A stretch of DNA of 64,000 nt from a bacterium (GTDB lineage: Bacteria > Bacteroidota > Ignavibacteria > Kapaibacteriales > UBA2268): NCBI GenBank assembly GCA_024711295.1, contig JANJTB010000040.1, positions 1 to 64,000 of the forward strand, written 5' to 3'. Made by a program: the position numbers and the translations under genes. A model generated the notes under the pieces. It made no database searches. It was not told the DNA's origin and saw only the letters and a list, made by a program, of their open reading frames with translations. Shown here in pieces: positions 1 through 64,000 of this stretch; position 1 is the first letter of the stretch, and every line of letters begins with the position of its first letter.

Positions 1-490
1 ATTCCTCACCAAAAGCACCATTCATATAATATTCCCAGTTATGAGCAAAACTTTGTTGTTCGGTACCGTCATCTCCATGCGGACTTACCAAAAGTCACTT
101 TTGTTCTCGCTGCCCTGCATGGTTGTATTTGTAGCCCCAAATCCATTTCGTTGCATCAAGTGTGGGATTCATTTGGTCTAAACTATCGTTATAAGAACTG
201 CCATAAGCATCAAGATTATCCTTAGTATATTTTATCAACTGACCGCTACGGTTGTATGAATATGAATCGCTCGTAACAGTAAATGTAGTATTCCTTGTCT
301 TTACTTTCTGAAATATTTGTCCTGTGGGGGTGTATGTATAATTTGTAGTAAAATCGTCATTATTTGCGGTGTAAGAAATACCAGTCAGGTAGTTGCCGGT
401 ATTATAGCTATATGTATGAATTTCATTTGTATTTACGGTTTTCACTGTTCTGTTTCCGATAATATCATACAACAACTGACACAACAACAA
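1..490 (-). pseudogene. RHS/YD-repeat protein fragment, degenerate
   Basis: The reading frame encodes tandem YD/RHS-type repeats (patterns such as YDIIGNRT, YTPTGQIF, YSYNRSGQLIKY, YNHAGQREQK), as in large secreted RHS polymorphic-toxin or wall-associated proteins. It is broken. An in-frame TGA lies at 95-97, exactly where relatives continue with K-R-L, and the same frame goes on coding recognisable RHS sequence (LLVSPHGDDG, HNWEYYMNGAFGEE) to the window edge, so a single Arg-to-stop change is the simplest reading. At the 5' side an in-frame stop sits at 500-502, and only a TTG at 490 could start it. It is therefore truncated at both sides compared with RHS proteins of a thousand residues or more. 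Most likely an RHS 3'-end relic or orphan tip. Confidence 0.7.
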
Positions 491-564
491 CTCTTTATTT
501 TATTTATTATGAACAACTTAGCAATTTATTAATATCATATTTTGGTTTATTATTTTTAACTAAA

Positions 565-1401
565 CTAACCAAGCTCGAAAGATGTAATTCCAAAAACTTT
601 CTCCATTTGAATATCTGGTTGAGAAATTGTGTACATTCTTATTGTTTCGAAAACTTTTTTCATTTCGTACCTGTCAGCCAATTTTACCGCCACCTTATTA
701 ATCAGAGAAACATCAAGGTAAATCAGCTCATCAACTGCAATTCCGGACAGAGCTTTGAATAATTCATTCGCAATAATTTCATTATCGGCAAAAAGAGGTC
801 CAATTTTGTAACCTTTTCTGCACTGTCGGATTGTTCCATACCCCATCAGCTTATTTTTTTCGACATAGCAAAAAGTTTTGGAATTTGGTAAATTTATCCA
901 TGCATCAATAAATTTAGTCCTCAGAGCCGGAAAGCATAATCTGTCATAATCGCAAATTTCATTAACAGGTATAGTCGCTGCTAAAACTATATTCTGTGAA
1001 TAATTATACTTGCCACCAATTCCTTCATAACGTGCATTATTGTGTGCATACCTGAACCCAATTCTTTCGTAATTGGAAACTCTTGATAACACGCCATCAA
1101 TACCAATATTATATCCTTGGAGATATTTGAGTGCTTTTCTTGCCAATAACGTTCCGGCAGGACTATTTCTATACTCCTCATCTACAACATAAAAACCGAT
1201 AAAACCATAATTATCGGAATACTTAACAGCAGATATACAACCAACGACTCTGCCATCAATTTCAGCAAGGAAAAATCCGCATGGATCCTGTTGATAAAAT
1301 GCTAATCCGTCCGCAATACCCGGATTCCATCCTTCTTTGTAGGCTAAATATGTAGCAATTTCGAGCTCAGGGAGTTCCATATTCCGAATTGTAATTTTCA
1401 T
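565..1401 (-). CDS. GNAT family N-acetyltransferase (two-domain)
   Basis: A 278-residue cytoplasmic protein. Residues about 1-130 form a GNAT fold with the acetyl-CoA loop region around VVDEEYRNSPAGTLLARKAL and the usual beta4-alpha3 core. The C-terminal half (about 145-270) resembles the Acetyltransf_18 domain that often follows GNAT domains of the YitI type. The acyl acceptor cannot be told from sequence. The start is ATG at 1399-1401. The gene lies 27 bases downstream of the PolX-like gene on the same strand, so the two are probably co-transcribed. Confidence 0.85.
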   Translation of the reverse strand: MKITIRNMELPELEIATYLAYKEGWNPGIADGLAFYQQDPCGFFLAEIDGRVVGCISAVKYSDNYGFIGFYVVDEEYRNSPAGTLLARKALKYLQGYNIGIDGVLSRVSNYERIGFRYAHNNARYEGIGGKYNYSQNIVLAATIPVNEICDYDRLCFPALRTKFIDAWINLPNSKTFCYVEKNKLMGYGTIRQCRKGYKIGPLFADNEIIANELFKALSGIAVDELIYLDVSLINKVAVKLADRYEMKKVFETIRMYTISQPDIQMEKVFGITSFELG

Positions 1402-1428
1402 TTGTGCACCATAAATATTTATAACACT

Positions 1429-1926
1429 TTATTGAATTTGATCGAAATCAATTTTTCTGCTTTTGTAATCAGCATTATTGATGATTTGCTCTATAGAATT
1501 TTTTATTTTCCCGGCGGAGCTGACTGTAAATCCCTTCAAAGATTCTATTCTGCCGTTATCGCAAGCTTCTGACAACATCTCAAGTGTGGATATACCTGTT
1601 TCAAGATAGATTTGGAGCACTTTCTTGGGTCCCAAACCTTCAACTTTTAAAAAATCAATTAATCCTTCGGGTACTTCTTTAGTCAGGTTGTCATAATATT
1701 TTAAATTGCCGTTTAGAGTAAATTCCGTGATTTTTTCAGAAAGAGCTTTGCCGAATCCCTTTATCTCAGATATTTTACCATCTGTTACTAATTGTTTAAT
1801 ATCTAAGTTGTCGCGTTTAATGACCTCAGCTGCATTTGAATATGCAGAAAATTTAAAGTAACTTTCCCCTTTGATTTGAAGTAACAGAGAAATATTTGTC
1901 ATTAACTTAATAATTTCTTCGTTCAT
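1429..1926 (-). CDS. Stand-alone DNA polymerase X N-terminal-like helix-hairpin-helix protein
   Basis: A 165-residue protein that matches the N-terminal 8-kDa plus fingers part of bacterial family X DNA polymerase (PolX): FSAYSNAAEVIKR early, then IKGFGKALSEKI (helix-hairpin-helix 1), VEGLGPKKVLQIYLE (helix-hairpin-helix 2) and a third degenerate HhH near LKGFTVSSAGKI. Bacterial PolX is about 570 residues and continues with a palm polymerase domain and a PHP 3'-5' exonuclease. Neither is present, and the frame closes with a normal stop. This looks like a DNA-binding module without polymerase. It could act on gapped DNA or be a truncated PolX. It is preceded by a good promoter (1996-2025). Confidence 0.75.
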   Translation of the reverse strand: MNEEIIKLMTNISLLLQIKGESYFKFSAYSNAAEVIKRDNLDIKQLVTDGKISEIKGFGKALSEKITEFTLNGNLKYYDNLTKEVPEGLIDFLKVEGLGPKKVLQIYLETGISTLEMLSEACDNGRIESLKGFTVSSAGKIKNSIEQIINNADYKSRKIDFDQIQ

Positions 1927-1995
1927 AATTATTCTTTAATTTTTTGAAAATCTACACACTCAAACACATTTCAAAATTTGAAAGTATGCTGATTG

Positions 1996-2025
1996 CAAAT
2001 TTAACAAAATAAATAAGAACAACAA
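1996..2025 (-). promoter_or_regulatory. Bacteroidota-type promoter for the PolX-like gene
   Basis: On the minus strand the -33 element TTG (complement of 2023-2025) is followed after 19 bases by TAAATTTG (1996-2003), which fits the TAnnTTTG -7 consensus of Bacteroidota primary sigma factor promoters. It overlaps the start of the intergenic region after the SMR gene and leaves a leader of about 60 bases to the ATG at 1926. Confidence 0.5.
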
Positions 2026-2358
2026 CTACTTAGTGACAACCTTTAGACCAATAATTCCGATAACAATCAGCGAAATAAAAAATATTCTCCAGAACTCAGC
2101 CGACTCACGGAACAAAAAAATGCCCAATAATGCTGTACCTACCGAACCGATTCCTGTCCAAACGGCATAAGCAGTGCCCACGGGAAGTGATTTGAGTGAA
2201 AATGACAGAAGCGCCATGCTTATTATAAGGAGGATGATTGTGATGAGTGACCATTTCAGGTCAGTAAAGCCATTTGAATATTTCATGCTAACAGCCCAGC
2301 CTACTTCGAATAAGCCGGCTACTGCGAGAATAATCCAATTTAGGATATTGCTTTGCAT
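2026..2358 (-). CDS. sugE: SMR family exporter, SugE/Gdx type
   Basis: A small four-helix inner-membrane exporter of 110 residues, normal for the small multidrug resistance family. Helix 1 carries the essential glutamate in GLFEVGWAVSMKYSNGF. Helices 2-3 carry LKSLPVGTAYAVWTGIGSVGTALLG, the signature of the SugE/Gdx branch, whose members export guanidinium and some quaternary ammonium compounds by proton antiport. I chose the ATG at 2358 over a GTG at 2373 because it gives the usual N-terminus just before helix 1. I found no guanidine riboswitch in the short upstream region. A homodimeric dual-topology protein is expected, since no SMR partner gene is adjacent. Confidence 0.92.
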   Translation of the reverse strand: MQSNILNWIILAVAGLFEVGWAVSMKYSNGFTDLKWSLITIILLIISMALLSFSLKSLPVGTAYAVWTGIGSVGTALLGIFLFRESAEFWRIFFISLIVIGIIGLKVVTK

Positions 2359-2471
2359 ACTTCTTTTTAACACCTGAATATTAACTTACTTAATATAGTA
2401 CCGATACTTTATTGCAAATGTAATAAATTCGGGTGGATAAAAGCAGCAACATCAATGAAAATAAGTTTGGC

Positions 2472-2819
2472 CTAAGCTTCCATGACTAAATTTAAGAATG
2501 ATTCGGCGGAAACATTTGCCTGAGCCTGTGAACCAAAATTTCTCAAAGATTCTGAGGACATTTCTTCTAAAACAGCAATTGCCTCTCTGTAAGTCTCAAT
2601 TGGTTGATTTTCTAACCTCCCTAAAGGGTGACTATTATCCAACTGAATATTATTAAGCAGCTTATCAATGGCATTGGTTAGCACATCCTTCTGCCAAGTG
2701 CTAAGCTTAATAACTTCGGAGTTATCATTTATTGCCATATTTTTCTTCAGATTATCAACTTTTATTTCTCTTGGGAAATAAGATTCTGCCTGATTCGTAG
2801 ATATTTTTGTAATATTCAT
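2472..2819 (-). CDS. Hypothetical protein with flagellin-like C-terminal helix
   Basis: A 115-residue soluble protein with no signal peptide. The body is helical and polar (KLSTWQKDVLTNAIDKLL). The last 20 residues, around GSQAQANVSAESFLNLV, resemble the C-terminal D0 helix of flagellins (the QAN-x-x-x-x-x-L-x-L pattern). I do not recognise a named family. It could be a small flagellum-associated or chaperone-client protein, but no flagellar genes are adjacent, so the likeness may be chance. The start is ATG at 2819. Confidence 0.5.
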   Translation of the reverse strand: MNITKISTNQAESYFPREIKVDNLKKNMAINDNSEVIKLSTWQKDVLTNAIDKLLNNIQLDNSHPLGRLENQPIETYREAIAVLEEMSSESLRNFGSQAQANVSAESFLNLVMEA

Positions 2820-2938
2820 TTGTTTATTCCTAAAAAATTAGTTATTTTACGTTTGTAATTTTTTTCTTATTTATAATATTGTATTTTTGCAAAAGATATA
2901 CCAAAGAATTTTTAACAAAAAATTATAGGAGTTTAGAC

Positions 2939-3457
2939 ATGATAAGAAATTTACTGATTGCAATTACAACGTTGCTTTTGATAGCATCGTGCGGCCCCAA
3001 GAAAACATATCTTACACCACTTGAAATCGAAAATGAGAAGAATGCGGTTAAGCAAGTTATGAACGATTACCACAGAGCATTCGAAAAGAAAGATTTCGGA
3101 AAGGTAGTCGAGACTCTTGCTGATGAAGTTATTTTCTTTGGTACAGATTCATCAGAAGTTTACAAAACATTTGCTGATTTCAAGAAAGCTATCGAAAAGC
3201 AATGGCAGTATTACGACAGGATACGTTACGGTGATATTGTTGACGAATCAATCCAGATGGATGATAACGGCACTATCGCTACAATTATTTACGGTGTCAA
3301 AGCAGAATATATCAAAGGTGACTCGACTCAGAGCTACTATCTTAGAATCAGCCGTGTGCTGAAGAAAAAGAATAACAAGTGGTTGCTCGCAGGTGGACTG
3401 GTTGGTATTGTTAGAGAAGACGACCCTCAATATCATGCTAACCCAAACGGGCAATAA
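2939..3457 (+). CDS. NTF2/SnoaL-like (DUF4440-type) lipoprotein
   Basis: A 172-residue exported lipoprotein. The start at 2939 gives a clean type II signal peptide ending LLLIASC-G, with the lipidated Cys near residue 18. The frame stays open back to 2879 but that part is not signal-like. The mature part (about residues 28-165) has the cone-like NTF2/SnoaL pattern: VKQVMNDYHRAFEKKDFGKVVETLADEV early, then alternating beta strands ending in WLLAGG. Such domains bind small ligands or act in stress responses, and no catalytic residues can be assigned. A TATTTTTG -7-like box lies at 2882-2889, and a terminator follows the stop. Confidence 0.8.
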   Translation: MIRNLLIAITTLLLIASCGPKKTYLTPLEIENEKNAVKQVMNDYHRAFEKKDFGKVVETLADEVIFFGTDSSEVYKTFADFKKAIEKQWQYYDRIRYGDIVDESIQMDDNGTIATIIYGVKAEYIKGDSTQSYYLRISRVLKKKNNKWLLAGGLVGIVREDDPQYHANPNGQ

Positions 3458-3490
3458 GCAGTTATCTTGAATTGAGAAAATTTTTCGGGG

Positions 3491-3536
3491 TATGCAAACC
3501 TCTTTGATAATTGAAGAGGTTTGTATATTTTTTATT
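3491..3536 (+). terminator. Rho-independent terminator after the NTF2-like lipoprotein gene
   Basis: The inverted repeat CAAACCTCTT / AAGAGGTTTG with a short AT loop is followed by a T-rich tract (3524-3536). It lies 35 bases after the stop of the gene ending at 3457. Confidence 0.8.
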
Positions 3537-3586
3537 TATAAAATATCAAAAGTGATCAGTAATTATTTTTATCAGGGATTATTTTA

Positions 3587-4960
3587 ATGGATAGAGTAGT
3601 ATCTTATATCGAACAAAATAAGCAACGTCATTTGGACGAGCTTTTTGAATTTCTCAGAATTCCAAGTATCAGCAGTGAACCGGATAATGCCTTACATGTC
3701 AGAGAATGTGCCTTGTGGCTGTTGGATAATTTAAAATCAATAGGTATAGAAAATTCGAGATTAATGGAAACACCGGGGCATCCTATTGTTTATGGCGAAT
3801 GGATGAATGCCGGACCCGACGCACCTACAGTATTGATTTACGGCCATTATGATGTTCAGCCGGTTGACCCTCTCGATTTATGGAAATCTAAGCCATTCGA
3901 ACCTGTAATCCGAAACGGCAAGATTTATGGCAGAGGTACATCTGATGACAAAGGACAGGTTTTTGCCCATATCAAAGCTATCGAAACACATTTAGCTGTG
4001 CATGGCAAATTACCCGTAAACATAAAACTACTTATTGAGGGTGAAGAGGAATCCGGAAGTAACCACTTAGAAGATTTCATACATAGCCATAAAGATATGT
4101 TAAAATGTGATACTGTTCTGATATCAGATACAGAGTGGTTTGCCGATGGTTTGCCTTCAATATGTTATAGTCTGCGAGGTATTTCTTATGTAGAAGTGTT
4201 AGTTACCGGACCTAATCGTGACCTTCACTCCGGTACCTATGGAGGTGCTGTTGATAATCCTATACAGGTGCTTGCAGGGATGATTGCCAAACTAAAGGAT
4301 GAATACGGAAGAATTACTATTCCCGGATTTTATGATGATGTGCTTGATTTAACAATTGAAGAAAGAGAAGGATTTAAAAAATTACCTTTCTCTAATGATG
4401 AATATTGCAAAGATTTAGACATTGCAGGTGGCAACGGCGAGTTTGGTTATACTACTCTTGAACGTACATGGGCTCGTCCTTCTCTTGATATTAACGGTAT
4501 CAAGGGTGGTTATATCGGAGAAGGAGCCAAGACAGTATTGCCCTCAATAGCAAGTGCAAAAATTTCAATGAGACTCGTACCTCACCAGAATCATCATGAT
4601 ATTTCAGAAAAAATTACGTCATATCTAAATAAGTTAGCACCTCCAACCGTAAAGGTTGAAGTAAATTCATTACATGGCGGAAATCCGGTGCTTGTGCCAA
4701 GAGACAGCAAAGGAGTAACTGCTGCACTTGCTTCACTCAAGTCAGCATTCGGTGTGGACCCGGTTTTTATGAGAGAAGGCGGTTCAATACCTATTGTTAA
4801 TGTCTTCGGGCTAGAGCTTAATGCACCTACTGTATTGATGGGATTGGGGCTCCCGGGCGATAACATCCACTCGCCAAACGAAAGCTTTGCTGTAGATAAT
4901 TTCTATGGTGGTATCAAAGCATCAGCATACTTCTTTGATGAATATTCCAAAATAGTATAA
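3587..4960 (+). CDS. M20 family dipeptidase (CNDP/DapE-like metallopeptidase)
   Basis: A 457-residue cytosolic di-zinc peptidase of the M20 family, closest to the cytosolic non-specific dipeptidase branch. Metal and catalytic residues are all visible: H87 and D89 in GHYDVQPVDP, D120 in GRGTSDDKGQ, and catalytic E154 and metal ligand E155 in EGEEESGS. The lid/dimerisation domain occupies about residues 190-350 (LRGISYVEVLVTG, DLHSGTYGGA). The C-terminal metal His lies near GDNIHSPNES. It hydrolyses di- and short peptides. It is a single-gene unit with its own strong terminator just downstream, and the ATG at 3587 is unambiguous. Confidence 0.93.
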   Translation: MDRVVSYIEQNKQRHLDELFEFLRIPSISSEPDNALHVRECALWLLDNLKSIGIENSRLMETPGHPIVYGEWMNAGPDAPTVLIYGHYDVQPVDPLDLWKSKPFEPVIRNGKIYGRGTSDDKGQVFAHIKAIETHLAVHGKLPVNIKLLIEGEEESGSNHLEDFIHSHKDMLKCDTVLISDTEWFADGLPSICYSLRGISYVEVLVTGPNRDLHSGTYGGAVDNPIQVLAGMIAKLKDEYGRITIPGFYDDVLDLTIEEREGFKKLPFSNDEYCKDLDIAGGNGEFGYTTLERTWARPSLDINGIKGGYIGEGAKTVLPSIASAKISMRLVPHQNHHDISEKITSYLNKLAPPTVKVEVNSLHGGNPVLVPRDSKGVTAALASLKSAFGVDPVFMREGGSIPIVNVFGLELNAPTVLMGLGLPGDNIHSPNESFAVDNFYGGIKASAYFFDEYSKIV

Positions 4961-4969
4961 GATAATAAA

Positions 4970-5011
4970 GGGCTGCCTCATTATTTTGAAGCAGCCCAAT
5001 TATTTTTTTTT
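4970..5011 (+). terminator. Rho-independent terminator after the M20 peptidase gene
   Basis: A GGGCTGC / GCAGCCC stem (4970-4976 with 4991-4997) is followed by a run of T to 5011. It separates convergent genes and has the T-tract only in the plus-strand sense. Confidence 0.9.
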
Positions 5012-5015
5012 GACA

Positions 5016-6281
5016 TTATAATTTTATAAATTCTACTCTTCGGTTGAGAGCTTTTCCAGCAGCAGTTGAATTATCATTTAAAGGTTGAGAATCACCTTTT
5101 CCTGATGACTTAATCCTGCTTGGATTTATTCCAAACTCTTTAACAAGAACTTCCATCACTGCAAGGGCTCTTTTTTCGGAAAGTTTTTGATTGTTTGCAG
5201 AATTGCCATCACTGTCGGTATGCCCTACAATCATAATATTAACACTTTCGTTACTCTTCAAAACGTCAGCAATTGACTTAATCACAGGATATGATTCAGG
5301 TTTGATCTTGTCTGACCCTGTGTCGAAAGTAATTCCGTTGGTAACCAATTTACCTTCTGTAATCAGTTTGCTCCTAGCATCAACAGTACCTTCTGCAAAT
5401 TTAATATTTGATATCAGAAGGTCGAAGTTTTTATCTGTATCAATAAAATATGGATTTAATCTGAAAATGTTGTATGTCTCAGCTTTTGCCATCATTCGCG
5501 GTAGGTCAAAAACCTTCGTTTGATTAACCCAAATTCTGTATCTTTGCTTATTTACACTAATGGAAAAATGAATTGGCTTAGCATGAAATCCCTGAAAGTG
5601 TTTTCCGGAGATTGAGTTGGAAACATCACTGCCATCGCTTGAATAACCATGCACCCATGCTGTAGCAACATCTGCGAATTTTAATTCGAATTCACTCCGG
5701 GCAAGGTTGCGGTCTGCCCTACCATTTATTGCGTCTTTTGGTTCATCTAAGTTAGCAACTTCCAACTTAATTACACCCATAACCTGTTCGGGATATTCTA
5801 AGCTGAAACTACCAATTAGATCAAATTCAATTGTAAAATTTTCGGGGAATGGATATTTAAAGTCAGGTACGTAAATAGCATCATTTGACATTTTAAGCCA
5901 CTTGCCCGAAATCAGGCTTGTAGTTACGACTTCACCTGAGCCGTTTGTATTCCATTTTGCCGGGAAATCGCCAATATTATCCTGAGAAAAGTCGTCATAA
6001 AATATTATTCTCTCACCAGGAATAAAGTCGAACTTGCTGTAAGTCTGTAATGTCGGATTGCTTTGTTGTGAATCACTATCCTTATGATTTTCATTTTTGC
6101 TTTTGGATTTTTCTTCCTCTTCTTCTTCAGATCCCTCTAATGCCTTTTCGAAAGCTTCTTCAGTCTTATTTTCAATTTTCTCTTCCATTTTCCTTTTTAG
6201 TCTTTCACCAATTCCAAATTGTGAGTATATGCTCTCGAAAGCAAAAGAGAAAACAATTAAAAAAATCAATATTTTGTACAT
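5016..6281 (-). CDS. OmpA-family protein with lectin-like middle domain
   Basis: An exported envelope protein of 421 residues. I chose the ATG at 6281 because GGGAG lies a few bases upstream and it gives a clean signal peptide (MYKILIFLIVFSFAFESIYSQ); a longer frame starts at 6317. After the signal comes a very acidic charged coiled segment (EGSEEEEEEKS). A beta-sandwich region of about 200 residues follows (FYDDFSQDNIGDFPAKW, IEFDLIG), like concanavalin-type laminin-G folds. The C-terminal 110 residues are an OmpA peptidoglycan-binding domain (VNIMIVGHTDSDGNSANN-type core and LSEKRALAVMEVL, with RRVEFI at the end). It probably tethers a surface or periplasmic binding module to peptidoglycan. 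Confidence 0.85.
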   Translation of the reverse strand: MYKILIFLIVFSFAFESIYSQFGIGERLKRKMEEKIENKTEEAFEKALEGSEEEEEEKSKSKNENHKDSDSQQSNPTLQTYSKFDFIPGERIIFYDDFSQDNIGDFPAKWNTNGSGEVVTTSLISGKWLKMSNDAIYVPDFKYPFPENFTIEFDLIGSFSLEYPEQVMGVIKLEVANLDEPKDAINGRADRNLARSEFELKFADVATAWVHGYSSDGSDVSNSISGKHFQGFHAKPIHFSISVNKQRYRIWVNQTKVFDLPRMMAKAETYNIFRLNPYFIDTDKNFDLLISNIKFAEGTVDARSKLITEGKLVTNGITFDTGSDKIKPESYPVIKSIADVLKSNESVNIMIVGHTDSDGNSANNQKLSEKRALAVMEVLVKEFGINPSRIKSSGKGDSQPLNDNSTAAGKALNRRVEFIKL

Positions 6282-6651
6282 AATTACTCCCATCAATATA
6301 AAAAATGATATTTTCAAAATTGTTATAAGGTTTGATTATTGTTATTATTTTACAATATTCAATTTTTTTATTCTGAAATAGCTTGAAAAGTTCAATTATT
6401 CTTCAAAGAACTTGATTTTACAGTAAAACTAATACCATTGTGAAGAATGATTTTTCATTTTGAATTTAAGAAAGGTTAAAAATATGTAAAGTTTTAATTA
6501 ATAGTAATTTACATAAAATAAAAGTTTACTCTGTTTCGACATTATATAATAAAATACGGAGGATAAATTCAGTTTTAGAAGTAAAGAAATCGAAGTCGGT
6601 GGTATTGATTACGACCACGAACAATCTGGTTTAACTCTCGGTGGAAAGGTT
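6282..6651. other. AT-rich intergenic stretch, divergent promoters expected
   Basis: This lies between the minus-strand OmpA-like gene and the plus-strand HNH gene. The last 100 bases (6553-6651) are open in the HNH frame and probably coding. A strong Shine-Dalgarno-like GGAGG is at 6558-6562. I see no RNA or repeat in the rest. Confidence 0.4.
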
Positions 6652-7140
6652 TTGGTACTCAATCAAAGCTACGAACCCATCAGTATTTGCTCAGCAAGAA
6701 AAGCGATAGTACTGTTATTATTGGCAAAAGCTGAATTAATTGCAGAAAAATCAGGTAGAAAAATCCATACTATACGTACAAGTTATGCTTTTCCAAGTAT
6801 AATTAAGTTGTCTTCGTATATCAGAATACCTTTTAAGAACGTTGAGCTTAGCAGAAAAAATATCATTCGTCGTGATTCAAATAAGTGCCAATACTGTGGC
6901 AGAAAATCGGTTGAGATGACTATGGACCATATTATTCCCAAATCAAGGGGTGGCCTAGAGTCTTGGGAAAATTTAGTTACTGCTTGTGTTAAGTGCAATA
7001 ATATCAAGGGCAACAGAACACCCGAAGAAGCAGGGATGAAATTACTCAGCAATCCGCGTAAACCTAATCATATTATGTTTCTCAAGCAGCACATCGGCAA
7101 TATTGACCAAGCGTGGAGACCATTTCTTTTTATGGATTAG
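6652..7140 (+). CDS. HNH endonuclease family protein
   Basis: A member of the small HNH nuclease family found across Bacteroidota and Cyanobacteria. An N-terminal KVLVLNQSYEPI element is followed by a zinc-binding HNH domain with C-x2-C (CQYCG), the DHIIPKSRGG active-site His motif, ENLVTAC-x2-C and the second His/Asn region. Its function may be in DNA repair or restriction, and the substrate is unknown. The start is problematic. TTG at 6652 is the only standard start, yet the same frame is open back to 6553 and reads like protein (KEIEVGGIDYDHEQSG). GGAGG at 6558-6562 sits just before codons that include no ATG, GTG or TTG. The true N-terminus is probably upstream and uses a rare or mutated start. 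Confidence 0.85.
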   Translation: MVLNQSYEPISICSARKAIVLLLLAKAELIAEKSGRKIHTIRTSYAFPSIIKLSSYIRIPFKNVELSRKNIIRRDSNKCQYCGRKSVEMTMDHIIPKSRGGLESWENLVTACVKCNNIKGNRTPEEAGMKLLSNPRKPNHIMFLKQHIGNIDQAWRPFLFMD

Positions 7141-7153
7141 AGTTGAAAATCTG

Positions 7154-8491
7154 TTACAGTGGAAGTGAGAATGTAAATTTGCTGCCTTCGCCCACTTTAC
7201 TTTTCACATCTATTCTGCCACCCAAAAATTCTGCCGCCTTCAATGCTATTGAAAGCCCGATCCCTGTACCTTCGTAAGGGCGACTAATGGAAGAATCAAC
7301 CTGAAAGAATTTTTCAAATATCTGTTTATGATGTTCTTCATTAATTCCTATTCCCGTATCTTCAACAAAGAACTCAACTTGATCGCCTAAATAGTTATAA
7401 CCAAATGTAATTACGCCTTCATCCGAAAATTTAACAGCATTGCTTAACAAACAATCCAGAACTAATGTAATCATTTTTTTATCGCACGTAACTTCAGCAA
7501 TTGCATTACTTTCAGGAATTTTCACTTCAAGCTTCTGACCTGAATAATAAACAGTCCTTTGATAGATTTCCAGTATATCATTAACCAGTTTTACAAGATT
7601 AATATTTTCAGGTTTAGGTTTTATCACACCTGATTCCATTTCAGAAAGAACGATGAGGTTGTCCATTGTAGTTATAAGTCTGTTGCTACCTTGCTGAACA
7701 TACTTACTATACTTGCTTGCATCACTTTCACTGATAGTTTTGTCTTCCAAAAGATTGAGATATCCTACCATCCAGTGAATTGGAGTCCGAACTTCGTGAG
7801 AAATATTTTGTAAGAAAGCAGCAATCAATTTATTGCTCAGTTCAGCTTGTTCCTTAGCTTGTACTAAATCTTCCAAATATTTCTTTTTTTCTGTAATATC
7901 AACAATCATCACATGACGCGCTGCAATTTCATTAAATATTACAGCATGTGAGTAAACATCTACAAATATTACATCACCACTTTTTGTTCTGTGTTTCCAA
8001 TTGAATGAAATCTGATAATCTTCGGTATGCTCAATGAGATTTTCTACCAACTTTGGAACTTCGTCACTTGGTCGAATATCTTTAAGTGTCATTTTCAAAA
8101 ACTCTTCTCTGGTAAAACCATATTTCTTGATTGCAGCATCATTTACTTCTATAAATCTTAAAGTATTAATTTCGTATATCCACATAGGAGCAGGATTGTG
8201 CAAAAATAATAAACTGAAGCTGTTCTTTTGTTCATTTAATTGCTGATTCAAAATATGCTCTTTTTCGATCTTTTGATTGAGTTTAGACACTAAATTATAA
8301 ATTAGGAAGAAAATAATTCCTGTAGTTATCGAAACAAAACCAAACCCTTTGAAAGTCTGAATTTGGGTAAGTACATCTTTGTCTGAGCTTAACGTCGAAA
8401 TGATGGTATCAGATAAATAAATATACAGAATACTTACTAAAAAATAAATTCCTGAAAATACTATTGCAGAGTTTCTTGGCTTAATCTGCAT
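7154..8491 (-). CDS. PAS domain sensor histidine kinase
   Basis: A 445-residue inner-membrane kinase. Two transmembrane helices (about residues 8-28 and 48-68) enclose a short periplasmic loop. A PAS domain follows (about 92-200, FLHNPAPMWIYEINTLRFIEVN). HisKA has the phosphoacceptor H232 in SHEVRTP. The HATPase domain has its N box near LLSNAVKFS, G1 in DTGIGI and G2 in GTGIGLSI. The N-terminal membrane segment resembles that of the kinase at 20343-22013 (IYLSDTI compared with IVFSDTI), so the two are likely paralogues. It lies 78 bases downstream of the B12 operon without a visible terminator, so some read-through is possible. No cognate regulator is adjacent. Confidence 0.93.
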   Translation of the reverse strand: MQIKPRNSAIVFSGIYFLVSILYIYLSDTIISTLSSDKDVLTQIQTFKGFGFVSITTGIIFFLIYNLVSKLNQKIEKEHILNQQLNEQKNSFSLLFLHNPAPMWIYEINTLRFIEVNDAAIKKYGFTREEFLKMTLKDIRPSDEVPKLVENLIEHTEDYQISFNWKHRTKSGDVIFVDVYSHAVIFNEIAARHVMIVDITEKKKYLEDLVQAKEQAELSNKLIAAFLQNISHEVRTPIHWMVGYLNLLEDKTISESDASKYSKYVQQGSNRLITTMDNLIVLSEMESGVIKPKPENINLVKLVNDILEIYQRTVYYSGQKLEVKIPESNAIAEVTCDKKMITLVLDCLLSNAVKFSDEGVITFGYNYLGDQVEFFVEDTGIGINEEHHKQIFEKFFQVDSSISRPYEGTGIGLSIALKAAEFLGGRIDVKSKVGEGSKFTFSLPL

Positions 8492-8569
8492 TTTTAAAAA
8501 TACTTTTATGAATGTGGCACCAGTTAGTTCCTGTAAAATAAATTATTTTAATTACATATTCAAGAACTT

Positions 8570-9658
8570 TTATCTTACAAAGAAAATATTATTGGGATTT
8601 TGGGATACTGTAAATGATCGAAGGAGTTTGTCACCATTTAAAAATACATGAATTTTGCCGTTATTTATATGATTAAGCGCATTTGCAATCCATATTGAAT
8701 TATCGAATGGTGATACTGTAAGTGAATACCAAATATCATATTTGACTGGGTTATGGATTATCATATTGCTTGATTTGTTCGTTAAATCAATAGTAGCCAC
8801 ACCCGACTGCTCGTTCATAGAGCTACCCTTGTGCATTTGACTTATAAATAACAAACTGTCCTTAGAGTTGGATAGGTTTACGGATCTTGCTCTGAGATTC
8901 CACCTGTATGTTTCCGAAAAATCATTGAGTGAATACTCTATTATCCCGCCGGGTTCGTTCTCCTTGGAGGGCAAATTGTAATAAATACCATATAGTTTGT
9001 TATTTTTATTATTTACAACTACCTCACAGCAATTTGGTCCACAACTTATTTTTTTTATCTCTTGTTTAGAAATTAAATCAATAACAGATATTGTTTCTGC
9101 AAATTCATGAGAATAGTTGAAATCTCCATAAGCAGAATTTGCTACAAACAAGTAATTATTATGCACTGCTATACCTTCGGGCTGAGGTCCGACAGGTATT
9201 TCATCAATATGCCCGTCCTTACCGATAATTAGCACAGAGCTCCTCAATAAACAACTTACACATAAATCATCTTTGAAAATATCAATACTACGTGGCATAC
9301 AATTCTCGGGGAGTATGATTTCTTTTATCTTTTTACCATCATTTACATTTACCATTCTGATAATTGATGCAGTGCTAAGCACAATATAAGCTGTATCTCC
9401 CCTGATGACTAAATCATTTGCTGTATCACCAAGTTTTTCGTTGTTGTTGGATAATTTGAAGAAATCACTTACTATAATTCCGCTTGAACTTTTTATCAGA
9501 CTAAGTGCAGAATTATCGTAGCCCTGCAAACCCTCGCACAATACCAGAATATCACCTTTTTGTGCTAATTCGGTATTAACTGGACTATTCTCTGATGGTG
9601 TTCTTACACAGGATACCAGACATAAAAAAAGTATTAGTATAGCGATGATTTTAATCAT
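8570..9658 (-). CDS. BtuG-like beta-propeller lipoprotein of the B12 uptake operon
   Basis: A 362-residue surface lipoprotein. The signal peptide ends LVSC with the lipid-bearing C17. The mature part is a YncE/DUF5074-type seven-bladed propeller, shown by repeated strands such as DTANDLVIRGDTAYIVLS, GPQPEGIAVHNNYLFVANS, and LTVSPFDNSIWIANA near the C-terminus. In Bacteroides, BtuG is such a lipoprotein: it caps BtuB and binds cobalamin at the cell surface. That role is inferred here from the fold, the operon position behind btuB and the B12 riboswitch. Its ATG overlaps the stop of the upstream gene by four bases (ATGA), a sign of translational coupling. Several cysteines (a GPNCCEV motif) are unusual for this fold. 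Confidence 0.8.
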   Translation of the reverse strand: MIKIIAILILFLCLVSCVRTPSENSPVNTELAQKGDILVLCEGLQGYDNSALSLIKSSSGIIVSDFFKLSNNNEKLGDTANDLVIRGDTAYIVLSTASIIRMVNVNDGKKIKEIILPENCMPRSIDIFKDDLCVSCLLRSSVLIIGKDGHIDEIPVGPQPEGIAVHNNYLFVANSAYGDFNYSHEFAETISVIDLISKQEIKKISCGPNCCEVVVNNKNNKLYGIYYNLPSKENEPGGIIEYSLNDFSETYRWNLRARSVNLSNSKDSLLFISQMHKGSSMNEQSGVATIDLTNKSSNMIIHNPVKYDIWYSLTVSPFDNSIWIANALNHINNGKIHVFLNGDKLLRSFTVSQNPNNIFFVR

Positions 9659-10548
9659 AATAAAAGTAATTTTTTACATACCATTTTATTTTCAATTATA
9701 AACTCCATAATCACCAATTTAGATTCTCTTACCTGAAGAAAAACAGAATTAGCATTAATCGTAAAAGGTATATTATAACCAAGTAAATCAAATATTCTAA
9801 AAGAGTTATCTGTTGGTAAAAAGTTCTCGAAACTTATTGAATTTCCGCTAACAGAAAACACCGGCAATAAACTATCATCAACTGAGCTGGACTCATCATC
9901 AAGATACAAGCCGACCACAGCATCAAGGTCGAAGCCCGAAAGTATAAATTCAGGATTATAATATTTGTGATTCTTAGGTAGCGAGCTAACGATTTTTGTA
10001 GTATCTTTTATCCTTATATATTTTATATATTCAAGACCTAAAAGTGCCAAATCAAAACCATCACCACCACTGATTTCAGGATTATATGGGTCCTTGTCGC
10101 CATAAGTGGGTGTCAGACCTGCCAAACCTTTTAATGTTGAATTATCAAATGGGAACTCAATGTAGTTAACTCCGTCTTTGCTGACTGAAACAACTGCCGG
10201 TTCGGCAAAAATACCATTATTAACAGGATTTATGAAGGCATTTTCAAATATTACAAAATCAATTCCGGGACCATTTTTTAAAACTTTACCTTCGAATTCT
10301 AATGTTATTTCGCCACCAAACCCGATTGGTTCAATTTCTATCAGTGAATTTTCGGGAATGGATTTAGATGCAATACGTGAAGGAATACCAAAAATATTTT
10401 TGGGAAAGTGTTCATTATTGAGCAGAGAATCATCAACTGCACCACGCTGATACTTCACTACTTTATTAATTGTACCTACCTCTGCTGACAAGCTTGCAAT
10501 ACTTGTTAGAATAAATATAATTATTATCATATATTTCAGGTTATTCAT
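9655..10548 (-). CDS. Exported B12-operon protein of unknown function
   Basis: A 297-residue secreted protein with a Sec signal peptide (MNNLKYMIIIIFILTSIASLSA). The body reads like the cell-surface beta-sandwich proteins often found in Bacteroidota B12 loci: GFGGEITLEFEGKVLKNGPGIDFVIFENAF, then VSKDGVNYIEFP, GGDGFDLALLG and IKYIRIKD, a jelly-roll-like layout. The last 80 residues (RIFDLLGYNIPF and following strands) look like a degenerate T9SS type A sorting tail, but the canonical YPNP motif is missing. It sits between btuB (6 bases away) and the BtuG-like gene (4-base overlap). The operon places it in corrinoid capture, and its exact role is unknown. Confidence 0.75.
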   Translation of the reverse strand: MNNLKYMIIIIFILTSIASLSAEVGTINKVVKYQRGAVDDSLLNNEHFPKNIFGIPSRIASKSIPENSLIEIEPIGFGGEITLEFEGKVLKNGPGIDFVIFENAFINPVNNGIFAEPAVVSVSKDGVNYIEFPFDNSTLKGLAGLTPTYGDKDPYNPEISGGDGFDLALLGLEYIKYIRIKDTTKIVSSLPKNHKYYNPEFILSGFDLDAVVGLYLDDESSSVDDSLLPVFSVSGNSISFENFLPTDNSFRIFDLLGYNIPFTINANSVFLQVRESKLVIMEFIIENKMVCKKLLLL

Positions 10549-10554
10549 ATTTTG

Positions 10555-12543
10555 TTACTCGATATTAAACTTGACACCAGCCCTGATAATTCTTCCGGGC
10601 ATAGGATAATTAAGAACGATAGAATAAGATTCGTCAGTGATATTATCACATGATAAAAAAACTCTGCTAGAAAAATTTTGTATATTAATATCTTTGGATA
10701 TACGAATATTAAGAGTATAATATTCAGGCAATACGGAATTTAACTCATTACTTTGCAAAGAATATCTGAATGATGCATAGCTCAAAAATCCACTGAGGTC
10801 GAAATCAAAAATAGTCGCATTCAATCCTATGTTTATCAATTCCTGAGGTACATATACCAAATAATTTCCACTGTTCAGACTATTTTCAGATACATCTTTT
10901 GCTTCCTGATAAGTGTAGTTTATCATCATAGTCATTTCATCTTTTATCAAACTTATTCTGCTGCTGAGCTCAAAACCGATATTCTTAGTAAATCCGATAT
11001 TTTGGGCAGACCATATTGCAGGACTTTTTGGAACAGCAAGAATCAGATCTCGAGTGGAAGTAATGAATCCGCACAGTTCGACTGTAAACAGATTATTATT
11101 ATATTCGATACTCGAAGTATAATTCAGAGCCTTTTCAGGTCTTAAGTCTGCAGTACCATAGTTTAGATAATACAATTCGTTGAAAGATGGTACTCTGAAA
11201 TTATATGATACATTTGTTTTTATAAGCATTGACCACTTTGTTAATCCAAGAACAATCCCAAGAAATGGTGAAACAGCAGACTCGTTGTCATTAAATATAT
11301 CGCCCCTTACATTTGTAAGTATCAATAAATCTGACGAGTTATCGAAATAATATCTATATTCAGCACTAAGGCTAAGTGCAAAATTATTTCGCTCGATTTT
11401 ATCATCCGAAACTTTTTGCAGAAAATCACCCTTTATACTTGACATGTTTTGTTCTGCTTTTATACCTAGGATGAAATCCCCCAGTTGACGTTTGGCATCA
11501 ATAAAAATGGAAAAATCAAATGAGGTAAAGAAATTATCCAATGTCTTTCCATCCAAACCAAGTGATTGTTGGTCTGTATATCTGAAATTATTGATTCTAA
11601 AATTTACTCCGTTATTGACAATAAAATCCTTAAAATTAATATCCTTTCCTTGTAAAGAAAACAGAAAGTTATTTTCTTCAAGATTAGCATCAGCTGTTTC
11701 AATAAACCCCTGAAGCAATGCTCCGGGCACACCCCGTCCGGAATGTGTAAAAATCATTGTTCCTATATATTGGGAACCGAAAACAGTCTGAGTTGCATTC
11801 AAAACTGCACTTATACTGCTAAATTTATTATTTTGCCTTACTACTTCTTTGGACTCGCCAAATTGCTCGGTAGTAATCGGGAATGTGCCATCAGTATGTT
11901 TGTACTCCAAAGCTGCAGAAATATTTATCTTACCTAAATTGTTAGAGGCAAATATTGAGAACAAATTCTCGTTGAAACTGCCATAAGCTCCCATCAAACT
12001 AACTCTGTCTTTACTGTTATTATCCAGTGATAAATTAACTACTCCCCCCATTGCACCCGAACCGTAATAACCCGAAAGCCCCGTACGAATGACTTCGATA
12101 TTATCAAGCATGGTCAATGGTATTGTGCTTAGCTCGGCGATTCCATTTTGATTTGAATTGATGCGTGCTCCATTAAGTGTTATAATTGTTTGGTTAGAGG
12201 ATGTACCACGCATAGATATGGTTTTCATACTCGATAAGCCACCATAATCTTTTATAAATATTCCTGGAATAAAATTCAAAACATCAGATATCTGTGTAAT
12301 CGAAATCTTCTCAAATTCACTTTTTGTTAGAAATGTTCCGGGTGATACATAAGTACTTGAAGCACCTTTGTATCTATCTGCATTTACCTCTACATCCGGA
12401 AAAACTTTGTAAGTGGAGTCGCTAAAATAATTATTTCCATGACTTAAAGAGAAACTCTCCAGACTCAATAAAATTACAAAAACAGGAACTGCCCTATAAA
12501 TAAGGTAGTTCCCGTTAGTTTTATGAGAAAGAGGATTATACAT
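10555..12543 (-). CDS. btuB: TonB-dependent receptor, BtuB-like cobalamin transporter
   Basis: A 662-residue outer-membrane receptor. After an N-terminal signal region there is a TonB-box-like stretch (FPDVEVNADR). The plug domain spans about residues 55-170, with LNFIPGIFIKDYGGLSSMKTISMRGTSSN-type plug sequence and VIRTGLSGYYGSGAMGGVVNL. The rest is a 22-strand barrel that ends in an aromatic-rich strand. The length matches the BtuB/CirA class. B12 as substrate is inferred from the adenosylcobalamin riboswitch upstream and the BtuG-like lipoprotein downstream. It is third from the promoter end of the block after the 804-residue protein, with 43 bases between them. No BtuCDF genes are in this window. 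Confidence 0.88.
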   Translation of the reverse strand: MYNPLSHKTNGNYLIYRAVPVFVILLSLESFSLSHGNNYFSDSTYKVFPDVEVNADRYKGASSTYVSPGTFLTKSEFEKISITQISDVLNFIPGIFIKDYGGLSSMKTISMRGTSSNQTIITLNGARINSNQNGIAELSTIPLTMLDNIEVIRTGLSGYYGSGAMGGVVNLSLDNNSKDRVSLMGAYGSFNENLFSIFASNNLGKINISAALEYKHTDGTFPITTEQFGESKEVVRQNNKFSSISAVLNATQTVFGSQYIGTMIFTHSGRGVPGALLQGFIETADANLEENNFLFSLQGKDINFKDFIVNNGVNFRINNFRYTDQQSLGLDGKTLDNFFTSFDFSIFIDAKRQLGDFILGIKAEQNMSSIKGDFLQKVSDDKIERNNFALSLSAEYRYYFDNSSDLLILTNVRGDIFNDNESAVSPFLGIVLGLTKWSMLIKTNVSYNFRVPSFNELYYLNYGTADLRPEKALNYTSSIEYNNNLFTVELCGFITSTRDLILAVPKSPAIWSAQNIGFTKNIGFELSSRISLIKDEMTMMINYTYQEAKDVSENSLNSGNYLVYVPQELINIGLNATIFDFDLSGFLSYASFRYSLQSNELNSVLPEYYTLNIRISKDINIQNFSSRVFLSCDNITDESYSIVLNYPMPGRIIRAGVKFNIE

Positions 12544-12586
12544 ATTATATGTTCAAAAAAGTCTTTTATGGTATATTAGAGCCAAA

Positions 12587-15001
12587 TTATCTAATTACAT
12601 TAAAGACTAATGATTTGATTTCAGAGCCATTTATTATTCTAAGGATATATGTACCTGATGAAATGTTAATATCTCTGAGATTAATGGTTTTGCTGATTCT
12701 ATAATCAGCATTGTAGCTAATATCGAATACTTTATCACCGTTTATTGATATAATTTCAAACTTTACATTTGGATTGGTAATATCTCTGAGTTCAGCTTCA
12801 ATATTGATAAAATCGCTTGCAGGATTTGGATAAACAGACATCATGCCTACATTTCCACGACCGAATTCCTTAATTGAGGCAAGTAATGATGAAACTATCG
12901 TAACTTTGTTGTTAATGTTTCCGTTGTTGTAAGCAGATGTAGCTGCAATCAAAACATCCGAAGGGTCCGAGTTTAGAATAACACTCTCTGCTGGTAACAG
13001 GACAGGTAAGAAATTTGAAATTCTGAAACTATATACATCCATTGAGTTATTTATGATAAATGGTCTAAGGTCTCCAAAATCTGTACCTGCCATTATCACA
13101 TCGGGGTGCTGAGGAATCGGATTTTTGAATGCCATAATACTTAGTGGACCCCTGCCATAGTTTGTTCCTGTTTTGAGGACAGTCTTTTCATTACTTTCTG
13201 CATCAATAACGGTCACATCATCGCTTGTATTAGATGCCGAAATCAACAAATTGCCGATATTTGCTAATGCAAATGATCCATCACTTACGGGAGAAACGTT
13301 ATTTAGCGAAAAGTCCTGCATGTGCAGAATAGGACCATACATAATAAATGGTTGAGTGCCATTTTCTTTACCGGTTAGTATTGCCAGACTAATCTCGGAG
13401 TCGCCTGTTTCTTTTTTGGTCAAGGTATAATACTTAAGGTCTAAAACGTGGTCGCCGGCATAAACCTTTTGCAACACAGCCCCCGACTTGAGGTTGATTA
13501 CTACAATTGAGTCCGGAGTTTCTTCGTGTCTTACAGCTGCCATAAGATGAGTGCCTGCCATATCGAGAGCTACGGCGTCAAATTCAGCTACAGCATCGTC
13601 AATAAGTTCGTAAGTTTCTGCATCATAAGCTTTTATATATCCTGCCGCAGGTAGATATAGAATTTTTGTATCACTGTTATAAGCAGGTTTGAACGGATAT
13701 TTCAAATCTCCAAAACTCAGTTCAGCTCTTTTCTGAACCTGTAATTGATTATTATTAATTTCAGCAGTCCACCATGATGGCAACTCTTCACCATTGTCAT
13801 AATTACCGTTACCGTTGATGTCATTTCCACGACAGAAAATATGCAGCTTTTTGGAACTGCTTTCGAAGAGCAAACCTACGGGGGCAGAACCTACCTCGAA
13901 CTGTTTCAAAAATTCGGGCAAGCTGATATCCTGTATTTCCCATAATTGAATTAAGTTTGTTGAGCCGTAGTATGTATCATAAGGAGCTGTAGTGACAAAA
14001 CTTGACTCATACCATTCACTGATTCCTTCTAATTTGTAGGCATCACCCTGGTCGTTGAGAACGTCTAAAAGCATTCCTGTAAATGCATCGTGCATCATCA
14101 CACTACCCTGATATGTCGAGGTTAGCAGTTTGTCACCTATGATAAGCGATTCACGAGGTCCGTCCCAACCACTTGTTCCGTTGTACCAGACTTCTGTATT
14201 TCCTGACTCGATATCGCAGACAATTACATTATAACCCATATTATCAGTTACAAATAATTTGCCGCTGTGATAAAACACATGATTAACAGCACCGCCAACT
14301 TCGAAGTTTTTGGTGGGAATAAACTTGTTGCTTTGATTCAGATATCCAATGGATAGGTTTGATTTTCCCTTGCCGAATTCTCCCTGAGTAAGGACAGCAA
14401 TACTAGTATTAGCTATTTCAGGGTAAAAAATTGACTGAATAGGATTAGGAGCTGTTTCGCCTGATTCTGTTAAAGTACTGTTTGTCAAATCATAAATATG
14501 AATTTTACCGGTAACGTCAAGACCGTCAACAGTAGTAATAAGCAGCTTATTATCATGATAATCAATCGCCGAGGCATCAATCTGAGCAAAATTATCATTT
14601 GATATTGTTTCACCATCCAGGTCGAGAACAATTATTTTCCCTTCGAGTGGTAACCACAATGATTGTGATTCATCATCTATTGCCGGACGAAACGGACGAT
14701 AATTAAGGTACTCATCAAATTCCATTACCATGCGTGCTTCTTCATCCGGATGCTCCAGCACCCACCATGATGATTTTACATCACCATCGTCGTATTTGTC
14801 GTTATAGTTATTATCAATACCCGCACAAAAGATGTGCAATTTAGGGTATCCATTTTCACCTGTTTTCCCTTTAATAGCCTTCATCGGGCTGGGACCTACT
14901 TTGTAGGTATTAGTAATGTCGAATGTATAGTTTTGAGCAGAAAGCTTATTGGCTGCAGTTATTAGCAATGCTAAAGCTAAAAATCTTATCAAATTGTACA
15001 T
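12587..15001 (-). CDS. T9SS-targeted tandem beta-propeller surface protein, B12 operon
   Basis: An 804-residue secreted protein, first gene under the cobalamin riboswitch. It has a Sec signal peptide (about residues 1-22) and ends with a T9SS type A sorting domain (YPNPASDFINIE from about residue 735, finishing in SGTYILRII and SLVFNVIR). Between them lies an internal duplication. KLHIFC at residues 54-59 recurs at 385-390, each followed by Asn/Asp/Gly-rich turns, a YD-x-G motif and a WW pair, then WLPLEG or YLPAAG, KIIVLDLD or YIKAYDAE, and a propeller-like repeat series. Two units of about 330 residues are therefore present. The Asp/Asn loops look calcium-binding. A role as a surface corrinoid binder is inferred from its operon. 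The start is ATG at 15001 (GGGG upstream). Confidence 0.85.
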   Translation of the reverse strand: MYNLIRFLALALLITAANKLSAQNYTFDITNTYKVGPSPMKAIKGKTGENGYPKLHIFCAGIDNNYNDKYDDGDVKSSWWVLEHPDEEARMVMEFDEYLNYRPFRPAIDDESQSLWLPLEGKIIVLDLDGETISNDNFAQIDASAIDYHDNKLLITTVDGLDVTGKIHIYDLTNSTLTESGETAPNPIQSIFYPEIANTSIAVLTQGEFGKGKSNLSIGYLNQSNKFIPTKNFEVGGAVNHVFYHSGKLFVTDNMGYNVIVCDIESGNTEVWYNGTSGWDGPRESLIIGDKLLTSTYQGSVMMHDAFTGMLLDVLNDQGDAYKLEGISEWYESSFVTTAPYDTYYGSTNLIQLWEIQDISLPEFLKQFEVGSAPVGLLFESSSKKLHIFCRGNDINGNGNYDNGEELPSWWTAEINNNQLQVQKRAELSFGDLKYPFKPAYNSDTKILYLPAAGYIKAYDAETYELIDDAVAEFDAVALDMAGTHLMAAVRHEETPDSIVVINLKSGAVLQKVYAGDHVLDLKYYTLTKKETGDSEISLAILTGKENGTQPFIMYGPILHMQDFSLNNVSPVSDGSFALANIGNLLISASNTSDDVTVIDAESNEKTVLKTGTNYGRGPLSIMAFKNPIPQHPDVIMAGTDFGDLRPFIINNSMDVYSFRISNFLPVLLPAESVILNSDPSDVLIAATSAYNNGNINNKVTIVSSLLASIKEFGRGNVGMMSVYPNPASDFINIEAELRDITNPNVKFEIISINGDKVFDISYNADYRISKTINLRDINISSGTYILRIINGSEIKSLVFNVIR

Positions 15002-15071
15002 AATAAATCCCCATAATTATTTTATTTTGAATAATAAACGAGATGAGAATTTATGCTATAAGATATGCATG

Positions 15072-15099
15072 CCTCCTGATAAAAATCAGGTTTTTTTTT
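15072..15099 (+). terminator. Terminator-like hairpin in the B12 leader (plus-strand sense)
   Basis: The stem CCTGAT / ATCAGG is followed by nine T on the plus strand. No plus-strand gene precedes it. On the minus strand the same hairpin follows the riboswitch and its 3' arm runs into AGGAGG, so it may be part of the expression platform or may block antisense transcription. Confidence 0.45.
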
Positions 15100-15139
15100 G
15101 CGTTCCCATCGCGTTTGTACGTCGCAAACTTCCAATGAG

Positions 15140-15323
15140 TGCTCCCCGGCAGATATTCTGACTCTACTTTCAAACCTTGCACCCCACCTTCCCATAAAAT
15201 TAATACAGTGGCTGTCTTCGACGACAAGGGATGCTCGTACGGTATCACAGCGGCGCAACCGTGCAGGATTTTCACCTGCTTCCCTAAATATCAAAAAAAC
15301 TTTAATATTTATTCCGGCGAACA
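15140..15323 (-). ncRNA. Adenosylcobalamin (B12) riboswitch
   Basis: The minus strand shows the conserved core in order: GGGAAGCAGGTGAAAATCC, CTGCACGGTTGCGCCGCTGTG, the B12-box-like GCCACTG, GGGAAGG and CAGAATATCTGCC. A P1 stem closes it: TGTTCGCCGG (15314-15323) pairs with CCGGGGAGCA (15140-15149) with one mismatch. It sits between a matching promoter and the operon at 15001-8570, which should be switched off when cobalamin is plentiful. The start codon is about 140 bases further down, and no classical minus-strand terminator is visible, so control may act on translation or by another fold. Confidence 0.95.
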
Positions 15324-15333
15324 TTTCAGAGTA

Positions 15334-15364
15334 CAAAAATAGTTCTTTTGTCTTTATAATCAAA
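15334..15364 (-). promoter_or_regulatory. Promoter of the B12 operon
   Basis: The minus strand reads TTTG (complement of 15361-15364), 19 bases, then TATTTTTG (15334-15341), a perfect Bacteroidota TTTG/TAnnTTTG promoter. Transcription would start a few bases before the riboswitch P1 stem at 15323. Confidence 0.75.
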
Positions 15365-15482
15365 CTTTTTTACAATATTATTTTTTGAAATTAGTTTTTT
15401 CGATTTGTCATTTCAAGCAACCCGGAATCATCCTAATTTGCTTAATGAGTACTTTTAAAAATCTTAATCGGGAGTATAGTGA

Positions 15483-15896
15483 ATGAACAGCAAAATAACT
15501 GTAAGTGCAATTATTAACAACAACATAGATAAAGTTTGGGAATGCTATGTCAATCCTGCTCATATATGCAACTGGAACTTTGCATCTGATGACTGGCAGT
15601 GCCCACATGTCGAGAATGACCTGAAAGCAGGCGGCAAGTATGTGGCGAGAATGGAGGCAAAAGACGGCAGTTTCGGGTTTGATTTCGAAGCTGTGTATGA
15701 TGAAATTATCTCAAATAAAATGATTGCCTATACTATTGCTGACGGACGTAAGGCAGAGGTGATTTTTGAGAGTGTAGATGGTGGCACCTTAGTTACAATC
15801 AACTTCGATGCCGAAAATCAAAATTCTCGGGAGTTGCAACAAGAAGGTTGGCAGGCAATTCTAAACAACTTCAAGAAATATTCCGAATCCAGATAA
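15483..15896 (+). CDS. SRPBCC (AHSA1-like) domain protein
   Basis: A 137-residue cytoplasmic START-like protein that fills the whole AHSA1/CalC fold. The opening is ITVSAIINNNIDKVWECYVNPAHICNWNF; the middle strands are GGKYVARMEAKDG and FDFEAVYDEI; it ends in a long helix (LQQEGWQAILNNFKKY). Such proteins bind hydrophobic ligands in a deep cavity, and this sequence gives no specific substrate. GGGAG precedes the ATG at 15483. It is a monocistronic gene transcribed away from the B12 promoter region. Confidence 0.88.
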   Translation: MNSKITVSAIINNNIDKVWECYVNPAHICNWNFASDDWQCPHVENDLKAGGKYVARMEAKDGSFGFDFEAVYDEIISNKMIAYTIADGRKAEVIFESVDGGTLVTINFDAENQNSRELQQEGWQAILNNFKKYSESR

Positions 15897-15901
15897 TCCA
15901 T

Positions 15902-15934
15902 CACCCCCTACTTTTTGTATAATTGTAGGGGGTG
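15902..15934. terminator. Perfect 10-bp GC-rich hairpin between convergent genes
   Basis: CACCCCCTAC (15902-15911) and GTAGGGGGTG (15925-15934) pair perfectly across a 13-base loop. It comes right after the SRPBCC stop. There is no T-tract after it on either strand, so termination is likely but not certain. Confidence 0.5.
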
Positions 15935-16012
15935 GTAGAATTAGTTGTAAAAATCCAATATTTTCAAATTAATCACCCTAAAATTTTGCAAAAAAATCTG
16001 TAGGATAAATTT

Positions 16013-16056
16013 ACTAAAAAAAACTGGTAAGCACCTATCATCAGCTGATAAGTGCT
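16013..16056 (-). terminator. Terminator overlapping the end of the 84-residue gene
   Basis: On the minus strand AGCACTTATCA pairs imperfectly with TGATAGGTGCT and is followed by a run of eight T. The stop codon of the small gene (16041-16043) lies within the hairpin. Confidence 0.75.
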
Positions 16057-16295
16057 TTACCTAAATCTGTAATTCTGATATCACCGGAAATATAAATATT
16101 TCTTGCTTCATCAAATTTAGCTTTAAATTCAATCAAGTTCATCGTTCTGAGAGTCATTAAGTGTTTTTCGATATCCATTTCGTCAATTTTCAACTTTGCT
16201 AAATCCATTTGCAAGTTATATTTATCAAGTCCGAGGTACCCTTTCGAATTCAGAAGACTTAGAATTTCGATATAAGGTCCGCAAGTATGATTCAA
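16041..16295 (-). CDS. Small winged-helix-like hypothetical protein
   Basis: An 84-residue protein of alternating short helices ending in a beta-hairpin (IYISGDIRITDLGKALI), typical of small winged-helix DNA-binding or assembly domains. I recognise no specific family. Only TTG at 16295 starts this frame. A better-placed ATG at 16302 (sequence GAGGTAATG) is one base out of frame and would give a 25-residue peptide; removing one A from the AAAA just after it would join ATG to this frame. It follows the subtilisin gene by 11 bases and ends in a terminator, so it is the last gene of that operon. Confidence 0.55.
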   Translation of the reverse strand: MNHTCGPYIEILSLLNSKGYLGLDKYNLQMDLAKLKIDEMDIEKHLMTLRTMNLIEFKAKFDEARNIYISGDIRITDLGKALIS

Positions 16296-16306
16296 TTTTC
16301 ATTACC

Positions 16307-18523
16307 TCACTTGACAAATTTTAATATCTTATTACCCACTCTAACGAAATAAACTCCCGGTGTATAATGGCTAATATCCAAATTAGACGAAGAATAATCA
16401 CCGATTTTCTGACCTAAAGAGTTGAAGACCGAATAATTGTCTGATGGAATTATCACATAATCTGAGCTCGGATTTGGATAAATAAGCAATTCATTTTCCT
16501 GATTATCGCTTACAGAGTTATTGAACATTTTATTGAAAGCAGCCCCGGCATTCAGTTTACCATAACCCCATACATAGTTAGGAGTTGTACCTGTTTTATT
16601 GTCAGAAAAGGCAGTAACTGCAATTGCCTGTGCTACTGCAGAATATGTGGCTGTTTCCCACGCTTCGAGCATAGCAGCTACCGAGCCGGCAACAATAGGC
16701 GCAGCCATACTTGTACCGTTCATACCACCGAGCAAATCACCCTCGAGGGTATACAGTTCCGAAAATTCGGCGTCTTTTGATTTAGCTGCAAAAATTACCT
16801 GCCCTGGTGCAGCAATATGCGGCGCGTATCTGCCATCTCTTGTTGGTCCTTTTGATGAGAATGTTGAGATATCGCCCTTAATCCACCCACGCTGAACAAG
16901 GGTAGAATTCTTATCAGTCCATTCATTCTTTGTTACAAATGAACCGGCAGAAATAATATTTCTACCACTGCCAGGTGCACCAACGGTCATTAGAGTATTT
17001 CCGGTAAAGTATTTTGTACCCACCATTGGTTCGAATGGAATAGCTGCAGGTATAGGTACTCCTGCCCAAATATTTACCTCAGTATTCTTTTTGGCTTTCA
17101 AAATGATTGACCAAATATACTTGTCGACAGGTATATTTGTATTGCCCAGATTGTGGAGTAGCAAAAACATATTTGCATCACCATTGGTTGGGAATTCCGG
17201 AACATAGTTGTAGTTGATAGCCCCCAAAGGATTGTTGTTCTCGTCGTAAATCATTGTTTCGGCGAATGCTGACTCAATAGGAAAAGTGAATTCCTTTGCT
17301 ATTTCTAATCCAGTCTGTCCCATAGTATATGCAGCTAATGTAACTGAGTCGAAAGATTCAGCTGCGAACCATGCATCAGCTCCTGTCATAAAGTAGTTGG
17401 GTATATCAGGGCATAAGTCATCAAGCATTTCACAAAGATTTTGCGGGAAAATCGGAAATTCAACGGTTTCACCTTCTTTAACAGCTCCTCCGGCATGCAT
17501 CGGCATCTCACCTTCATTTCCGGCAGAAGCCACAATCAATCTGCCCTTTCTTACCATTCCAGATAATGCATAAGACAGTAAATCCATACCGTCATGCGGA
17601 CCAATCATTCCGCCGAGACTTAGATTTACTACAGCAGGTTTTTTGAGCTCGTCAGCAATACCGAATATATATGAAACACCATTAATAATATTGATATCGC
17701 TGAAGTTACCACTTTCTTCATCAGTAATACCTTTTACAAAAATTACCTCAGAGTCGTATGCTACACCTCTGAATCCGGCTTTAGCATAGTCGCTTCCAGC
17801 AGCAATAGAAGTAACATGAGTTCCATGACCATGCCAGTCACGTTGTTTTACAAGTTCAGGAGTATTGTCTATTTCAGATTTGTCGTATTCTCTGCCATAA
17901 TTATATCCAACGGGAGGTTTTGCGTCCTGAGTTTCTGTCATATCCCATATTTTTAGAATTTTGCTACCGGATTTACCATACATGTCTTTGTTTAGATCAG
18001 AATATTCAAAGTCAGGATGTGTAAAATCAATTCCTGTATCTACCACTCCCAATAGGACACCTAAACCGGCATAATCCAAAAATGGCGGCATACCTTCGTC
18101 ATGTCTGATGTTTGAAGCATTAACCCAATGAAGACTTTCGTCAAGACTTTTCTTGTACAACTGAGATAGCTCAGCAGCATATATATTTTCGGCTGACAAC
18201 AGCTTTTCAATACTTTCGAAAGGTAATCTAAGACCTGTGACTGAATTTGTCTTTGCAATAATTTTAGCACCGATTACATCCAGCTCGCTGTCAGAAATGT
18301 TGCCAAGTACCAAAATATCAACAAATAATTTTTCATTCATCACTTTGAATGGATGGCTGATTCTTGGATTGGCAAGAAAATTATTTTCATTTTTCATGTA
18401 ATGATTCATTTTCTCAACAATCACACGTGATTTTGCTGTCATTTTGTTATAATATTCTTGTGTGTAAGAATAACTTGTTATAAATATAAATGACAAAATA
18501 AGGAATAAAAACCTGTTGCTCAT
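16307..18523 (-). CDS. Subtilisin-like serine protease (S8) with T9SS sorting tail
   Basis: A 738-residue secreted protease. It has a signal peptide (1-22), then a propeptide-like region to about residue 145. The S8 domain has D162 (VDTGIDFTHPDF), H233 (HGHGTHV), the oxyanion N336 (SAGNEG) and S605 (NGTSMAAP). An insert of about 170 residues lies between N336 and S605, like the PA-type or beta-rich insertions of large surface subtilases. A T9SS type A sorting domain closes the protein (YPNPSSDYVIIP, YTPGVYFVRVGNKILKFVK). It should be exported through T9SS and released or anchored at the cell surface to degrade proteins. It is co-transcribed with the upstream small lipoprotein (19-base gap). 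Confidence 0.94.
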   Translation of the reverse strand: MSNRFLFLILSFIFITSYSYTQEYYNKMTAKSRVIVEKMNHYMKNENNFLANPRISHPFKVMNEKLFVDILVLGNISDSELDVIGAKIIAKTNSVTGLRLPFESIEKLLSAENIYAAELSQLYKKSLDESLHWVNASNIRHDEGMPPFLDYAGLGVLLGVVDTGIDFTHPDFEYSDLNKDMYGKSGSKILKIWDMTETQDAKPPVGYNYGREYDKSEIDNTPELVKQRDWHGHGTHVTSIAAGSDYAKAGFRGVAYDSEVIFVKGITDEESGNFSDINIINGVSYIFGIADELKKPAVVNLSLGGMIGPHDGMDLLSYALSGMVRKGRLIVASAGNEGEMPMHAGGAVKEGETVEFPIFPQNLCEMLDDLCPDIPNYFMTGADAWFAAESFDSVTLAAYTMGQTGLEIAKEFTFPIESAFAETMIYDENNNPLGAINYNYVPEFPTNGDANMFLLLHNLGNTNIPVDKYIWSIILKAKKNTEVNIWAGVPIPAAIPFEPMVGTKYFTGNTLMTVGAPGSGRNIISAGSFVTKNEWTDKNSTLVQRGWIKGDISTFSSKGPTRDGRYAPHIAAPGQVIFAAKSKDAEFSELYTLEGDLLGGMNGTSMAAPIVAGSVAAMLEAWETATYSAVAQAIAVTAFSDNKTGTTPNYVWGYGKLNAGAAFNKMFNNSVSDNQENELLIYPNPSSDYVIIPSDNYSVFNSLGQKIGDYSSSNLDISHYTPGVYFVRVGNKILKFVK

Positions 18524-18542
18524 AAACTCTCCTAAATATTCT

Positions 18543-18890
18543 TTAATGCTTTGACTTATTTATTTCTAAAGCTCTAATGTACTGAAGTTTCAGTAATTCA
18601 TTCACTTGCAGATGATTTGCCTTTGCTGTTATAATATTACCATTTTTGGATAAGAACTCCTGGCAAAGATTCCTGATATTGATTACAGCTTCATCATCGG
18701 CATTGTCACCTAACAAAATCATCAGACTCATAATTTCTGATTTTGCCTTTGCTTTGTAATATTCAGATTTGGAAAAAGCATCGAGTTTGCTCGAAGTATC
18801 TACAAAATCTTCGGTGCTGCTACATGATGGTATGATTGTTGCAATCATAATTATTATAAGGATAACTCTTAACATATTAAAATCTCGCAT
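18543..18890 (-). CDS. Small lipoprotein upstream of the subtilisin gene
   Basis: A 115-residue protein with a type II signal peptide (IIMIATIIPSC-S). The mature part is about 90 mostly helical, Lys/Glu-rich residues without a family I recognise. The start is ATG at 18890, or possibly the in-frame ATG five codons later. It has its own promoter immediately upstream and is followed 19 bases later by the protease, so it could be a protease partner, inhibitor or chaperone. That is inference from position only. Confidence 0.6.
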   Translation of the reverse strand: MRDFNMLRVILIIIMIATIIPSCSSTEDFVDTSSKLDAFSKSEYYKAKAKSEIMSLMILLGDNADDEAVINIRNLCQEFLSKNGNIITAKANHLQVNELLKLQYIRALEINKSKH

Positions 18891-18908
18891 TTTTCCCGAT
18901 TATTGTTA

Positions 18909-18939
18909 CAAATTTAATTTAAAAAAATGTTATTTCAAA
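18909..18939 (-). promoter_or_regulatory. Promoter of the lipoprotein-subtilisin operon
   Basis: The minus strand reads TTTG (complement of 18936-18939), 19 bases, then TAAATTTG (18909-18916), a full match to the Bacteroidota consensus. It leaves a leader of only about 13 bases before the ATG at 18890. Confidence 0.65.
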
Positions 18940-18995
18940 ACCTATTAGCAAAATAAAGTAAATAAAACGGCATTCCTGACGATAATATCTATGAG

Positions 18996-20240
18996 ATGCA
19001 AATGGATGATTTCAATTTAAATATGAATCTTGGAGACGGCGTCCAAAAAGTAGGTAAAAACGGACGCTGCTTACGCCCTTTCTATTATCGGCTTCCAGAG
19101 AAAAAAAATAACCCAAAGCTGCGAAATTTCCGTTTGGGAGAAATCATACAAGGCAGAATACTTACTATTGAAGATGTCGGGATTGGCGAAGTAAGACTGC
19201 CTAATGGAGTATTTAAATGCAATTTACATCCCGGATTACTTCCAAATGACGAACTTTTTTTTAGAATTGCTGAAGTTGAGCCGTCACTAGTGCTAAAAGT
19301 ATATTCTGTTCAGACCAAGACTAACCGTATAAAGAGAAAGAAAGAAGACATTATCAGAATTCTTGACCTACCCGATAATGAATTGTATCAGCATACCGCA
19401 GAGCTATTCCTTACTTTCAAAACAATGATTTATAAAGATGATTTAATTAAATTCTATAAGTTTTATGGCAAGCTAAGTGATATAGATAATTATGATGCAG
19501 AGTCATGCTCAAGAGCACTGTTTTGGATGGCTGAGAGCGGACTCCATTTCGAATATGATATTTTCGAAGTTGCGTATGGTTACTTTAACACGCTGAAATA
19601 TATAGATTCAATAATGGGTGATTTTCTTCATTTGAATCCCAAATTACTACCCGACGCTGTCAATAAATTATTGTCCAATTTTAGATCGGGGTTCGACAGC
19701 GATAACACAGAAGTCAAATTCGACTTTTTCTCTCAATATACCGATAAGGAAGTATTTTCATTATCAAAGTTTGTATCAAAATTATCAGTGAGTATATTGT
19801 CAGCAAGAATGCAACAGCTTCCTAATAAAATTGATGCATTCATCCAAAATATGCACATCTGGAATAACATTTGTGTAGGTAGCGATTCAGCATATCACTG
19901 GTCTTTTCCACTCAAGTTAGATAATAAAGTAAAAATTGTAACATTAGTAATCAAATCACAATTTAAAATAAGTGAAAAAGAAAAGAGCAGCAACTCTGTA
20001 AAAGATATAGACATAGGAGAAGTGCTCAAAATGTTGATTGGAATCAGTTCAGAGGAACTAAGGGAATCTGTCGAATCAGATAATTCTCTCAATATGTTTG
20101 TTAACACGATGGCAAAATTCATCAATGATATAGGATTGACACTAATGGCAGTAATGTATTTTGATGGAGAATTACGAACTGTTGAGTCTCCCTACGGAGC
20201 TGCAATTTCTGCAAATAAAAGTATCTCTTTTGTTATCTGA
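18996..20240 (+). CDS. Hypothetical protein, possibly FliK-like
   Basis: A 414-residue cytoplasmic-type protein without signal or membrane segments. Residues about 48-105 (FRLGEIIQGRILTIEDVGIGEVRLPNG, then LLPNDELFFRIAEVEPSLVLKV) resemble the beta-barrel-like N-terminal part of FliK-type hook-length control proteins. The C-terminal third, from HWSFPLKLDNKVKIVTLVI, could correspond to the Flg_hook domain. The middle is helical. This assignment is tentative, and no flagellar genes flank it. It is transcribed divergently from the lipoprotein-subtilisin operon. The start is ATG at 18996; a second in-frame ATG lies two codons on. Confidence 0.5.
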   Translation: MQMDDFNLNMNLGDGVQKVGKNGRCLRPFYYRLPEKKNNPKLRNFRLGEIIQGRILTIEDVGIGEVRLPNGVFKCNLHPGLLPNDELFFRIAEVEPSLVLKVYSVQTKTNRIKRKKEDIIRILDLPDNELYQHTAELFLTFKTMIYKDDLIKFYKFYGKLSDIDNYDAESCSRALFWMAESGLHFEYDIFEVAYGYFNTLKYIDSIMGDFLHLNPKLLPDAVNKLLSNFRSGFDSDNTEVKFDFFSQYTDKEVFSLSKFVSKLSVSILSARMQQLPNKIDAFIQNMHIWNNICVGSDSAYHWSFPLKLDNKVKIVTLVIKSQFKISEKEKSSNSVKDIDIGEVLKMLIGISSEELRESVESDNSLNMFVNTMAKFINDIGLTLMAVMYFDGELRTVESPYGAAISANKSISFVI

Positions 20241-20342
20241 TAATAAAAATTTCTAAATAGTTATCATTTTATTACTTAGATAGTTGCAAATATTATTTTT
20301 TTGAGTTAATTTTATATATTATTTGAAACCAAAAGTGATAAT

Positions 20343-22013
20343 TTGAATTTTAAAACTGAATATAAAGTTTCCGGAATATTCCTAGTTCTCAGTTTACTCT
20401 GGATTGTATTCAGTGATACTATACTTTTTAATAACATTGAATTCCCTGAAATACAAAAAAATATCTCAATGATTAAGGGGATAATGTATGTTGTTCTTGC
20501 CTCGGTTGTAATTTATCTTCTTCTCAGGAACGATTTGATTAAACTCCGCAACAGTTATGAATTGTTAAGCAAAACAGATGAGATGTTTTTGAAGTATTTC
20601 AACAATAACATCATTCCGTCTATATTGGTTGACCCTTCAAATTTGATGATTAAAAATGTTAACGAAGCAGCGCTAAAACTTTATAGATTACCTGAATACG
20701 AAATACTATCCATGAAACTTATAGACTTGATAATGATGGATACAGGCGACCTTGTTAACAACAAAATTTACAATAAGTATGTACAAACTATATGCCGGGA
20801 CAAGGACGGAAATGTTATTCAAGTCGAGGTGTTTTCGTCGGCAGTATATCTCAAAGGTAGTCTGATATTACATGTTAACATAAACAACATCAGTGAAAAA
20901 ATGAAAATCCAAAATTCACTAATCCAAAGTGAAAAGCGATACAAAAACCTGATTGAAAATATTCCGGACACAATATATATTTTCTCCTTCAAAAAAGGTT
21001 TTCAATACTTATCGCCAAATTTTGTTGGAATGCATAGTAAGATTGATAATTTGAACCGAGATATTCTTCTTGAGATGGTTCATCCCGAAGATAAAAATAT
21101 TTTGTTATCATATAGAAAGAAAATTTATGATAATGTCGAAAAAAGTGAGGCTACATACAGAATTGTTGATAATGGCACAATCAAATGGGTAACCGACAAA
21201 GCATTTTATGTATCAGTATTCGAAAATGATGTAATTGTCGAGGGAATGCTAATTGACTATACCGAAAAGAAGAAACTTCTCCAGGAACTGATTGACGCTA
21301 ATCAAAAAGTAAGCGAAAGCCTTAAATTAAAAAGTGTTATTCTTTCGAATCTCAATCATGAATTTCGTACTCCTCTTAATGGCATTATGGGATTTACTTC
21401 ATTACTTGAAAAAAATATTCATGATAAAGAAAATAAAGAGTATTTGAGTATGATTAGCGAGTGCTCGTACAGATTAAACAGAACACTCGGAGCAATGCTC
21501 ACTCTTAATGAAGTAGAAGCAGGTCACAGGCAAGTCTATTACGAGGAAGCCGGCCTGAAAGAATACATTGAAACTATTAATGACAGTTACAAGAGTATTG
21601 CAGAAGCCAAGGGGCTGAATTTTGTATATGAAGTCAAAACTGATGTTAAGTTTGTAAGCGATATTAATATTTTGAATCAAATAGTCATCAATATACTGGA
21701 TAATGCTTTAAAATTCACCCAAAATGGGACCATAACACTAAAAGGTGATTTAAAACTGCATAATAATATACCTTCTGTAAGCATTTCGGTAAAGGATACT
21801 GGAATAGGGATAAAAAGTTCACTGATGAATAAAATATTTGACGATTTCAGACAACAGAGCGAGGGTCTGAATCGAAATTACGAGGGTATTGGACTTGGTT
21901 TATCAATATCAAAAAAATTAGTTACCCTGCTAAACGGAAAAATTAACGTAAGCAGTGTAGAAAATGTTGGCTCTGAATTCTCCGTAGAAATACCCTTAAA
22001 GCCACCTCAGTAA
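20343..22013 (+). CDS. PAS-PAS sensor histidine kinase
   Basis: A 556-residue inner-membrane kinase. Two helices (about residues 9-29 and 45-62) are followed by a divergent PAS domain (about 80-185), a second PAS domain with a PAC segment (about 198-310, ENIPDTIYIFSF, MVHPEDKN, IVDNGTIKWV) and HisKA with H339 (NHEFRTP). The HATPase has NALKFT, DTGIGI and GIGLGLSI. The start is TTG at 20343. No ATG lies near, and the first residues match the paralogous kinase at 7154-8491, which supports this start. No response regulator is adjacent. It is convergent with the guanylyltransferase gene, with only 13 bases between stops. Confidence 0.92.
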   Translation: MNFKTEYKVSGIFLVLSLLWIVFSDTILFNNIEFPEIQKNISMIKGIMYVVLASVVIYLLLRNDLIKLRNSYELLSKTDEMFLKYFNNNIIPSILVDPSNLMIKNVNEAALKLYRLPEYEILSMKLIDLIMMDTGDLVNNKIYNKYVQTICRDKDGNVIQVEVFSSAVYLKGSLILHVNINNISEKMKIQNSLIQSEKRYKNLIENIPDTIYIFSFKKGFQYLSPNFVGMHSKIDNLNRDILLEMVHPEDKNILLSYRKKIYDNVEKSEATYRIVDNGTIKWVTDKAFYVSVFENDVIVEGMLIDYTEKKKLLQELIDANQKVSESLKLKSVILSNLNHEFRTPLNGIMGFTSLLEKNIHDKENKEYLSMISECSYRLNRTLGAMLTLNEVEAGHRQVYYEEAGLKEYIETINDSYKSIAEAKGLNFVYEVKTDVKFVSDINILNQIVINILDNALKFTQNGTITLKGDLKLHNNIPSVSISVKDTGIGIKSSLMNKIFDDFRQQSEGLNRNYEGIGLGLSISKKLVTLLNGKINVSSVENVGSEFSVEIPLKPPQ

Positions 22014-22026
22014 TTTCAAGTATATC

Positions 22027-23103
22027 CTAAAGATACTGGTGTATGTGCTTTCTCCTCATATAATCCACAATATCCTGTACCTGGTCGGATTGTCCTCTTT
22101 TGCATATCAAAATTGCATCATCGGAGTCAATTATCATAATATCATCCAGTCCTACAGCACCTATCAGCTTACCCTTTGATACTATGAAGGAATTTTTGTT
22201 GTTGATGGAAATTACATCACCCAAAATAACGTTGTTATGCGCGTCTTTCATCTGCAAACGATACAACTCATCCCAGTTACTCAGGTCTGTCCACGAAAAC
22301 GATGCATTAACACAATACACATTATCCGCTTTTTCTAGAATACCATAATCAAGTGAAAGTGTATTAATTTGTTTATAAATCAATTTTAGATGCTCAACGT
22401 AATTTTCTGAGTTAAAATCTAAATCGAGCTGAGTAAACTTCCTGCCTAAGTCGGGTAAATATTTATCGAGTGAGTGTTTAAAAGTAGAAATCTTCCAAAC
22501 AAAGATACCGCTATTCCAAAGAAAGTCTCCCGATTCAATAAATCTTCCTGCTGTTGCTTTGTCGGGTTTTTCTGCAAATGTCATGCAATAACTTATTTCA
22601 GACTCTTCCCTGTTGATATTATCCACCTGTATGTAGCCAAACTGAGATTCAGGTCTTGTCGGCTCAATACCTATAGTGAGGATAGATTCATTATCATGTG
22701 CATTTTCGAAAGCTCTGTCGAGACTATTGTAGAACTCACCCAAATTTGATATTATATGGTCTGAGGGGAATACTGCCATCATCGAATCTTCATTATACCC
22801 TTTATGAAAAAGGTAGTTAACAGAAATAGCAGTACAAGGAGCAGTGCCCCTGCCAAACGGTTCATAAATCAGATTATCAACGCTGATACCAGGCAACTGC
22901 TGAAGAGCTAATTCTTTGTGACTATAGCTCAAAACAACAAATATATTTTTTTTATCAAAATACCCGGCAAGCCTGTTGTAAGTATTTTGCAGTAAAGTAC
23001 CTTCGCCGAGCATGTGCTTAAACTGTTTAGGTTTTTTTTCGATACTTTTGGGCCAAAATTTTGTTCCCAACCCACCGGCCATTATTAAAGCAATTTTTTC
23101 CAT
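22027..23103 (-). CDS. manC: Mannose-1-phosphate guanylyltransferase
   Basis: A 358-residue nucleotidyltransferase that makes GDP-mannose from mannose-1-phosphate and GTP. The signature is MAGGLGTKFWPKS followed by KKPKQF (nucleotide loop and metal site). PSDHII and GYIQVD, FAEKPDKATA and FLWNSGIFVW are all characteristic of the family. There is no C-terminal isomerase domain, so it is the short single-function form. The common Arg of the GTRLWP motif is Lys here. The hexomutase at 58280-59629 could supply its substrate. GDP-mannose would feed surface polysaccharide or glycoprotein synthesis. Confidence 0.94.
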   Translation of the reverse strand: MEKIALIMAGGLGTKFWPKSIEKKPKQFKHMLGEGTLLQNTYNRLAGYFDKKNIFVVLSYSHKELALQQLPGISVDNLIYEPFGRGTAPCTAISVNYLFHKGYNEDSMMAVFPSDHIISNLGEFYNSLDRAFENAHDNESILTIGIEPTRPESQFGYIQVDNINREESEISYCMTFAEKPDKATAGRFIESGDFLWNSGIFVWKISTFKHSLDKYLPDLGRKFTQLDLDFNSENYVEHLKLIYKQINTLSLDYGILEKADNVYCVNASFSWTDLSNWDELYRLQMKDAHNNVILGDVISINNKNSFIVSKGKLIGAVGLDDIMIIDSDDAILICKRGQSDQVQDIVDYMRRKHIHQYL

Positions 23104-23144
23104 TTTTTTAATATTCTTTTTTTCTGAAAATTATTATACGATAC

Positions 23145-24356
23145 TTAATAGATATTGGTTACGTTGGCAGGTAGTACAAAGCTAAATTTAGTACCTACAC
23201 CTTCCTGAGATTTCACATTAATTCTCGATTTATGCTTGAGAATAAACTCATTACAAATTACCAACCCTAACCCTGTACCGGGCTCCCTGTTTGTTCCCAA
23301 TTTGCTTTGTTGACCGGCGGCAATGTTAAATAATTTATCTACTTCGTCACTATTCATACCTACACCTGTATCTGATACGGTTACCATTACTTCATCTCCG
23401 GTTTGTAGGGCTGTCACAGTTACTTCTCCGCCAAAATTTGTAAATTTTATAGCATTTGTCACAAAATTGCGAATTACTGTACTAATCATATTCGAATCTG
23501 CATAAACATTAAGATTATCATCAATTGTCATCTGAAGATTTATTTTTTTGTCATTGGCGAGATTATTTATCGGGTTGAGAACTTCATAGATAATTTCTTT
23601 CAGATTGAACAGCTCCGGTTTTATAACAATAGCACCGGTCTGGGTGCGTGCCCACATCAAAAGATTTTCGAGTAACGAATACAATCCGTTTGCAGAATCT
23701 TTCATTGCTGAGAGAAACTCGCTTAATTCTTTGTCGCTCATTTCCTGAAATTCATTGAAAAGTATTCCTGCCATATTTTTGAACGAGCTAAGAGGATTCT
23801 TTAGATCATGTGCAATAATAGAAAAGAATTTATCTTTTGCCTTGTTTGCTTCATGCAGTTTTACTGATAGTTCTTTCAGCTCACGTTCAATCTGCTCTCT
23901 TCTTTGAATTTCATGGTTTAACTCAACAATCTTGTCCTCGAGACGCTCGTTGATTTCTCTCTCCCAATGAATAAATCTTAAATACAGATTCATTAACTTG
24001 ATAAGTTCGTCTTCTTTGAAACTCTTGCTTATATAATCAATACCTCCAATTTCCAGAGCTGACTCCTTTAGTTCGTTTGATGGGTCGGCACCTGTCATAA
24101 AAATAATTGGAATTCGCTTAGTTCGATGGTTCGAGCGAATTATTTTTGCCATTTCAATACCATCAAACACTGGCATGAACACATCAAGTATTACTAAATC
24201 AATATCATTATTGCCAAGTATCCTGATAGCTTCCATTCCTGAGTTTGCTATTCTGACCATTGTGTTTGGAATGTTCTGTGTGATAATTTCCTTGATAATG
24301 GCAGTAAAAGTAGTGCTATCATCTACAGCCAATATATTATATGTATTTTTTATCAT
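23145..24356 (-). CDS. Response regulator-histidine kinase hybrid (REC-HisKA-HATPase)
   Basis: A 403-residue soluble hybrid with the receiver domain first. Residues 5-125 are REC, with the acidic pair in AVDDS, phospho-acceptor D58 (VILDVF), the T/S switch in IIFMTG and a Lys in YISKSFKE. A coiled coil (130-175) links to HisKA, with H183 in IIAHDLKNP. The HATPase has TNAIKFT, DTGVGM and GTGLGLVI. This order is common in Bacteroidota and lets a phosphorylated receiver gate its own kinase. No membrane segment is present. The kinase core is close to that of the TPR kinase at 50372-52897 (HDLKNP and HDLRNP, TNREPGTGLGL and TNREKGTGLGL). Confidence 0.92.
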   Translation of the reverse strand: MIKNTYNILAVDDSTTFTAIIKEIITQNIPNTMVRIANSGMEAIRILGNNDIDLVILDVFMPVFDGIEMAKIIRSNHRTKRIPIIFMTGADPSNELKESALEIGGIDYISKSFKEDELIKLMNLYLRFIHWEREINERLEDKIVELNHEIQRREQIERELKELSVKLHEANKAKDKFFSIIAHDLKNPLSSFKNMAGILFNEFQEMSDKELSEFLSAMKDSANGLYSLLENLLMWARTQTGAIVIKPELFNLKEIIYEVLNPINNLANDKKINLQMTIDDNLNVYADSNMISTVIRNFVTNAIKFTNFGGEVTVTALQTGDEVMVTVSDTGVGMNSDEVDKLFNIAAGQQSKLGTNREPGTGLGLVICNEFILKHKSRINVKSQEGVGTKFSFVLPANVTNIY

Positions 24357-24663
24357 AAACTGTTTACCTTATTTTGAGTAAATAATTAATTACAAAATAA
24401 TGTAATTTCTTTTTATTAAACAAATTATATTGTTATTTGAGATTTATAGCAGAGTTTTTTGTGTTATCAGTCTTTTGCTTTTTTATAAAAAACTTCAGGA
24501 ATTTATGATTCAAATATTCGTCAATATCAATTATTGGTATTATATTATAAGAAATTAACCAATAATTTAAATAATTTATGTATTTTTGACTATTATGAAA
24601 AATTATATTTTGAAATTTTTAAAAACTAAAAATCATACATAACAAATATTGGAGTAACAAAAC
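24357..24663. other. AT-rich intergenic region with a possible promoter
   Basis: A divergent intergenic stretch. The plus strand has TATTTTTG at 24581-24588, a -7 consensus match about 75 bases before the TPR gene, but no clear -33 element 19-21 bases upstream. I see no RNA structure or repeat. Confidence 0.4.
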
Positions 24664-26157
24664 GTGAAAAGACTTACATTTATAATTATCATGATGATAG
24701 CCGGCGCTGTTATATTCTCCGGTTTTCAATGTGCATCGCGTAATATTACCACTGCAAAAGTGAAAATCAAAAATCAGCAATACAACGAAGCTGAAGAGTC
24801 TCTTAATAAAGAGCTTGCTGTTAATCCAAACAGCGAAGAAGCTCTAGCACTGATGGCAGACATTAATTTCCAGCAGAAGAACTTTAAAGAAGCTGCAAAA
24901 TACGCCAAAAAAGTGATTGAAGTAGGCAAAACACCTGCGATCCTTAATCAACAACAAATCCTTATCAATAACATTTGGGTTGAGTGCTATAATGCAGGTA
25001 TAGGATATTATAATGCTTTCGGAACCAGCAAGCGTACAAACCTTTTAGACTCAGCTTTGCAGAATTTCAAAATTGGTTTGGAGCTCAGACCTCAAATGCT
25101 GGACTTTTATTATTTTATCGGCGCTGTTCATGAGCTCAGAAATGATAAAGTTGCAGCTGTTCAGGCATATACTGACTATGTTAACGCTTTCGACAAAAAC
25201 TACAAATTCGGTCTTAAAAACGGACTATACACCAGAGCACCAAGAGCTACTGCACTCGAGAAACTCGGAGCACCAAAGCTTGCTATGCCGGGCTTGACAG
25301 CTAAAGGAGACTCAACATTTTCGGACTATTACGTTATTGACGGAAAAGAAACGTATATTTTCTCTGAAGTAATTGACGGAAAAATGGTTGTTGTCGGTTG
25401 GAACTATGACATTCCTCAAAACTGGCTACCAAATGAGAAGAAGATTAAAACAGAAATTAACTCATCTCCTATTGCATATTTGGCACAGCATTACTACAAC
25501 GAAAAGCAATTAGAAAATTCTCTGAAATATATCAAAATGTTGATTGACCTTGAGCCTGACAACTCTAATGCTTATGCATCCATGATTGGCATTTATCAAG
25601 ATCTGAACAAAACAGATGAAGCCATCAAAGCTATTCAGGACCGAATTAAGGTTGAGCCCAAGAACCCAATGTATGTTACACAGCTAGCTGACCTCTATCA
25701 AGGATTGCAGAAGTATGATGAATCTATTGCTACATACCAGAAAGCTATTGAAATTCAGCCAAACTACGAAAGAGCTATCCGTAACCTTGCTGCTGCACAC
25801 AAAAACAGAGCCAGCGTAAAGCAACGTGCAGAACAAGATAAATCTGATGCAAACAAAACATACAAGATTGACCCCGAAAAATACTTACCTGATTTGAGAG
25901 AATCTGCGAAATATTTTGCAAAAGCACTTGAATTTAAAGCTTTCCAAAATGATATGATGGTATTGACTGAGCTTGCTAATATCTATCAGGTTATCGAAGA
26001 TAAAGAAAGTCTGAAGAAAATTGTTCGTAACCTCGAAGCAATCGAATTTACCATCGAAGAGAGCAAACGCAACGAATATTATTTGAGAATGCTCAAAATT
26101 TATTCCGAAATGGGTGAAGCAAACAAAGCTACAGAAATTCAGAAGAAAATTAAATAA
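24664..26157 (+). CDS. TPR-repeat envelope protein
   Basis: A 497-residue protein with an N-terminal signal sequence ending near GFQCAS. The Cys at about residue 23 makes lipidation possible, although the residues before it are not a perfect lipobox. TPR units follow (about residues 30-100: YNEAEESLNKELAVNPNSEEALALMADI), then a helical stretch. A beta-rich insert of about 70 residues (about 200-265: YYVIDGKETYIFSEVIDGKMVVVGWN) precedes a second TPR block (about 275-375). The C-terminus is helical. It probably scaffolds envelope complexes, and no partner is adjacent. The start is GTG at 24664, preceded by TTGGAG at a suitable distance. A strong terminator follows. Confidence 0.85.
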   Translation: MKRLTFIIIMMIAGAVIFSGFQCASRNITTAKVKIKNQQYNEAEESLNKELAVNPNSEEALALMADINFQQKNFKEAAKYAKKVIEVGKTPAILNQQQILINNIWVECYNAGIGYYNAFGTSKRTNLLDSALQNFKIGLELRPQMLDFYYFIGAVHELRNDKVAAVQAYTDYVNAFDKNYKFGLKNGLYTRAPRATALEKLGAPKLAMPGLTAKGDSTFSDYYVIDGKETYIFSEVIDGKMVVVGWNYDIPQNWLPNEKKIKTEINSSPIAYLAQHYYNEKQLENSLKYIKMLIDLEPDNSNAYASMIGIYQDLNKTDEAIKAIQDRIKVEPKNPMYVTQLADLYQGLQKYDESIATYQKAIEIQPNYERAIRNLAAAHKNRASVKQRAEQDKSDANKTYKIDPEKYLPDLRESAKYFAKALEFKAFQNDMMVLTELANIYQVIEDKESLKKIVRNLEAIEFTIEESKRNEYYLRMLKIYSEMGEANKATEIQKKIK

Positions 26158-26179
26158 TTGATGCTGAGAAAAGAATCCG

Positions 26180-26214
26180 AGCTGCCTTTAAATAATTGAA
26201 GGCAGCTTTTTTTT
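26180..26214 (+). terminator. Rho-independent terminator after the TPR gene
   Basis: AGCTGCCTT and AAGGCAGCT pair (26180-26207 with an AT-rich loop) and are followed by eight T. Confidence 0.92.
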
Positions 26215-26337
26215 GCTAAAAAATGTCTTTATTATTCAATTTCTTAAATACTTACACGTGAATTAACAATTATTTACGACAAACCACAAACATTTAATTT
26301 AAAAACGAAAACTAATTTAGAATAAAGGAAAGTATAA

Positions 26338-26679
26338 ATGATTATCGAAACATTTCCTAATCCTGCACCTGAGCGAGATTACGAGATTACACACATAAAT
26401 GATGAATTTACATCTGTTTGCCCAAAGACTGGATTGCCTGATTTCGGTAGAGTTATTGTTCGCTATATACCCGACCAGACCTGTATAGAGCTTAAAGCAT
26501 TGAAATACTATTTCTTTGAATTTCGGAACAAAGGTATCTTTTACGAAGCCATAACCAACCAAATACTCAATGACTTAGTAGCATGTTGTGAGCCAAGGGA
26601 AATGGAGGTTACTACAGAGTGGAAAGTTCGTGGAGGAATAAACTCTGTTATAAAGGCAAAATATACCAAAGGAGCTTGA
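26338..26679 (+). CDS. queF: NADPH-dependent 7-cyano-7-deazaguanine reductase QueF
   Basis: A 113-residue type I QueF of the tunnelling-fold superfamily that reduces preQ0 to preQ1 in queuosine synthesis. The nucleophile is C28 in SVCPKTGLPDF, with the catalytic D35 seven residues later. ELKALKYYF (residues 51-59) is the QueF signature, and E70 in FYEAITNQ binds the substrate ring. It is short for the family but contains the whole core. Its stop overlaps the region of the queD start. I looked for a preQ1 riboswitch in the leader and saw none. Confidence 0.95.
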   Translation: MIIETFPNPAPERDYEITHINDEFTSVCPKTGLPDFGRVIVRYIPDQTCIELKALKYYFFEFRNKGIFYEAITNQILNDLVACCEPREMEVTTEWKVRGGINSVIKAKYTKGA

Positions 26680-26681
26680 CT

Positions 26682-27107
26682 GTGCTTACAAGAATTGGCA
26701 AAGAGTACAAATGGGAAATGAGCCACAGACTACCATTCCATGAAGGACCATGCAAAAATCTTCACGGGCATTCCTATAAAATGTTCGTTATCTTGGAGGG
26801 TATCCCCGACTCAAATTCTATGGTATTGGATTATTACGATATTGACAGGTTTGTTAAGCCCTTGCTCGACAAACTCGACCACTCCTTTTTATGTGATGCA
26901 AGCGATAGTCTGATGATTAATTTCCTTAGAGAAAACGGATTCAAATTCCACATAATGCCTAATTACACTACATCTGAAAATATCGTTAATTATTTCCTTG
27001 AGTTAGCCGGTAAGCACTTTTCTCAGTTCGGGAATATTCGTAATCTGAGTATCAAAATATACGAAACGGAAGATGCCTATGCCGAGCGTACAGTATCTCT
27101 GAAGTAA
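26682..27107 (+). CDS. queD: 6-carboxy-5,6,7,8-tetrahydropterin synthase QueD
   Basis: A 141-residue PTPS/QueD family enzyme that converts 7,8-dihydroneopterin triphosphate to 6-carboxytetrahydropterin, the first dedicated step toward preQ0. Zinc ligands are H15 (SHRL), H28 and H30 (NLHGHSY), and the catalytic Cys is C24 (CKNLHGH). The C-terminal active-site Glu lies in IYETEDAYAE. I start it at GTG 26682 because GGAG ends seven bases upstream; a TTG at 26676 overlaps the queF stop, and a longer frame begins inside queF. The pair is tightly coupled to queF, but queC and queE are not in this window. Confidence 0.93.
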   Translation: MLTRIGKEYKWEMSHRLPFHEGPCKNLHGHSYKMFVILEGIPDSNSMVLDYYDIDRFVKPLLDKLDHSFLCDASDSLMINFLRENGFKFHIMPNYTTSENIVNYFLELAGKHFSQFGNIRNLSIKIYETEDAYAERTVSLK

Positions 27108-27146
27108 TCAATCCCCCCAAATAAACAGTAATCAGTTCAATAATAG

Positions 27147-27182
27147 AAACGGGACTCAACTCATAAGAATTGGGTCCCGTTT
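27147..27182. terminator. Bidirectional hairpin between queD and the E1 gene
   Basis: A 13-bp stem (AAACGGGACTCAA with TTGGGTCCCGTTT, two G-T pairs) lies between the convergent genes. T-rich flanks are short, so it is a moderate terminator in both directions. Confidence 0.75.
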
Positions 27183-27210
27183 GATTAAATTACAAACAGA
27201 AATTATGAAT

Positions 27211-29454
27211 TTAGAAATTCATCAATTCACTAATATGTTCATATACTTTTTGCTCGTTCGGAAGGACATCTTCTTCATAAACAGGAGCATAAGGGATGTG
27301 ACTGTCTTTTGCAGCCAGTCTCATAACTGGAGCATCCAGCCAGTTGAAAGCATGTTGTGAAATTGTAGCTGATACTTCAGCACCAAATCCGGATGTAAGA
27401 GTATCCTCGTGAACAATCAGCACTCGACCGGTTTGCTTTGCTGATTCGAGTACCAATTCTTTATCCCATGGCGAAATGGTACGGAGGTCAATAATTCTGA
27501 TATTCTTGCCTGTTTCCTTTTCATATTTCTTAACAGCATTTAAAGAGTCTTTGACACCCATTCCATAAGTGATAATTACAGCATCACTACCATCTTTGAC
27601 AATTTTACCTTTTCCGAAAGGTATGAGGTAGTTTTCATCCGGCTCGATGGTTCGTGCAAACGGTAATCTATACATACCTTTATGTTCGCAGAAGATAACA
27701 GGATCATCAATTCTGCATGCAGTTTTAAGTAATCCTTTAGCATCAGCGGCATTACTTGGATAAGCAATATAAAGACCGGGAATGTGTGCAAAAATGCCTT
27801 CGATATTTTGCGAGTGGCACAATCCACCGTGTATATAGCCACCTACAGCAACGCGTGTTACAACAGGTGCTTTGAATCCTCCGTTCGAACGGTATCTCAT
27901 TGTTGCAATTTCATTCTTGTACTGCATAAATGCGGGCCAGATATAGTCACCAAACTGAATTTCTACCACCGGTTTGTAACCCCTGACAGCAAGTCCAAGT
28001 GCAACTCCTGCAATTGATGCTTCAGCAAGTGGTGAGTTGAATACACGATTTTCACCAAATTCATTTGTCAACCCTCGTGTAGCCGTAAATACGCCACCTT
28101 TCGGATCTGCTATATCTTCGCCAAAAATTACCATTTTATCATTCAATCGCATTTCCTCTGCAAGAGCATGATTAACAGCATCAACCAATACAATAGGATT
28201 ACCGGCTTGAGGCTCGGATTGTGCATAAGCCAGATCACGAGTATCATCTTCGGCGTAAAGAGTTTTTAATGAATTTTCGGCTTTGGGATCAGGACGGGTT
28301 TCAGCCCATTCTACAGCTGCATTTATTTCATTTTTAACAGTATTTCTTAAATCTTCGATTTCATCTGTTGTTGCAATTTTGTGCTCAAGAAGATAATTAG
28401 CCAGTATTTTGATACAATCACGTTTAGATTCAGCATTTGCCAATTCCTCTTCTGAACGGTACTTACGATGGTCGTCAGATGACGAGTGTGGTAACAACCT
28501 CTCAACAACCGCATGGAGCAAAGCAGGTCCTCTACCTTCACGAATATACTTAACAGCGTCTCGGGCAGCTTTAACTGATTCAAAATAATCAGTGCCGTCA
28601 TACTCTTTCATGTAAAGGCCCGGATAACAGCAAAATGAATGAACAACACTCGAGCCCATACTTTGGTCAGCCCTTGGAACAGAAATTGCGTAACCATTAT
28701 CCTGAATATGGAAAAGCGTTGGCAAGCTATCTTTTGTTGCCCAGTTAACTGCTTCATAAAATTCACCCTGACTTGTTGTGCCTTCACCGGAGGCAACATA
28801 AGTCAATTCGTCGGTTTTATTCTTCTTTGAAGCCATAGAGCAGCCAACAGCATTCAGAAATTGAGTACCTGTTGGTGATGACTGTGTTGGCATATTATAT
28901 TTAGGATGACCATAGTGGCCCGGCATTTGTCTGCCACCTGTTGCAGGATCTTCTTCTTTACCGAGAGCAAGAAGAAAATAATCCTGAAGGCTGAAGCCCA
29001 AGCCAAAAGATAATGCCATATCGCGATAATATGTCCAAGCCCAGTCCTTTCCTGACTCCATTGCAAAAGCGATAGCAGTCTGAGTAGCTTCGTGACCTGA
29101 GCATCCTATATGGAAAAACGATTTACCCTGCTTAACTAAAGTGAGGTGCTTTTCGTCGGTATAACGCGCTTGCATCATATTTTTCAAAGCACGCATAAGG
29201 TGTTCTTTATCAAGATTTAATGTAATGTGAGGTGCTTCTTTGCGGTCGAGTTTTGTTCTGTCAACAGAACAATCTTCGCCTCTGCCGTGATGACAACGTG
29301 AACCTATAATTTCCGGTTGTATTACGTCTATTTTTACTAAGCGTTCGTAAGCATTCAATTTCGCATTTGATTCTACTGCTTCTTCAGTTTTTGCTGCTTT
29401 TGATTTTGATGGTTTTGCAGCAGTTTTAGTCGAAGTAGTTGTTTTTTTTGCCAT
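27211..29454 (-). CDS. Fused 2-oxoacid dehydrogenase E1 (alpha-beta), branched-chain/pyruvate type
   Basis: A 747-residue thiamine diphosphate enzyme that joins the alpha and beta E1 subunits in one chain. The alpha part covers about residues 75-400: FFHIGCSGHEA, the TPP-binding GEGTTSQGEFYEAVNWA (223-239) and QDNGYAIS; the phospho-loop region is HSSSDDHRKYRS. The beta part covers about 425-747: VFGEDIADPKGGVF, VEIQFGDYIWPA, GGYIHGGLCHSQ and VHEDTLTSGFGAEV. The E1 decarboxylates a 2-oxoacid (branched-chain or pyruvate) and passes the acyl group to E2 lipoyl domains. A Lys/Ala/Thr-rich N-terminal tail (about 1-30) and a CHHGRGEDC motif (54-62) are extra. No E2 or E3 gene is adjacent. Confidence 0.94.
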   Translation of the reverse strand: MAKKTTTSTKTAAKPSKSKAAKTEEAVESNAKLNAYERLVKIDVIQPEIIGSRCHHGRGEDCSVDRTKLDRKEAPHITLNLDKEHLMRALKNMMQARYTDEKHLTLVKQGKSFFHIGCSGHEATQTAIAFAMESGKDWAWTYYRDMALSFGLGFSLQDYFLLALGKEEDPATGGRQMPGHYGHPKYNMPTQSSPTGTQFLNAVGCSMASKKNKTDELTYVASGEGTTSQGEFYEAVNWATKDSLPTLFHIQDNGYAISVPRADQSMGSSVVHSFCCYPGLYMKEYDGTDYFESVKAARDAVKYIREGRGPALLHAVVERLLPHSSSDDHRKYRSEEELANAESKRDCIKILANYLLEHKIATTDEIEDLRNTVKNEINAAVEWAETRPDPKAENSLKTLYAEDDTRDLAYAQSEPQAGNPIVLVDAVNHALAEEMRLNDKMVIFGEDIADPKGGVFTATRGLTNEFGENRVFNSPLAEASIAGVALGLAVRGYKPVVEIQFGDYIWPAFMQYKNEIATMRYRSNGGFKAPVVTRVAVGGYIHGGLCHSQNIEGIFAHIPGLYIAYPSNAADAKGLLKTACRIDDPVIFCEHKGMYRLPFARTIEPDENYLIPFGKGKIVKDGSDAVIITYGMGVKDSLNAVKKYEKETGKNIRIIDLRTISPWDKELVLESAKQTGRVLIVHEDTLTSGFGAEVSATISQHAFNWLDAPVMRLAAKDSHIPYAPVYEEDVLPNEQKVYEHISELMNF

Positions 29455-29539
29455 ATTCGGTTACTCGGTTATTTTATATTTGAATTGAACAATTAATTTG
29501 CTATTTTTAGAGATTATATATTTGGGAATTTAATATTTT

Positions 29540-30685
29540 ATGTCTTGGCACAAAATAATTGGTCACGATAAAATTAAAAGAATATTGCAAAATGCAATAA
29601 AAAACAATAGAATAGCTCATGCTTATTGCTTTACCGGAATTCATGGAATAGGCAAGGATGCATTGGCTATACAATTTGCCAAAACGGTCAATTGCGAACA
29701 TCAGGTTGTTATTGATGATTTTATTGATTCATGTGACGAATGCCATACATGTCGGCAATTCGACAGTTTGAGCCATCCCAATATTGAATTATTATTTTCT
29801 CTGCCTGCAGGCAAGTCATCAGATAGCAGATCGGATTCTCAGTACGATAAGTTATCCTCAGAGCAAATTGATATCATCAAGGAAGAGCTCGAGCAAAAAG
29901 CTGCTAATCCATATTTACCGATAAATATTCCTAACGCAAGCCAAATCAAAATTTCAGGTATAAGAGATGTTAAGCAAAAATTTGCAATGAGTTCATTTAA
30001 CGGTAAACGAAGGTTTTTGATTGTCCTGAAAGCCGAAGAGATGAATCAGGAAGCTGCAAATGCATTTCTGAAAACTCTTGAAGAGCCGCAGGAGAATATC
30101 ACAATAATTATGATTACGTCAAAACCTGAATCACTCCTACAGACCATCATGAGCCGGTGTCAGCAAATAATTATTCCTCCACTCGACGATTCGCAAATTA
30201 TTCGTAAACTCATTACCGACAACAACATACCTGAATTAGATGCACGTATTGCTTCGAGGTTTGCACAGGGCTCGTACCTTAAGGCACTTGAGTTTACTTC
30301 TGACGAAAATAAAACACTTCGCAACGAAGTAGTTGATTTATTACGCACTTCTCTAAAAAAAGCAAAGTATAGAGAGGAATTGGTTACTGGAGTTGAAAAT
30401 TTAATAAAAAGCAAGGACAAAAATCTGGTTTCAAGAATATTGCAAATGCTTATGTTTTGGCTGAACGATGCCAATCTTCTGAAAATCGGTGGAAGCCCTC
30501 AGGATATGGTTAATATAGATGATGTACAGACCATTGAAAAGTTCTACAGAGTGTTTGGAAGTAAAGATATCGAAAAAGCTATAATTGAAATTGATACATC
30601 AATATCATTAATTTACCGCAATGTAGCTTTGAATTTGATATTAATTTCACTTTTTATCAGAATTAGACGAATTTTTATTGATTAA
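29540..30685 (+). CDS. holB: DNA polymerase III delta-prime subunit
   Basis: A 381-residue clamp-loader subunit. The opening SWHKIIGHDKIKRILQNAIKNNRIAHAYCF is the classic HolB/DnaX start. The P-loop is GIHGIGKD (33-40), with Asp where active loaders have Thr/Ser. The zinc-binding cysteines are C52, C65, C68 and C71. SEEMNQEAANAFLKTLEEP-type Walker B/sensor sequence and SRCQQI follow (residues about 170-215). It loads the sliding clamp with DnaX and HolA. A TATATTTG promoter-like box lies at 29517-29524, just before the ATG. It is followed by ricT, the same order as holB-yaaT in Bacillus. Confidence 0.93.
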   Translation: MSWHKIIGHDKIKRILQNAIKNNRIAHAYCFTGIHGIGKDALAIQFAKTVNCEHQVVIDDFIDSCDECHTCRQFDSLSHPNIELLFSLPAGKSSDSRSDSQYDKLSSEQIDIIKEELEQKAANPYLPINIPNASQIKISGIRDVKQKFAMSSFNGKRRFLIVLKAEEMNQEAANAFLKTLEEPQENITIIMITSKPESLLQTIMSRCQQIIIPPLDDSQIIRKLITDNNIPELDARIASRFAQGSYLKALEFTSDENKTLRNEVVDLLRTSLKKAKYREELVTGVENLIKSKDKNLVSRILQMLMFWLNDANLLKIGGSPQDMVNIDDVQTIEKFYRVFGSKDIEKAIIEIDTSISLIYRNVALNLILISLFIRIRRIFID

Positions 30686-30789
30686 TAAAAAAAAATCATT
30701 ATTTTGCATAATATTTTGATACATAATTAACATAAATTGTTCTTTTTTAATATAGATTCGTACAGGTTAAATGCTTGTGGAATATTGCG

Positions 30790-31890
30790 ATGAATACAAC
30801 AAATAATGATATAAATAAAAGCAATATTTCTCCGACACCGTTTCGAGCTAAATATGAGTATTACGAACATGGGTTGAACCCTGACATAGATGAGCTAAAA
30901 TATGTTTATTCCTTGCCAAAATCCGGATATAGCAATTACGATTTTTTATTGAAGAATGGTGAGAAATACTCAAAGAAAGTAGAAGCAGAATTCGTAGAAG
31001 TATTGATGAAAGGAAACATCAGAAATGTTTTCCGTAACGAGAACCGGGTTCCTCTCAGAATAGATGATTTTGTAGTCGTAGAATGTGAAAATGGTCCCGA
31101 AATCGGCAGAGTCGTTGACTTTGGTGATAAATCAATTGCAAAATCCTGCATGTGCTCACGACAAGGAATTGAAGTATGCAAAATTCTCCGCGTACCGGAT
31201 ATTGATGAGCTAAAACTCTTCGATAAAAAACTTCGTGATGAATTTGAAGTTCTCGGAAAAGCCAGAGAAGTAATAAACCGCTATGGCTTTGATATGAAAA
31301 TTACCGAAGCAGCATGGCAATTCGACAGGCAGCGACTTACAATTTTCTTTACTGCACCTCAGAGAATAGACTTCAGAGAGCTTGTAAAAGATTTGGCCCG
31401 ATTGTTTAAGGCAAGAATTGAGCTGAGGCAAATCAGCTCGAGAGAAGAAACAAAAAGATTGGGCGATTTTGTAGGACCATGTGGCAGAGAACTTTGTTGC
31501 ACCACATTTATGTGCAACTTTGGGCATGTAACACTCGATCACGCAAAAGTCCAGCAACTATCAAACAACATTTCAAAATTGAGCGGAAACTGTGGAAGAC
31601 TAAAATGCTGTATCAAATTTGAATATGACACATACTCGACAGCTATCGAGAAATATCCACCTATCGGCTCGGTTATTGAATTTAATAATACTGCTCTAAA
31701 AATCATAAAAATTGATATTTTCAACAGCAAAATCACAACTTACGATGAGTCAAACAGTCAGTATGCTCATTTTACGTCGCAGGAATTATCAGAAATGATT
31801 AAAAAAGGAAAACTGATACTTGCAGCTGATAATTCAGAATCTAAAAAGTTTGATAATTTTGACGAAGAGCTTAAATCATTACTTGATTAG
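30790..31890 (+). CDS. ricT: PSP1/RicT family protein
   Basis: A 366-residue cytoplasmic PSP1-domain protein (RicT/YaaT family). I use ATG at 30790 rather than TTG at 30775. The PSP1 C-terminal domain spans about residues 95-190 (GRVVDFGDKSIAKSC to LRDEFEVLGKAREVI). The diagnostic Cys cluster follows: GPCGRELCCTTFMCNFG and LSGNCGRLKCCIKFEYD, six or more cysteines that in the Bacillus RicA-RicF-RicT complex help bind iron-sulfur clusters. RicT acts in RNA processing and development there; its role outside Firmicutes is poorly known. Adjacency to holB is conserved across phyla. Confidence 0.92.
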   Translation: MNTTNNDINKSNISPTPFRAKYEYYEHGLNPDIDELKYVYSLPKSGYSNYDFLLKNGEKYSKKVEAEFVEVLMKGNIRNVFRNENRVPLRIDDFVVVECENGPEIGRVVDFGDKSIAKSCMCSRQGIEVCKILRVPDIDELKLFDKKLRDEFEVLGKAREVINRYGFDMKITEAAWQFDRQRLTIFFTAPQRIDFRELVKDLARLFKARIELRQISSREETKRLGDFVGPCGRELCCTTFMCNFGHVTLDHAKVQQLSNNISKLSGNCGRLKCCIKFEYDTYSTAIEKYPPIGSVIEFNNTALKIIKIDIFNSKITTYDESNSQYAHFTSQELSEMIKKGKLILAADNSESKKFDNFDEELKSLLD

Positions 31891-31909
31891 TGATTATTAA
31901 ATAATACAT

Positions 31910-32027
31910 CCGATGGCTTCGAGTCATCGGATGTATATTGAACGATCAGCAACCGATCTCTATCCTGCTTCATTAAATTTAAAGTAGATGAGCATATACT
32001 CTTGATATGAAATCTGTGAAGAGACTA
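31910..32027. repeat. 118-base direct repeat, copy A
   Basis: It matches 35563-35680 without gaps over 118 bases with about six mismatches. It opens with a hairpin (CCGATG, loop GCTTCGAGT, CATCGG), extended in this copy to 10 bp by ACAT/ATGT. The part after the hairpin includes GAACGATCAGCAACCGAT. It lies 19 bases after the ricT stop. With copy B it brackets the sigma/anti-sigma/Ycf48 genes. Confidence 0.9.
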
Positions 32028-32118
32028 GCATAAATAAAACTTCTAAGAATAAATCTTCTTTATAATGCATTGAATAAAATAAAGCTAACAATACAAATTT
32101 ATGTTGATAATTATATAT

Positions 32119-33048
32119 TTAATTAATTATAGATTTTTTTACTTTTCCATTATAGTCTTCAATCAAAAAAATGTAGTTTCCTAGAATTTCCATTTTTCCT
32201 GGCCAATCACAATTTCTTGTACTGTCAAATACTTCCCAACTTACTCCAAAGTTCTTTGAACGTAATATTTCACGGTTTTTATCCCAAGTAGCCAATATCC
32301 AAACTTCACTTCCTTTAATATGAAAATCAATTATATACTCTTTTAATTTAGTTTCAATCCATCTCCAGTTCTTACCACCATCTTTAGAATTTGACAGTAA
32401 TCCACCCGCTCCTGAAATCCAAAGTACTCCATCAAAATTCTTTATTCTCCTAATACTTTCACCCGGAAAAATTGACATTACTTCCCAATTTTTGCCATTA
32501 TCAACAGATTTGTAGATAACAGATGTGTCTCTGTTGTCAGCAGCAATATAAAGAGCATCTCCGATATTTATTATTCCTCTCAAAAATGGATATTCTGTGA
32601 TTACTTTTTCAACTTGCCATACTTTTCCTCCATCAAATGTTCGTAACATGTAACCCTTTTCTGAAATCATAAAGCCATTTTTTTCATCAGTAAAAATAAA
32701 ATCTTTCAAATTATAAACCGGTTCAGCGCTTCTATCTTCAAACTTAGCTCCAATTTTATCAAAATAAACAATAGTGCCCTCGTATCCTGTTACAAGAATG
32801 CCACCATCAGGTGTAAACCCAGCAAAATTTAACATTTTATCAGTTCCTGGATAATGTTTTGTCCAGCTCTTCCCAAAATTATCGGTCAAAAAACAATTTC
32901 CTCGCATACCGACGGCAACACCCAAACCATTACTGTTCATACTAAAACTCCACAAGGGAACTCCCTTAAGCTCAAGAAGATTTTCCCAGTCAGCAGTCTG
33001 TGCGTATGATAAATTGAGCATAAAGAATATAATTATCGTTTTATACAT
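32119..33048 (-). CDS. Ycf48/BNR-type beta-propeller protein
   Basis: A 309-residue exported protein with a signal peptide (MYKTIIIFFMLNLSYAQ). The repeats are those of Ycf48-like/sialidase-type propellers: LTDNFGKSWTKHYP, RTFDGGKVWQVEKV, KSVDNGKNWEVMS, NSKDGGKNWRWIE and RSKNFGVSWEVFD (Asp-box-like S/T-x-D-x-G-x-x-W). These surface propellers are frequent in Bacteroidota and usually carry T9SS tails, but this one has none. It is downstream of the anti-sigma-like gene by 10 bases and is the last gene of the cassette. Confidence 0.87.
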   Translation of the reverse strand: MYKTIIIFFMLNLSYAQTADWENLLELKGVPLWSFSMNSNGLGVAVGMRGNCFLTDNFGKSWTKHYPGTDKMLNFAGFTPDGGILVTGYEGTIVYFDKIGAKFEDRSAEPVYNLKDFIFTDEKNGFMISEKGYMLRTFDGGKVWQVEKVITEYPFLRGIINIGDALYIAADNRDTSVIYKSVDNGKNWEVMSIFPGESIRRIKNFDGVLWISGAGGLLSNSKDGGKNWRWIETKLKEYIIDFHIKGSEVWILATWDKNREILRSKNFGVSWEVFDSTRNCDWPGKMEILGNYIFLIEDYNGKVKKSIIN

Positions 33049-33058
33049 TTTAATTCTC

Positions 33059-34726
33059 CTAATTAATTACAATTCTTTGTGATACAAATTCATTTTTATC
33101 AGTTTTCATACCGAGCAAGTATATACCTGTTGTAAGTTGCCCAAGATTTAATTTCAATGTGTGCTTTCCTTTATCAATTTTCATTGAATTACTTACTTTG
33201 CCCACAAAATTACCCTGTAAGTCATAAATGTTAATTTCAACAATTCTACTGTCTGTCAATTCGAAATCCAAAGTAGTTACCTGCTGATATACAGGGTTAG
33301 GATATATACTACGAATACTTATTACACCACTTTGGAACCTACAAATATCAAAGAAGGTTTCCTTATCAACTTTTTCACAAGCAGTATTTAGGTCAAGTTC
33401 GCCTTTGTTGATTTTTGACATTATATTTAATTCATTAGATAATACTTTTTTATACCTTTCGGGTAATAAATTAATAAATTCAGGTGTTGGATAATACCAT
33501 AAAATAAGCTTTTCAATTATTAAACTATCTCCAAATTTTAATTCAAGGGGTATCAGTTTTGAGTAATCAAAATCACCAAGATAATTTAATCTTATAGGTG
33601 AATTATAATGTTGGTAAATGTAACGATGGCGTGTTCCATTGTATTTGAATGCAGAAATTACTGGTATAGTTTTGCTGTACTCTGATTTGTCCCAACCATT
33701 GAATTTTATAATATTTGATTCAAAGCCTTGCAAATATTTTAATTTCCAATCTGCATAATACTCAAGGTAATCCATTCCAATATCATCTAAATTATTTTTA
33801 TCTGAAATTATTCTTTTGTAGCTTTTATTTACGACACCATCAACAGTATCCAAAACTTCAATTAAATTTTTATTACTAAGTAGAACTTTTCTTAAGTTCC
33901 TTCTGATTTTCCCGTCAACTGTATCAATTGTTGGAATTAATCTATAGGATCTGTCGGGGTTGGATGGTTCTAACATTGAATTAATATTAGCCTTGTGTTT
34001 AAGATCAATCGAATGATGAGCTTTTACCAATAGTGTATCACCATTTACCGGATAACTCATATCTGCAACTTCTTTATTTTCAGGATCAAGACGGTACGCA
34101 TCATTATTACGCATTGGAATTGGATGTAAAATATGATAATACTCAACATTATAGCTAATTTTTTCACCATCATAGTTTACACCAATTTTATCAAGTTCTT
34201 CTTTAGTAAGTTGCAAAGTCATCATCCCGGTAATTGCATTTCCTTCAACATTAGTTTGAATACTTGCAGGCTCTAAGAAATCTGCTTTTTTGCCACTTAA
34301 ACCAATACCGTAACTTTTGATTAATTCTTCACGAGGTGCTTTACGATATGGATTATTCTTAATTAAATCCTTCTCGTCTAAATTTTTGATATTTACATTT
34401 TCAACACTTTTCGGGGTTAAATGATGAGGTTTTAGAGTATCTTCTACAACTATGCTCGAAATATCTGAAGAATTGTTTGAACCCAAATTCGAAGATTTGG
34501 GGCGAACTTCAGTTTTTAATGAATCTTCAAAGAGAATATTCATTCCCAAATAAAATACTGAAACAAACACCAGTAACATAATTCCTCCTTTTAAAAAATT
34601 ATAGTTTGGTTTATCTTTTTTTTCAACTTTTGATAGTATTGAATCAAGTTCTTCAATACTTAGAGGGTCTTTTAGATTTTCAAGATTTTTTGCTGCTCGA
34701 AAATATTTATCCAATTCTTGATTCAT
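33059..34726 (-). CDS. Membrane anti-sigma-like protein with C-terminal T9SS sorting domain
   Basis: A 555-residue protein. The cytoplasmic N-terminus of about 45 residues is helical (LDKYFRAAKNLENLKDPLSIEELDSILSKVEK), then a single membrane helix (about residues 47-66, GGIMLLVFVSVFYLGMNILF). A large exported part without a recognised domain follows. The last 80 residues are a T9SS type A sorting tail (SIYPNPVYQQVTTLDFEL, VEINIYDLQGNFVGKV, LTTGIYLLGMKT). The first codons overlap the sigma factor gene by 20 bases, the classic layout for an anti-sigma. The combination of inner-membrane anchor and T9SS tail is contradictory unless the protein is cleaved. The start is ATG at 34726; TTG at 34729 also fits. 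Confidence 0.8.
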   Translation of the reverse strand: MNQELDKYFRAAKNLENLKDPLSIEELDSILSKVEKKDKPNYNFLKGGIMLLVFVSVFYLGMNILFEDSLKTEVRPKSSNLGSNNSSDISSIVVEDTLKPHHLTPKSVENVNIKNLDEKDLIKNNPYRKAPREELIKSYGIGLSGKKADFLEPASIQTNVEGNAITGMMTLQLTKEELDKIGVNYDGEKISYNVEYYHILHPIPMRNNDAYRLDPENKEVADMSYPVNGDTLLVKAHHSIDLKHKANINSMLEPSNPDRSYRLIPTIDTVDGKIRRNLRKVLLSNKNLIEVLDTVDGVVNKSYKRIISDKNNLDDIGMDYLEYYADWKLKYLQGFESNIIKFNGWDKSEYSKTIPVISAFKYNGTRHRYIYQHYNSPIRLNYLGDFDYSKLIPLELKFGDSLIIEKLILWYYPTPEFINLLPERYKKVLSNELNIMSKINKGELDLNTACEKVDKETFFDICRFQSGVISIRSIYPNPVYQQVTTLDFELTDSRIVEINIYDLQGNFVGKVSNSMKIDKGKHTLKLNLGQLTTGIYLLGMKTDKNEFVSQRIVIN

Positions 34727-35210
34727 CAACTACTCCCATTAATTCTCCCAATTTCCTTCTTGCTCTGTAAAGTCGAGATTTTACGGTATCTTCTGCAATC
34801 CCTAAAATCTTACTGATTTCTTTTCGTGAAAAGCCTTCAATTTCAAATAATATTAATGTTTCCTTATAGTCGTCACCAAGTTTGTTGATATTTTCTTTTA
34901 GAAACTTAATATCGAGCATAGTTTCAGGCGACATATTCCTATTTGTAATCTCATCTAAATCAAAATCATTGTCAAAAACTACTCTCTTATCCAATGATTT
35001 GTAATAAACTCTGCTTGCTATCGTAAAGACAAAAGATAAAAATGCAGCATCATTTTTCAAGTCTTTGTACGCCTTAAATGCCTGGTATAAAGTTTCACTG
35101 AGCAGTTCCTTTGCTTCATTATAGTTTCGCGTCATAAACAAACAGTATCTCCAGATACTATCTTTATTTAATTTATAGTTGTTCGCGAAACTATCTTTTA
35201 AATTTTTCAG
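34707..35210 (-). CDS. ECF-type RNA polymerase sigma factor
   Basis: Region 2 covers FMTRNYNEAKELLSETLYQAFKAY, and region 4 covers LGDDYKETLILFEIEGFSRKEISKILGIAEDTVKSRLYRARRKLGELM with a clear helix-turn-helix. Starting at the standard TTG at 35141 would remove the beginning of region 2. The same frame is open to CTG at 35210 and reads DSFANNYKLNKDSIWRYCLFMTRN, which is normal sigma-2 sequence, so I extend to CTG. An ATG at 35223 is one base out of frame because of an extra A in a run of five; without it the protein would start M-D-L-K-L-K-N. A TATTTTTG -7 box at 35250-35257 fits a start near 35223-35210. It should direct cassette genes under control of the membrane partner. Confidence 0.85.
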   Translation of the reverse strand: MKNLKDSFANNYKLNKDSIWRYCLFMTRNYNEAKELLSETLYQAFKAYKDLKNDAAFLSFVFTIASRVYYKSLDKRVVFDNDFDLDEITNRNMSPETMLDIKFLKENINKLGDDYKETLILFEIEGFSRKEISKILGIAEDTVKSRLYRARRKLGELMGVVDESRIG

Positions 35211-35223
35211 TTTTTAAATCCAT

Positions 35224-35842
35224 TAAAATTATTATTCAATTAGTAAGTGCAAAAATATTTAAAAAAGGGTGCATTTCTCATTCATTTTTTTTAATCTAAT
35301 TTTAGATTTATTAACTATACATTCAATATCGCTGAAAATTTATTTAAAGGACTATGATGAGTTGATAGTAGATTTGATTCTTAGAATAAATTTAATGCTT
35401 ACTCACCTGAAACACGGCAAATGATGAAATCTGCCATAATTCAAATTCTGTAAAGTAATACTTTTTCTTTTATATTCCATATTAAAGTGATTTGCAAATC
35501 CATATTCAAATTAATAAGATTATCATTTGATTTGGGTTATTAAAAATGTTGAATAACATCACCCGATGGCTTCGAGTCATCGGATGTAAATTGAACGATC
35601 AGCAACCGATATCTATCCTGCTTCAATAAATTTAAAGTATATGAGCATATACTCTTGATATGAAATCTGAAAAGAGACTATAGTCCGAGATAGCAAAACT
35701 GTCGCTCCAAGATATAAATTACTCCAGCTTAACAAGTGTAATTTAAGAAATGATGCGGATATGGGTAGTTTTTAATTTTACATATAAATTGTTTTAAAAT
35801 TGTACATTTTTTATAGGGTTGTTGATACATTATTTTAGCATA
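35224..35842. other. Non-coding region holding repeat copy B
   Basis: About 620 bases without a credible gene. It holds a minus-strand -7 box (35250-35257) for the sigma gene and repeat copy B (35563-35680). Between them are AT-rich bases in which I see no RNA or ORF. About 160 bases follow copy B before terL. Confidence 0.5.
35563..35680. repeat. 118-base direct repeat, copy B
   Basis: A second copy of the element at 31910-32027, in the same orientation, ungapped, about 95% identical. The opening hairpin CCGATG/CATCGG is kept; flanking bases carry a two-base insertion (AC), so the longer stem of copy A is interrupted. Homology stops sharply after GAGACTA in both copies. Confidence 0.9.
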
Positions 35843-37246
35843 ATGAATATCAGCAATATAAACGAAATAATTACCAGGAACACTCCGGCACACTTTGCGG
35901 AGTTCCTAAGCAATGGTCAGTACAAAATTCCAAAGCATATCGAGCTGCTCAACAGTGTTTTGTTAAATGCATTTAACAGAAAGTCAAATAGAATAATTAT
36001 CAATCTACCACCAAGACATGGCAAGTCAGAACTGATATCAAAATACTTCCCGTTCTGGTACTTGTGCAATCTTCCCCAAAGCCGCATTATTCTATGTTCG
36101 TACAAATCAACATTTGCCCAAAGCTGGGGCAGAAAAGTGCTCTCACTATTTAATGAATTTTCTGAAAAGGTGGGATTAACAATAAAAAGTAACGCTCGCT
36201 CCACATCATATTTCGAAATCGAAAAGTATGGTGGCAGTATGACTTCGGTAGGTATTGACGGTGCACTAACCGGCAAGGGTGCTGACTTAATTATTATTGA
36301 CGACCCAATCAAAAATGCGGAGCAGGCAAATTCTCTGGTTTACAGGGATAGGATTTGGGAGTGGTATCGAAGTACACTTTATACAAGACTCGAGCCTAAT
36401 GGTGTAATTATATTAATGATGACTAGATGGCATGAGGACGACCTTTGCGGGAGAATAATAAAGGATATTGAAAATAACGGGGAACCCTGGGAAATAATAC
36501 GAATTCCGGCAATAGCCGGAGATGATGATCTATTAATGAGGAATGCAGGAGAGGCGCTGTGGCCTGAACGTTTTGATTTTGTCAAATTGATGAGAATCAA
36601 AAAGACTCTAGGTGATTATTGGTTTAACTCATTATATCAACAAAGCCCTGTACCATCTGATGGTGGAATTTTTAAAAGAAATCACATCAGATACTTTAAT
36701 AAATCAGGTAATTACTTGCAGATTGAAGGTGATAACAACTACGAAACAATAGATTTAGGAAGCTGCAATATATTTATATCAGTAGATTTGGCAATTTCTT
36801 TATCTTCGAATGCAGACTACACCGTTTTTGTTGTTGGTGCGGTTAACTACAAATCAGACTTGTTTGTGCTTGAAGTTATCCGCAAAAGGGTTGAGCCATC
36901 AGAACATCTCGAAATACTCAAAAAGCTCAACCACATATATAAACCAATATTAATTGGTATCGAAAATGTGCAATATCAGTCAGCTTTGATAAGTATGGCA
37001 GCCAGAGAAGGACTTCCCATAAAGAGTATCAAACCTGATAAGGACAAACTTACCAGGGCATTACCATTGGCAGCCAAGTTTGAATTAGGTAAAGTCTTTA
37101 TATCCGGCCACACAGAGTGGCAGGATTGTTTGGTTAGCGAGTTGATGGCTTTTCCAAAAGGCAAACACGACGATCAGGTTGATGCACTCGCTTATCTAAA
37201 TTTGATGACAATCAGACACACCAGCGGTTTGCCTGTTGGTTTCTGA
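35843..37246 (+). CDS. terL: Phage terminase large subunit
   Basis: A 467-residue packaging motor protein with both activities intact. The ATPase has Walker A PPRHGKSE (K61), Walker B LIIIDDP (D153, D154) and a coupling motif near LMMTRWHEDD. The RNase H-like nuclease has D315 (ISVDLA), E374 (IGIENVQ) and D447 (HDDQVDAL). Phage TerL uses these to translocate and cut concatemeric DNA. I chose ATG at 35843; a TTG at 35819 gives eight extra residues. No small terminase, portal or capsid gene lies on either side, so this is a solitary terL: either a prophage or gene-transfer-agent remnant or a domesticated gene. Confidence 0.92.
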   Translation: MNISNINEIITRNTPAHFAEFLSNGQYKIPKHIELLNSVLLNAFNRKSNRIIINLPPRHGKSELISKYFPFWYLCNLPQSRIILCSYKSTFAQSWGRKVLSLFNEFSEKVGLTIKSNARSTSYFEIEKYGGSMTSVGIDGALTGKGADLIIIDDPIKNAEQANSLVYRDRIWEWYRSTLYTRLEPNGVIILMMTRWHEDDLCGRIIKDIENNGEPWEIIRIPAIAGDDDLLMRNAGEALWPERFDFVKLMRIKKTLGDYWFNSLYQQSPVPSDGGIFKRNHIRYFNKSGNYLQIEGDNNYETIDLGSCNIFISVDLAISLSSNADYTVFVVGAVNYKSDLFVLEVIRKRVEPSEHLEILKKLNHIYKPILIGIENVQYQSALISMAAREGLPIKSIKPDKDKLTRALPLAAKFELGKVFISGHTEWQDCLVSELMAFPKGKHDDQVDALAYLNLMTIRHTSGLPVGF

Positions 37247-37248
37247 TT

Positions 37249-38397
37249 TTATTCACTGTCTGTAATCAATGAAATAGGGTACTCAGCATGAAAAGTTGTT
37301 CCATTGTCTTCATCTGTTTCGAAATACACACGTCCGTTAAGGTATTTTTCGGAGAGCAATTTCATACTATAAGTTCCTAAACCGCGATTAGCACCTTTAG
37401 TTGAGAATGACCTCTGAAATACCTGCAATTGAATATTTCGAGGCATATAATTTGGATTATGCACAGAGAATCTAACCTTGCCATTGCCAATTCCTGAAGC
37501 TGTCAGTGTTACAGTTTGGTTAAATGAAGATGCTTCGAGAGCATTTTTTGTCATATTGCCGATTACACGCACTAAAGTAGCTTCATCAGAAGTGAAGAAA
37601 ATCTCCTCACAAGCATCATCAATTTTTAGAAATTTGTCTCGGGCAACAGTATGATTTGAATATATATCAGAAACATATTTCAGAATACTCTTTGTTGTCA
37701 GGTCAACGGGTTGTATCTTGAGTTCGTTATTCTCTGCACTAGCAAGATCCCGCTGTGCCTGCAACTCGTTCAATAATTGGTTGCTTGAGCTGTAAAGCAC
37801 ATCTTTAAACTCCTCAATCTCTTCAGGATATTGACTGATTAATGAAGAAATACCCTTGATGCCACCTGCTGTATTCATTACATCATGGAAAAATATTCTC
37901 TCGAGAGCTCTTCTGCGTTTTTCATCACTTATATCATTCAGAGAGAAAATCACAAATTTTTCACCATCAACATTATATGGGCTTGTCCAAACTCTAAAAT
38001 CATAGGAATTAATGCCACTCTCTGTCGTAATCCTACACTCTTTCATGTCATTACGCTGATTCAGACCGCTCATAATCGCCTGTGCTGCTCCACAATGCTG
38101 ACATGCCTCGGATGTACCGCAACCCCCGGCTAGCTCATTAGAGTGCTCACAGAAAATAGCTTCGCCGACACGTTTGCCCAATAATTCATCAATATTATTG
38201 TAGTTAAATGCTTTCAATGCGGTTTTATTGGCAAAAATTATTTGACGGTCTTCGTTCAATATCAAGTAAATTGTCGGTACAGTATCTAAAAAAAATGATA
38301 ATTGAGGCAATCTGTCAAATACTGATTTCTGTCTTAGTAATTCGTTAACTTCTGCTCGCTTGGCAGGTGCATAATAGGTTTCGATATCTATGCTCAT
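37249..38397 (-). CDS. Cys-rich PAS domain sensor histidine kinase
   Basis: A 382-residue soluble kinase. The PAS domain (about residues 30-160) carries a Cys cluster, C83, C93, C99 and C102 (pattern C-x9-C-x5-C-x2-C, with GGCGTSEACQHCGA), and C121; it could bind metal or a redox cofactor. The H-box is IFFHDVMNTAGGI with H171, the HDxxN-type used by kinases with short dimerisation domains. The HATPase has MTKNALEAS, VHNPNYMP in place of a typical G1, and STKGANRGLGTYSMKLL. No membrane segment. A TATTTTTG box lies at 38437-38444 with CAAA-complement -33 at a 17-base spacing, a weaker promoter. Its stop is two bases from the terL stop. Confidence 0.9.
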   Translation of the reverse strand: MSIDIETYYAPAKRAEVNELLRQKSVFDRLPQLSFFLDTVPTIYLILNEDRQIIFANKTALKAFNYNNIDELLGKRVGEAIFCEHSNELAGGCGTSEACQHCGAAQAIMSGLNQRNDMKECRITTESGINSYDFRVWTSPYNVDGEKFVIFSLNDISDEKRRRALERIFFHDVMNTAGGIKGISSLISQYPEEIEEFKDVLYSSSNQLLNELQAQRDLASAENNELKIQPVDLTTKSILKYVSDIYSNHTVARDKFLKIDDACEEIFFTSDEATLVRVIGNMTKNALEASSFNQTVTLTASGIGNGKVRFSVHNPNYMPRNIQLQVFQRSFSTKGANRGLGTYSMKLLSEKYLNGRVYFETDEDNGTTFHAEYPISLITDSE

Positions 38398-38575
38398 TAT
38401 ATTTACTAACTTTTTAAGTAATTAATTATTGATAAGCAAAAATACAATTTTTTATCTGATTCAAAAAAGAAAATTTATGTATTTATTCACATATTGTGAT
38501 ACTTGCCGAAATCCAATGATTCAACCAAGCTGTGATTTAATATTTTCATTATAAGCTTATTCATTTGCAAATTAA

Positions 38576-38606
38576 AAAAGCCCCTATTAAATTTTTAGGG
38601 GCTTTT
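38576..38606 (-). terminator. Terminator after dps
   Basis: AAAAGCCCCT and AGGGGCTTTT form a perfect 10-bp stem with an AT loop. It works in either direction by sequence, but the only gene that ends toward it is dps on the minus strand. Confidence 0.88.
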
Positions 38607-38683
38607 AACTTTTCTATCCAACTTTGATGTTCTGTAAGTCAGAGCAACCAAGCTTTTTTTATAGCTAATTATTTTACTTACCA

Positions 38684-39157
38684 CTATCCGATAAAAGCAT
38701 TATACATCCAAACCAACTTTTCCTGCTGACGAATGTAGTCACTCATCAATGCGTTTGTACCCTCATCATCAGCATCTGCAGACAATTGCAACAGCTCTCT
38801 CTCTAATCGAATCAAAATTCCGAAACCAGAGATAACGTGTTTGACTGCAGTCTTGCCATCTGTTACATCTTTGGTTGTCTTTATTTCGGAAGAAGCAATA
38901 TAGTCGGAATAAGTATGAAGAGGTGTAAAACCTAGAGTTAGAATTCTCTCAGCTATCTCATCTATTTTAAGAAAAGCATCATTATAAAGCTCCTCGAACT
39001 TTAGATGCAATTCAAAAAATTTCTCCCCACGAATGTTCCAGTGGTATCCTCTGAGGTTTGAATAAAAAATTTGATAGTTAGCAAGCAAGCCATTTAATTT
39101 GTTTGCTAATTCAGCTGCTTTGTGGTTATCTAAACCTATTAAATTCAAATTTGACAT
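38684..39157 (-). CDS. dps: Dps family ferritin-like DNA-protection protein
   Basis: A 157-residue four-helix bundle protein that assembles into 12-mers, oxidises Fe(II) with peroxide and stores iron. Ferroxidase ligands at the dimer interface are visible with family spacing: H39 (GYHWNIRG), H51, D66 and E70 (KIDEIAERI). It lacks a long basic N-terminal tail, so DNA binding is not assured. It is single-gene, with its own terminator. Regulation by oxidative stress is likely by family, but I found no operator. Confidence 0.94.
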   Translation of the reverse strand: MSNLNLIGLDNHKAAELANKLNGLLANYQIFYSNLRGYHWNIRGEKFFELHLKFEELYNDAFLKIDEIAERILTLGFTPLHTYSDYIASSEIKTTKDVTDGKTAVKHVISGFGILIRLERELLQLSADADDEGTNALMSDYIRQQEKLVWMYNAFIG

Positions 39158-39384
39158 AAAATATTTCCTTTGTAAATATTTGATATTATTGATATTATAA
39201 TAATTTAAAGACGGAAAAGTATATCAATAATTATAATTGCGAGGAATTAATATTTGCCATAATACTTAGGTATTTCTTATTGAATGGAAAATGATTTATT
39301 AAAAAAATCACAAAAGTCAAGTAACTAATTTCATTTTTAGGTGTTCTTAATAAAGAATTAATAACAAACTAATGAGATTTTCTT

Positions 39385-39798
39385 ATGAGAATAATATTAA
39401 TATTATTGCTTATTATTTTCAGCTTATTATTTGGATGTTCTGATGGTATTGTATCTGAATGTCCTGATGACAATAGCACGATAGTTCGGGCTACATTCAG
39501 TTCTATTCAAAGTGAAGTAATAAATAAAAGCTGTGCATTATCAGGTTGCCATTCCGGGAACCTGGCTGCTGCTGGACTTGATTTGAGTGCCAACGTAAGC
39601 TATGCCAACATTGTTAATAAGCAAGCTCCTTTTGGGGGATTAACTTATATAATACCTCAAAATGCTGATGAAAGTTACCTGTTCCAAAGAATCATTTCAG
39701 ATAGCCCCGGTTCAGTAATGCCACCGACAGGCAGACTTCCTCAGTCTGTCATTGATTCAATACGTGCATGGATTGAACTTGGTGCTCCAAATAATTAA
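39385..39798 (+). CDS. Cytochrome c-like lipoprotein (C-x4-C-H haem motif)
   Basis: A 137-residue envelope lipoprotein. The signal peptide ends LLFGC-S with lipidated C18. The mature part has C50-ALSG-C55-H56, a c-type haem attachment motif with four rather than two residues between the cysteines, then a possible distal ligand M112 in SVMPPTG and a C-terminal helix (VIDSIRAWIELGAP) as in Planctomycete-type or cytochrome c-like domains of this phylum group. It is first in a tight run with YceI and DUF5777 genes (16 bases to yceI), an arrangement I associate with Bacteroidota electron-transfer envelope clusters. Confidence 0.75.
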   Translation: MRIILILLLIIFSLLFGCSDGIVSECPDDNSTIVRATFSSIQSEVINKSCALSGCHSGNLAAAGLDLSANVSYANIVNKQAPFGGLTYIIPQNADESYLFQRIISDSPGSVMPPTGRLPQSVIDSIRAWIELGAPNN

Positions 39799-39814
39799 TA
39801 TAGAGAGGAAATCA

Positions 39815-40384
39815 ATGAAGAATTTGAGCATCATACTTTTCATTTTCTTAGTTTCTATTGTCATCGGCAATTCAAACGAGTATCACGTTGATAAGAGTAA
39901 CAAGAATTCGGTTAAGTTCATATCAGAAACACCAGTCGAAAATTTCGACGGTAAGACATCTAAAATTGATGGTTACTTTATTTGCCCGAGTATTGAGAAA
40001 TTGGTCGGCTCCGAGCTGTATTTCGAAGTTGACCTAAACTCTGTTGATACAGGTATCGGACTGAGAAATCGTCACATGAGAGAGGATTATCTGCATACAG
40101 ACAAATATCCAATGACACATTTTACAGGTAAGATTACTGACGCTTCTAAAGTAAATGACACGGAGTATGATGTTAAAGTAAAGGGTAAAATGTTCGTACA
40201 TGGAGTTACTAAAGAAATTTCAGTGAGTGGGAAGATTTATAAGCTTGGTGAAGGCTACAAGCTGAAATCAAACTTTGAGATTAAACTTACAGACTATAAT
40301 ATCAAAGTCCCTAAATTCATGTTTGTAAGAATAAGTGAAGATATAAAATTATATTTAGATTTTGTTGTTAAATTAGCAGAGTAA
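39815..40384 (+). CDS. YceI-like lipid-binding periplasmic protein
   Basis: A 189-residue exported protein. I start it at ATG 39815 (GAGGAAATC upstream), which gives a signal peptide MKNLSIILFIFLVSIVIGNS; the frame is open further upstream inside the previous gene. The mature part is a YceI beta-barrel: VDTGIGLRNRHMREDYLHTDKYPMTHF is the conserved loop, followed by GKMFVHGVTKEIS and IKLTDYNIKVPKFM. Family members bind isoprenoid lipids in the barrel. The position between the haem lipoprotein and a DUF5777 barrel suggests a shared redox or quinone role, which is inference. Confidence 0.92.
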   Translation: MKNLSIILFIFLVSIVIGNSNEYHVDKSNKNSVKFISETPVENFDGKTSKIDGYFICPSIEKLVGSELYFEVDLNSVDTGIGLRNRHMREDYLHTDKYPMTHFTGKITDASKVNDTEYDVKVKGKMFVHGVTKEISVSGKIYKLGEGYKLKSNFEIKLTDYNIKVPKFMFVRISEDIKLYLDFVVKLAE

Positions 40385-40391
40385 AAAAAGA

Positions 40392-41216
40392 ATGAAAATA
40401 ATCTTAACAGTCTTAATAATCCTTTTATCAGTAAATGCAGTAACCTCTCAAACAAAATGGAAAAGAAGCGAAGCACCAGAGCAACCGTTAAATCTATTTA
40501 GATCTGTCGAAGCAGTATCATTGCCTACAAGCGAAACTATGAAATCAGGTGACATTTATTTTCATTTGTCTCACAAATTTCTGATACCTGTAAGTGAAGG
40601 TTTTGAAGAACTATTTGGCCTTGATGGTGGGGTAAACATGCGAATTGCATTGGGTTACGGAGTTAGCGATGATTTGATGCTAATATTAGGCAGAAGTAAC
40701 TTTGACGGAAATTTTGACTTGCAGGGCAAATACAAAATCCTTGAGAGTAATTCTGCAGGATTCCCTGTATCATTAGCAGTTAATGGTGGCATTGCATACA
40801 GCAGCAAAATGGCATTCGAACCTGAAGATAAATCCAGACTTTGGCAATATTACGGTAATCTTATTGCTAATGCAAGGTTTGGAAATATTGGTATTGGAGT
40901 AGTTCCGTCATTTTTATACAATTCATTTATTCCATGCGAGGATTGTCAGACAAGCACTACATTGGGATTATATGCACAATATTTTTTCAACGAACGATGG
41001 AGTGTAATTGCTGAAGCAAACCCAACTCTTAACGGATGGAGAAGATATTACGACACTTACTCAATTTCAGCTGAGATTGAAACAGCAGGACATTTTTTCA
41101 AAATTTTTGTTTCAAATAACGTCTATACTAATATGAGTCATTGGTTGAGCGGTGCAACCAGTGCATTCGGCAAGGGCGATGTACATATTGGTTTTATTAT
41201 TACAAGAGTTTTATAG
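40392..41216 (+). CDS. DUF5777-type outer-membrane beta-barrel protein
   Basis: A 274-residue exported protein with a signal peptide (about 1-19). Amphipathic strands run throughout and the chain ends in a hydrophobic strand (VHIGFIITRVL), as in small outer-membrane barrels. The sequence around EAVSLPTSETMKSGDIYFHLSHKF matches DUF5777 proteins of Bacteroidota, which often follow YceI and cytochrome genes as here (7 bases after the YceI stop). Transport or electron-transfer function is unknown. Confidence 0.8.
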   Translation: MKIILTVLIILLSVNAVTSQTKWKRSEAPEQPLNLFRSVEAVSLPTSETMKSGDIYFHLSHKFLIPVSEGFEELFGLDGGVNMRIALGYGVSDDLMLILGRSNFDGNFDLQGKYKILESNSAGFPVSLAVNGGIAYSSKMAFEPEDKSRLWQYYGNLIANARFGNIGIGVVPSFLYNSFIPCEDCQTSTTLGLYAQYFFNERWSVIAEANPTLNGWRRYYDTYSISAEIETAGHFFKIFVSNNVYTNMSHWLSGATSAFGKGDVHIGFIITRVL

Positions 41217-41217
41217 C

Positions 41218-41679
41218 ATGGGAATTTACAGACTTTTTAAAAAGCAGTTTTTACCGATAAGTGTCATGGAAGCATGGGATTTTTTGTCAAATCCAAAGAA
41301 TCTTAGTAAAATCACTCCACCTGATATGGGCTTTGAAGTAACATCCGAGCTACCCGATAGGATGTATGCAGGTATGATTATTACTTACAAAGTCAGGCCA
41401 TTGTTTGGAATACCTGTTACATGGGTTACTGAAATTACTCACGTTAACGAGCCAAACTATTTTGTTGATGAACAAAGATTTGGACCCTATTCCTTGTGGC
41501 ACCACAGCCATTTTATTAGCGAGGTTCAGGGAGGCGTCGAAATGACCGATATAATTTGGTATAAACTACCGTTTGGTATATTAGGCGATATTGTAGAACC
41601 TTTTATGGTCAGACCCCGATTAGAACACATATTTGAATATCGGAAGAAAGTACTCGAAGGAATGTTTCCAACAAAGTAG
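41218..41679 (+). CDS. SRPBCC family cyclase/dehydrase-like protein
   Basis: A 153-residue START-like cytoplasmic protein. The opening LFKKQFLPISVMEAWDFLSNPKNLSKITPPDMGFEV is the family pattern of ligand-binding SRPBCC proteins, with the C-terminal helix at MVRPRLEHIFEYRKKVLEGMF. I start at ATG 41218, one base after the previous stop; a longer frame begins inside the DUF5777 gene. It completes the 39.4-41.7 kb operon. The ligand is unknown. Confidence 0.87.
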   Translation: MGIYRLFKKQFLPISVMEAWDFLSNPKNLSKITPPDMGFEVTSELPDRMYAGMIITYKVRPLFGIPVTWVTEITHVNEPNYFVDEQRFGPYSLWHHSHFISEVQGGVEMTDIIWYKLPFGILGDIVEPFMVRPRLEHIFEYRKKVLEGMFPTK

Positions 41680-41753
41680 ATTGATTCTTAATCCTTTTAA
41701 TGCTCTATGCTCTCAAGGTGTAGGGCATTTTTTATTTATATTTATTTTTTTTC

Positions 41754-41783
41754 TTGCTATTATGAAAAATTATATTATTTTTG
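41754..41783 (+). promoter_or_regulatory. Promoter of the TetR/ABC exporter operon
   Basis: TTG at 41754-41756, 19 bases, then TATTTTTG at 41776-41783. It matches the Bacteroidota consensus and lies immediately before the palindromes at 41787-41816. Confidence 0.65.
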
Positions 41784-41786
41784 CAA

Positions 41787-41816
41787 TTAACCATTTGGTT
41801 AAACTTTATGGTTTAA
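41787..41816 (+). promoter_or_regulatory. Candidate TetR operator (overlapping inverted repeats)
   Basis: TTAACC-ATTT-GGTTAA (41787-41802) is a perfect inverted repeat. It overlaps a second, TTAAAC-6-GTTTAA (41799-41804 with 41811-41816). Both sit over the expected transcription start, between the promoter and the tetR ATG at 41845. The size and place fit autorepression by the TetR protein. Confidence 0.6.
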
Positions 41817-41844
41817 TTATACAGATAATATTTTTGGAGAATAA

Positions 41845-42471
41845 ATGGAACAAGATAGCAACACAGAATCATTGATATTTGATGCAGCAAAATCTGTATT
41901 TCTGGAGAAAGGATTTGATGGAGCCAAGATGCAGAATATAGCCGATACCGCCGGCATCAACAAAGCATTATTACACTACTACTACCGAAGTAAAGAGAAA
42001 TTGTTTGATGTTGTATTCTCACAAATTTTGAATCAATTTTTTAAAAAGATGGGTGAAGTCTGGGAAACTGAACTGAGTATTGAAGAGAAAATATCTGCAT
42101 TCATCGATACTTATGTTGACTTTTTGCTAAAAAATCCATTTATTCCAAGGTTCGTAATAAATACTCTGGCAAGATTCCCTCAAAATGCCGGCGAAGTATT
42201 AGAAGGCAAAACAAATGGAATTTTTACAAAGATGAAATCTATCCTGCAAAAAATTCAGAATGATATTGATAAAGAAGCTGCTGCTGGTCAAATCAAACCG
42301 GTTAAAATTCAGGATTTGATGGTGAATACAATCAGTTTGATAATTTTTCCGATAATTGCTGAACCAATGATTAAAATGATTTTTGGACTAAATCAGAATG
42401 ACTACAAAAATTTCATAATACAGAGAAAACAAGTAATAAAAGACTTGTTAATTCGAAGCTTAAAAAAGTGA
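41845..42471 (+). CDS. TetR/AcrR family transcriptional regulator
   Basis: A 208-residue repressor. The N-terminal helix-turn-helix lies at about residues 24-50 (MQNIADTAGINKALLHYYYRSKEKLFDVVF). The C-terminal ligand domain is all-helical and variable. It heads a seven-gene efflux operon (outer-membrane channel, adaptor, two ATPases, two permeases) with an 8-base gap to the next gene, so it most likely senses an exported toxic compound and represses its own operon through the palindromes just upstream. GGAG precedes the ATG. Confidence 0.94.
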   Translation: MEQDSNTESLIFDAAKSVFLEKGFDGAKMQNIADTAGINKALLHYYYRSKEKLFDVVFSQILNQFFKKMGEVWETELSIEEKISAFIDTYVDFLLKNPFIPRFVINTLARFPQNAGEVLEGKTNGIFTKMKSILQKIQNDIDKEAAAGQIKPVKIQDLMVNTISLIIFPIIAEPMIKMIFGLNQNDYKNFIIQRKQVIKDLLIRSLKK

Positions 42472-42479
42472 GGTGAATC

Positions 42480-43730
42480 ATGAGACTAATCATAATGCTT
42501 ATGTTGCTTTTATCCGTTACTTTACAAAGTCAGGTTGTCGAATTAAGTACATGTATAGATGCAGCAAAGCAAAAATCCTCTTTGTCAAGGCAAGCAGAAT
42601 ATTACAATAAGCAGATGCAACTGAAGAATGAAAACATCAACAGTAATTGGCTGCCAAAGATTAATGCTGATGCTCAGGCATCCTACCAGTCAGAAGTATT
42701 AGCACTGCCTTTCAGGATACCGAATATCAGCATAACAGAAATTCCGAAAGAACAATATAGAATTACATTAAGTGCATCGCAGATGCTGTATGATGGGGGA
42801 GCGTCATCTCTAATAATAAGCAAAAATATTTCAGAAACAAATTCTGAAATATTACACAGTGAAATAAATCTTGACAGAGTTAAGGATAACGTCATAAGGC
42901 ATTACCTTACTGCACTTATGCTGAAAAACAACATTAAGATAACTGAAAACGCACTTAAACGCCTTGATGATGAAAAGACAAAGTTAATTGCAATCAAGAA
43001 GTCCGGTCTTGCAACAGAAAGCATGATAAATAAGCTGGATATCGAAATTATGAAGGTATCCCAAAAAAAACTCAATCTTGATACTGAAATAAATTCCGCT
43101 TTAGTTACATTGCAGGAGTTGACAGGTCTTAATATACAAAGCTCTATGCTAGTACCACCGCAGATTAATTATGCAAACAAAGAGAATAAGCGGCGGGAAT
43201 TGGAATTATTCGAAAGTAAGAAAAAAACACTCGATGTAGCAATACAATCTTCAAATATCAACCTTATACCAAAACTGATATTGTTTGCACAGGGTGGATA
43301 CGGAGCACCTAATCCAATGAATATGTTCGAAACTAAAGGTGATTTTTTCTATATTGCCGGCATTAAATTGAATTGGGAACTTTGGGATTGGAATAATGGT
43401 GGTAGAAATACTGAAATTCTTGAAATAAACAAACAAGTAATTCAGACGGAAAGAGAAAATTTTGAGCAAAATATTCAGATACAGTCAAAAGCAATAATCA
43501 GCGAAATTGAGAAGTATGAAAATATGCTTCAGCAAGACCTAAAAATTATTGAATTACAGAAAAATGTGGTCGAAGAAAGAAAAATTCAACTTGCCGGTGG
43601 TACTACGACTCTTTTTGAATACCTCAATGAACTTAACAGCCTTACTGAGCTTGAGCTGAATTATGAAATACACAAAATGCAACTTCTAAATGCAGGCATA
43701 AACCTCCAAAATATAACCGGTAATTATTAA
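42480..43730 (+). CDS. TolC-like outer-membrane efflux channel
   Basis: A 416-residue exported protein with a signal peptide (about 1-18). Two OEP repeats, each a pair of long helices with a short strand pair, cover the chain (VELSTCIDAAKQKSSLSRQAEYY, then LITLQELTGLN-like and WELWDWNNGG in the middle, NELNSLTELELNYEIHKMQLLNA at the end). It forms the trimeric outer-membrane duct for the adaptor and ABC pump encoded next. The WxLWDWNxG motif of the second strand region is typical for the family. Confidence 0.92.
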   Translation: MRLIIMLMLLLSVTLQSQVVELSTCIDAAKQKSSLSRQAEYYNKQMQLKNENINSNWLPKINADAQASYQSEVLALPFRIPNISITEIPKEQYRITLSASQMLYDGGASSLIISKNISETNSEILHSEINLDRVKDNVIRHYLTALMLKNNIKITENALKRLDDEKTKLIAIKKSGLATESMINKLDIEIMKVSQKKLNLDTEINSALVTLQELTGLNIQSSMLVPPQINYANKENKRRELELFESKKKTLDVAIQSSNINLIPKLILFAQGGYGAPNPMNMFETKGDFFYIAGIKLNWELWDWNNGGRNTEILEINKQVIQTERENFEQNIQIQSKAIISEIEKYENMLQQDLKIIELQKNVVEERKIQLAGGTTTLFEYLNELNSLTELELNYEIHKMQLLNAGINLQNITGNY

Positions 43731-43748
43731 CATAAGGAAAATCGTAAA

Positions 43749-44639
43749 ATGAAATTGTCAATTGTAATTTTGTTAAGCTTTGTCATATTTTCTTGTAACA
43801 ACAACGATAATAAAGCTGATGCATACGGAAATTTCGAAGCCGACGAGATAACCCTATCCTCAGAGGTAAACGGGAAAATTCTGGACATGTACATTGAAGA
43901 AGGGGACGAAGTTAAAGCCGGTGACAAAATATTGCAGATAGACACTACGCAGTTGTATTTGCAAAAACTAGGATTGCTGGCAAATTCTGAATCTGTAAGT
44001 GACCGATTACTTGATGTAAACTCACAAATTGATGTCTATACAAAAAAAATCGAAATTCTGAATCGCGAGAAAAAAAGGGTGGAGGACTTGTTGAAAAGTG
44101 GTGCTGCTACACAAAAACAACTCGACGACATAAGCGGTGAGATAGAATCTACAGAAAAAATGATTATTGCAACAAGAAAGAAATTGTTTGATACTAATAG
44201 AGGGATATTGTCACAGAATAAGCCAATTTACGAGCAGATAAAAGTAATTGATGATCAGATTTTAAGAGCTGAATTGAAAGCACCTACGGTTGGCAGAATA
44301 CTGAGTATCTACACAGATAGATATGAATTTGCAAGAATTGGGGCACCATTAGTAAAGATAGCAAATACAAAAAAAATGTATTTAAAAGCATATATAGACG
44401 GAAAAAACCTGAGCAAAGTTAAGCTCGGTGCAAATGCAGAAGTCATGTTTGACAACAGCAATGGCACATTAGACAAAGTTTCTGGGAAAGTTGTATATAT
44501 ATCCGACAAAGCAGAGTTTACTCCAAAGATAGTCCAAACAAAAGAGCAAAGAGTTAATCTGGTTTATTCAGTCAAAATCCTTGTCAATAACGATGGCAGA
44601 ATTAAAATCGGTATGCCCGGAGAGGTCAATTTTAATTAG
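43749..44639 (+). CDS. HlyD/MFP-type periplasmic adaptor (YbhG-like)
   Basis: A 296-residue membrane-fusion protein. The signal peptide ends VIFSC-N, so it is probably a lipoprotein (C17). The lipoyl-like biotinyl motif is at EVNGKILDMYIEEGDEVKAGDKIL. A helical hairpin (about residues 70-165) follows, with LKAPTVGRILSIYTDRYEFARIGAPL after it, then the beta-barrel part. It links the inner-membrane ABC pump to the TolC-like channel. Close spacing (18 bases from the channel gene, 11 to the ATPase) supports one transcript. Confidence 0.93.
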   Translation: MKLSIVILLSFVIFSCNNNDNKADAYGNFEADEITLSSEVNGKILDMYIEEGDEVKAGDKILQIDTTQLYLQKLGLLANSESVSDRLLDVNSQIDVYTKKIEILNREKKRVEDLLKSGAATQKQLDDISGEIESTEKMIIATRKKLFDTNRGILSQNKPIYEQIKVIDDQILRAELKAPTVGRILSIYTDRYEFARIGAPLVKIANTKKMYLKAYIDGKNLSKVKLGANAEVMFDNSNGTLDKVSGKVVYISDKAEFTPKIVQTKEQRVNLVYSVKILVNNDGRIKIGMPGEVNFN

Positions 44640-44650
44640 GTAACAGATAA

Positions 44651-45583
44651 ATGTATGATATTGAAATAAAAAATATTAGTAAACAGTACGGCGATGTAAT
44701 AGCCCTTAATAACATAAATATCCAAGTTAGAAAGGGAGAAATTTTTGGATTGATTGGACCCGATGGAGCCGGCAAAACAACTTTAATAAGATTAATCGCA
44801 ACATTACTTGTGCAAAATAAAGGTGAAATCAAAGCTCTCGGGTATGATACCATTAGTCAATTCCAGGAAATACGTAATAAACTGGGTTATATGCCGGGCA
44901 GATTTTCGCTATATCAGGATCTTTCAGTTATAGAAAATCTTGAATTATTCGCATCAATATTCGGTACAACTGTTGAGGAAAATTACAATTTAATAAAAGA
45001 TATCTATTCACAAATAGAACCCTTCAAAAACAGACCGGCAGGCAAACTGTCCGGGGGTATGAAGCAGAAGCTTGCTCTGTCGTGTGCGCTCATTCACAAA
45101 CCTGAGTTGCTTTTGCTCGATGAGCCGACAACAGGTGTTGATCCAGTTTCGAGAAAAGAATTTTGGGAGATGCTTTCAAAATTAAAAAATATGGGAATTA
45201 CAATTTTTGTTTCAACACCTTATATGGATGAAGCTTCGCGATGTGACAGGATTGCATTTATTCAGGCAGGCGAAATACTTGATATAGCTACACCTGACGA
45301 AATAATCAGCAATTTTGACGATAAACTGATAGCTGTTAAGTCTGATAATAAATATAAAACTCTTCAGGATTTGAAAACTCTAAATACTTTAAGGTATGTT
45401 TATCCATCAGGAGAATATATTCATTATGTTGATAGCCGCAAAGAATACTCTATTAGTGGTATAATGGAAATACTTGAGCAAAAAGGAAATACAAACATTG
45501 AACTAAAACTCATTGAACCTAACATTGAAGATTGTTTCATGAAAGAGATGATGGTAAGGGCAAATGAAAGAATTATCCATTAA
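44651..45583 (+). CDS. ABC exporter ATP-binding protein 1
   Basis: A 310-residue ATPase that corresponds to the first half of YbhF-type proteins. Walker A is GPDGAGKTT (36-44), the signature is LSGGMKQK, Walker B is LLLLDEP, and the D-loop is GVDPVSR. The H-loop reads STPYMDEA, with Pro where the switch His is usual, as in the degenerate first half of this class. A C-terminal extension of about 90 residues after the nucleotide-binding domain is present. Its 3' end overlaps the next gene by 20 bases. Confidence 0.93.
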   Translation: MYDIEIKNISKQYGDVIALNNINIQVRKGEIFGLIGPDGAGKTTLIRLIATLLVQNKGEIKALGYDTISQFQEIRNKLGYMPGRFSLYQDLSVIENLELFASIFGTTVEENYNLIKDIYSQIEPFKNRPAGKLSGGMKQKLALSCALIHKPELLLLDEPTTGVDPVSRKEFWEMLSKLKNMGITIFVSTPYMDEASRCDRIAFIQAGEILDIATPDEIISNFDDKLIAVKSDNKYKTLQDLKTLNTLRYVYPSGEYIHYVDSRKEYSISGIMEILEQKGNTNIELKLIEPNIEDCFMKEMMVRANERIIH

Positions 45584-46292
45584 GGTAAGTAATTTAAGCA
45601 AGAGATTCGGTAACTTCGTTGCGGTAGATAACATTTCATTCGAAGTTGATAAAGGTGAAATTTTCGGCTTTTTGGGTGCAAACGGTGCGGGTAAGTCAAC
45701 AGCCATTAAAATGCTTTGCGGATTATTGGAGCCAAGTTCGGGAAATGCCGAAATAGCAGGATTTGATATTTATAAAGAAACGGAGAAAATAAGAAAAACA
45801 ATCGGATATATGAGCCAAAAATTTTCGCTCTACGAGGACCTGACAGTAGCAGAGAATATTAGATTTTTTGGCGGAATTTACGGACTCAATAAAAATGAAA
45901 TAGCAGACAGAACAAAGTATATCCTTGATTGGTTGAAGATTAGCAACCTCAGAGATGTACTTGTCGGCTCAATACCCTTAGGTTGGAAGCAAAAGATTGC
46001 TTTTGCAGTTTCGGTAATACATAATCCAAAAATTGTATTCCTTGATGAACCAACAGGTGGGGTTGACCCCATTACAAGACGACAATTCTGGGAAATGATA
46101 TACCTGAAATCCGGAGAGGGAATAACAATTTTCGTAACTACCCACTACATGGACGAAGCAGAATACTGCAACAGAATTTCGATGATGAACAAAGGAATAA
46201 TCGAAGCTTTGGATACACCTGAGAACCTGAAAGCGAAATATTCTTCAGTAAATATGGATGAAGTATTTCTAAAAATTGCCAGAGGTAAGTAA
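45564..46292 (+). CDS. ABC exporter ATP-binding protein 2
   Basis: A 242-residue ATPase, partner of the preceding one. Walker A is GANGAGKST (38-46), Walker B IVFLDEP, the D-loop GVDPITR and the H-loop TTHYMDEA with its catalytic His. The signature is degenerate, IPLGWKQKIA instead of LSGGQ, as in the second half of YbhF-type pumps. Together the two ATPases would give one or two competent sites. It overlaps the permease gene by one base (TAATG). Confidence 0.93.
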   Translation: MKELSIKVSNLSKRFGNFVAVDNISFEVDKGEIFGFLGANGAGKSTAIKMLCGLLEPSSGNAEIAGFDIYKETEKIRKTIGYMSQKFSLYEDLTVAENIRFFGGIYGLNKNEIADRTKYILDWLKISNLRDVLVGSIPLGWKQKIAFAVSVIHNPKIVFLDEPTGGVDPITRRQFWEMIYLKSGEGITIFVTTHYMDEAEYCNRISMMNKGIIEALDTPENLKAKYSSVNMDEVFLKIARGK

Positions 46293-47395
46293 TGAAACGT
46301 TTTTTTGCATTTGTACGAAAAGAATTTTATCATATCTTTCGCGACAAAAGGACTTTATTAATACTATTCGGAATGCCGCTTGCTCAGATACTTCTTTTTG
46401 GTTTTGCTATTACAAATGAAATTAAAAATGCAGATATCGGTGTTCTTGATAATTCGAAAGATGTTACTTCACTGGAGCTGATTAACAGAATAAAGGCATC
46501 AGGGTATTTCAAATTAGCAGAATACGGAAATAATACAGAGTCAATAGAAGAGAGTTTTAGAAAAGGTAAGATAAAACTTGCAATAATTTTTGACAGGGAC
46601 TTCGGTAAAAATTTCCAACTCGGCAAAAATCCTGAATTGCAAATAATTGCTGATGCAAGTGACCCAAACACAGCGAATACATTAATAAATTATATCAGTT
46701 CAATTGTGATGAGTTTTACTCACGAAAAGAATATAAATAATAAAATCAGTTTGATTAATACTGAATTCAGAATGAGATATAATGAAGAGCTAAAGGGAGT
46801 TTATCTATTTGTTCCGGGCTTAATTACGATTATTCTGATGCTGGTGTCGGCTATGATGACTTCTATCTCGATAACTAAAGAAAAAGAATTGGGAACCATG
46901 GAATTGATGCTGGTATCGCCAATGAAACCATATACAGTAATAATTGCCAAGGTGATACCATATACATTCCTTTCTATAATAAATTCAGCAATAATATTAA
47001 TTCTTGGTAAGTTTGTGTTTGATGTCCCGATACAAGGTAGTTTAATTCTGCTTATGGCAGAAATAATCCTATTCATACTCAGCGCATTATCATTGGGAAT
47101 ACTCATATCTTCAATAACTGACTCCCAGCAGGTTGCTTTAATGATTTCCCTTGTGGGGCTACTACTACCTGTCATATTGCTTTCCGGCTTTATTTTCCCG
47201 TTGGAGAATATGCCACTATGGTTGCAATATTTCGCAAATATTATACCTGCAAAATGGTTTATGATAATCATAAAAAGTATTATGCTAAAAGGTAGCGGAA
47301 TAACAGATATCTGGCTCGAAACATTATTACTTGCGGGATTTACACTTGTTTTTGCCCTAATAAGCGTAGTAAAGTTTAAAATGAGATTAGAATAA
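46292..47395 (+). CDS. ABC-2 type permease 1 (YbhS-like)
   Basis: A 367-residue membrane protein of the ABC-2 class. It opens with FAFVRKEFYHIFRDKRTLLILFGMPL, has one helix, a large periplasmic loop (about residues 45-165) and then five helices (from VPGLITIILMLVSAMMTSI). The ABC-2 signature region is at SGFIFPLENMPLWLQYFANIIPAKWFM. It pairs with the second permease as a heterodimer. Start and stop both overlap neighbours by one base (TAATG), a sign of coupled translation. Confidence 0.93.
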   Translation: MKRFFAFVRKEFYHIFRDKRTLLILFGMPLAQILLFGFAITNEIKNADIGVLDNSKDVTSLELINRIKASGYFKLAEYGNNTESIEESFRKGKIKLAIIFDRDFGKNFQLGKNPELQIIADASDPNTANTLINYISSIVMSFTHEKNINNKISLINTEFRMRYNEELKGVYLFVPGLITIILMLVSAMMTSISITKEKELGTMELMLVSPMKPYTVIIAKVIPYTFLSIINSAIILILGKFVFDVPIQGSLILLMAEIILFILSALSLGILISSITDSQQVALMISLVGLLLPVILLSGFIFPLENMPLWLQYFANIIPAKWFMIIIKSIMLKGSGITDIWLETLLLAGFTLVFALISVVKFKMRLE

Positions 47396-48537
47396 TGAAA
47401 AATATACTATTTATTATCGAAAAAGAGTTTAAGCAGATATTTCGTAACAAAGCTATGTTACCGATAATATTTGTGATGCCGATTATTCAGCTATTTCTGT
47501 TGTCGAATGCTGCCACTTTTGATATAAGAAATCTTAAAATAGGTATTAATGACAATGACAAAAGCACATTATCTAAGGAATTGTTCAGAAAAATAGCAAG
47601 TTCAAACTACTTTGTTCTTACTTCAATTCCAAAAAGTATAAGCGAAGCAGAGACTGAGCTCGATATCGGAAAAATTGACATCTATCTTGAAATTCCACCT
47701 AACTTTGAAAAAAATATTATAAATAAAAATATTGACAACGATAATACCATATACATGCTTTTTAATGCAATTGACGGTACAAAAGCAGGTTTGGGCAACT
47801 TCTACCTTCAGTCTATAATAGGAGATTTTTCGGGTAGTATAATTAAATACAATAAGTCTATTTATTTTAGTCCCGAAGAGATGATTGTATTCAAAAATAT
47901 TGGCATAACTTATTCAAACTGGTATAATCCCGAATTGAATTATAATAATTTTATGTTACCGGGAATTTTGGTGCTATTGGTTACCATGATCGGCACTTTT
48001 CTTTCTGCAATGAATATTGTAAGGGAAAAGGAGATTGGCACCATAGACCAAATCAACGTTACTCCAATCAAAAAATATGAATTCATAATTGGCAAATTGA
48101 TGCCATTATTGATTATTGGTACTTTCGAGTTAATTTTCGGAATGTTTATAGCTGTAATAATATTTAAAGTTCCACTTGTGGGTAATGGCTTAGTGATACT
48201 AAGCTTTGGCATTATCTATCTTATTGCATGCCTGGGATTAGGATTTCTGATATCTACCACAACAGATAATCAACAACAGGCAATGTTTATAAGTTGGTTT
48301 ATACTTGTAATCTTTATTTTGTTGAGCGGATTATTTACACCCATAGAATCCATGCCCGAGTGGGTCAAATATATCACTATCTTTAATCCGGTAAAATACT
48401 TCATTGAGGTAGTAAGACTTGTTATGCTGAAGGGAAGCGGATTTGGAGATATTGGTAGGCATTTTTTGATAATTTCAGTTTTTGCCATTTCCCTAAACTC
48501 TCTCGCTGTTATGAGATACAAAAAAACAAATATATAA
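47395..48537 (+). CDS. ABC-2 type permease 2 (YbhR-like)
   Basis: A 380-residue membrane protein like its neighbour: an N-terminal IEKEFKQIFRNKAMLPIIFVMPI motif, one helix, a long periplasmic loop (to about residue 175), five more helices and the LSGLFTPIESMPEWVKYITIFNPVKYFIEVVR ABC-2 signature. It is the last gene of the exporter operon. I did not see a strong terminator after it. Confidence 0.93.
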   Translation: MKNILFIIEKEFKQIFRNKAMLPIIFVMPIIQLFLLSNAATFDIRNLKIGINDNDKSTLSKELFRKIASSNYFVLTSIPKSISEAETELDIGKIDIYLEIPPNFEKNIINKNIDNDNTIYMLFNAIDGTKAGLGNFYLQSIIGDFSGSIIKYNKSIYFSPEEMIVFKNIGITYSNWYNPELNYNNFMLPGILVLLVTMIGTFLSAMNIVREKEIGTIDQINVTPIKKYEFIIGKLMPLLIIGTFELIFGMFIAVIIFKVPLVGNGLVILSFGIIYLIACLGLGFLISTTTDNQQQAMFISWFILVIFILLSGLFTPIESMPEWVKYITIFNPVKYFIEVVRLVMLKGSGFGDIGRHFLIISVFAISLNSLAVMRYKKTNI

Positions 48538-48655
48538 ATTTTGCAACTATGCAACCTTACATATTAAGGTTAGCAAATCCATATCTCAATTTGATTTTTG
48601 AGTAATGGATTTATGAGCAGAATATGTAGAATCATTTTTTGTTTGTTGAGTAGAA

Positions 48656-49153
48656 TTATTCTCCATACTCAACTTGATAATGGCCGAAAATAAGATATTT
48701 TGATTTAATTTTTGTAAAATAGTAAGTAAAGTAATATTTACTTTCACTTAGTTTCAGCATTATCTGTACCTGGTAAACCTTAGCTCCGTTTTTGATAAAA
48801 TCAGCGACATCATTTTTATCTTCATCAATAAAGGAAATATTACTTTTGGTGATAATTTGTGCTTTTGATATATCAAAATTTACAAGTTCCTTCATAAAAT
48901 CATCATTGATCATTTGTCTTCGTAAGTGAAATGAAATCTCTGAAGTGTCTTTAGGAACATGCAGTTTTCCGAAATCCCAGGCAGAAATTTGCTTCGTACT
49001 AAGGTATTTAATCATAATTGAAAAATCTTTTTTCTGCAAATCCTTTACAAAAGAATTCCATGTACGCTTAAATTCTGCATCAATTTCATTACCTGCTGAG
49101 TCTAAAACATTCAGCAAGAAAAAACACACCACTATCAAGACAAAGGTTTTCAT
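48656..49153 (-). CDS. Exported hypothetical protein
   Basis: A 165-residue protein with a signal peptide (MKTFVLIVVCFFLLNVLDSAG). I start it at ATG 49153 because GGGAG lies eight bases upstream; a longer frame starts at 49168. The mature part is an alpha+beta fold that begins FKRTWNSFVKDLQKKDFSIMIKYLS and ends in beta strands (YQVQIMLKLSESKYYFTYYF). It reads like small NTF2-like or cystatin-like exported proteins, with no confident family. A full promoter lies at 49198-49228. Confidence 0.7.
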   Translation of the reverse strand: MKTFVLIVVCFFLLNVLDSAGNEIDAEFKRTWNSFVKDLQKKDFSIMIKYLSTKQISAWDFGKLHVPKDTSEISFHLRRQMINDDFMKELVNFDISKAQIITKSNISFIDEDKNDVADFIKNGAKVYQVQIMLKLSESKYYFTYYFTKIKSKYLIFGHYQVEYGE

Positions 49154-49197
49154 CACAGTTACTCCCAATAGTATAAAAGTACTCGCTTATTTATTGG

Positions 49198-49228
49198 CAA
49201 AAATATAAAAATTAATCTCCTTTACAAA
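49198..49228 (-). promoter_or_regulatory. Promoter of the 48656-49153 gene
   Basis: The minus strand reads TTTG (complement of 49225-49228), 19 bases, then TATTTTTG (49198-49205), another full match to the Bacteroidota consensus, with a leader of about 40 bases. Confidence 0.68.
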
Positions 49229-49320
49229 ATTATAAACTTATAATGTTGATTTCAATACTACTAATCAAAATAATAACATTAAATTTGTTTTACTTGTTAA
49301 CTTACATGAATTTTAGAATG

Positions 49321-49358
49321 AAAAAAAAAGCTGACAAATTTCATTAATTTTACCAGCT
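49321..49358 (-). terminator. Terminator after the rhodanese gene
   Basis: On the minus strand AGCTGGTAAAATT pairs with AAATTTGTCAGCT (three mismatches) and is followed by nine T (49321-49329). Confidence 0.78.
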
Positions 49359-49388
49359 CTTTAGTTTTATCTCAATCAATGTGATGAA

Positions 49389-49745
49389 TTACTTTTTAGC
49401 GTCAAGAAGCCTTTTTGCATTACCTAATCCACCATAGTTCACTACATTGGTATATCCCATTGACTCAAGAATCCTTTGAGCTACACCCGAGCGGTTACCA
49501 CTTCTGCAATATACAGCAATTGGTTTACTTTTGTCTTTTACAACCGACGCAATTTTGTTACCAATTTCATTATAGGGGATCAATAACGAACCGTCAACAT
49601 TCCCGGCATTAAATTCCTCTTGAGTGCGGGTATCAATTATTACAATATCACTTTTTTTGTACTTTTGATGTTTCGCCATATTATCTTGCCCACATGCAGT
49701 TATTGTTGAAATTAAGATGCCGAAAATTAGCAAAAAGTATTTCAT
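49389..49745 (-). CDS. Rhodanese-like lipoprotein
   Basis: A 118-residue envelope protein. I start it at ATG 49745 (MKYFLLIFGI), which gives a type II signal ending STITAC-G with lipidated C18. One rhodanese domain follows: VIIDTRTQEEFNAGNVDGSLLIPYNEI, and the catalytic C80 in the loop CRSGNRSG. It would carry persulfide sulfur in the periplasm (PspE-like). It is preceded by an unusual palindromic region shared with the response regulator gene. Confidence 0.92.
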   Translation of the reverse strand: MKYFLLIFGILISTITACGQDNMAKHQKYKKSDIVIIDTRTQEEFNAGNVDGSLLIPYNEIGNKIASVVKDKSKPIAVYCRSGNRSGVAQRILESMGYTNVVNYGGLGNAKRLLDAKK

Positions 49746-49800
49746 ATTAAATCCTTTTTTATACATTACCAATATTATTTATTGTATAGACTAAATAATT

Positions 49801-49832
49801 AAATATATATTGCTTAACAGCAATATATATTT
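49801..49832. promoter_or_regulatory. Perfect 13-bp palindrome between rhodanese and response regulator genes
   Basis: AAATATATATTGC (49801-49813) and GCAATATATATTT (49820-49832) are exact inverse complements across a six-base loop (TTAACA). It lies in the divergent intergenic region. It could be an operator, or a cruciform or RNA hairpin in a leader. Confidence 0.6.
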
Positions 49833-49837
49833 TAAAA

Positions 49838-49876
49838 TACGTAGATTTACGTACTTAAATTACGTATTTCTGCGTA
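49838..49876 (+). promoter_or_regulatory. Phased ACGTA repeats upstream of the response regulator gene
   Basis: ACGTA occurs at 49839-49843, 49849-49853 and 49862-49866, and a variant GCGTA at 49872-49876, at steps of 10, 13 and 10 bases, close to one helical turn. TACGTA is itself palindromic. It looks like an array of binding sites for an activator or the nearby regulator. Confidence 0.45.
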
Positions 49877-49945
49877 TTGCACAAGTTAGGATTTTGTCTT
49901 TTATTTGCATTCGATGAAATAGCATTTTGTAAAGGAATAAGAAAG

Positions 49946-50362
49946 ATGAATTTGGCACAAAAAGCATTGACAGTAGTAGTCATAGACGACAGCCCATTAA
50001 CACATTTAATTGTAGAAAAAGCTATAGATGAGATTGAATTTGCTGTACTGCTTGCTCATATTTATAATGGAGAAGAATTTGTTGAGTTAGTGAAACGCAC
50101 AAAACCGGATATTGCGATTTTAGATATCGAAATGGGTGGTATTGACGGATTTACAGCTTTCGAAGCTGCCAAAAGCCACCATCCCGATTTGAAGGTTATA
50201 TTTTTAACCCAATATAATTCATACAGCTTTGCCAAAGCTGCACGAAACATCAATGCTAACGGATTTTTAGTAAAAATGCCCGAGGTGGACGTACTGAAAA
50301 ATGCATTATTAGATGTAATGAACGGTGAATTTGTGATGGACCATATTTTTCAGGCATCATAA
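49946..50362 (+). CDS. Single-domain response regulator
   Basis: A 138-residue CheY-like receiver. I start it at ATG 49946 (AAGAAAG upstream). The acidic pair is in VVIDDSPL, the phospho-acceptor is D60 (AILDIEMGG), the switch Thr is T88 (IFLTQY), and K110 is in FLVKMPE. There is no output domain, so it signals by protein contact or as a phosphorelay intermediate. It is convergent with the TPR-PAS histidine kinase, whose stop lies nine bases away, so that kinase is its likely partner. Confidence 0.92.
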   Translation: MNLAQKALTVVVIDDSPLTHLIVEKAIDEIEFAVLLAHIYNGEEFVELVKRTKPDIAILDIEMGGIDGFTAFEAAKSHHPDLKVIFLTQYNSYSFAKAARNINANGFLVKMPEVDVLKNALLDVMNGEFVMDHIFQAS

Positions 50363-50371
50363 ATAATTGAA

Positions 50372-52897
50372 TTATCTCGTTGGGAATGAGATATAAAATT
50401 TACTCCCTTCATTAATCTTACTTTCCAGCCAGATCGAGCCATTATGTTTTTTTATCAAGTCATAGCATAATACAAGCCCCAAGCCTGTACCTTTCTCACG
50501 ATTAGTACCAATTGTAGTAAAATTTGAGTCAATGTCGAAAAGCTGACTTTGGATTTCCTGAGGAATTCCAACCCCGGTATCTTCAACACAAAGAATATTA
50601 TTGATACCGTCCTCTGAATATGAAATTGTAACAATACCACCTTGATTAGTAAACTTTAAAGCATTTGTGACAAGATTTCTGATTACTGTTTGAAGTATAT
50701 TTACATCACCGCTTACTATTGTAAGGTTTTGAATCTCAGACTTTAAATTGATTTTCTTATTTTGAGCTACCGGTAAAAGAAGTTCAATAATATTATTCAC
50801 CAAATAGTGTAAATCTAAACTTGTATAATCAACATGAATCAAACCACGTTGAGACTTTGACCAATGCAAAAGATTCTCGAGCAGGTCCATCAAGGAATCA
50901 GCTGAAACTTTCATAAGTTCAATTAGCTCAATTTTTTCCTTCTCTGATAATTCGCTATAAGTTTCGGATATCAAGCTCATCAAACTTTTGAAGCCACTGA
51001 TAGGATTCCTTAAGTCATGAGCAACAATTGAAAAGAATTTGTCTTTTGTCGAATTCAAGAGTTTCAGATTGTTTTCGGACTCTTGAAGTATTCTGTTAAG
51101 TTCCCTAACTTTATTTGATTCCTCCTCGAGCGCTAAGTTTGCTACTTGTAACTGACTTATTAGCTCTTCTCTTTCTATATCATTGATTTTACTTTGAGTA
51201 ACATCAATAACATATTCTATAATCTTAATAACTTCGTGGCTTGAGTCAAATACAGGGTAATTATATATCTTGTAGAATTTGGACTGGCCCCCAATACCAT
51301 CAATTTGCTTTTCATCAATCATAGGATTCTTGCTTTCAGCAATCCTTTCTATTCTGCTTAAGTCTATATCTTCAACCGTATAAGCAAGTTGATGCCCCGT
51401 GTCAAAAATACTGGTAGGATCTTTTATGATTTTCTTTCCTGTTTCATTTATATGGTGGATTGATTTATCAGGATAGTTTATTACATAAAAAGGATATTTC
51501 AATGAATTGATAACTGAATCAAGAAATCTAAGTAGTTGGTTATTATTTCTGTATCTGTAATAAATAAATATCAGAACGATAATTATTATTACCGTAAATG
51601 CAAATGCAAAATTACGCACAAGCGTTTGAAATCTGATTTCATTATTTTTAGCAGACTCCATCTCCTTAATTTCCAATTGAGATTTTTCGATTTCTTCTTT
51701 TCTTTGGAAATCCATAGAGGCAATCTCGAATTTATGATTATAAAAAGTATCAATCATATTATCATAAATTTTTAGGAATTCCAGTGACTTATCAATATCT
51801 CGCCTGTCAGCAAAGAATTTGATTAAATCCCGTGTTGCAATAATTTTGAAAGTAATAGATGACTTTTCATTTGCAATATTATACATTTCGAGGGCTGAAA
51901 TTATAGCTGAGTCAATATTATTTAATTTTTTGTGATGCTCAAGCAGGTTGTTATGATATAAAATCAAGTACTGATAATTTTGTACTTCATTAATTAATCG
52001 AAAAAGTTCATCACGAGCTTTATAATAGTTGACAGAATCATTTGTTTCGTCGTAAAGAGTAAGCAAATCAAATTTAGCATCAATCAAGAATTCACTAACG
52101 TCATAAATGGTAACATCATCATACCTGAACTTTGAAGATTTATTTTTCTTTATCAGCTCTTCCGAAATTTTTATGGACTCAAGAAGTATCTTTATGGCTT
52201 CGGAGGGTGATGAAATATATTTCTCTACCGTTGCCAGATAGTTTAGAGAATGTGGCTTTAAGTAACTTAATCCCAATTCATTTCTAATGTTATAATTTTT
52301 CAAAAAATACTCTTTTGCTTCATAATATTTGCCTTCCTCCCTTTTACAAAGGCCAATATTTAAATAACAAACTGAAATGGCATTTTTGATTTTATCAGAT
52401 TGAGGTTTTATTCTTATTGCGTAGTCAATTGCCTGTTTATAAATATCAGCGGCAATTATCACTAAACCCCTTTTATAATAAATATTGCCAATATCACTGT
52501 AAACATACACTACGGCTGAGTGATTTCTGACTTTTTTGAAATGTTCTATTGTTCTGTAAAGTGTTTGAACAGCCAAGTCATACTGACCTAAATTATTATA
52601 AGTATTACCGATTCTGTTATAGATATGGTTAATAAAGTCATCATCTTCAAGCTCGAAGGCAATGTTTAATCTCTTGCTTGCTAGCTCCAGTGCTTTTGTG
52701 TGGGATACGTTCGAGGCAAAATCCAATTCTTCAAATATCATTTTTTTTAAAGTAGCTGGATTTGATTTATCTTTGTAAAGCTTCTCGATAAGGGTTCCTA
52801 ATGAGTCGAGTTTACTTTGATTAGAAAATACATTATTGCCGCAGAAAGTTAAGACAATAATCAGTAAAAAAACATAAGATATTTTGTTTATAATCAT
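50372..52897 (-). CDS. TPR-PAS sensor histidine kinase
   Basis: An 841-residue membrane kinase. A signal or first helix (about 7-24) is followed by a periplasmic TPR region (about 80-400: NRIGNTYNNLGQYDLAVQTLYRTI, YSDIGNIYYKRG, YLNIGLCKREEGKYYEAKEYF). One membrane helix (about 430-446, AFAFTVIIIIVLIFIYYR) precedes a PAS domain (about 455-570), a coiled coil and HisKA with H627 (VAHDLRNP). The HATPase has TNALKFT, DTGVGI and GTGLGLVL. Such TPR kinases are abundant in Bacteroidota. It probably phosphorylates the adjacent single-domain regulator. Confidence 0.92.
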   Translation of the reverse strand: MIINKISYVFLLIIVLTFCGNNVFSNQSKLDSLGTLIEKLYKDKSNPATLKKMIFEELDFASNVSHTKALELASKRLNIAFELEDDDFINHIYNRIGNTYNNLGQYDLAVQTLYRTIEHFKKVRNHSAVVYVYSDIGNIYYKRGLVIIAADIYKQAIDYAIRIKPQSDKIKNAISVCYLNIGLCKREEGKYYEAKEYFLKNYNIRNELGLSYLKPHSLNYLATVEKYISSPSEAIKILLESIKISEELIKKNKSSKFRYDDVTIYDVSEFLIDAKFDLLTLYDETNDSVNYYKARDELFRLINEVQNYQYLILYHNNLLEHHKKLNNIDSAIISALEMYNIANEKSSITFKIIATRDLIKFFADRRDIDKSLEFLKIYDNMIDTFYNHKFEIASMDFQRKEEIEKSQLEIKEMESAKNNEIRFQTLVRNFAFAFTVIIIIVLIFIYYRYRNNNQLLRFLDSVINSLKYPFYVINYPDKSIHHINETGKKIIKDPTSIFDTGHQLAYTVEDIDLSRIERIAESKNPMIDEKQIDGIGGQSKFYKIYNYPVFDSSHEVIKIIEYVIDVTQSKINDIEREELISQLQVANLALEEESNKVRELNRILQESENNLKLLNSTKDKFFSIVAHDLRNPISGFKSLMSLISETYSELSEKEKIELIELMKVSADSLMDLLENLLHWSKSQRGLIHVDYTSLDLHYLVNNIIELLLPVAQNKKINLKSEIQNLTIVSGDVNILQTVIRNLVTNALKFTNQGGIVTISYSEDGINNILCVEDTGVGIPQEIQSQLFDIDSNFTTIGTNREKGTGLGLVLCYDLIKKHNGSIWLESKINEGSKFYISFPTR

Positions 52898-53029
52898 TAA
52901 AATTGAGTAAATATATACAAACAGTGAACATTTTTTTTTAAAAAATAACTATTTTTAAAAACAATAATTTACAACAATTTTAAAGTAATAAAAAAAATAC
53001 TAATTTACAAAATAATTATTTGAAATAAA

Positions 53030-53797
53030 TTAATTTATTTCTTCAGGATCTTCTTTTTTCTTATAAGCTAATCTTGCAACAATGATGCTTATTTCGTATA
53101 GTATAACCAAAGGGATAGCAAAAAAGAGCTGATTTACGGGGTCGGGAGTAGGAGTAATAATTGCAGCGATAATTAAGATTGCAATTATTGCGTGTCGCCA
53201 GTATTTACGAAGCATCTTTGCGTTTACGACACCAATTTTTGCTAAAATGAATGCAAGCATGGGCATTTCGAAAATCAAGCCGCTCGCCAGAAGCATCATA
53301 GTCATAAATCCAAAGTATTCTGTAACATCAATATCCGTTCGAATCAGTTTTGTCCCAAAACTAGCAGCAAACTCGAGCATTGTAGGTATCATCACAAAAT
53401 ACGCGAAAGCGACGCCCACCATAAAACAAAGTGAGGTAAAAAAAGTTATCTTAGCTACCCAATTACGTTCATGTTCGTACAAGCCCGGAGCGATAAATTT
53501 CCATAATTGATACAGAACCCACGGGAATGCAATTATCAACCCGCTTAGAAAAACTACTTTAAAGTAAAGTAATGGTACACCAAAGGGTTTTAGATTCTGT
53601 AATGAAATATTGGCTTTTGAAGCAGGCTGAAGAAGAACTATATTCATCAACGGGTCAATGAATATGCCGGTGATTATGCAGGCTGCAAGAACACCCAAAA
53701 ATGCATATATTATCCTGTTTCGCAACTCATCAAGATGGTCGAAAAAACCAATCTCTTCGTTACTTTCGCTCTCACCCGACTTAGCTTTTTGACTCAT
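53030..53797 (-). CDS. tatC: Sec-independent protein translocase TatC
   Basis: A 255-residue inner-membrane protein with six helices. The N-terminal HLDELRNRIIYAFLG (about 20-34) is the twin-arginine receptor motif. LYQLWKFIAPGLYEHERN in the middle and MLRKYWRHAIIAILIIAAIITPTPDPVNQLFFAIPLVILYE near the end are diagnostic. It binds twin-arginine signal peptides and, with TatA, exports folded proteins. No tatA is adjacent. Confidence 0.96.
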   Translation of the reverse strand: MSQKAKSGESESNEEIGFFDHLDELRNRIIYAFLGVLAACIITGIFIDPLMNIVLLQPASKANISLQNLKPFGVPLLYFKVVFLSGLIIAFPWVLYQLWKFIAPGLYEHERNWVAKITFFTSLCFMVGVAFAYFVMIPTMLEFAASFGTKLIRTDIDVTEYFGFMTMMLLASGLIFEMPMLAFILAKIGVVNAKMLRKYWRHAIIAILIIAAIITPTPDPVNQLFFAIPLVILYEISIIVARLAYKKKEDPEEIN

Positions 53798-53893
53798 AGT
53801 TAATCAACATTACAGCTTAAAAATAACACAGTTTAAAAAAATAAAAAATTAAATTATGAAATACTCGTTGCACAAATATAAATAAATAAATGC

Positions 53894-54970
53894 TTACAGT
53901 TTTATAAAGCCTCCAATTACCGGCATTAATAATTCAAATTTATATTTTTTTTCGCTATATAGTCTGATAATTTCTCTATGTGGATTGCCTATTGGCTCAT
54001 CAGACAAATCAAATGTTCCATAATGCATAGGTATTAATCTCTTTGCATTCATTTCTCCGGCAGCCATTAATCCGTCTTTTGGTCCGATATGGTGCGGAGC
54101 CATAAACCACTCCGGCTGATATGCACCAATACCTATGATTGCAATATCAGGCGGACCAAATAATTTCCCAACTTCTGCAAAATGAACATCCCAGCCGGAA
54201 TCACTTCCAAAATAAATTTTCTTATCTGAAGATTCTATCATAAAGGCACCCCACAATCGGGTATTCATATCATTAATAAATCTATTTCCCCAGTGCCGAG
54301 TTGGTAAAAATGTGATTTTCAGATTAGATTCTGTTATGCTGTATTGTTGATACCATCCTGCTTCCTGATATTTGATACTCTCCAAAAAATCTGCACAATA
54401 CTCCCCCAGATTCAACCCGGTAAGTAATTTAACATTTGGATTATTCTTAAAAAGTAACTTCAGGGATTTCTTGTGTAAATGGTCGTAATGGTCGTGCGAC
54501 AGCAAAATATAATCAAGGTTTCTTATTTCTTCGGGTTCGAATGGTAACTTAGAATATCTTGTCATAAAAAATGACGGAACATCAAATATTGGATCAGTTA
54601 TCATTAGTTTGCCACCAAGACGGATTAAAAACGTTGAGTGACCAATCAGCATCACCCCATCATCTTTACTTTCTAAAAACTTACTTCCATCCTCTACAGG
54701 CAGTCTGAATTTGTCACTCTTTTTTTCTTCCTTAAAGGGATTTTTTGACAATTGCCACTTAATTAATTTTGTGATATCGTTCACGAAAGGGAAGTTGATA
54801 TTTCTAAATGTTCCGTCATCATTGAGCGGATTGCCGGGCCAGTCCTTTTTTATAAAGTTCAGCTCGGGATTAGCTCTTAATTCATTAGTTTTTGTGCTTA
54901 CTTTCACAGTCAGGTAAATAAATGATAATAGAAGAGATACAATAATTATATATTTCAATTTTCTTTTCAT
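53894..54970 (-). CDS. MBL-fold metallo-hydrolase (NAPE-PLD-like)
   Basis: A 358-residue membrane-anchored or exported protein. An N-terminal hydrophobic segment (about 5-23) is followed by a metallo-beta-lactamase fold. LIGHSTFLIRLGG opens it; the metal motif is H159, D160, H161, D163, H164 (SHDHYDH). LPTRHWGNRF, YFGSDSGWDVHFAEV and IPMHYGTFDLSD supply the later metal ligands. The layout matches N-acylphosphatidylethanolamine phospholipase D-like hydrolases, whose bacterial substrates are mostly unknown. It stands alone between tatC and DUF6029. Confidence 0.92.
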   Translation of the reverse strand: MKRKLKYIIIVSLLLSFIYLTVKVSTKTNELRANPELNFIKKDWPGNPLNDDGTFRNINFPFVNDITKLIKWQLSKNPFKEEKKSDKFRLPVEDGSKFLESKDDGVMLIGHSTFLIRLGGKLMITDPIFDVPSFFMTRYSKLPFEPEEIRNLDYILLSHDHYDHLHKKSLKLLFKNNPNVKLLTGLNLGEYCADFLESIKYQEAGWYQQYSITESNLKITFLPTRHWGNRFINDMNTRLWGAFMIESSDKKIYFGSDSGWDVHFAEVGKLFGPPDIAIIGIGAYQPEWFMAPHHIGPKDGLMAAGEMNAKRLIPMHYGTFDLSDEPIGNPHREIIRLYSEKKYKFELLMPVIGGFIKL

Positions 54971-55190
54971 TGGAGTAATATTGGAATTGCAGGATTACAC
55001 TACTAAAGACACACAATCAGACCAAATATTTTGCTGGTCTAAGATTCGACATATCAAAGAATTAAAACATTAATAAAATATTTCATAATTCAATTTGTGA
55101 ATATTAATTGATTAATAGTATTTTTCTTATTGATAAATTAAGATATTTTGTTATTTTTATATTTTACAAATGATTAAAAATTAATAATTT

Positions 55191-56846
55191 ATGAAAAATA
55201 TTATTTCATTAATTGTTTTGGGTATTTTGATTACCTCGATAAGCGAATTACGAGCACAGTTTGATGGCGGCTCTATTTCGGGCAATGTATCAATCGAAGC
55301 CCAAAGTTATTCACCTGACTCCCTGCGCGGAGCTCCTGAAGTAAACGAAAAACTTCTTTCAAATGCATATTTGAATCTTATTTACAGAAATCAGAATGTA
55401 GAAATAGGTTTTAGATACGAAAATTATCAAAATCCAATACTCGGTTTTGATGCGCGGCTCAAAGGTCAGGGAGTGCCATACAGATATATTACTTACAGAG
55501 ATGATATGTTCGAAGTAACCGGCGGTGACTTTTACGAACAGTTCGGAAGCGGATTAATTCTAAGAGCATACCAGGAGCCAGCTTTGGGTATTGATAATGC
55601 CATTGACGGATTTAGGTTCAAAGTACGACCGGTTGAAGGTATTGAATTTACAGGTCTCATTGGCAAAAACCGAGTTTTTTGGTCGAAAGGAGAGGGCATC
55701 GTAAGGGGTGGCGATTTGAATATTTCACTTAACGATTTGCTCGAAGACTATATGCCAAAAGATTACAGATTTACATTAGGCGGCAGCTTAGTAAGTAAAT
55801 ACCAACCGGATAGAGACGTATTTCTTAAGATGCCCGAAAATGTACTCTCTTATGCAACAAGATTTGGTGTTATAGCTGATAATTTTGCCGTAGATGCTGA
55901 ATATGTTTATAAATACAATGACCCTAACGCAACGAATAAATTCAGATATAATGACGGTCAAGGATTAGTATTCAAAAGTTCATATTTTGGTGATGGTTAT
56001 GGCATAGCACTAAATGCACACTGGATTGATAATATGGATATGCGCAGCGACCGTAATGCCAGAGCTCAGGAACTATTCCTCAATTTTATTCCGCCTCTCA
56101 CTAAGCAACACGCATACTCACTTGCGGCATTATACCCGTTCGCAACCCAATTCAATAATGAGACAGGCATACAGGCGGAAGTGACGTACCAAATACCCAG
56201 AGATTCATGGCTTGGTGGACATTATGGAACGATTTTGACAATCAATTACTCTGATGTGTGGTCAATTGATACTACCGTTATTGATGAATTTACTTACAAG
56301 TCAAACTTTCTGGGAGTGGGCCAAAGAAGATACTTCAGAGATTTTAATATAGACCTATCAAGAAAATGGTCTTCGAAATTCAAAACAGACCTGACTTATT
56401 TAAATATTATTTACGACCGTGACGTAATGGAGAACGAAGGTGCACCTCTTTACGGTAAAGTATTTCAGAATGTGTTGATACTCGATTTTCAATATATGTT
56501 CGAAAATGACCACTCTGTCCGCACAGAATTTCAGCATTCCTGGTCAGTACAGGATTCAGCAATGCTAAGTCCTGACAATATGAATGGCAACTGGGCTCAC
56601 TTACTTGTCGAATATACAATAGCGCCACACTGGTATGTAACTGTTTACGATCAATACAATTACGGCAACGACGATATCGACAGACAATTACACTATATTA
56701 ACGGTTCAGTCGCCTTTCTGACTGGAACAACCAGAATACAACTTGGATATGGTTCGCAACGCGGTGGTATAATTTGCGTTGGTGGTATATGCCGTGCGGT
56801 ACCGGCTGCCAATGGTGTCTTTATGTCTGTAACATCATCATTTTAG
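55191..56846 (+). CDS. DUF6029-like outer-membrane protein
   Basis: A 551-residue exported beta-rich protein with a signal peptide (about 1-22). The sequence GGSISGNVSIEAQSYSPDSLRGAPEVNEKLLSNAYLNL and later IPRDSWLGGHYGTILTINYSD match Bacteroidota proteins of the DUF6029 type, predicted outer-membrane barrels. It is followed 12 bases later by an Omp28-type protein, and the pair is probably one operon. Function is unknown. Confidence 0.78.
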   Translation: MKNIISLIVLGILITSISELRAQFDGGSISGNVSIEAQSYSPDSLRGAPEVNEKLLSNAYLNLIYRNQNVEIGFRYENYQNPILGFDARLKGQGVPYRYITYRDDMFEVTGGDFYEQFGSGLILRAYQEPALGIDNAIDGFRFKVRPVEGIEFTGLIGKNRVFWSKGEGIVRGGDLNISLNDLLEDYMPKDYRFTLGGSLVSKYQPDRDVFLKMPENVLSYATRFGVIADNFAVDAEYVYKYNDPNATNKFRYNDGQGLVFKSSYFGDGYGIALNAHWIDNMDMRSDRNARAQELFLNFIPPLTKQHAYSLAALYPFATQFNNETGIQAEVTYQIPRDSWLGGHYGTILTINYSDVWSIDTTVIDEFTYKSNFLGVGQRRYFRDFNIDLSRKWSSKFKTDLTYLNIIYDRDVMENEGAPLYGKVFQNVLILDFQYMFENDHSVRTEFQHSWSVQDSAMLSPDNMNGNWAHLLVEYTIAPHWYVTVYDQYNYGNDDIDRQLHYINGSVAFLTGTTRIQLGYGSQRGGIICVGGICRAVPAANGVFMSVTSSF

Positions 56847-56858
56847 AGGAGAAATTTC

Positions 56859-57695
56859 ATGAAAATATTGAAAATATATCTGGCGTTGATCTTAATGTTT
56901 GCATTCTTTTCTTGCGACATAGTAGAGCCGCCATACAAAAAAAATAGCTCTGTAACACCTGTTGATACAACAAAACGCAAAGTTTTAGTTGAGGATTTTA
57001 CTGGATTTAGATGTGGCAACTGCCCTGAAGCAAGCCACAAAGCTGAGCAGATTGCTGAATTATATCCTGACAGAGTAATTTTGTTGGCATTGCATGCAGG
57101 TCCATTATCTATTCCAACACCAACCAGAAAATATGACTTCCGCACTCCTGAAACCCGTGAGATTGGAGATTACTATGGACTGATTGCTACACCATACGGT
57201 ATGGTTAGCCGCCGTAAGTTTAATGGCCAAACACTACAGGCGCCATCAGCATGGGCAGGATTTACGGAAGAAACATTGCAACTCGAGGCACTTCTGAAGA
57301 TTAATTTAACAGGCAGCTATAACGAATCAAGCCGTGAAATTACAGCAAATTTAAAGCTGGATTATATCAAAGATAGCGAATTAAGCCATTATTATGCTGT
57401 ATATATAGTAGAAGACAGTATTGTGCAATATCAGCAGGATGACAGACAGTTCCCAAACATCCACGTAAATGATTATGTGCATAATCATGTAATGAGAGGC
57501 TCAATGAACGGTACCTGGGGTTTGCCTGTAAGTAACAGCATCATCAAAGCCGGTTCTTCGACCGACCTGCAGCTTAAATATACTATACCAGAAAATAAAG
57601 ACTGGAGACCTAAAAAACTAAGCTTGATAGCAATTGTTCAAAACAATGAGACTAAGGAAGTTTTGCAGGTTGAGAAAATTTACCTTTATAAGTAA
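56859..57695 (+). CDS. Omp28-related lipoprotein with thioredoxin-like fold
   Basis: A 278-residue outer-membrane lipoprotein. The signal ends FFSC-D with C19 lipidated. Residues about 40-150 form a thioredoxin-like domain: VLVEDFTGFRCGNCPEA with the C52-x2-C55 pair and LIATPYGMVSRRKF with the cis-Pro region. The C-terminal half is a beta sandwich (SLIAIVQNNETKEVLQVEK). It belongs to the Omp28 family, first known from Porphyromonas. The CxxC suggests a redox role, unproven in the family. GAGGAG precedes the ATG. Confidence 0.93.
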   Translation: MKILKIYLALILMFAFFSCDIVEPPYKKNSSVTPVDTTKRKVLVEDFTGFRCGNCPEASHKAEQIAELYPDRVILLALHAGPLSIPTPTRKYDFRTPETREIGDYYGLIATPYGMVSRRKFNGQTLQAPSAWAGFTEETLQLEALLKINLTGSYNESSREITANLKLDYIKDSELSHYYAVYIVEDSIVQYQQDDRQFPNIHVNDYVHNHVMRGSMNGTWGLPVSNSIIKAGSSTDLQLKYTIPENKDWRPKKLSLIAIVQNNETKEVLQVEKIYLYK

Positions 57696-57754
57696 CTCAT
57701 AAATTTGTTTCTATAAATATTGATATCATAACACTTTAAGCATCTTTCCAAACT

Positions 57755-57800
57755 AAGTGAAGAATCTGTTAGTCTTTTTTCAGAGTAAGATTCTTCACTT
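57755..57800. terminator. Long hairpin between convergent genes
   Basis: AAGTGAAGAATCT (57755-57767) pairs perfectly with AGATTCTTCACTT (57788-57800), a 13-bp stem with a 20-base loop. There is no T-tract after it. The position between the Omp28 and DUF3788 stops suggests a bidirectional terminator. Confidence 0.5.
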
Positions 57801-57855
57801 CGTTAAGATAGCCCAATTAAGACAATTCATTGCAAATCATAAATAATCTATAATG

Positions 57856-58272
57856 CTAGTTTGAGACTTTTATCCTGATAAGCTGCTTTATGTCGCCAAG
57901 CAAATCCGGACCTTCAATGTTTATTCTAATTCCTCTTCCTTCAGCATAAGGTTTGGCATTTTGAAGTTCTTGCTTGATGGATTCACAAATTTCGCTATTC
58001 ATAATAAAATCAGTTGCCTTATTTCCAAACACAAATGCAATTTTAAAAAAATTCTCCCTTGGTAATAAGTAAATTATTGCCCTCTTTTTGTCATTAATTC
58101 TAAAGTTCCAACAATATTTATCACCTGAATAATACCATTTTGCGATACCTGCCGGATAAAGCCCAAATACGTAATCAGAAATTTCATTCCACAATGAGAA
58201 AGTATTGCCGAGAGCACCCTGAAGTGCCTTTGTATCAGGCTCAATATTTTTGTCCGCAAAGCAACTTTTCAT
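57856..58272 (-). CDS. DUF3788 family protein
   Basis: A 138-residue cytoplasmic protein. GLYPAGIAKWYYSGDKYCWNFRINDKKRAIIYLLPRENFFKIAFVFG matches the DUF3788 pattern, a small alpha+beta fold without known activity. Its start lies seven bases after the hexomutase stop, so it is in that operon. Confidence 0.85.
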   Translation of the reverse strand: MKSCFADKNIEPDTKALQGALGNTFSLWNEISDYVFGLYPAGIAKWYYSGDKYCWNFRINDKKRAIIYLLPRENFFKIAFVFGNKATDFIMNSEICESIKQELQNAKPYAEGRGIRINIEGPDLLGDIKQLIRIKVSN

Positions 58273-58279
58273 AATTTTT

Positions 58280-59629
58280 TTAAATTAGATTCATAATTTC
58301 GTTTGCTAATTGTTCTGCTCTGCCACTTGTGGGGCTTTCGGCTATAACTCTTACTATTGGCTCGGTATTGGATGTTCTTAGCTGGAACCAAGTACCATCG
58401 GCAAAATCCACTCTTATACCATCAAGCAAAGTGATTTGGTGATTTTCATATTTCTTTGCAATGATATCTCGTAATTCATTTATGCACCCTGTGTACTTTT
58501 TCTTTAATTTCAGCATTTCCAATTTCGGTAAATCATCTGACAACTCGGATAACTTTTTATTCTTGATAGACATTAAATTAAGAATCAAACCTATTCCAAC
58601 CAACGAATCCCTTCCATAATGACATTCAGGTAAAATAACACCTCCACTACCTTCGCCACCAATTACTGCACCCACCTCTTTCATTTTCTTTACCACATTA
58701 ATCTCACCTACAGGTGCCCTAAAGGTTTTAAAGCCATATTTTGCAGCTGTCATCTCCGACATTGATGAAGTTGAAAGATTTACAACAATACTCCCGATAT
58801 GCGTAGAATGCATAATTGTTGATTCAACAGCTAATGCAATAGTTTTTTCTTCTCCGATAGCTTTGCCTGTTTCGTCTATCAAAACCAATCTATCTGCATC
58901 AGGGTCAACGGCAATACCTATATCTGCCCGAACTGCTTTTACAGTTTCTGCAAGATCAGTCAGATTTTCTGGCAATGGCTCCGGTGTGTGAGGAAATAAT
59001 CCAGATCCGTCACAGAACAAATCAATTACTTCACAATCAAAACTTCGCAATAACTCAGGCACAATATTCGAGCCCGACGAATTAACGGCATCAACAACAA
59101 CTTTAAATTCTTTTGATTTGATACTATCAAGATTATTTGCTATTGAGGATATTCGTCTGATTTTTTTTATATGTCTGTGCAAAGCATCATGATCATGTAA
59201 ATGGTCAGGGAAGTACTTCATATCAGGTAATTTAAATGATAAATTATCTACTAAATCCCATAGTATTTTATTCTCGACCTCATCAAGAAAAACACCATCC
59301 GAGTTTATAAACTTCAGTCCATTCCACTCACCCGGATTATGAGATGCAGTGATAACAATACCACCTGAAGCATCTGAATGCTCCACTTCAAGCTGAACTG
59401 TTGGCGTGGGAGCTACACCAATCAACCGAACTTCGCAACCACAGGCTATCAATGTACCCCGAACAATATCCTCAACCCATTTACCTGATGGACGGCCATC
59501 TCTGCCAAGTACTATTTTCTTTCCTTTAACGGTATTCGCAAATGCCGTTGTATAAGCAGCTATGAGATGTGGCGACAAACCATCTCCTATTGTTGCTCTC
59601 AAACCTGAAATTGACCTAATGAACGGCAT
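58280..59629 (-). CDS. Phosphohexomutase (phosphoglucosamine/phosphomannomutase)
   Basis: A 449-residue alpha-D-phosphohexomutase with all four domains. The phosphoserine is S96 in TASHNP, the Mg2+ loop is DPDADR (D242, D244, D246), the sugar-binding loop is GEGSGGV (about 323-329) and the phosphate-binding loop is RTSNTEPIVRV near the end. It interconverts 1- and 6-phosphates of mannose, glucose or glucosamine; sequence alone does not settle which. If phosphomannomutase, it would feed the guanylyltransferase at 22-23 kb. If GlmM-like, it would feed peptidoglycan, in keeping with murI next door. Confidence 0.92.
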   Translation of the reverse strand: MPFIRSISGLRATIGDGLSPHLIAAYTTAFANTVKGKKIVLGRDGRPSGKWVEDIVRGTLIACGCEVRLIGVAPTPTVQLEVEHSDASGGIVITASHNPGEWNGLKFINSDGVFLDEVENKILWDLVDNLSFKLPDMKYFPDHLHDHDALHRHIKKIRRISSIANNLDSIKSKEFKVVVDAVNSSGSNIVPELLRSFDCEVIDLFCDGSGLFPHTPEPLPENLTDLAETVKAVRADIGIAVDPDADRLVLIDETGKAIGEEKTIALAVESTIMHSTHIGSIVVNLSTSSMSEMTAAKYGFKTFRAPVGEINVVKKMKEVGAVIGGEGSGGVILPECHYGRDSLVGIGLILNLMSIKNKKLSELSDDLPKLEMLKLKKKYTGCINELRDIIAKKYENHQITLLDGIRVDFADGTWFQLRTSNTEPIVRVIAESPTSGRAEQLANEIMNLI

Positions 59630-59772
59630 ACATACTCCATTTTCTCTATTATAAATAATTTTTATTTAATGATGAATTACAAACTTAAAACTAATGAAAA
59701 ATTATAAATAAAACAAATTATTCATTTAATTATTTCGTAATATATCTTATTAAACAATAAATAAACAAAAAA

Positions 59773-60609
59773 ATGTTTTCAAAAGAAAGTCCTATTGGTG
59801 TTTTTGATTCAGGTATTGGTGGACTGAGCGTTCTCAAACAATTTATAAGATTTCTGCCATCAGAGAGTTATATTTATTTAGGAGATACTGCCAGGGTACC
59901 ATACGGAAATAAATCCTCAAGGATTGTAGAGCAATATACAGCAGAGTCTATAGAATTTTTGCTTTCCAAGGGTGTAAAGATTATCATAACTGCATGTAAT
60001 ACCGTTTCAGCTGTTGCTCTCGAAACAGCCAGAAAGTATGCGGGTAATATTGATGTGATTGGTATGATAGAGGCTGCTGCAGGTGCAGCATTGCGTGCGA
60101 GCAGAAACAACAAAATCGGAATAATTGGCACTAGGGCAACCATCAGCAGCAATGCCTATGAGAATAGAATTCGTGATATTTCATCTCAATCGCAAATAGA
60201 TGTTTTTTCGAAGGCTTGCCCAATGTTTGTACCCATTGTTGAAGAAGGTATGCTAAGACATCCAGCATCAAAACTGATTGCCGAAGAATACTTGTTGCCA
60301 TTAAAAGAAAACAATATTGACACAATCGTGCTTGGGTGCACTCATTATCCACTGTTGTCTCATTTAATCAGTGAAATTATACCCGAAGCTGCACTTATTG
60401 ACTCGGGTGAGCATGCGGCAGTATTTGCTTTGAGAATGCTTGCAGAAAAAGGACTACTTATTGACCCGTCGGACGAATTTATTCAAAAGCCAGATATACA
60501 ATTTTTTGTTACCGACTTACCAGCTAATTTTTACGAACAAGCGCGTAATTTCCTAGGATTTGAGATAAACGAACCCAATATTATTCATTTGGGTAAGGAA
60601 CATTCATAG
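59773..60609 (+). CDS. murI: Glutamate racemase
   Basis: A 278-residue cofactor-independent racemase that makes D-glutamate for peptidoglycan. IGVFDSGIGGLSVLK opens it. YLGDTARVPYG is the substrate loop. The two catalytic cysteines are C75 (TACNTVSA) and C189 (VLGCTHYPLL). DSGEHAA follows. ATG at 59773. It is transcribed divergently from the hexomutase gene and convergently with the AlkD-like gene. Confidence 0.97.
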   Translation: MFSKESPIGVFDSGIGGLSVLKQFIRFLPSESYIYLGDTARVPYGNKSSRIVEQYTAESIEFLLSKGVKIIITACNTVSAVALETARKYAGNIDVIGMIEAAAGAALRASRNNKIGIIGTRATISSNAYENRIRDISSQSQIDVFSKACPMFVPIVEEGMLRHPASKLIAEEYLLPLKENNIDTIVLGCTHYPLLSHLISEIIPEAALIDSGEHAAVFALRMLAEKGLLIDPSDEFIQKPDIQFFVTDLPANFYEQARNFLGFEINEPNIIHLGKEHS

Positions 60610-60626
60610 GATTATGACGACTACAT

Positions 60627-61298
60627 TCAAATATTGAACTTTGTTTTTAGCTCTCTTTTGGCATCAGAGACTATCCATTTTGCTGATTTTGAATCAGGGT
60701 ATGTTTCTTTGATAATATCGCATAAATTACACATTTCAATAGCCAGATTGATGTTCCTTTTTCCAATTTGCCTAATTGCCCAATTTACTGCTTTTTTGAT
60801 ATAATTTCTTTCGTCCGATGCATTATTAATAAAATAGATGTGATAGTCATTAAAGAATGAGTCAGGTAGGTTTTTGTAATGCACAGCTACAAATGCAATC
60901 AAGGTGAAAGATGCTCTCTTTACCCATAACTTATCTGAATATTGCCACTGAACAATTTTATCGAAAGTGAAAGGGGATTTTCTGAATAATTTTCCGCAGA
61001 CTGAGTCGTATACTGCCCAGTTATCAAAGTCATTTGCCCACGAATCCATTAGTTCGGGAGTCACTTTTTTATGGTCTGCAATCATTGCTGCCAATAATCT
61101 GGATTCGTGATAACCTTCGTTCCACAACAGCAATGCAAGTTCGTGATTTTTCCCGATTGCCTTTCTGAATCCTTCGAGTTCAGTCATTTTGATACCCAAA
61201 ATCTTTTCGCCTGTAATACCAAACCTAGCCATACCCTCAATGTTAATCGGGTTAGCAGATAATCTCAACTGCGACATAATTTCATTTAATTCGGTCAT
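60627..61298 (-). CDS. AlkD-like DNA alkylation repair protein
   Basis: A 223-residue all-helical HEAT-like repeat protein. FDNWAVYDSVCGKLFRKSPF contains the AlkD family Trp/Asp catalytic region, and WVKRASFTLIAFVAVHYKNLPD and RNYIKKAVNWAIRQIGKRN are the conserved helices. AlkD glycosylases remove bulky and N3/N7 alkyl purines without flipping the base. The start follows the GldM stop by three bases, so it is carried on the T9SS motor transcript, an unexpected partnership. Confidence 0.92.
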   Translation of the reverse strand: MTELNEIMSQLRLSANPINIEGMARFGITGEKILGIKMTELEGFRKAIGKNHELALLLWNEGYHESRLLAAMIADHKKVTPELMDSWANDFDNWAVYDSVCGKLFRKSPFTFDKIVQWQYSDKLWVKRASFTLIAFVAVHYKNLPDSFFNDYHIYFINNASDERNYIKKAVNWAIRQIGKRNINLAIEMCNLCDIIKETYPDSKSAKWIVSDAKRELKTKFNI

Positions 61299-61301
61299 GA
61301 T

Positions 61302-62804
61302 TTACCTTAATGGATAAACAGAAATTTCTGACTTTTGGCCATTCAGAGCAACAGCCTGAATTCTGAATGTCAGTTGTGATTCTCCGCTATTGGATGTTAT
61401 CTCGAAAACCTGACGAAATACCATTTTGTCCTCTTCGTTTCGCTGGGCGCCAATTACCTCACGTATCTTTACATTTCCCTGTAGAATTTCAATTTTAGTT
61501 ATGTAATTTTCTGCACCTTGGTGATAACCATAGCAGTTGGTGAATATCCTTATAGTGCGATTGCCCATATCTGATATTCTTGCTATTTCAGGAATTGGAT
61601 ACATCTGAACTTTTACTGAGTATTTCTGCCCTATTAAGTTATTATCTAAGTATCTTTCGAAAATGAATATTTTACCTGTATCAGACAAGGCAGGTGTAAA
61701 TTCAAACTTACCACCGTTGCTGCTTGTGGCAACTATTTTTCCATCAGAAGATTTTAGGTACGAAGATGCTTTTTGACCTGAAATAATAGGCAATCTTGGG
61801 TCAAAAATATATTTAACAGCCGGATACATTAATTGCTCAAATTTTGGGTCCTCCATCATTTGAGGGACAACCTTGAACTCACGAATTGCTTCCTTTCCAT
61901 CAGAATGCCGTATCATTGAAACAGCTACTTTTAGGGTTCCATAACCTGGAGTTTCGCCTTTTAATATAATACTGCTCGGAGTAAATCCTACAATCCTGGC
62001 ACTACCGCCAATTCTATTATCAGGCTCTCTAATTAGTTTTATGTCGGGTTGCTTGCGCAAATCAAATTTGGGGTCGAGTCCAAAGATTGAAAGTTCATTT
62101 TCCCAAGTAGAATAAGCAAGTGCACGAATGATTTCTTCGCGCGGGGTCATGAATAAGTTTGCAGGTGGTGTATATACAGGAACAAGCGAATTAATTGCAC
62201 TGTCCTGAATTTGGTTATTGATTAATGCTCCGCTTTCATTTGCAAACAGCAAGTTAGAGTCAAAATCTGTGATATAATTAATGACCAGACTAAATTGTAC
62301 CACATCTTCTACAATCTGCCCCTGAGATGAAGCTTCATTGCTGATGCACTGAGCGGATACTCTTACTATATATGTTTTGTTTTGTCTGTCGTAGAATGGT
62401 GGATTCCAAACAAACCTCAGCATTTGGTTACTTTGATCAACATTGTATCTAAAAAACAAATTACTTCCGGCGGTATTTTCGTCTATTGCCAACACTTGAC
62501 GGGTAGAGCGGTCTTCTATACTAACATCGAACTTAACATCTCTGACATTACCGGTGTAAAAGATTGTATTTACAGAGTCGAAGCTTGTAATCCTGAGCCC
62601 TGTTGAGTCAAGTTTTACTGTTGCTGCAAGTGTATTTTTTTCTGGTTTTAGGCCAAATGGTAGCTGAAATATTCTGGGATTACTTTTATTGAATGACAGC
62701 TCATCATTAACTTCACCTTCTTTGCCGGGAATAAGAAATACTAATGCAGCAAGGTATAGAATGAAATAAATTTCTATGGTTTTATTACGCTGTTTACCCT
62801 GCAT
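61302..62804 (-). CDS. gldM: GldM-like type IX secretion motor protein
   Basis: A 500-residue protein with one N-terminal membrane helix (about residues 10-26, IEIYFILYLAALVFLIP) and a long periplasmic part with at least four beta-rich domains, the length and plan of GldM/PorM. The C-terminal part includes GQKYSVKVQMYPIPEIARI and ITKIEILQGNVKIREV. GldM helices pair with GldL in the membrane, use proton motive force and drive secretion through the periplasmic shaft. Primary sequence likeness is moderate; the overlap (11 bases) with the GldL gene is the strongest support. Confidence 0.78.
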   Translation of the reverse strand: MQGKQRNKTIEIYFILYLAALVFLIPGKEGEVNDELSFNKSNPRIFQLPFGLKPEKNTLAATVKLDSTGLRITSFDSVNTIFYTGNVRDVKFDVSIEDRSTRQVLAIDENTAGSNLFFRYNVDQSNQMLRFVWNPPFYDRQNKTYIVRVSAQCISNEASSQGQIVEDVVQFSLVINYITDFDSNLLFANESGALINNQIQDSAINSLVPVYTPPANLFMTPREEIIRALAYSTWENELSIFGLDPKFDLRKQPDIKLIREPDNRIGGSARIVGFTPSSIILKGETPGYGTLKVAVSMIRHSDGKEAIREFKVVPQMMEDPKFEQLMYPAVKYIFDPRLPIISGQKASSYLKSSDGKIVATSSNGGKFEFTPALSDTGKIFIFERYLDNNLIGQKYSVKVQMYPIPEIARISDMGNRTIRIFTNCYGYHQGAENYITKIEILQGNVKIREVIGAQRNEEDKMVFRQVFEITSNSGESQLTFRIQAVALNGQKSEISVYPLR

Positions 62805-63597
62805 TATTCGAATTGAGAATAGAATTAGAAATAATACTCTCCAACTGTTTTCTTACAGTTAGTTCAATCTCTTCTTTTCTTAACTGACGGGTAGATTCAT
62901 TAAGCTGGATAATGGTATTGCGGAGCTCGGCAAGTGCATTATTAATTTGCTGCATTTCACCAAGCATTTCGATGTTTGGTTTAGCAGTAAGCTCAAGATT
63001 ATTGGCTATATTATCCAATTTGGAAACCAATTCTGATTGTCCCGCACTTAAGGAACTAAGCTCATCTGAGATATTTTCGAACGTTACGCTTGTTTGAGCA
63101 AAATCCTTGGCAATTTCACCTATTTCTGTAAGCAGTTCATCTTTTTGAGATTCCTGATCTTCGTCTATGGCAGCACCAATTTCATCATCTCCTGGTGAAA
63201 AAAGCATAACTATGAACATAAAGAACAACATAGCTGCCTCGAAAACAACACCAGCTATCACTAATCTATCATCAACTGCATCGCTGAACCGACGAATACC
63301 AATTACTACCAATAACACTGCTGCACCAAAATACACAAAAGAGTTGATAGCCGAATAATAAAATCTGTTTACTATCTCTTCCATCCAAATTCTGGTACCT
63401 CTGAAAAAGCCAAGACGGTGCATCACCGTAGTTTCAGTTTTGATGTATTTTGTCAGGTCAGTTTCGTAAACACAGATTTTCCAACAATTTAACAGCAATG
63501 ATAATGAACCGAGCTGCTTTTTGTATTTCAACTCTCTGAATATTTCCTGCAATATTAATCTGCCGGAAGCTGATGATAATGAATCTATCTTTCTCAT
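62794..63597 (-). CDS. gldL: GldL-like type IX secretion motor protein
   Basis: An inner-membrane protein with two helices: SFVYFGAAVLLVVIGI, then LVIAGVVFEAAMLFFMFIVMLF. The Glu in the second helix corresponds to the essential membrane Glu of Flavobacterium GldL (TEAAIF compared with FEAAML), and YFGAAVLLVVIG aligns with YGMGAAVVIIG. The C-terminal cytoplasmic part is a long coiled coil (ISDELSSLSAGQSELVSKLDNI). I start it at ATG 63597, giving about 70 extra residues before helix 1; ATG at 63423 would give the usual GldL length of about 209 residues. The frame also opens to 63648. Confidence 0.82.
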   Translation of the reverse strand: MRKIDSLSSASGRLILQEIFRELKYKKQLGSLSLLLNCWKICVYETDLTKYIKTETTVMHRLGFFRGTRIWMEEIVNRFYYSAINSFVYFGAAVLLVVIGIRRFSDAVDDRLVIAGVVFEAAMLFFMFIVMLFSPGDDEIGAAIDEDQESQKDELLTEIGEIAKDFAQTSVTFENISDELSSLSAGQSELVSKLDNIANNLELTAKPNIEMLGEMQQINNALAELRNTIIQLNESTRQLRKEEIELTVRKQLESIISNSILNSNNAG

Positions 63598-63718
63598 TGA
63601 TAATAAATTTACTTCAAAAAACCCAAAACATTTTTGAGATACACCCAAAAAGTCAAAAATAGCATTATTTTAATAATAAATACTAATTTTTTTGAATTAA
63701 ATATAACTTAGCAAAGCA

Positions 63719-64000
63719 TTAGGATTCATAAAGTCTCAAAAAATCCTCAAACTTTTCACGTCTGCGGATTAAGCGGACATTATCATTATCTATAATGACC
63801 TCTGCTGGACGTGGTCTGTTATTGTAATTAGATGCCATTGTAAATCCGTAAGCCCCAACATCTCTCAATATCAGTAAATCTCCTTCGCTAACCGGTGGCA
63901 TGAATACATTTTTTGCAAAAATATCAGAGTTCTCGCAAATTTGTCCGCAAAGGTTGACATTCCATTCCGGTACATCCTTACCGTAAACATAAGTTCTGTG
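63719..64000 (-). CDS. lysA: Diaminopimelate decarboxylase, C-terminal part (partial)
   Basis: The gene runs off the right edge; only its last 93 codons are here. The reading frame from the edge contains VNLCGQICENSDIFAKN, the LysA motif with the substrate-contacting Cys of the partner subunit, then the AYGFTMASNYNNRPRPAEV signature and RRREKFEDFL at the end. The enzyme is PLP-dependent and converts meso-diaminopimelate to lysine, at the end of the lysine pathway. The N-terminal PLP barrel lies outside the window. Confidence 0.95.
   Translation of the reverse strand, partial: HRTYVYGKDVPEWNVNLCGQICENSDIFAKNVFMPPVSEGDLLILRDVGAYGFTMASNYNNRPRPAEVIIDNDNVRLIRRREKFEDFLRLYES

Follow-up and report, generated by a model that had tools for sequence, protein, structure and literature searches.

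The closest described systems are the BtuG operons of Bacteroides, in which a riboswitch and btuB are found (passages of PMC10404256 and PMC6143338), and the operon considered here is of the same kind. In PMC10404256, the transfer of the corrinoid from BtuG to BtuB is reported for Bacteroides, and cyanocobalamin is described as bound by BtuG2 through 13 hydrogen bonds, all contributed by propeller blades 1 to 4. The accessory corrinoid binders of Bacteroides are presented in the relevant parts of PMC6143338, PMC10404256 and PMC12751083 as surface lipoproteins. No description of a corrinoid binder delivered by the type IX secretion system (T9SS) was found in openly licensed PMC papers (PMC8941943 and PMC9723704 among them), which does not prove its absence in print. 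As judged from sequence comparison and genomic setting, the leading protein of the present operon, referred to as protein A, is probably such a T9SS-delivered corrinoid binder, working with BtuG and BtuB in a B12-repressed uptake operon.

The original prediction had placed a riboswitch and four same-strand genes in one operon within the window (the whole stretch of DNA analysed, 64,000 nt), and both the list of open reading frames (ORFs) and the Rfam scan agree with this arrangement and its coordinates (Table 1). The four ORFs are co-directional, with 43 nt between A and the BtuB-like gene, then 6 nt, then a 4-nt overlap, and A starts 129 nt behind the riboswitch. The latter is the sole Rfam match at the gathering threshold in the window and the sole RF00174 match reported in the 3.45-Mb genome. 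Just upstream lies a box of the pattern TTTG-N19-TATTTTTG, which we take to be the promoter consensus of the Bacteroidota type; since this pattern occurs seven times in the window against 3.1 occurrences expected from shuffles, the box is weak when considered alone and is backed mainly by its position. A scan of the sequence for sigma-70 promoters performed no better than on shuffles. Upstream of the operon, a subtilisin-like protease with a T9SS tail is encoded at 16307-18523 (-), and btuG is followed on its own strand, after 78 nt, by a gene for a PAS histidine kinase at 7154-8491 (-).

Table 1. Features of the riboswitch-led operon (positions in the 64,000-nt window)
Feature	Position	Strand	Remarks
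Promoter-like box, presumed Bacteroidota type, TTTG-N19-TATTTTTG	15334..15364	(-)	Just upstream of the riboswitch
Cobalamin riboswitch aptamer, RF00174	15131..15333	(-)	Score 70.5 bits (gathering score 31.5); full-length match, model positions 1-189; window E-value 2.2e-15
Protein A, 804 aa	12587..15001	(-)	Two propeller units between a signal-peptide-like start and a T9SS type A tail
Protein A, unit 1	13940..14917	(-)	Keeps several motifs common to the family and BtuG: G-FG, NH, GPRE, K-EG
Protein A, unit 2	13019..13906	(-)	Motifs lost (GPLS, PAES and others)
Protein A, T9SS type A sorting tail	12620..12835	(-)	Residues 723-794, E 8.8e-9 (Por_Secre_tail); second search at the same place, 42.1 bits
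BtuB-like TonB-dependent receptor, 662 aa	10555..12543	(-)	
BtuH-like exported protein, 297 aa	9655..10548	(-)	C-terminal likeness to a T9SS sorting domain at the level of the family profile, not of the window sequence alone
BtuG lipoprotein, 362 aa	8570..9658	(-)	

Protein A had been predicted to form tandem propellers, and its AlphaFold2 model is indeed all beta, with tandem-propeller proteins as Foldseek matches, at low TM-scores; BtuG is absent from the 50 matches listed for this model. The relationship to BtuG becomes visible with profiles alone, a phmmer search with the single A sequence having returned no PDB match. A profile built from 11 tandem relatives of A retrieved BtuG1 first (E 1.9e-26), with BtuG2 and BtuG3 at 6e-21 to 2e-16 and T9SS tails also matched, and the first entry that is neither BtuG nor a tail stood at 1.9e-5. 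A second profile, from 27 single-unit relatives, matched BtuG1 (1.4e-22) and BtuG2 (2.4e-12), and also the archaeal YVTN propeller 1l0q (1.3e-12), level with BtuG2, as well as designed Pizza propellers from 7e-8.

When the alignments of the two families were compared with hhalign, the probability of the match was 99.3-99.4%, and the second half of the A unit was paired with the first half of BtuG. This pairing gave an E-value of 4.2e-23, against 3.6e-4 for the same half with the second half of BtuG, and the first half of the A unit in turn matched the second half of BtuG at 1.1e-8 and its first half at 1.1e-5. The hhalign score was 147.5, with 137 columns aligned, for the A unit as it stands, and 203.3, with 302 columns aligned (BtuG 38-360), once its halves were swapped. 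Although propellers are repetitive in general, 20 cyclic shifts of A compared with BtuG yielded one peak, at the swap cut (201.0; lowest score 110.1). The stretch 190-535 of tandem A, which bridges both units, likewise aligns to BtuG over 302 columns (E 3.4e-23). Because nearly the whole length of BtuG is covered by one A unit only once this unit has been cyclically shifted, A looks like a circularly permuted relative of BtuG, with a blade order along the chain that differs by an offset of about half a propeller. The strongly matching part corresponds, by residue count rather than by mapping on a structure, to approximately blades 1 to 3 or 4 of BtuG. The N-terminus of A, by reading, has no lipobox cysteine; instead, the protein ends in a T9SS tail that scores 36 bits against a cut-off of 27 bits. 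The claim that the leading protein is T9SS-tailed rather than a lipoprotein therefore holds, and SprA is encoded in the same genome (SprA_N, E 2.9e-41), in which at least 150 T9SS tails were scored.

The two units of tandem A proteins are homologous to each other (E 5e-60). In the window protein, unit 1 has, besides the kept motifs of Table 1, a Q in place of the E of NEG and no NGSH, and unit 2 has lost the shared motifs. Since only one of these two propellers keeps the shared motifs, a larger A need not mean two binding sites. The three nearest tandem relatives (L064, L071 and L072) show the loss on the same side as the window protein, unit 2 of L071 and L072 keeping NH, and unit 2 is the better kept in L062, L042, L052, L039 and L059, without the EG motif in the last two; L061 and L057 keep most motifs in both units. 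Single propellers make up 27 of the 38 A genes in the first genome set described below. Thus, where the original prediction spoke of a second, larger, secreted corrinoid binder, the riboswitch operon and the T9SS tail stand, but the large tandem form is one variant among others. At E 0.01, a T9SS tail was recognised in 10 of the 11 tandem A proteins, compared with 12 of the 27 single ones.

In a tree built from 27 single units together with both units of 15 tandem proteins (30 units), several changes between single and tandem labels are needed, at least 3 to 4 being forced by the starred branches, with the reservation that unit 1 of L062 is a long branch and unit 2 of L059 is partial. All six units from L147, L164 and L165 group together with full support, in a clade apart from the window lineage, from which it follows that tandem forms arose more than once. 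Genome G630 has three tandem-propeller A genes in a row between its riboswitch and the BtuB-like gene (L206:766-7959), and L208 has two. The window's own genome additionally encodes, on contig C38 (L003:535-1902, (-)), a 455-aa single-propeller paralogue of A with a T9SS tail, located beside sigma-factor-like and membrane-protein ORFs in a 3.3-kb locus where no riboswitch was found; this paralogue may have a different ligand.

Whether homologues of A lie mostly outside B12 loci was checked in two genome sets. For the first, 294 genomes of the class were searched with A residues 58-804 (tail included), and 38 matched at E 1e-8, none of the matches listed being confined to the T9SS tail. A cobalamin riboswitch is present in 36 of these 38 genomes, and in each of the 36 a same-strand A gene starts at most 271 nt behind it, negative gaps being an artefact of start-codon choice. 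The remaining two, G206 and G217, belong to one genus, and in both A adjoins a BtuB-like gene; the genes that follow had been guessed from their lengths to be btuCD, and the one tested is a CheB-type response regulator instead. At E 1e-30, the profile of the A unit matched 91 of the 123 genomes of the order, and the remaining 57 of those 91, which do not overlap with the first set, constitute the second set. Here the riboswitch occurs in 52 of 57 genomes and A lies directly behind it in 51, with one genome having the two on different contigs; no riboswitch was found in the other five, one of which has A at a contig start. Three gaps of 1.26-1.28 kb belong to tandem A genes; in these, the first unit begins about 150 nt behind the riboswitch. 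Homologues of A are therefore mostly found at B12 loci, in 87 of 95 genomes directly behind a riboswitch and most often in genomes with a single one. Of 395 genomes across the phylum, 154 have a match to the unit profile (E 1e-6). Among the matches listed, full-length ones come from the window's order and from a single further genome of its class; the rest lie mainly within positions 165-320, which is what BtuG proteins would be expected to give.

The gene make-up of these loci is variable. In the 38 loci of the first set, some of which end at a contig edge, a BtuB-like gene is present in 21, a BtuH-like gene in 13 and BtuG in nine, and 17 have A behind the riboswitch with no BtuB-like gene seen in the stretch covered. 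In eight genomes where the receptor is not linked to A, a BtuB-like gene was always found elsewhere, and four of the eight have BtuH-like and BtuG genes next to that receptor gene. A 1054-aa gene that follows A in one family, considered as a candidate B12 receptor, encodes Sortilin/BNR repeats instead. Among the best 80 of 202 named BtuH-like loci, 26 contain an A gene; ten of these were scanned and all ten have a riboswitch, with A first in seven, and the BtuH-like gene first and A last in three. In these three, L147 and L164 (both KSB1) and L165, the riboswitch is followed by BtuH-like, BtuB-like, BtuG and tandem A genes, in this order. The named relatives come mostly from Kapabacteria, Ignavibacteria, Bacteroidota or Chlorobiota MAGs, and L137 (Armatimonadetes) and L148 (Desulfobulbaceae) look like mislabelled or mixed bins. 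G164 (genus g21) has, in addition to its first cobalamin riboswitch, a weaker one that lies ahead of a distant BtuH-like gene (L078:2770-3720).

Regarding the proteins encoded behind A in the window, the receptor had been rightly called BtuB-like, as it belongs to the TonB-dependent receptors and, among NCBIfam models, scores best with TIGR01779 (B12 receptor; E 5.6e-42), although its 144.1 bits remain under the cut-off of 599.7. The same applies to the BtuG-like lipoprotein, which over residues 36-360 matches the BtuG1 structures 8ptf, 8ptd and 8blw (E 2.8e-22 to 1.1e-21) and starts with MIKIIAILILFLCLVSC, lipobox-like as read from the sequence. The 297-aa secreted protein, left without a name in the original prediction, matches on its own just NF033170, a model of an uncharacterised Leptospira-type lipoprotein (45.6 bits against a cut-off of 120). 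A profile of 13 relatives, however, has the H-domain of BtuG1 as its first PDB match (8blw 433-497, E 2.8e-5), through profile positions 66-125 and the pattern GGxIxVGF...DFxI...NA...AEPxxVxVSkD, the match being partial because 60 of about 230 core positions are covered. The same profile matches BtuH2 (7biz) weakly (0.27), and Foldseek with the model of the 297-aa protein places 8blw at rank 4 (E 2.5e-3), with no match at E 0.001. By virtue of the domain match at the profile level, this protein is BtuH-like, which rules out its treatment as an unknown. It may also be exported by the T9SS, as the family profile matches the T9SS sorting-domain structure 8glk (E 1.9e-4), and TIGR04183 and PF18962 were detected in eight (E 0.1) and six (E 1) of the 13 relatives, respectively; neither model was found in the window protein.

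Taken as a working model, scarcity of cobalamin would permit expression of the operon, given the family to which the riboswitch belongs. Protein A would then cross the inner membrane by means of its signal peptide and the outer membrane through the T9SS, and would either stay on the cell surface or be shed. At least unit 1 would hold a corrinoid in the way BtuG does, and A together with the BtuH-like protein would catch corrinoids outside the membrane-bound BtuG-BtuB gate and hand them to BtuG, which would pass them to BtuB for TonB-driven import. The genome encodes a B12-dependent MetH and three matches to methylmalonyl-CoA mutase, CbiC (de novo cobalamin synthesis) was not found in it, and a plasmid search gave no match. 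A more far-reaching reading, which we hold tentatively and at slightly less than even chances, is that the main B12-regulated corrinoid catcher of this whole lineage outside the cell is a BtuG that has been circularly permuted, duplicated repeatedly and routed through the T9SS. It would act ahead of the BtuG-BtuB gate, and most tandem forms would have kept one binding site while losing the other.

Alternatively, A could be a secreted accessory or structural propeller of the B12 locus that descends from BtuG but has lost corrinoid binding, and that might dock on BtuB or BtuH, or bind protein-bound corrinoids. The loss of the shared motifs in unit 2 of the window protein, and in one unit of most tandem proteins, fits this, and there are precedents in B. 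theta, where BtuK2 and BtuL, from such operons, did not bind cobalamin (according to passages of PMC12751083). However, each of the 11 tandem proteins has at least one unit in which more of the motif set is retained, and the 17 loci with A behind the riboswitch and no BtuB-like gene seen suit a binder better than the partner of an adjacent receptor, so that we regard this loss of function as unlikely. It is less probable still that A is an unrelated beta-propeller enzyme or adhesin merely residing in the operon, its likeness to BtuG being the general likeness of seven-bladed propellers. The matches of the single-unit profile to 1l0q and the Pizza propellers would be in line with such a generic resemblance, but with the tandem profile BtuG (down to 2e-16) stands clear of other propellers, a single best cyclic register spans the whole of BtuG, and the linkage to the riboswitch recurs in 87 of the 95 genomes.

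If A is a corrinoid binder, as we favour, its location would still have two outcomes. The type A tail of a T9SS cargo is cleaved off during export, and some of these proteins are set free, so A and the BtuH-like protein might act in the medium as diffusible, siderophore-like corrinoid scavengers rather than being held at the surface; however, anchoring to lipopolysaccharide is common among T9SS type A cargoes. Even though the vesicle-linked BtuJ of B. theta has been proposed to act in a siderophore-like fashion (PMC12751083), release of both proteins appears the less likely outcome.

A corrinoid binder delivered by the T9SS would mean that the outer step of B12 capture can leave its membrane anchor. 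In this little-studied lineage, the position of what appears to be a rearranged BtuG relative directly behind a B12 sensor suggests a second, so far unstudied, extracellular route to the vitamin, and a group named in Pfam by its tail only gains a testable function. Moreover, the A family represents a natural experiment, in which a half-swapped BtuG occurs, single or doubled, in many B12-needing genomes, so that corrinoid site, blade order and number of sites can be compared directly. Among known systems, PorZ (5m11) resembles A in having two propellers followed by a T9SS-type tail, and it is found at Foldseek rank 4 with the A model, but PDB sequence searches from A gave no match to it and its locus differs. 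BtuJ and DUF4465 proteins are likewise extra exported B12-binding proteins of such operons (parts of PMC13398666 and PMC12751083), although DUF4465 is not among the Pfam matches of either A or the BtuH-like protein. The latter matches part of the H-domain of BtuG1 and, weakly, BtuH2, yet it differs from BtuH in standing alone, without a lipobox, and in having a C-terminal T9SS-like part in place of the N-terminal PKD or propeller domains. Finally, the propeller of A is homologous by profile to BtuG1/BtuGH, BtuG2 and BtuG3 of Bacteroides, but it starts halfway round, exchanges the lipid anchor for a T9SS tail and may be duplicated, and the operon that it leads retains an ordinary BtuG as well.
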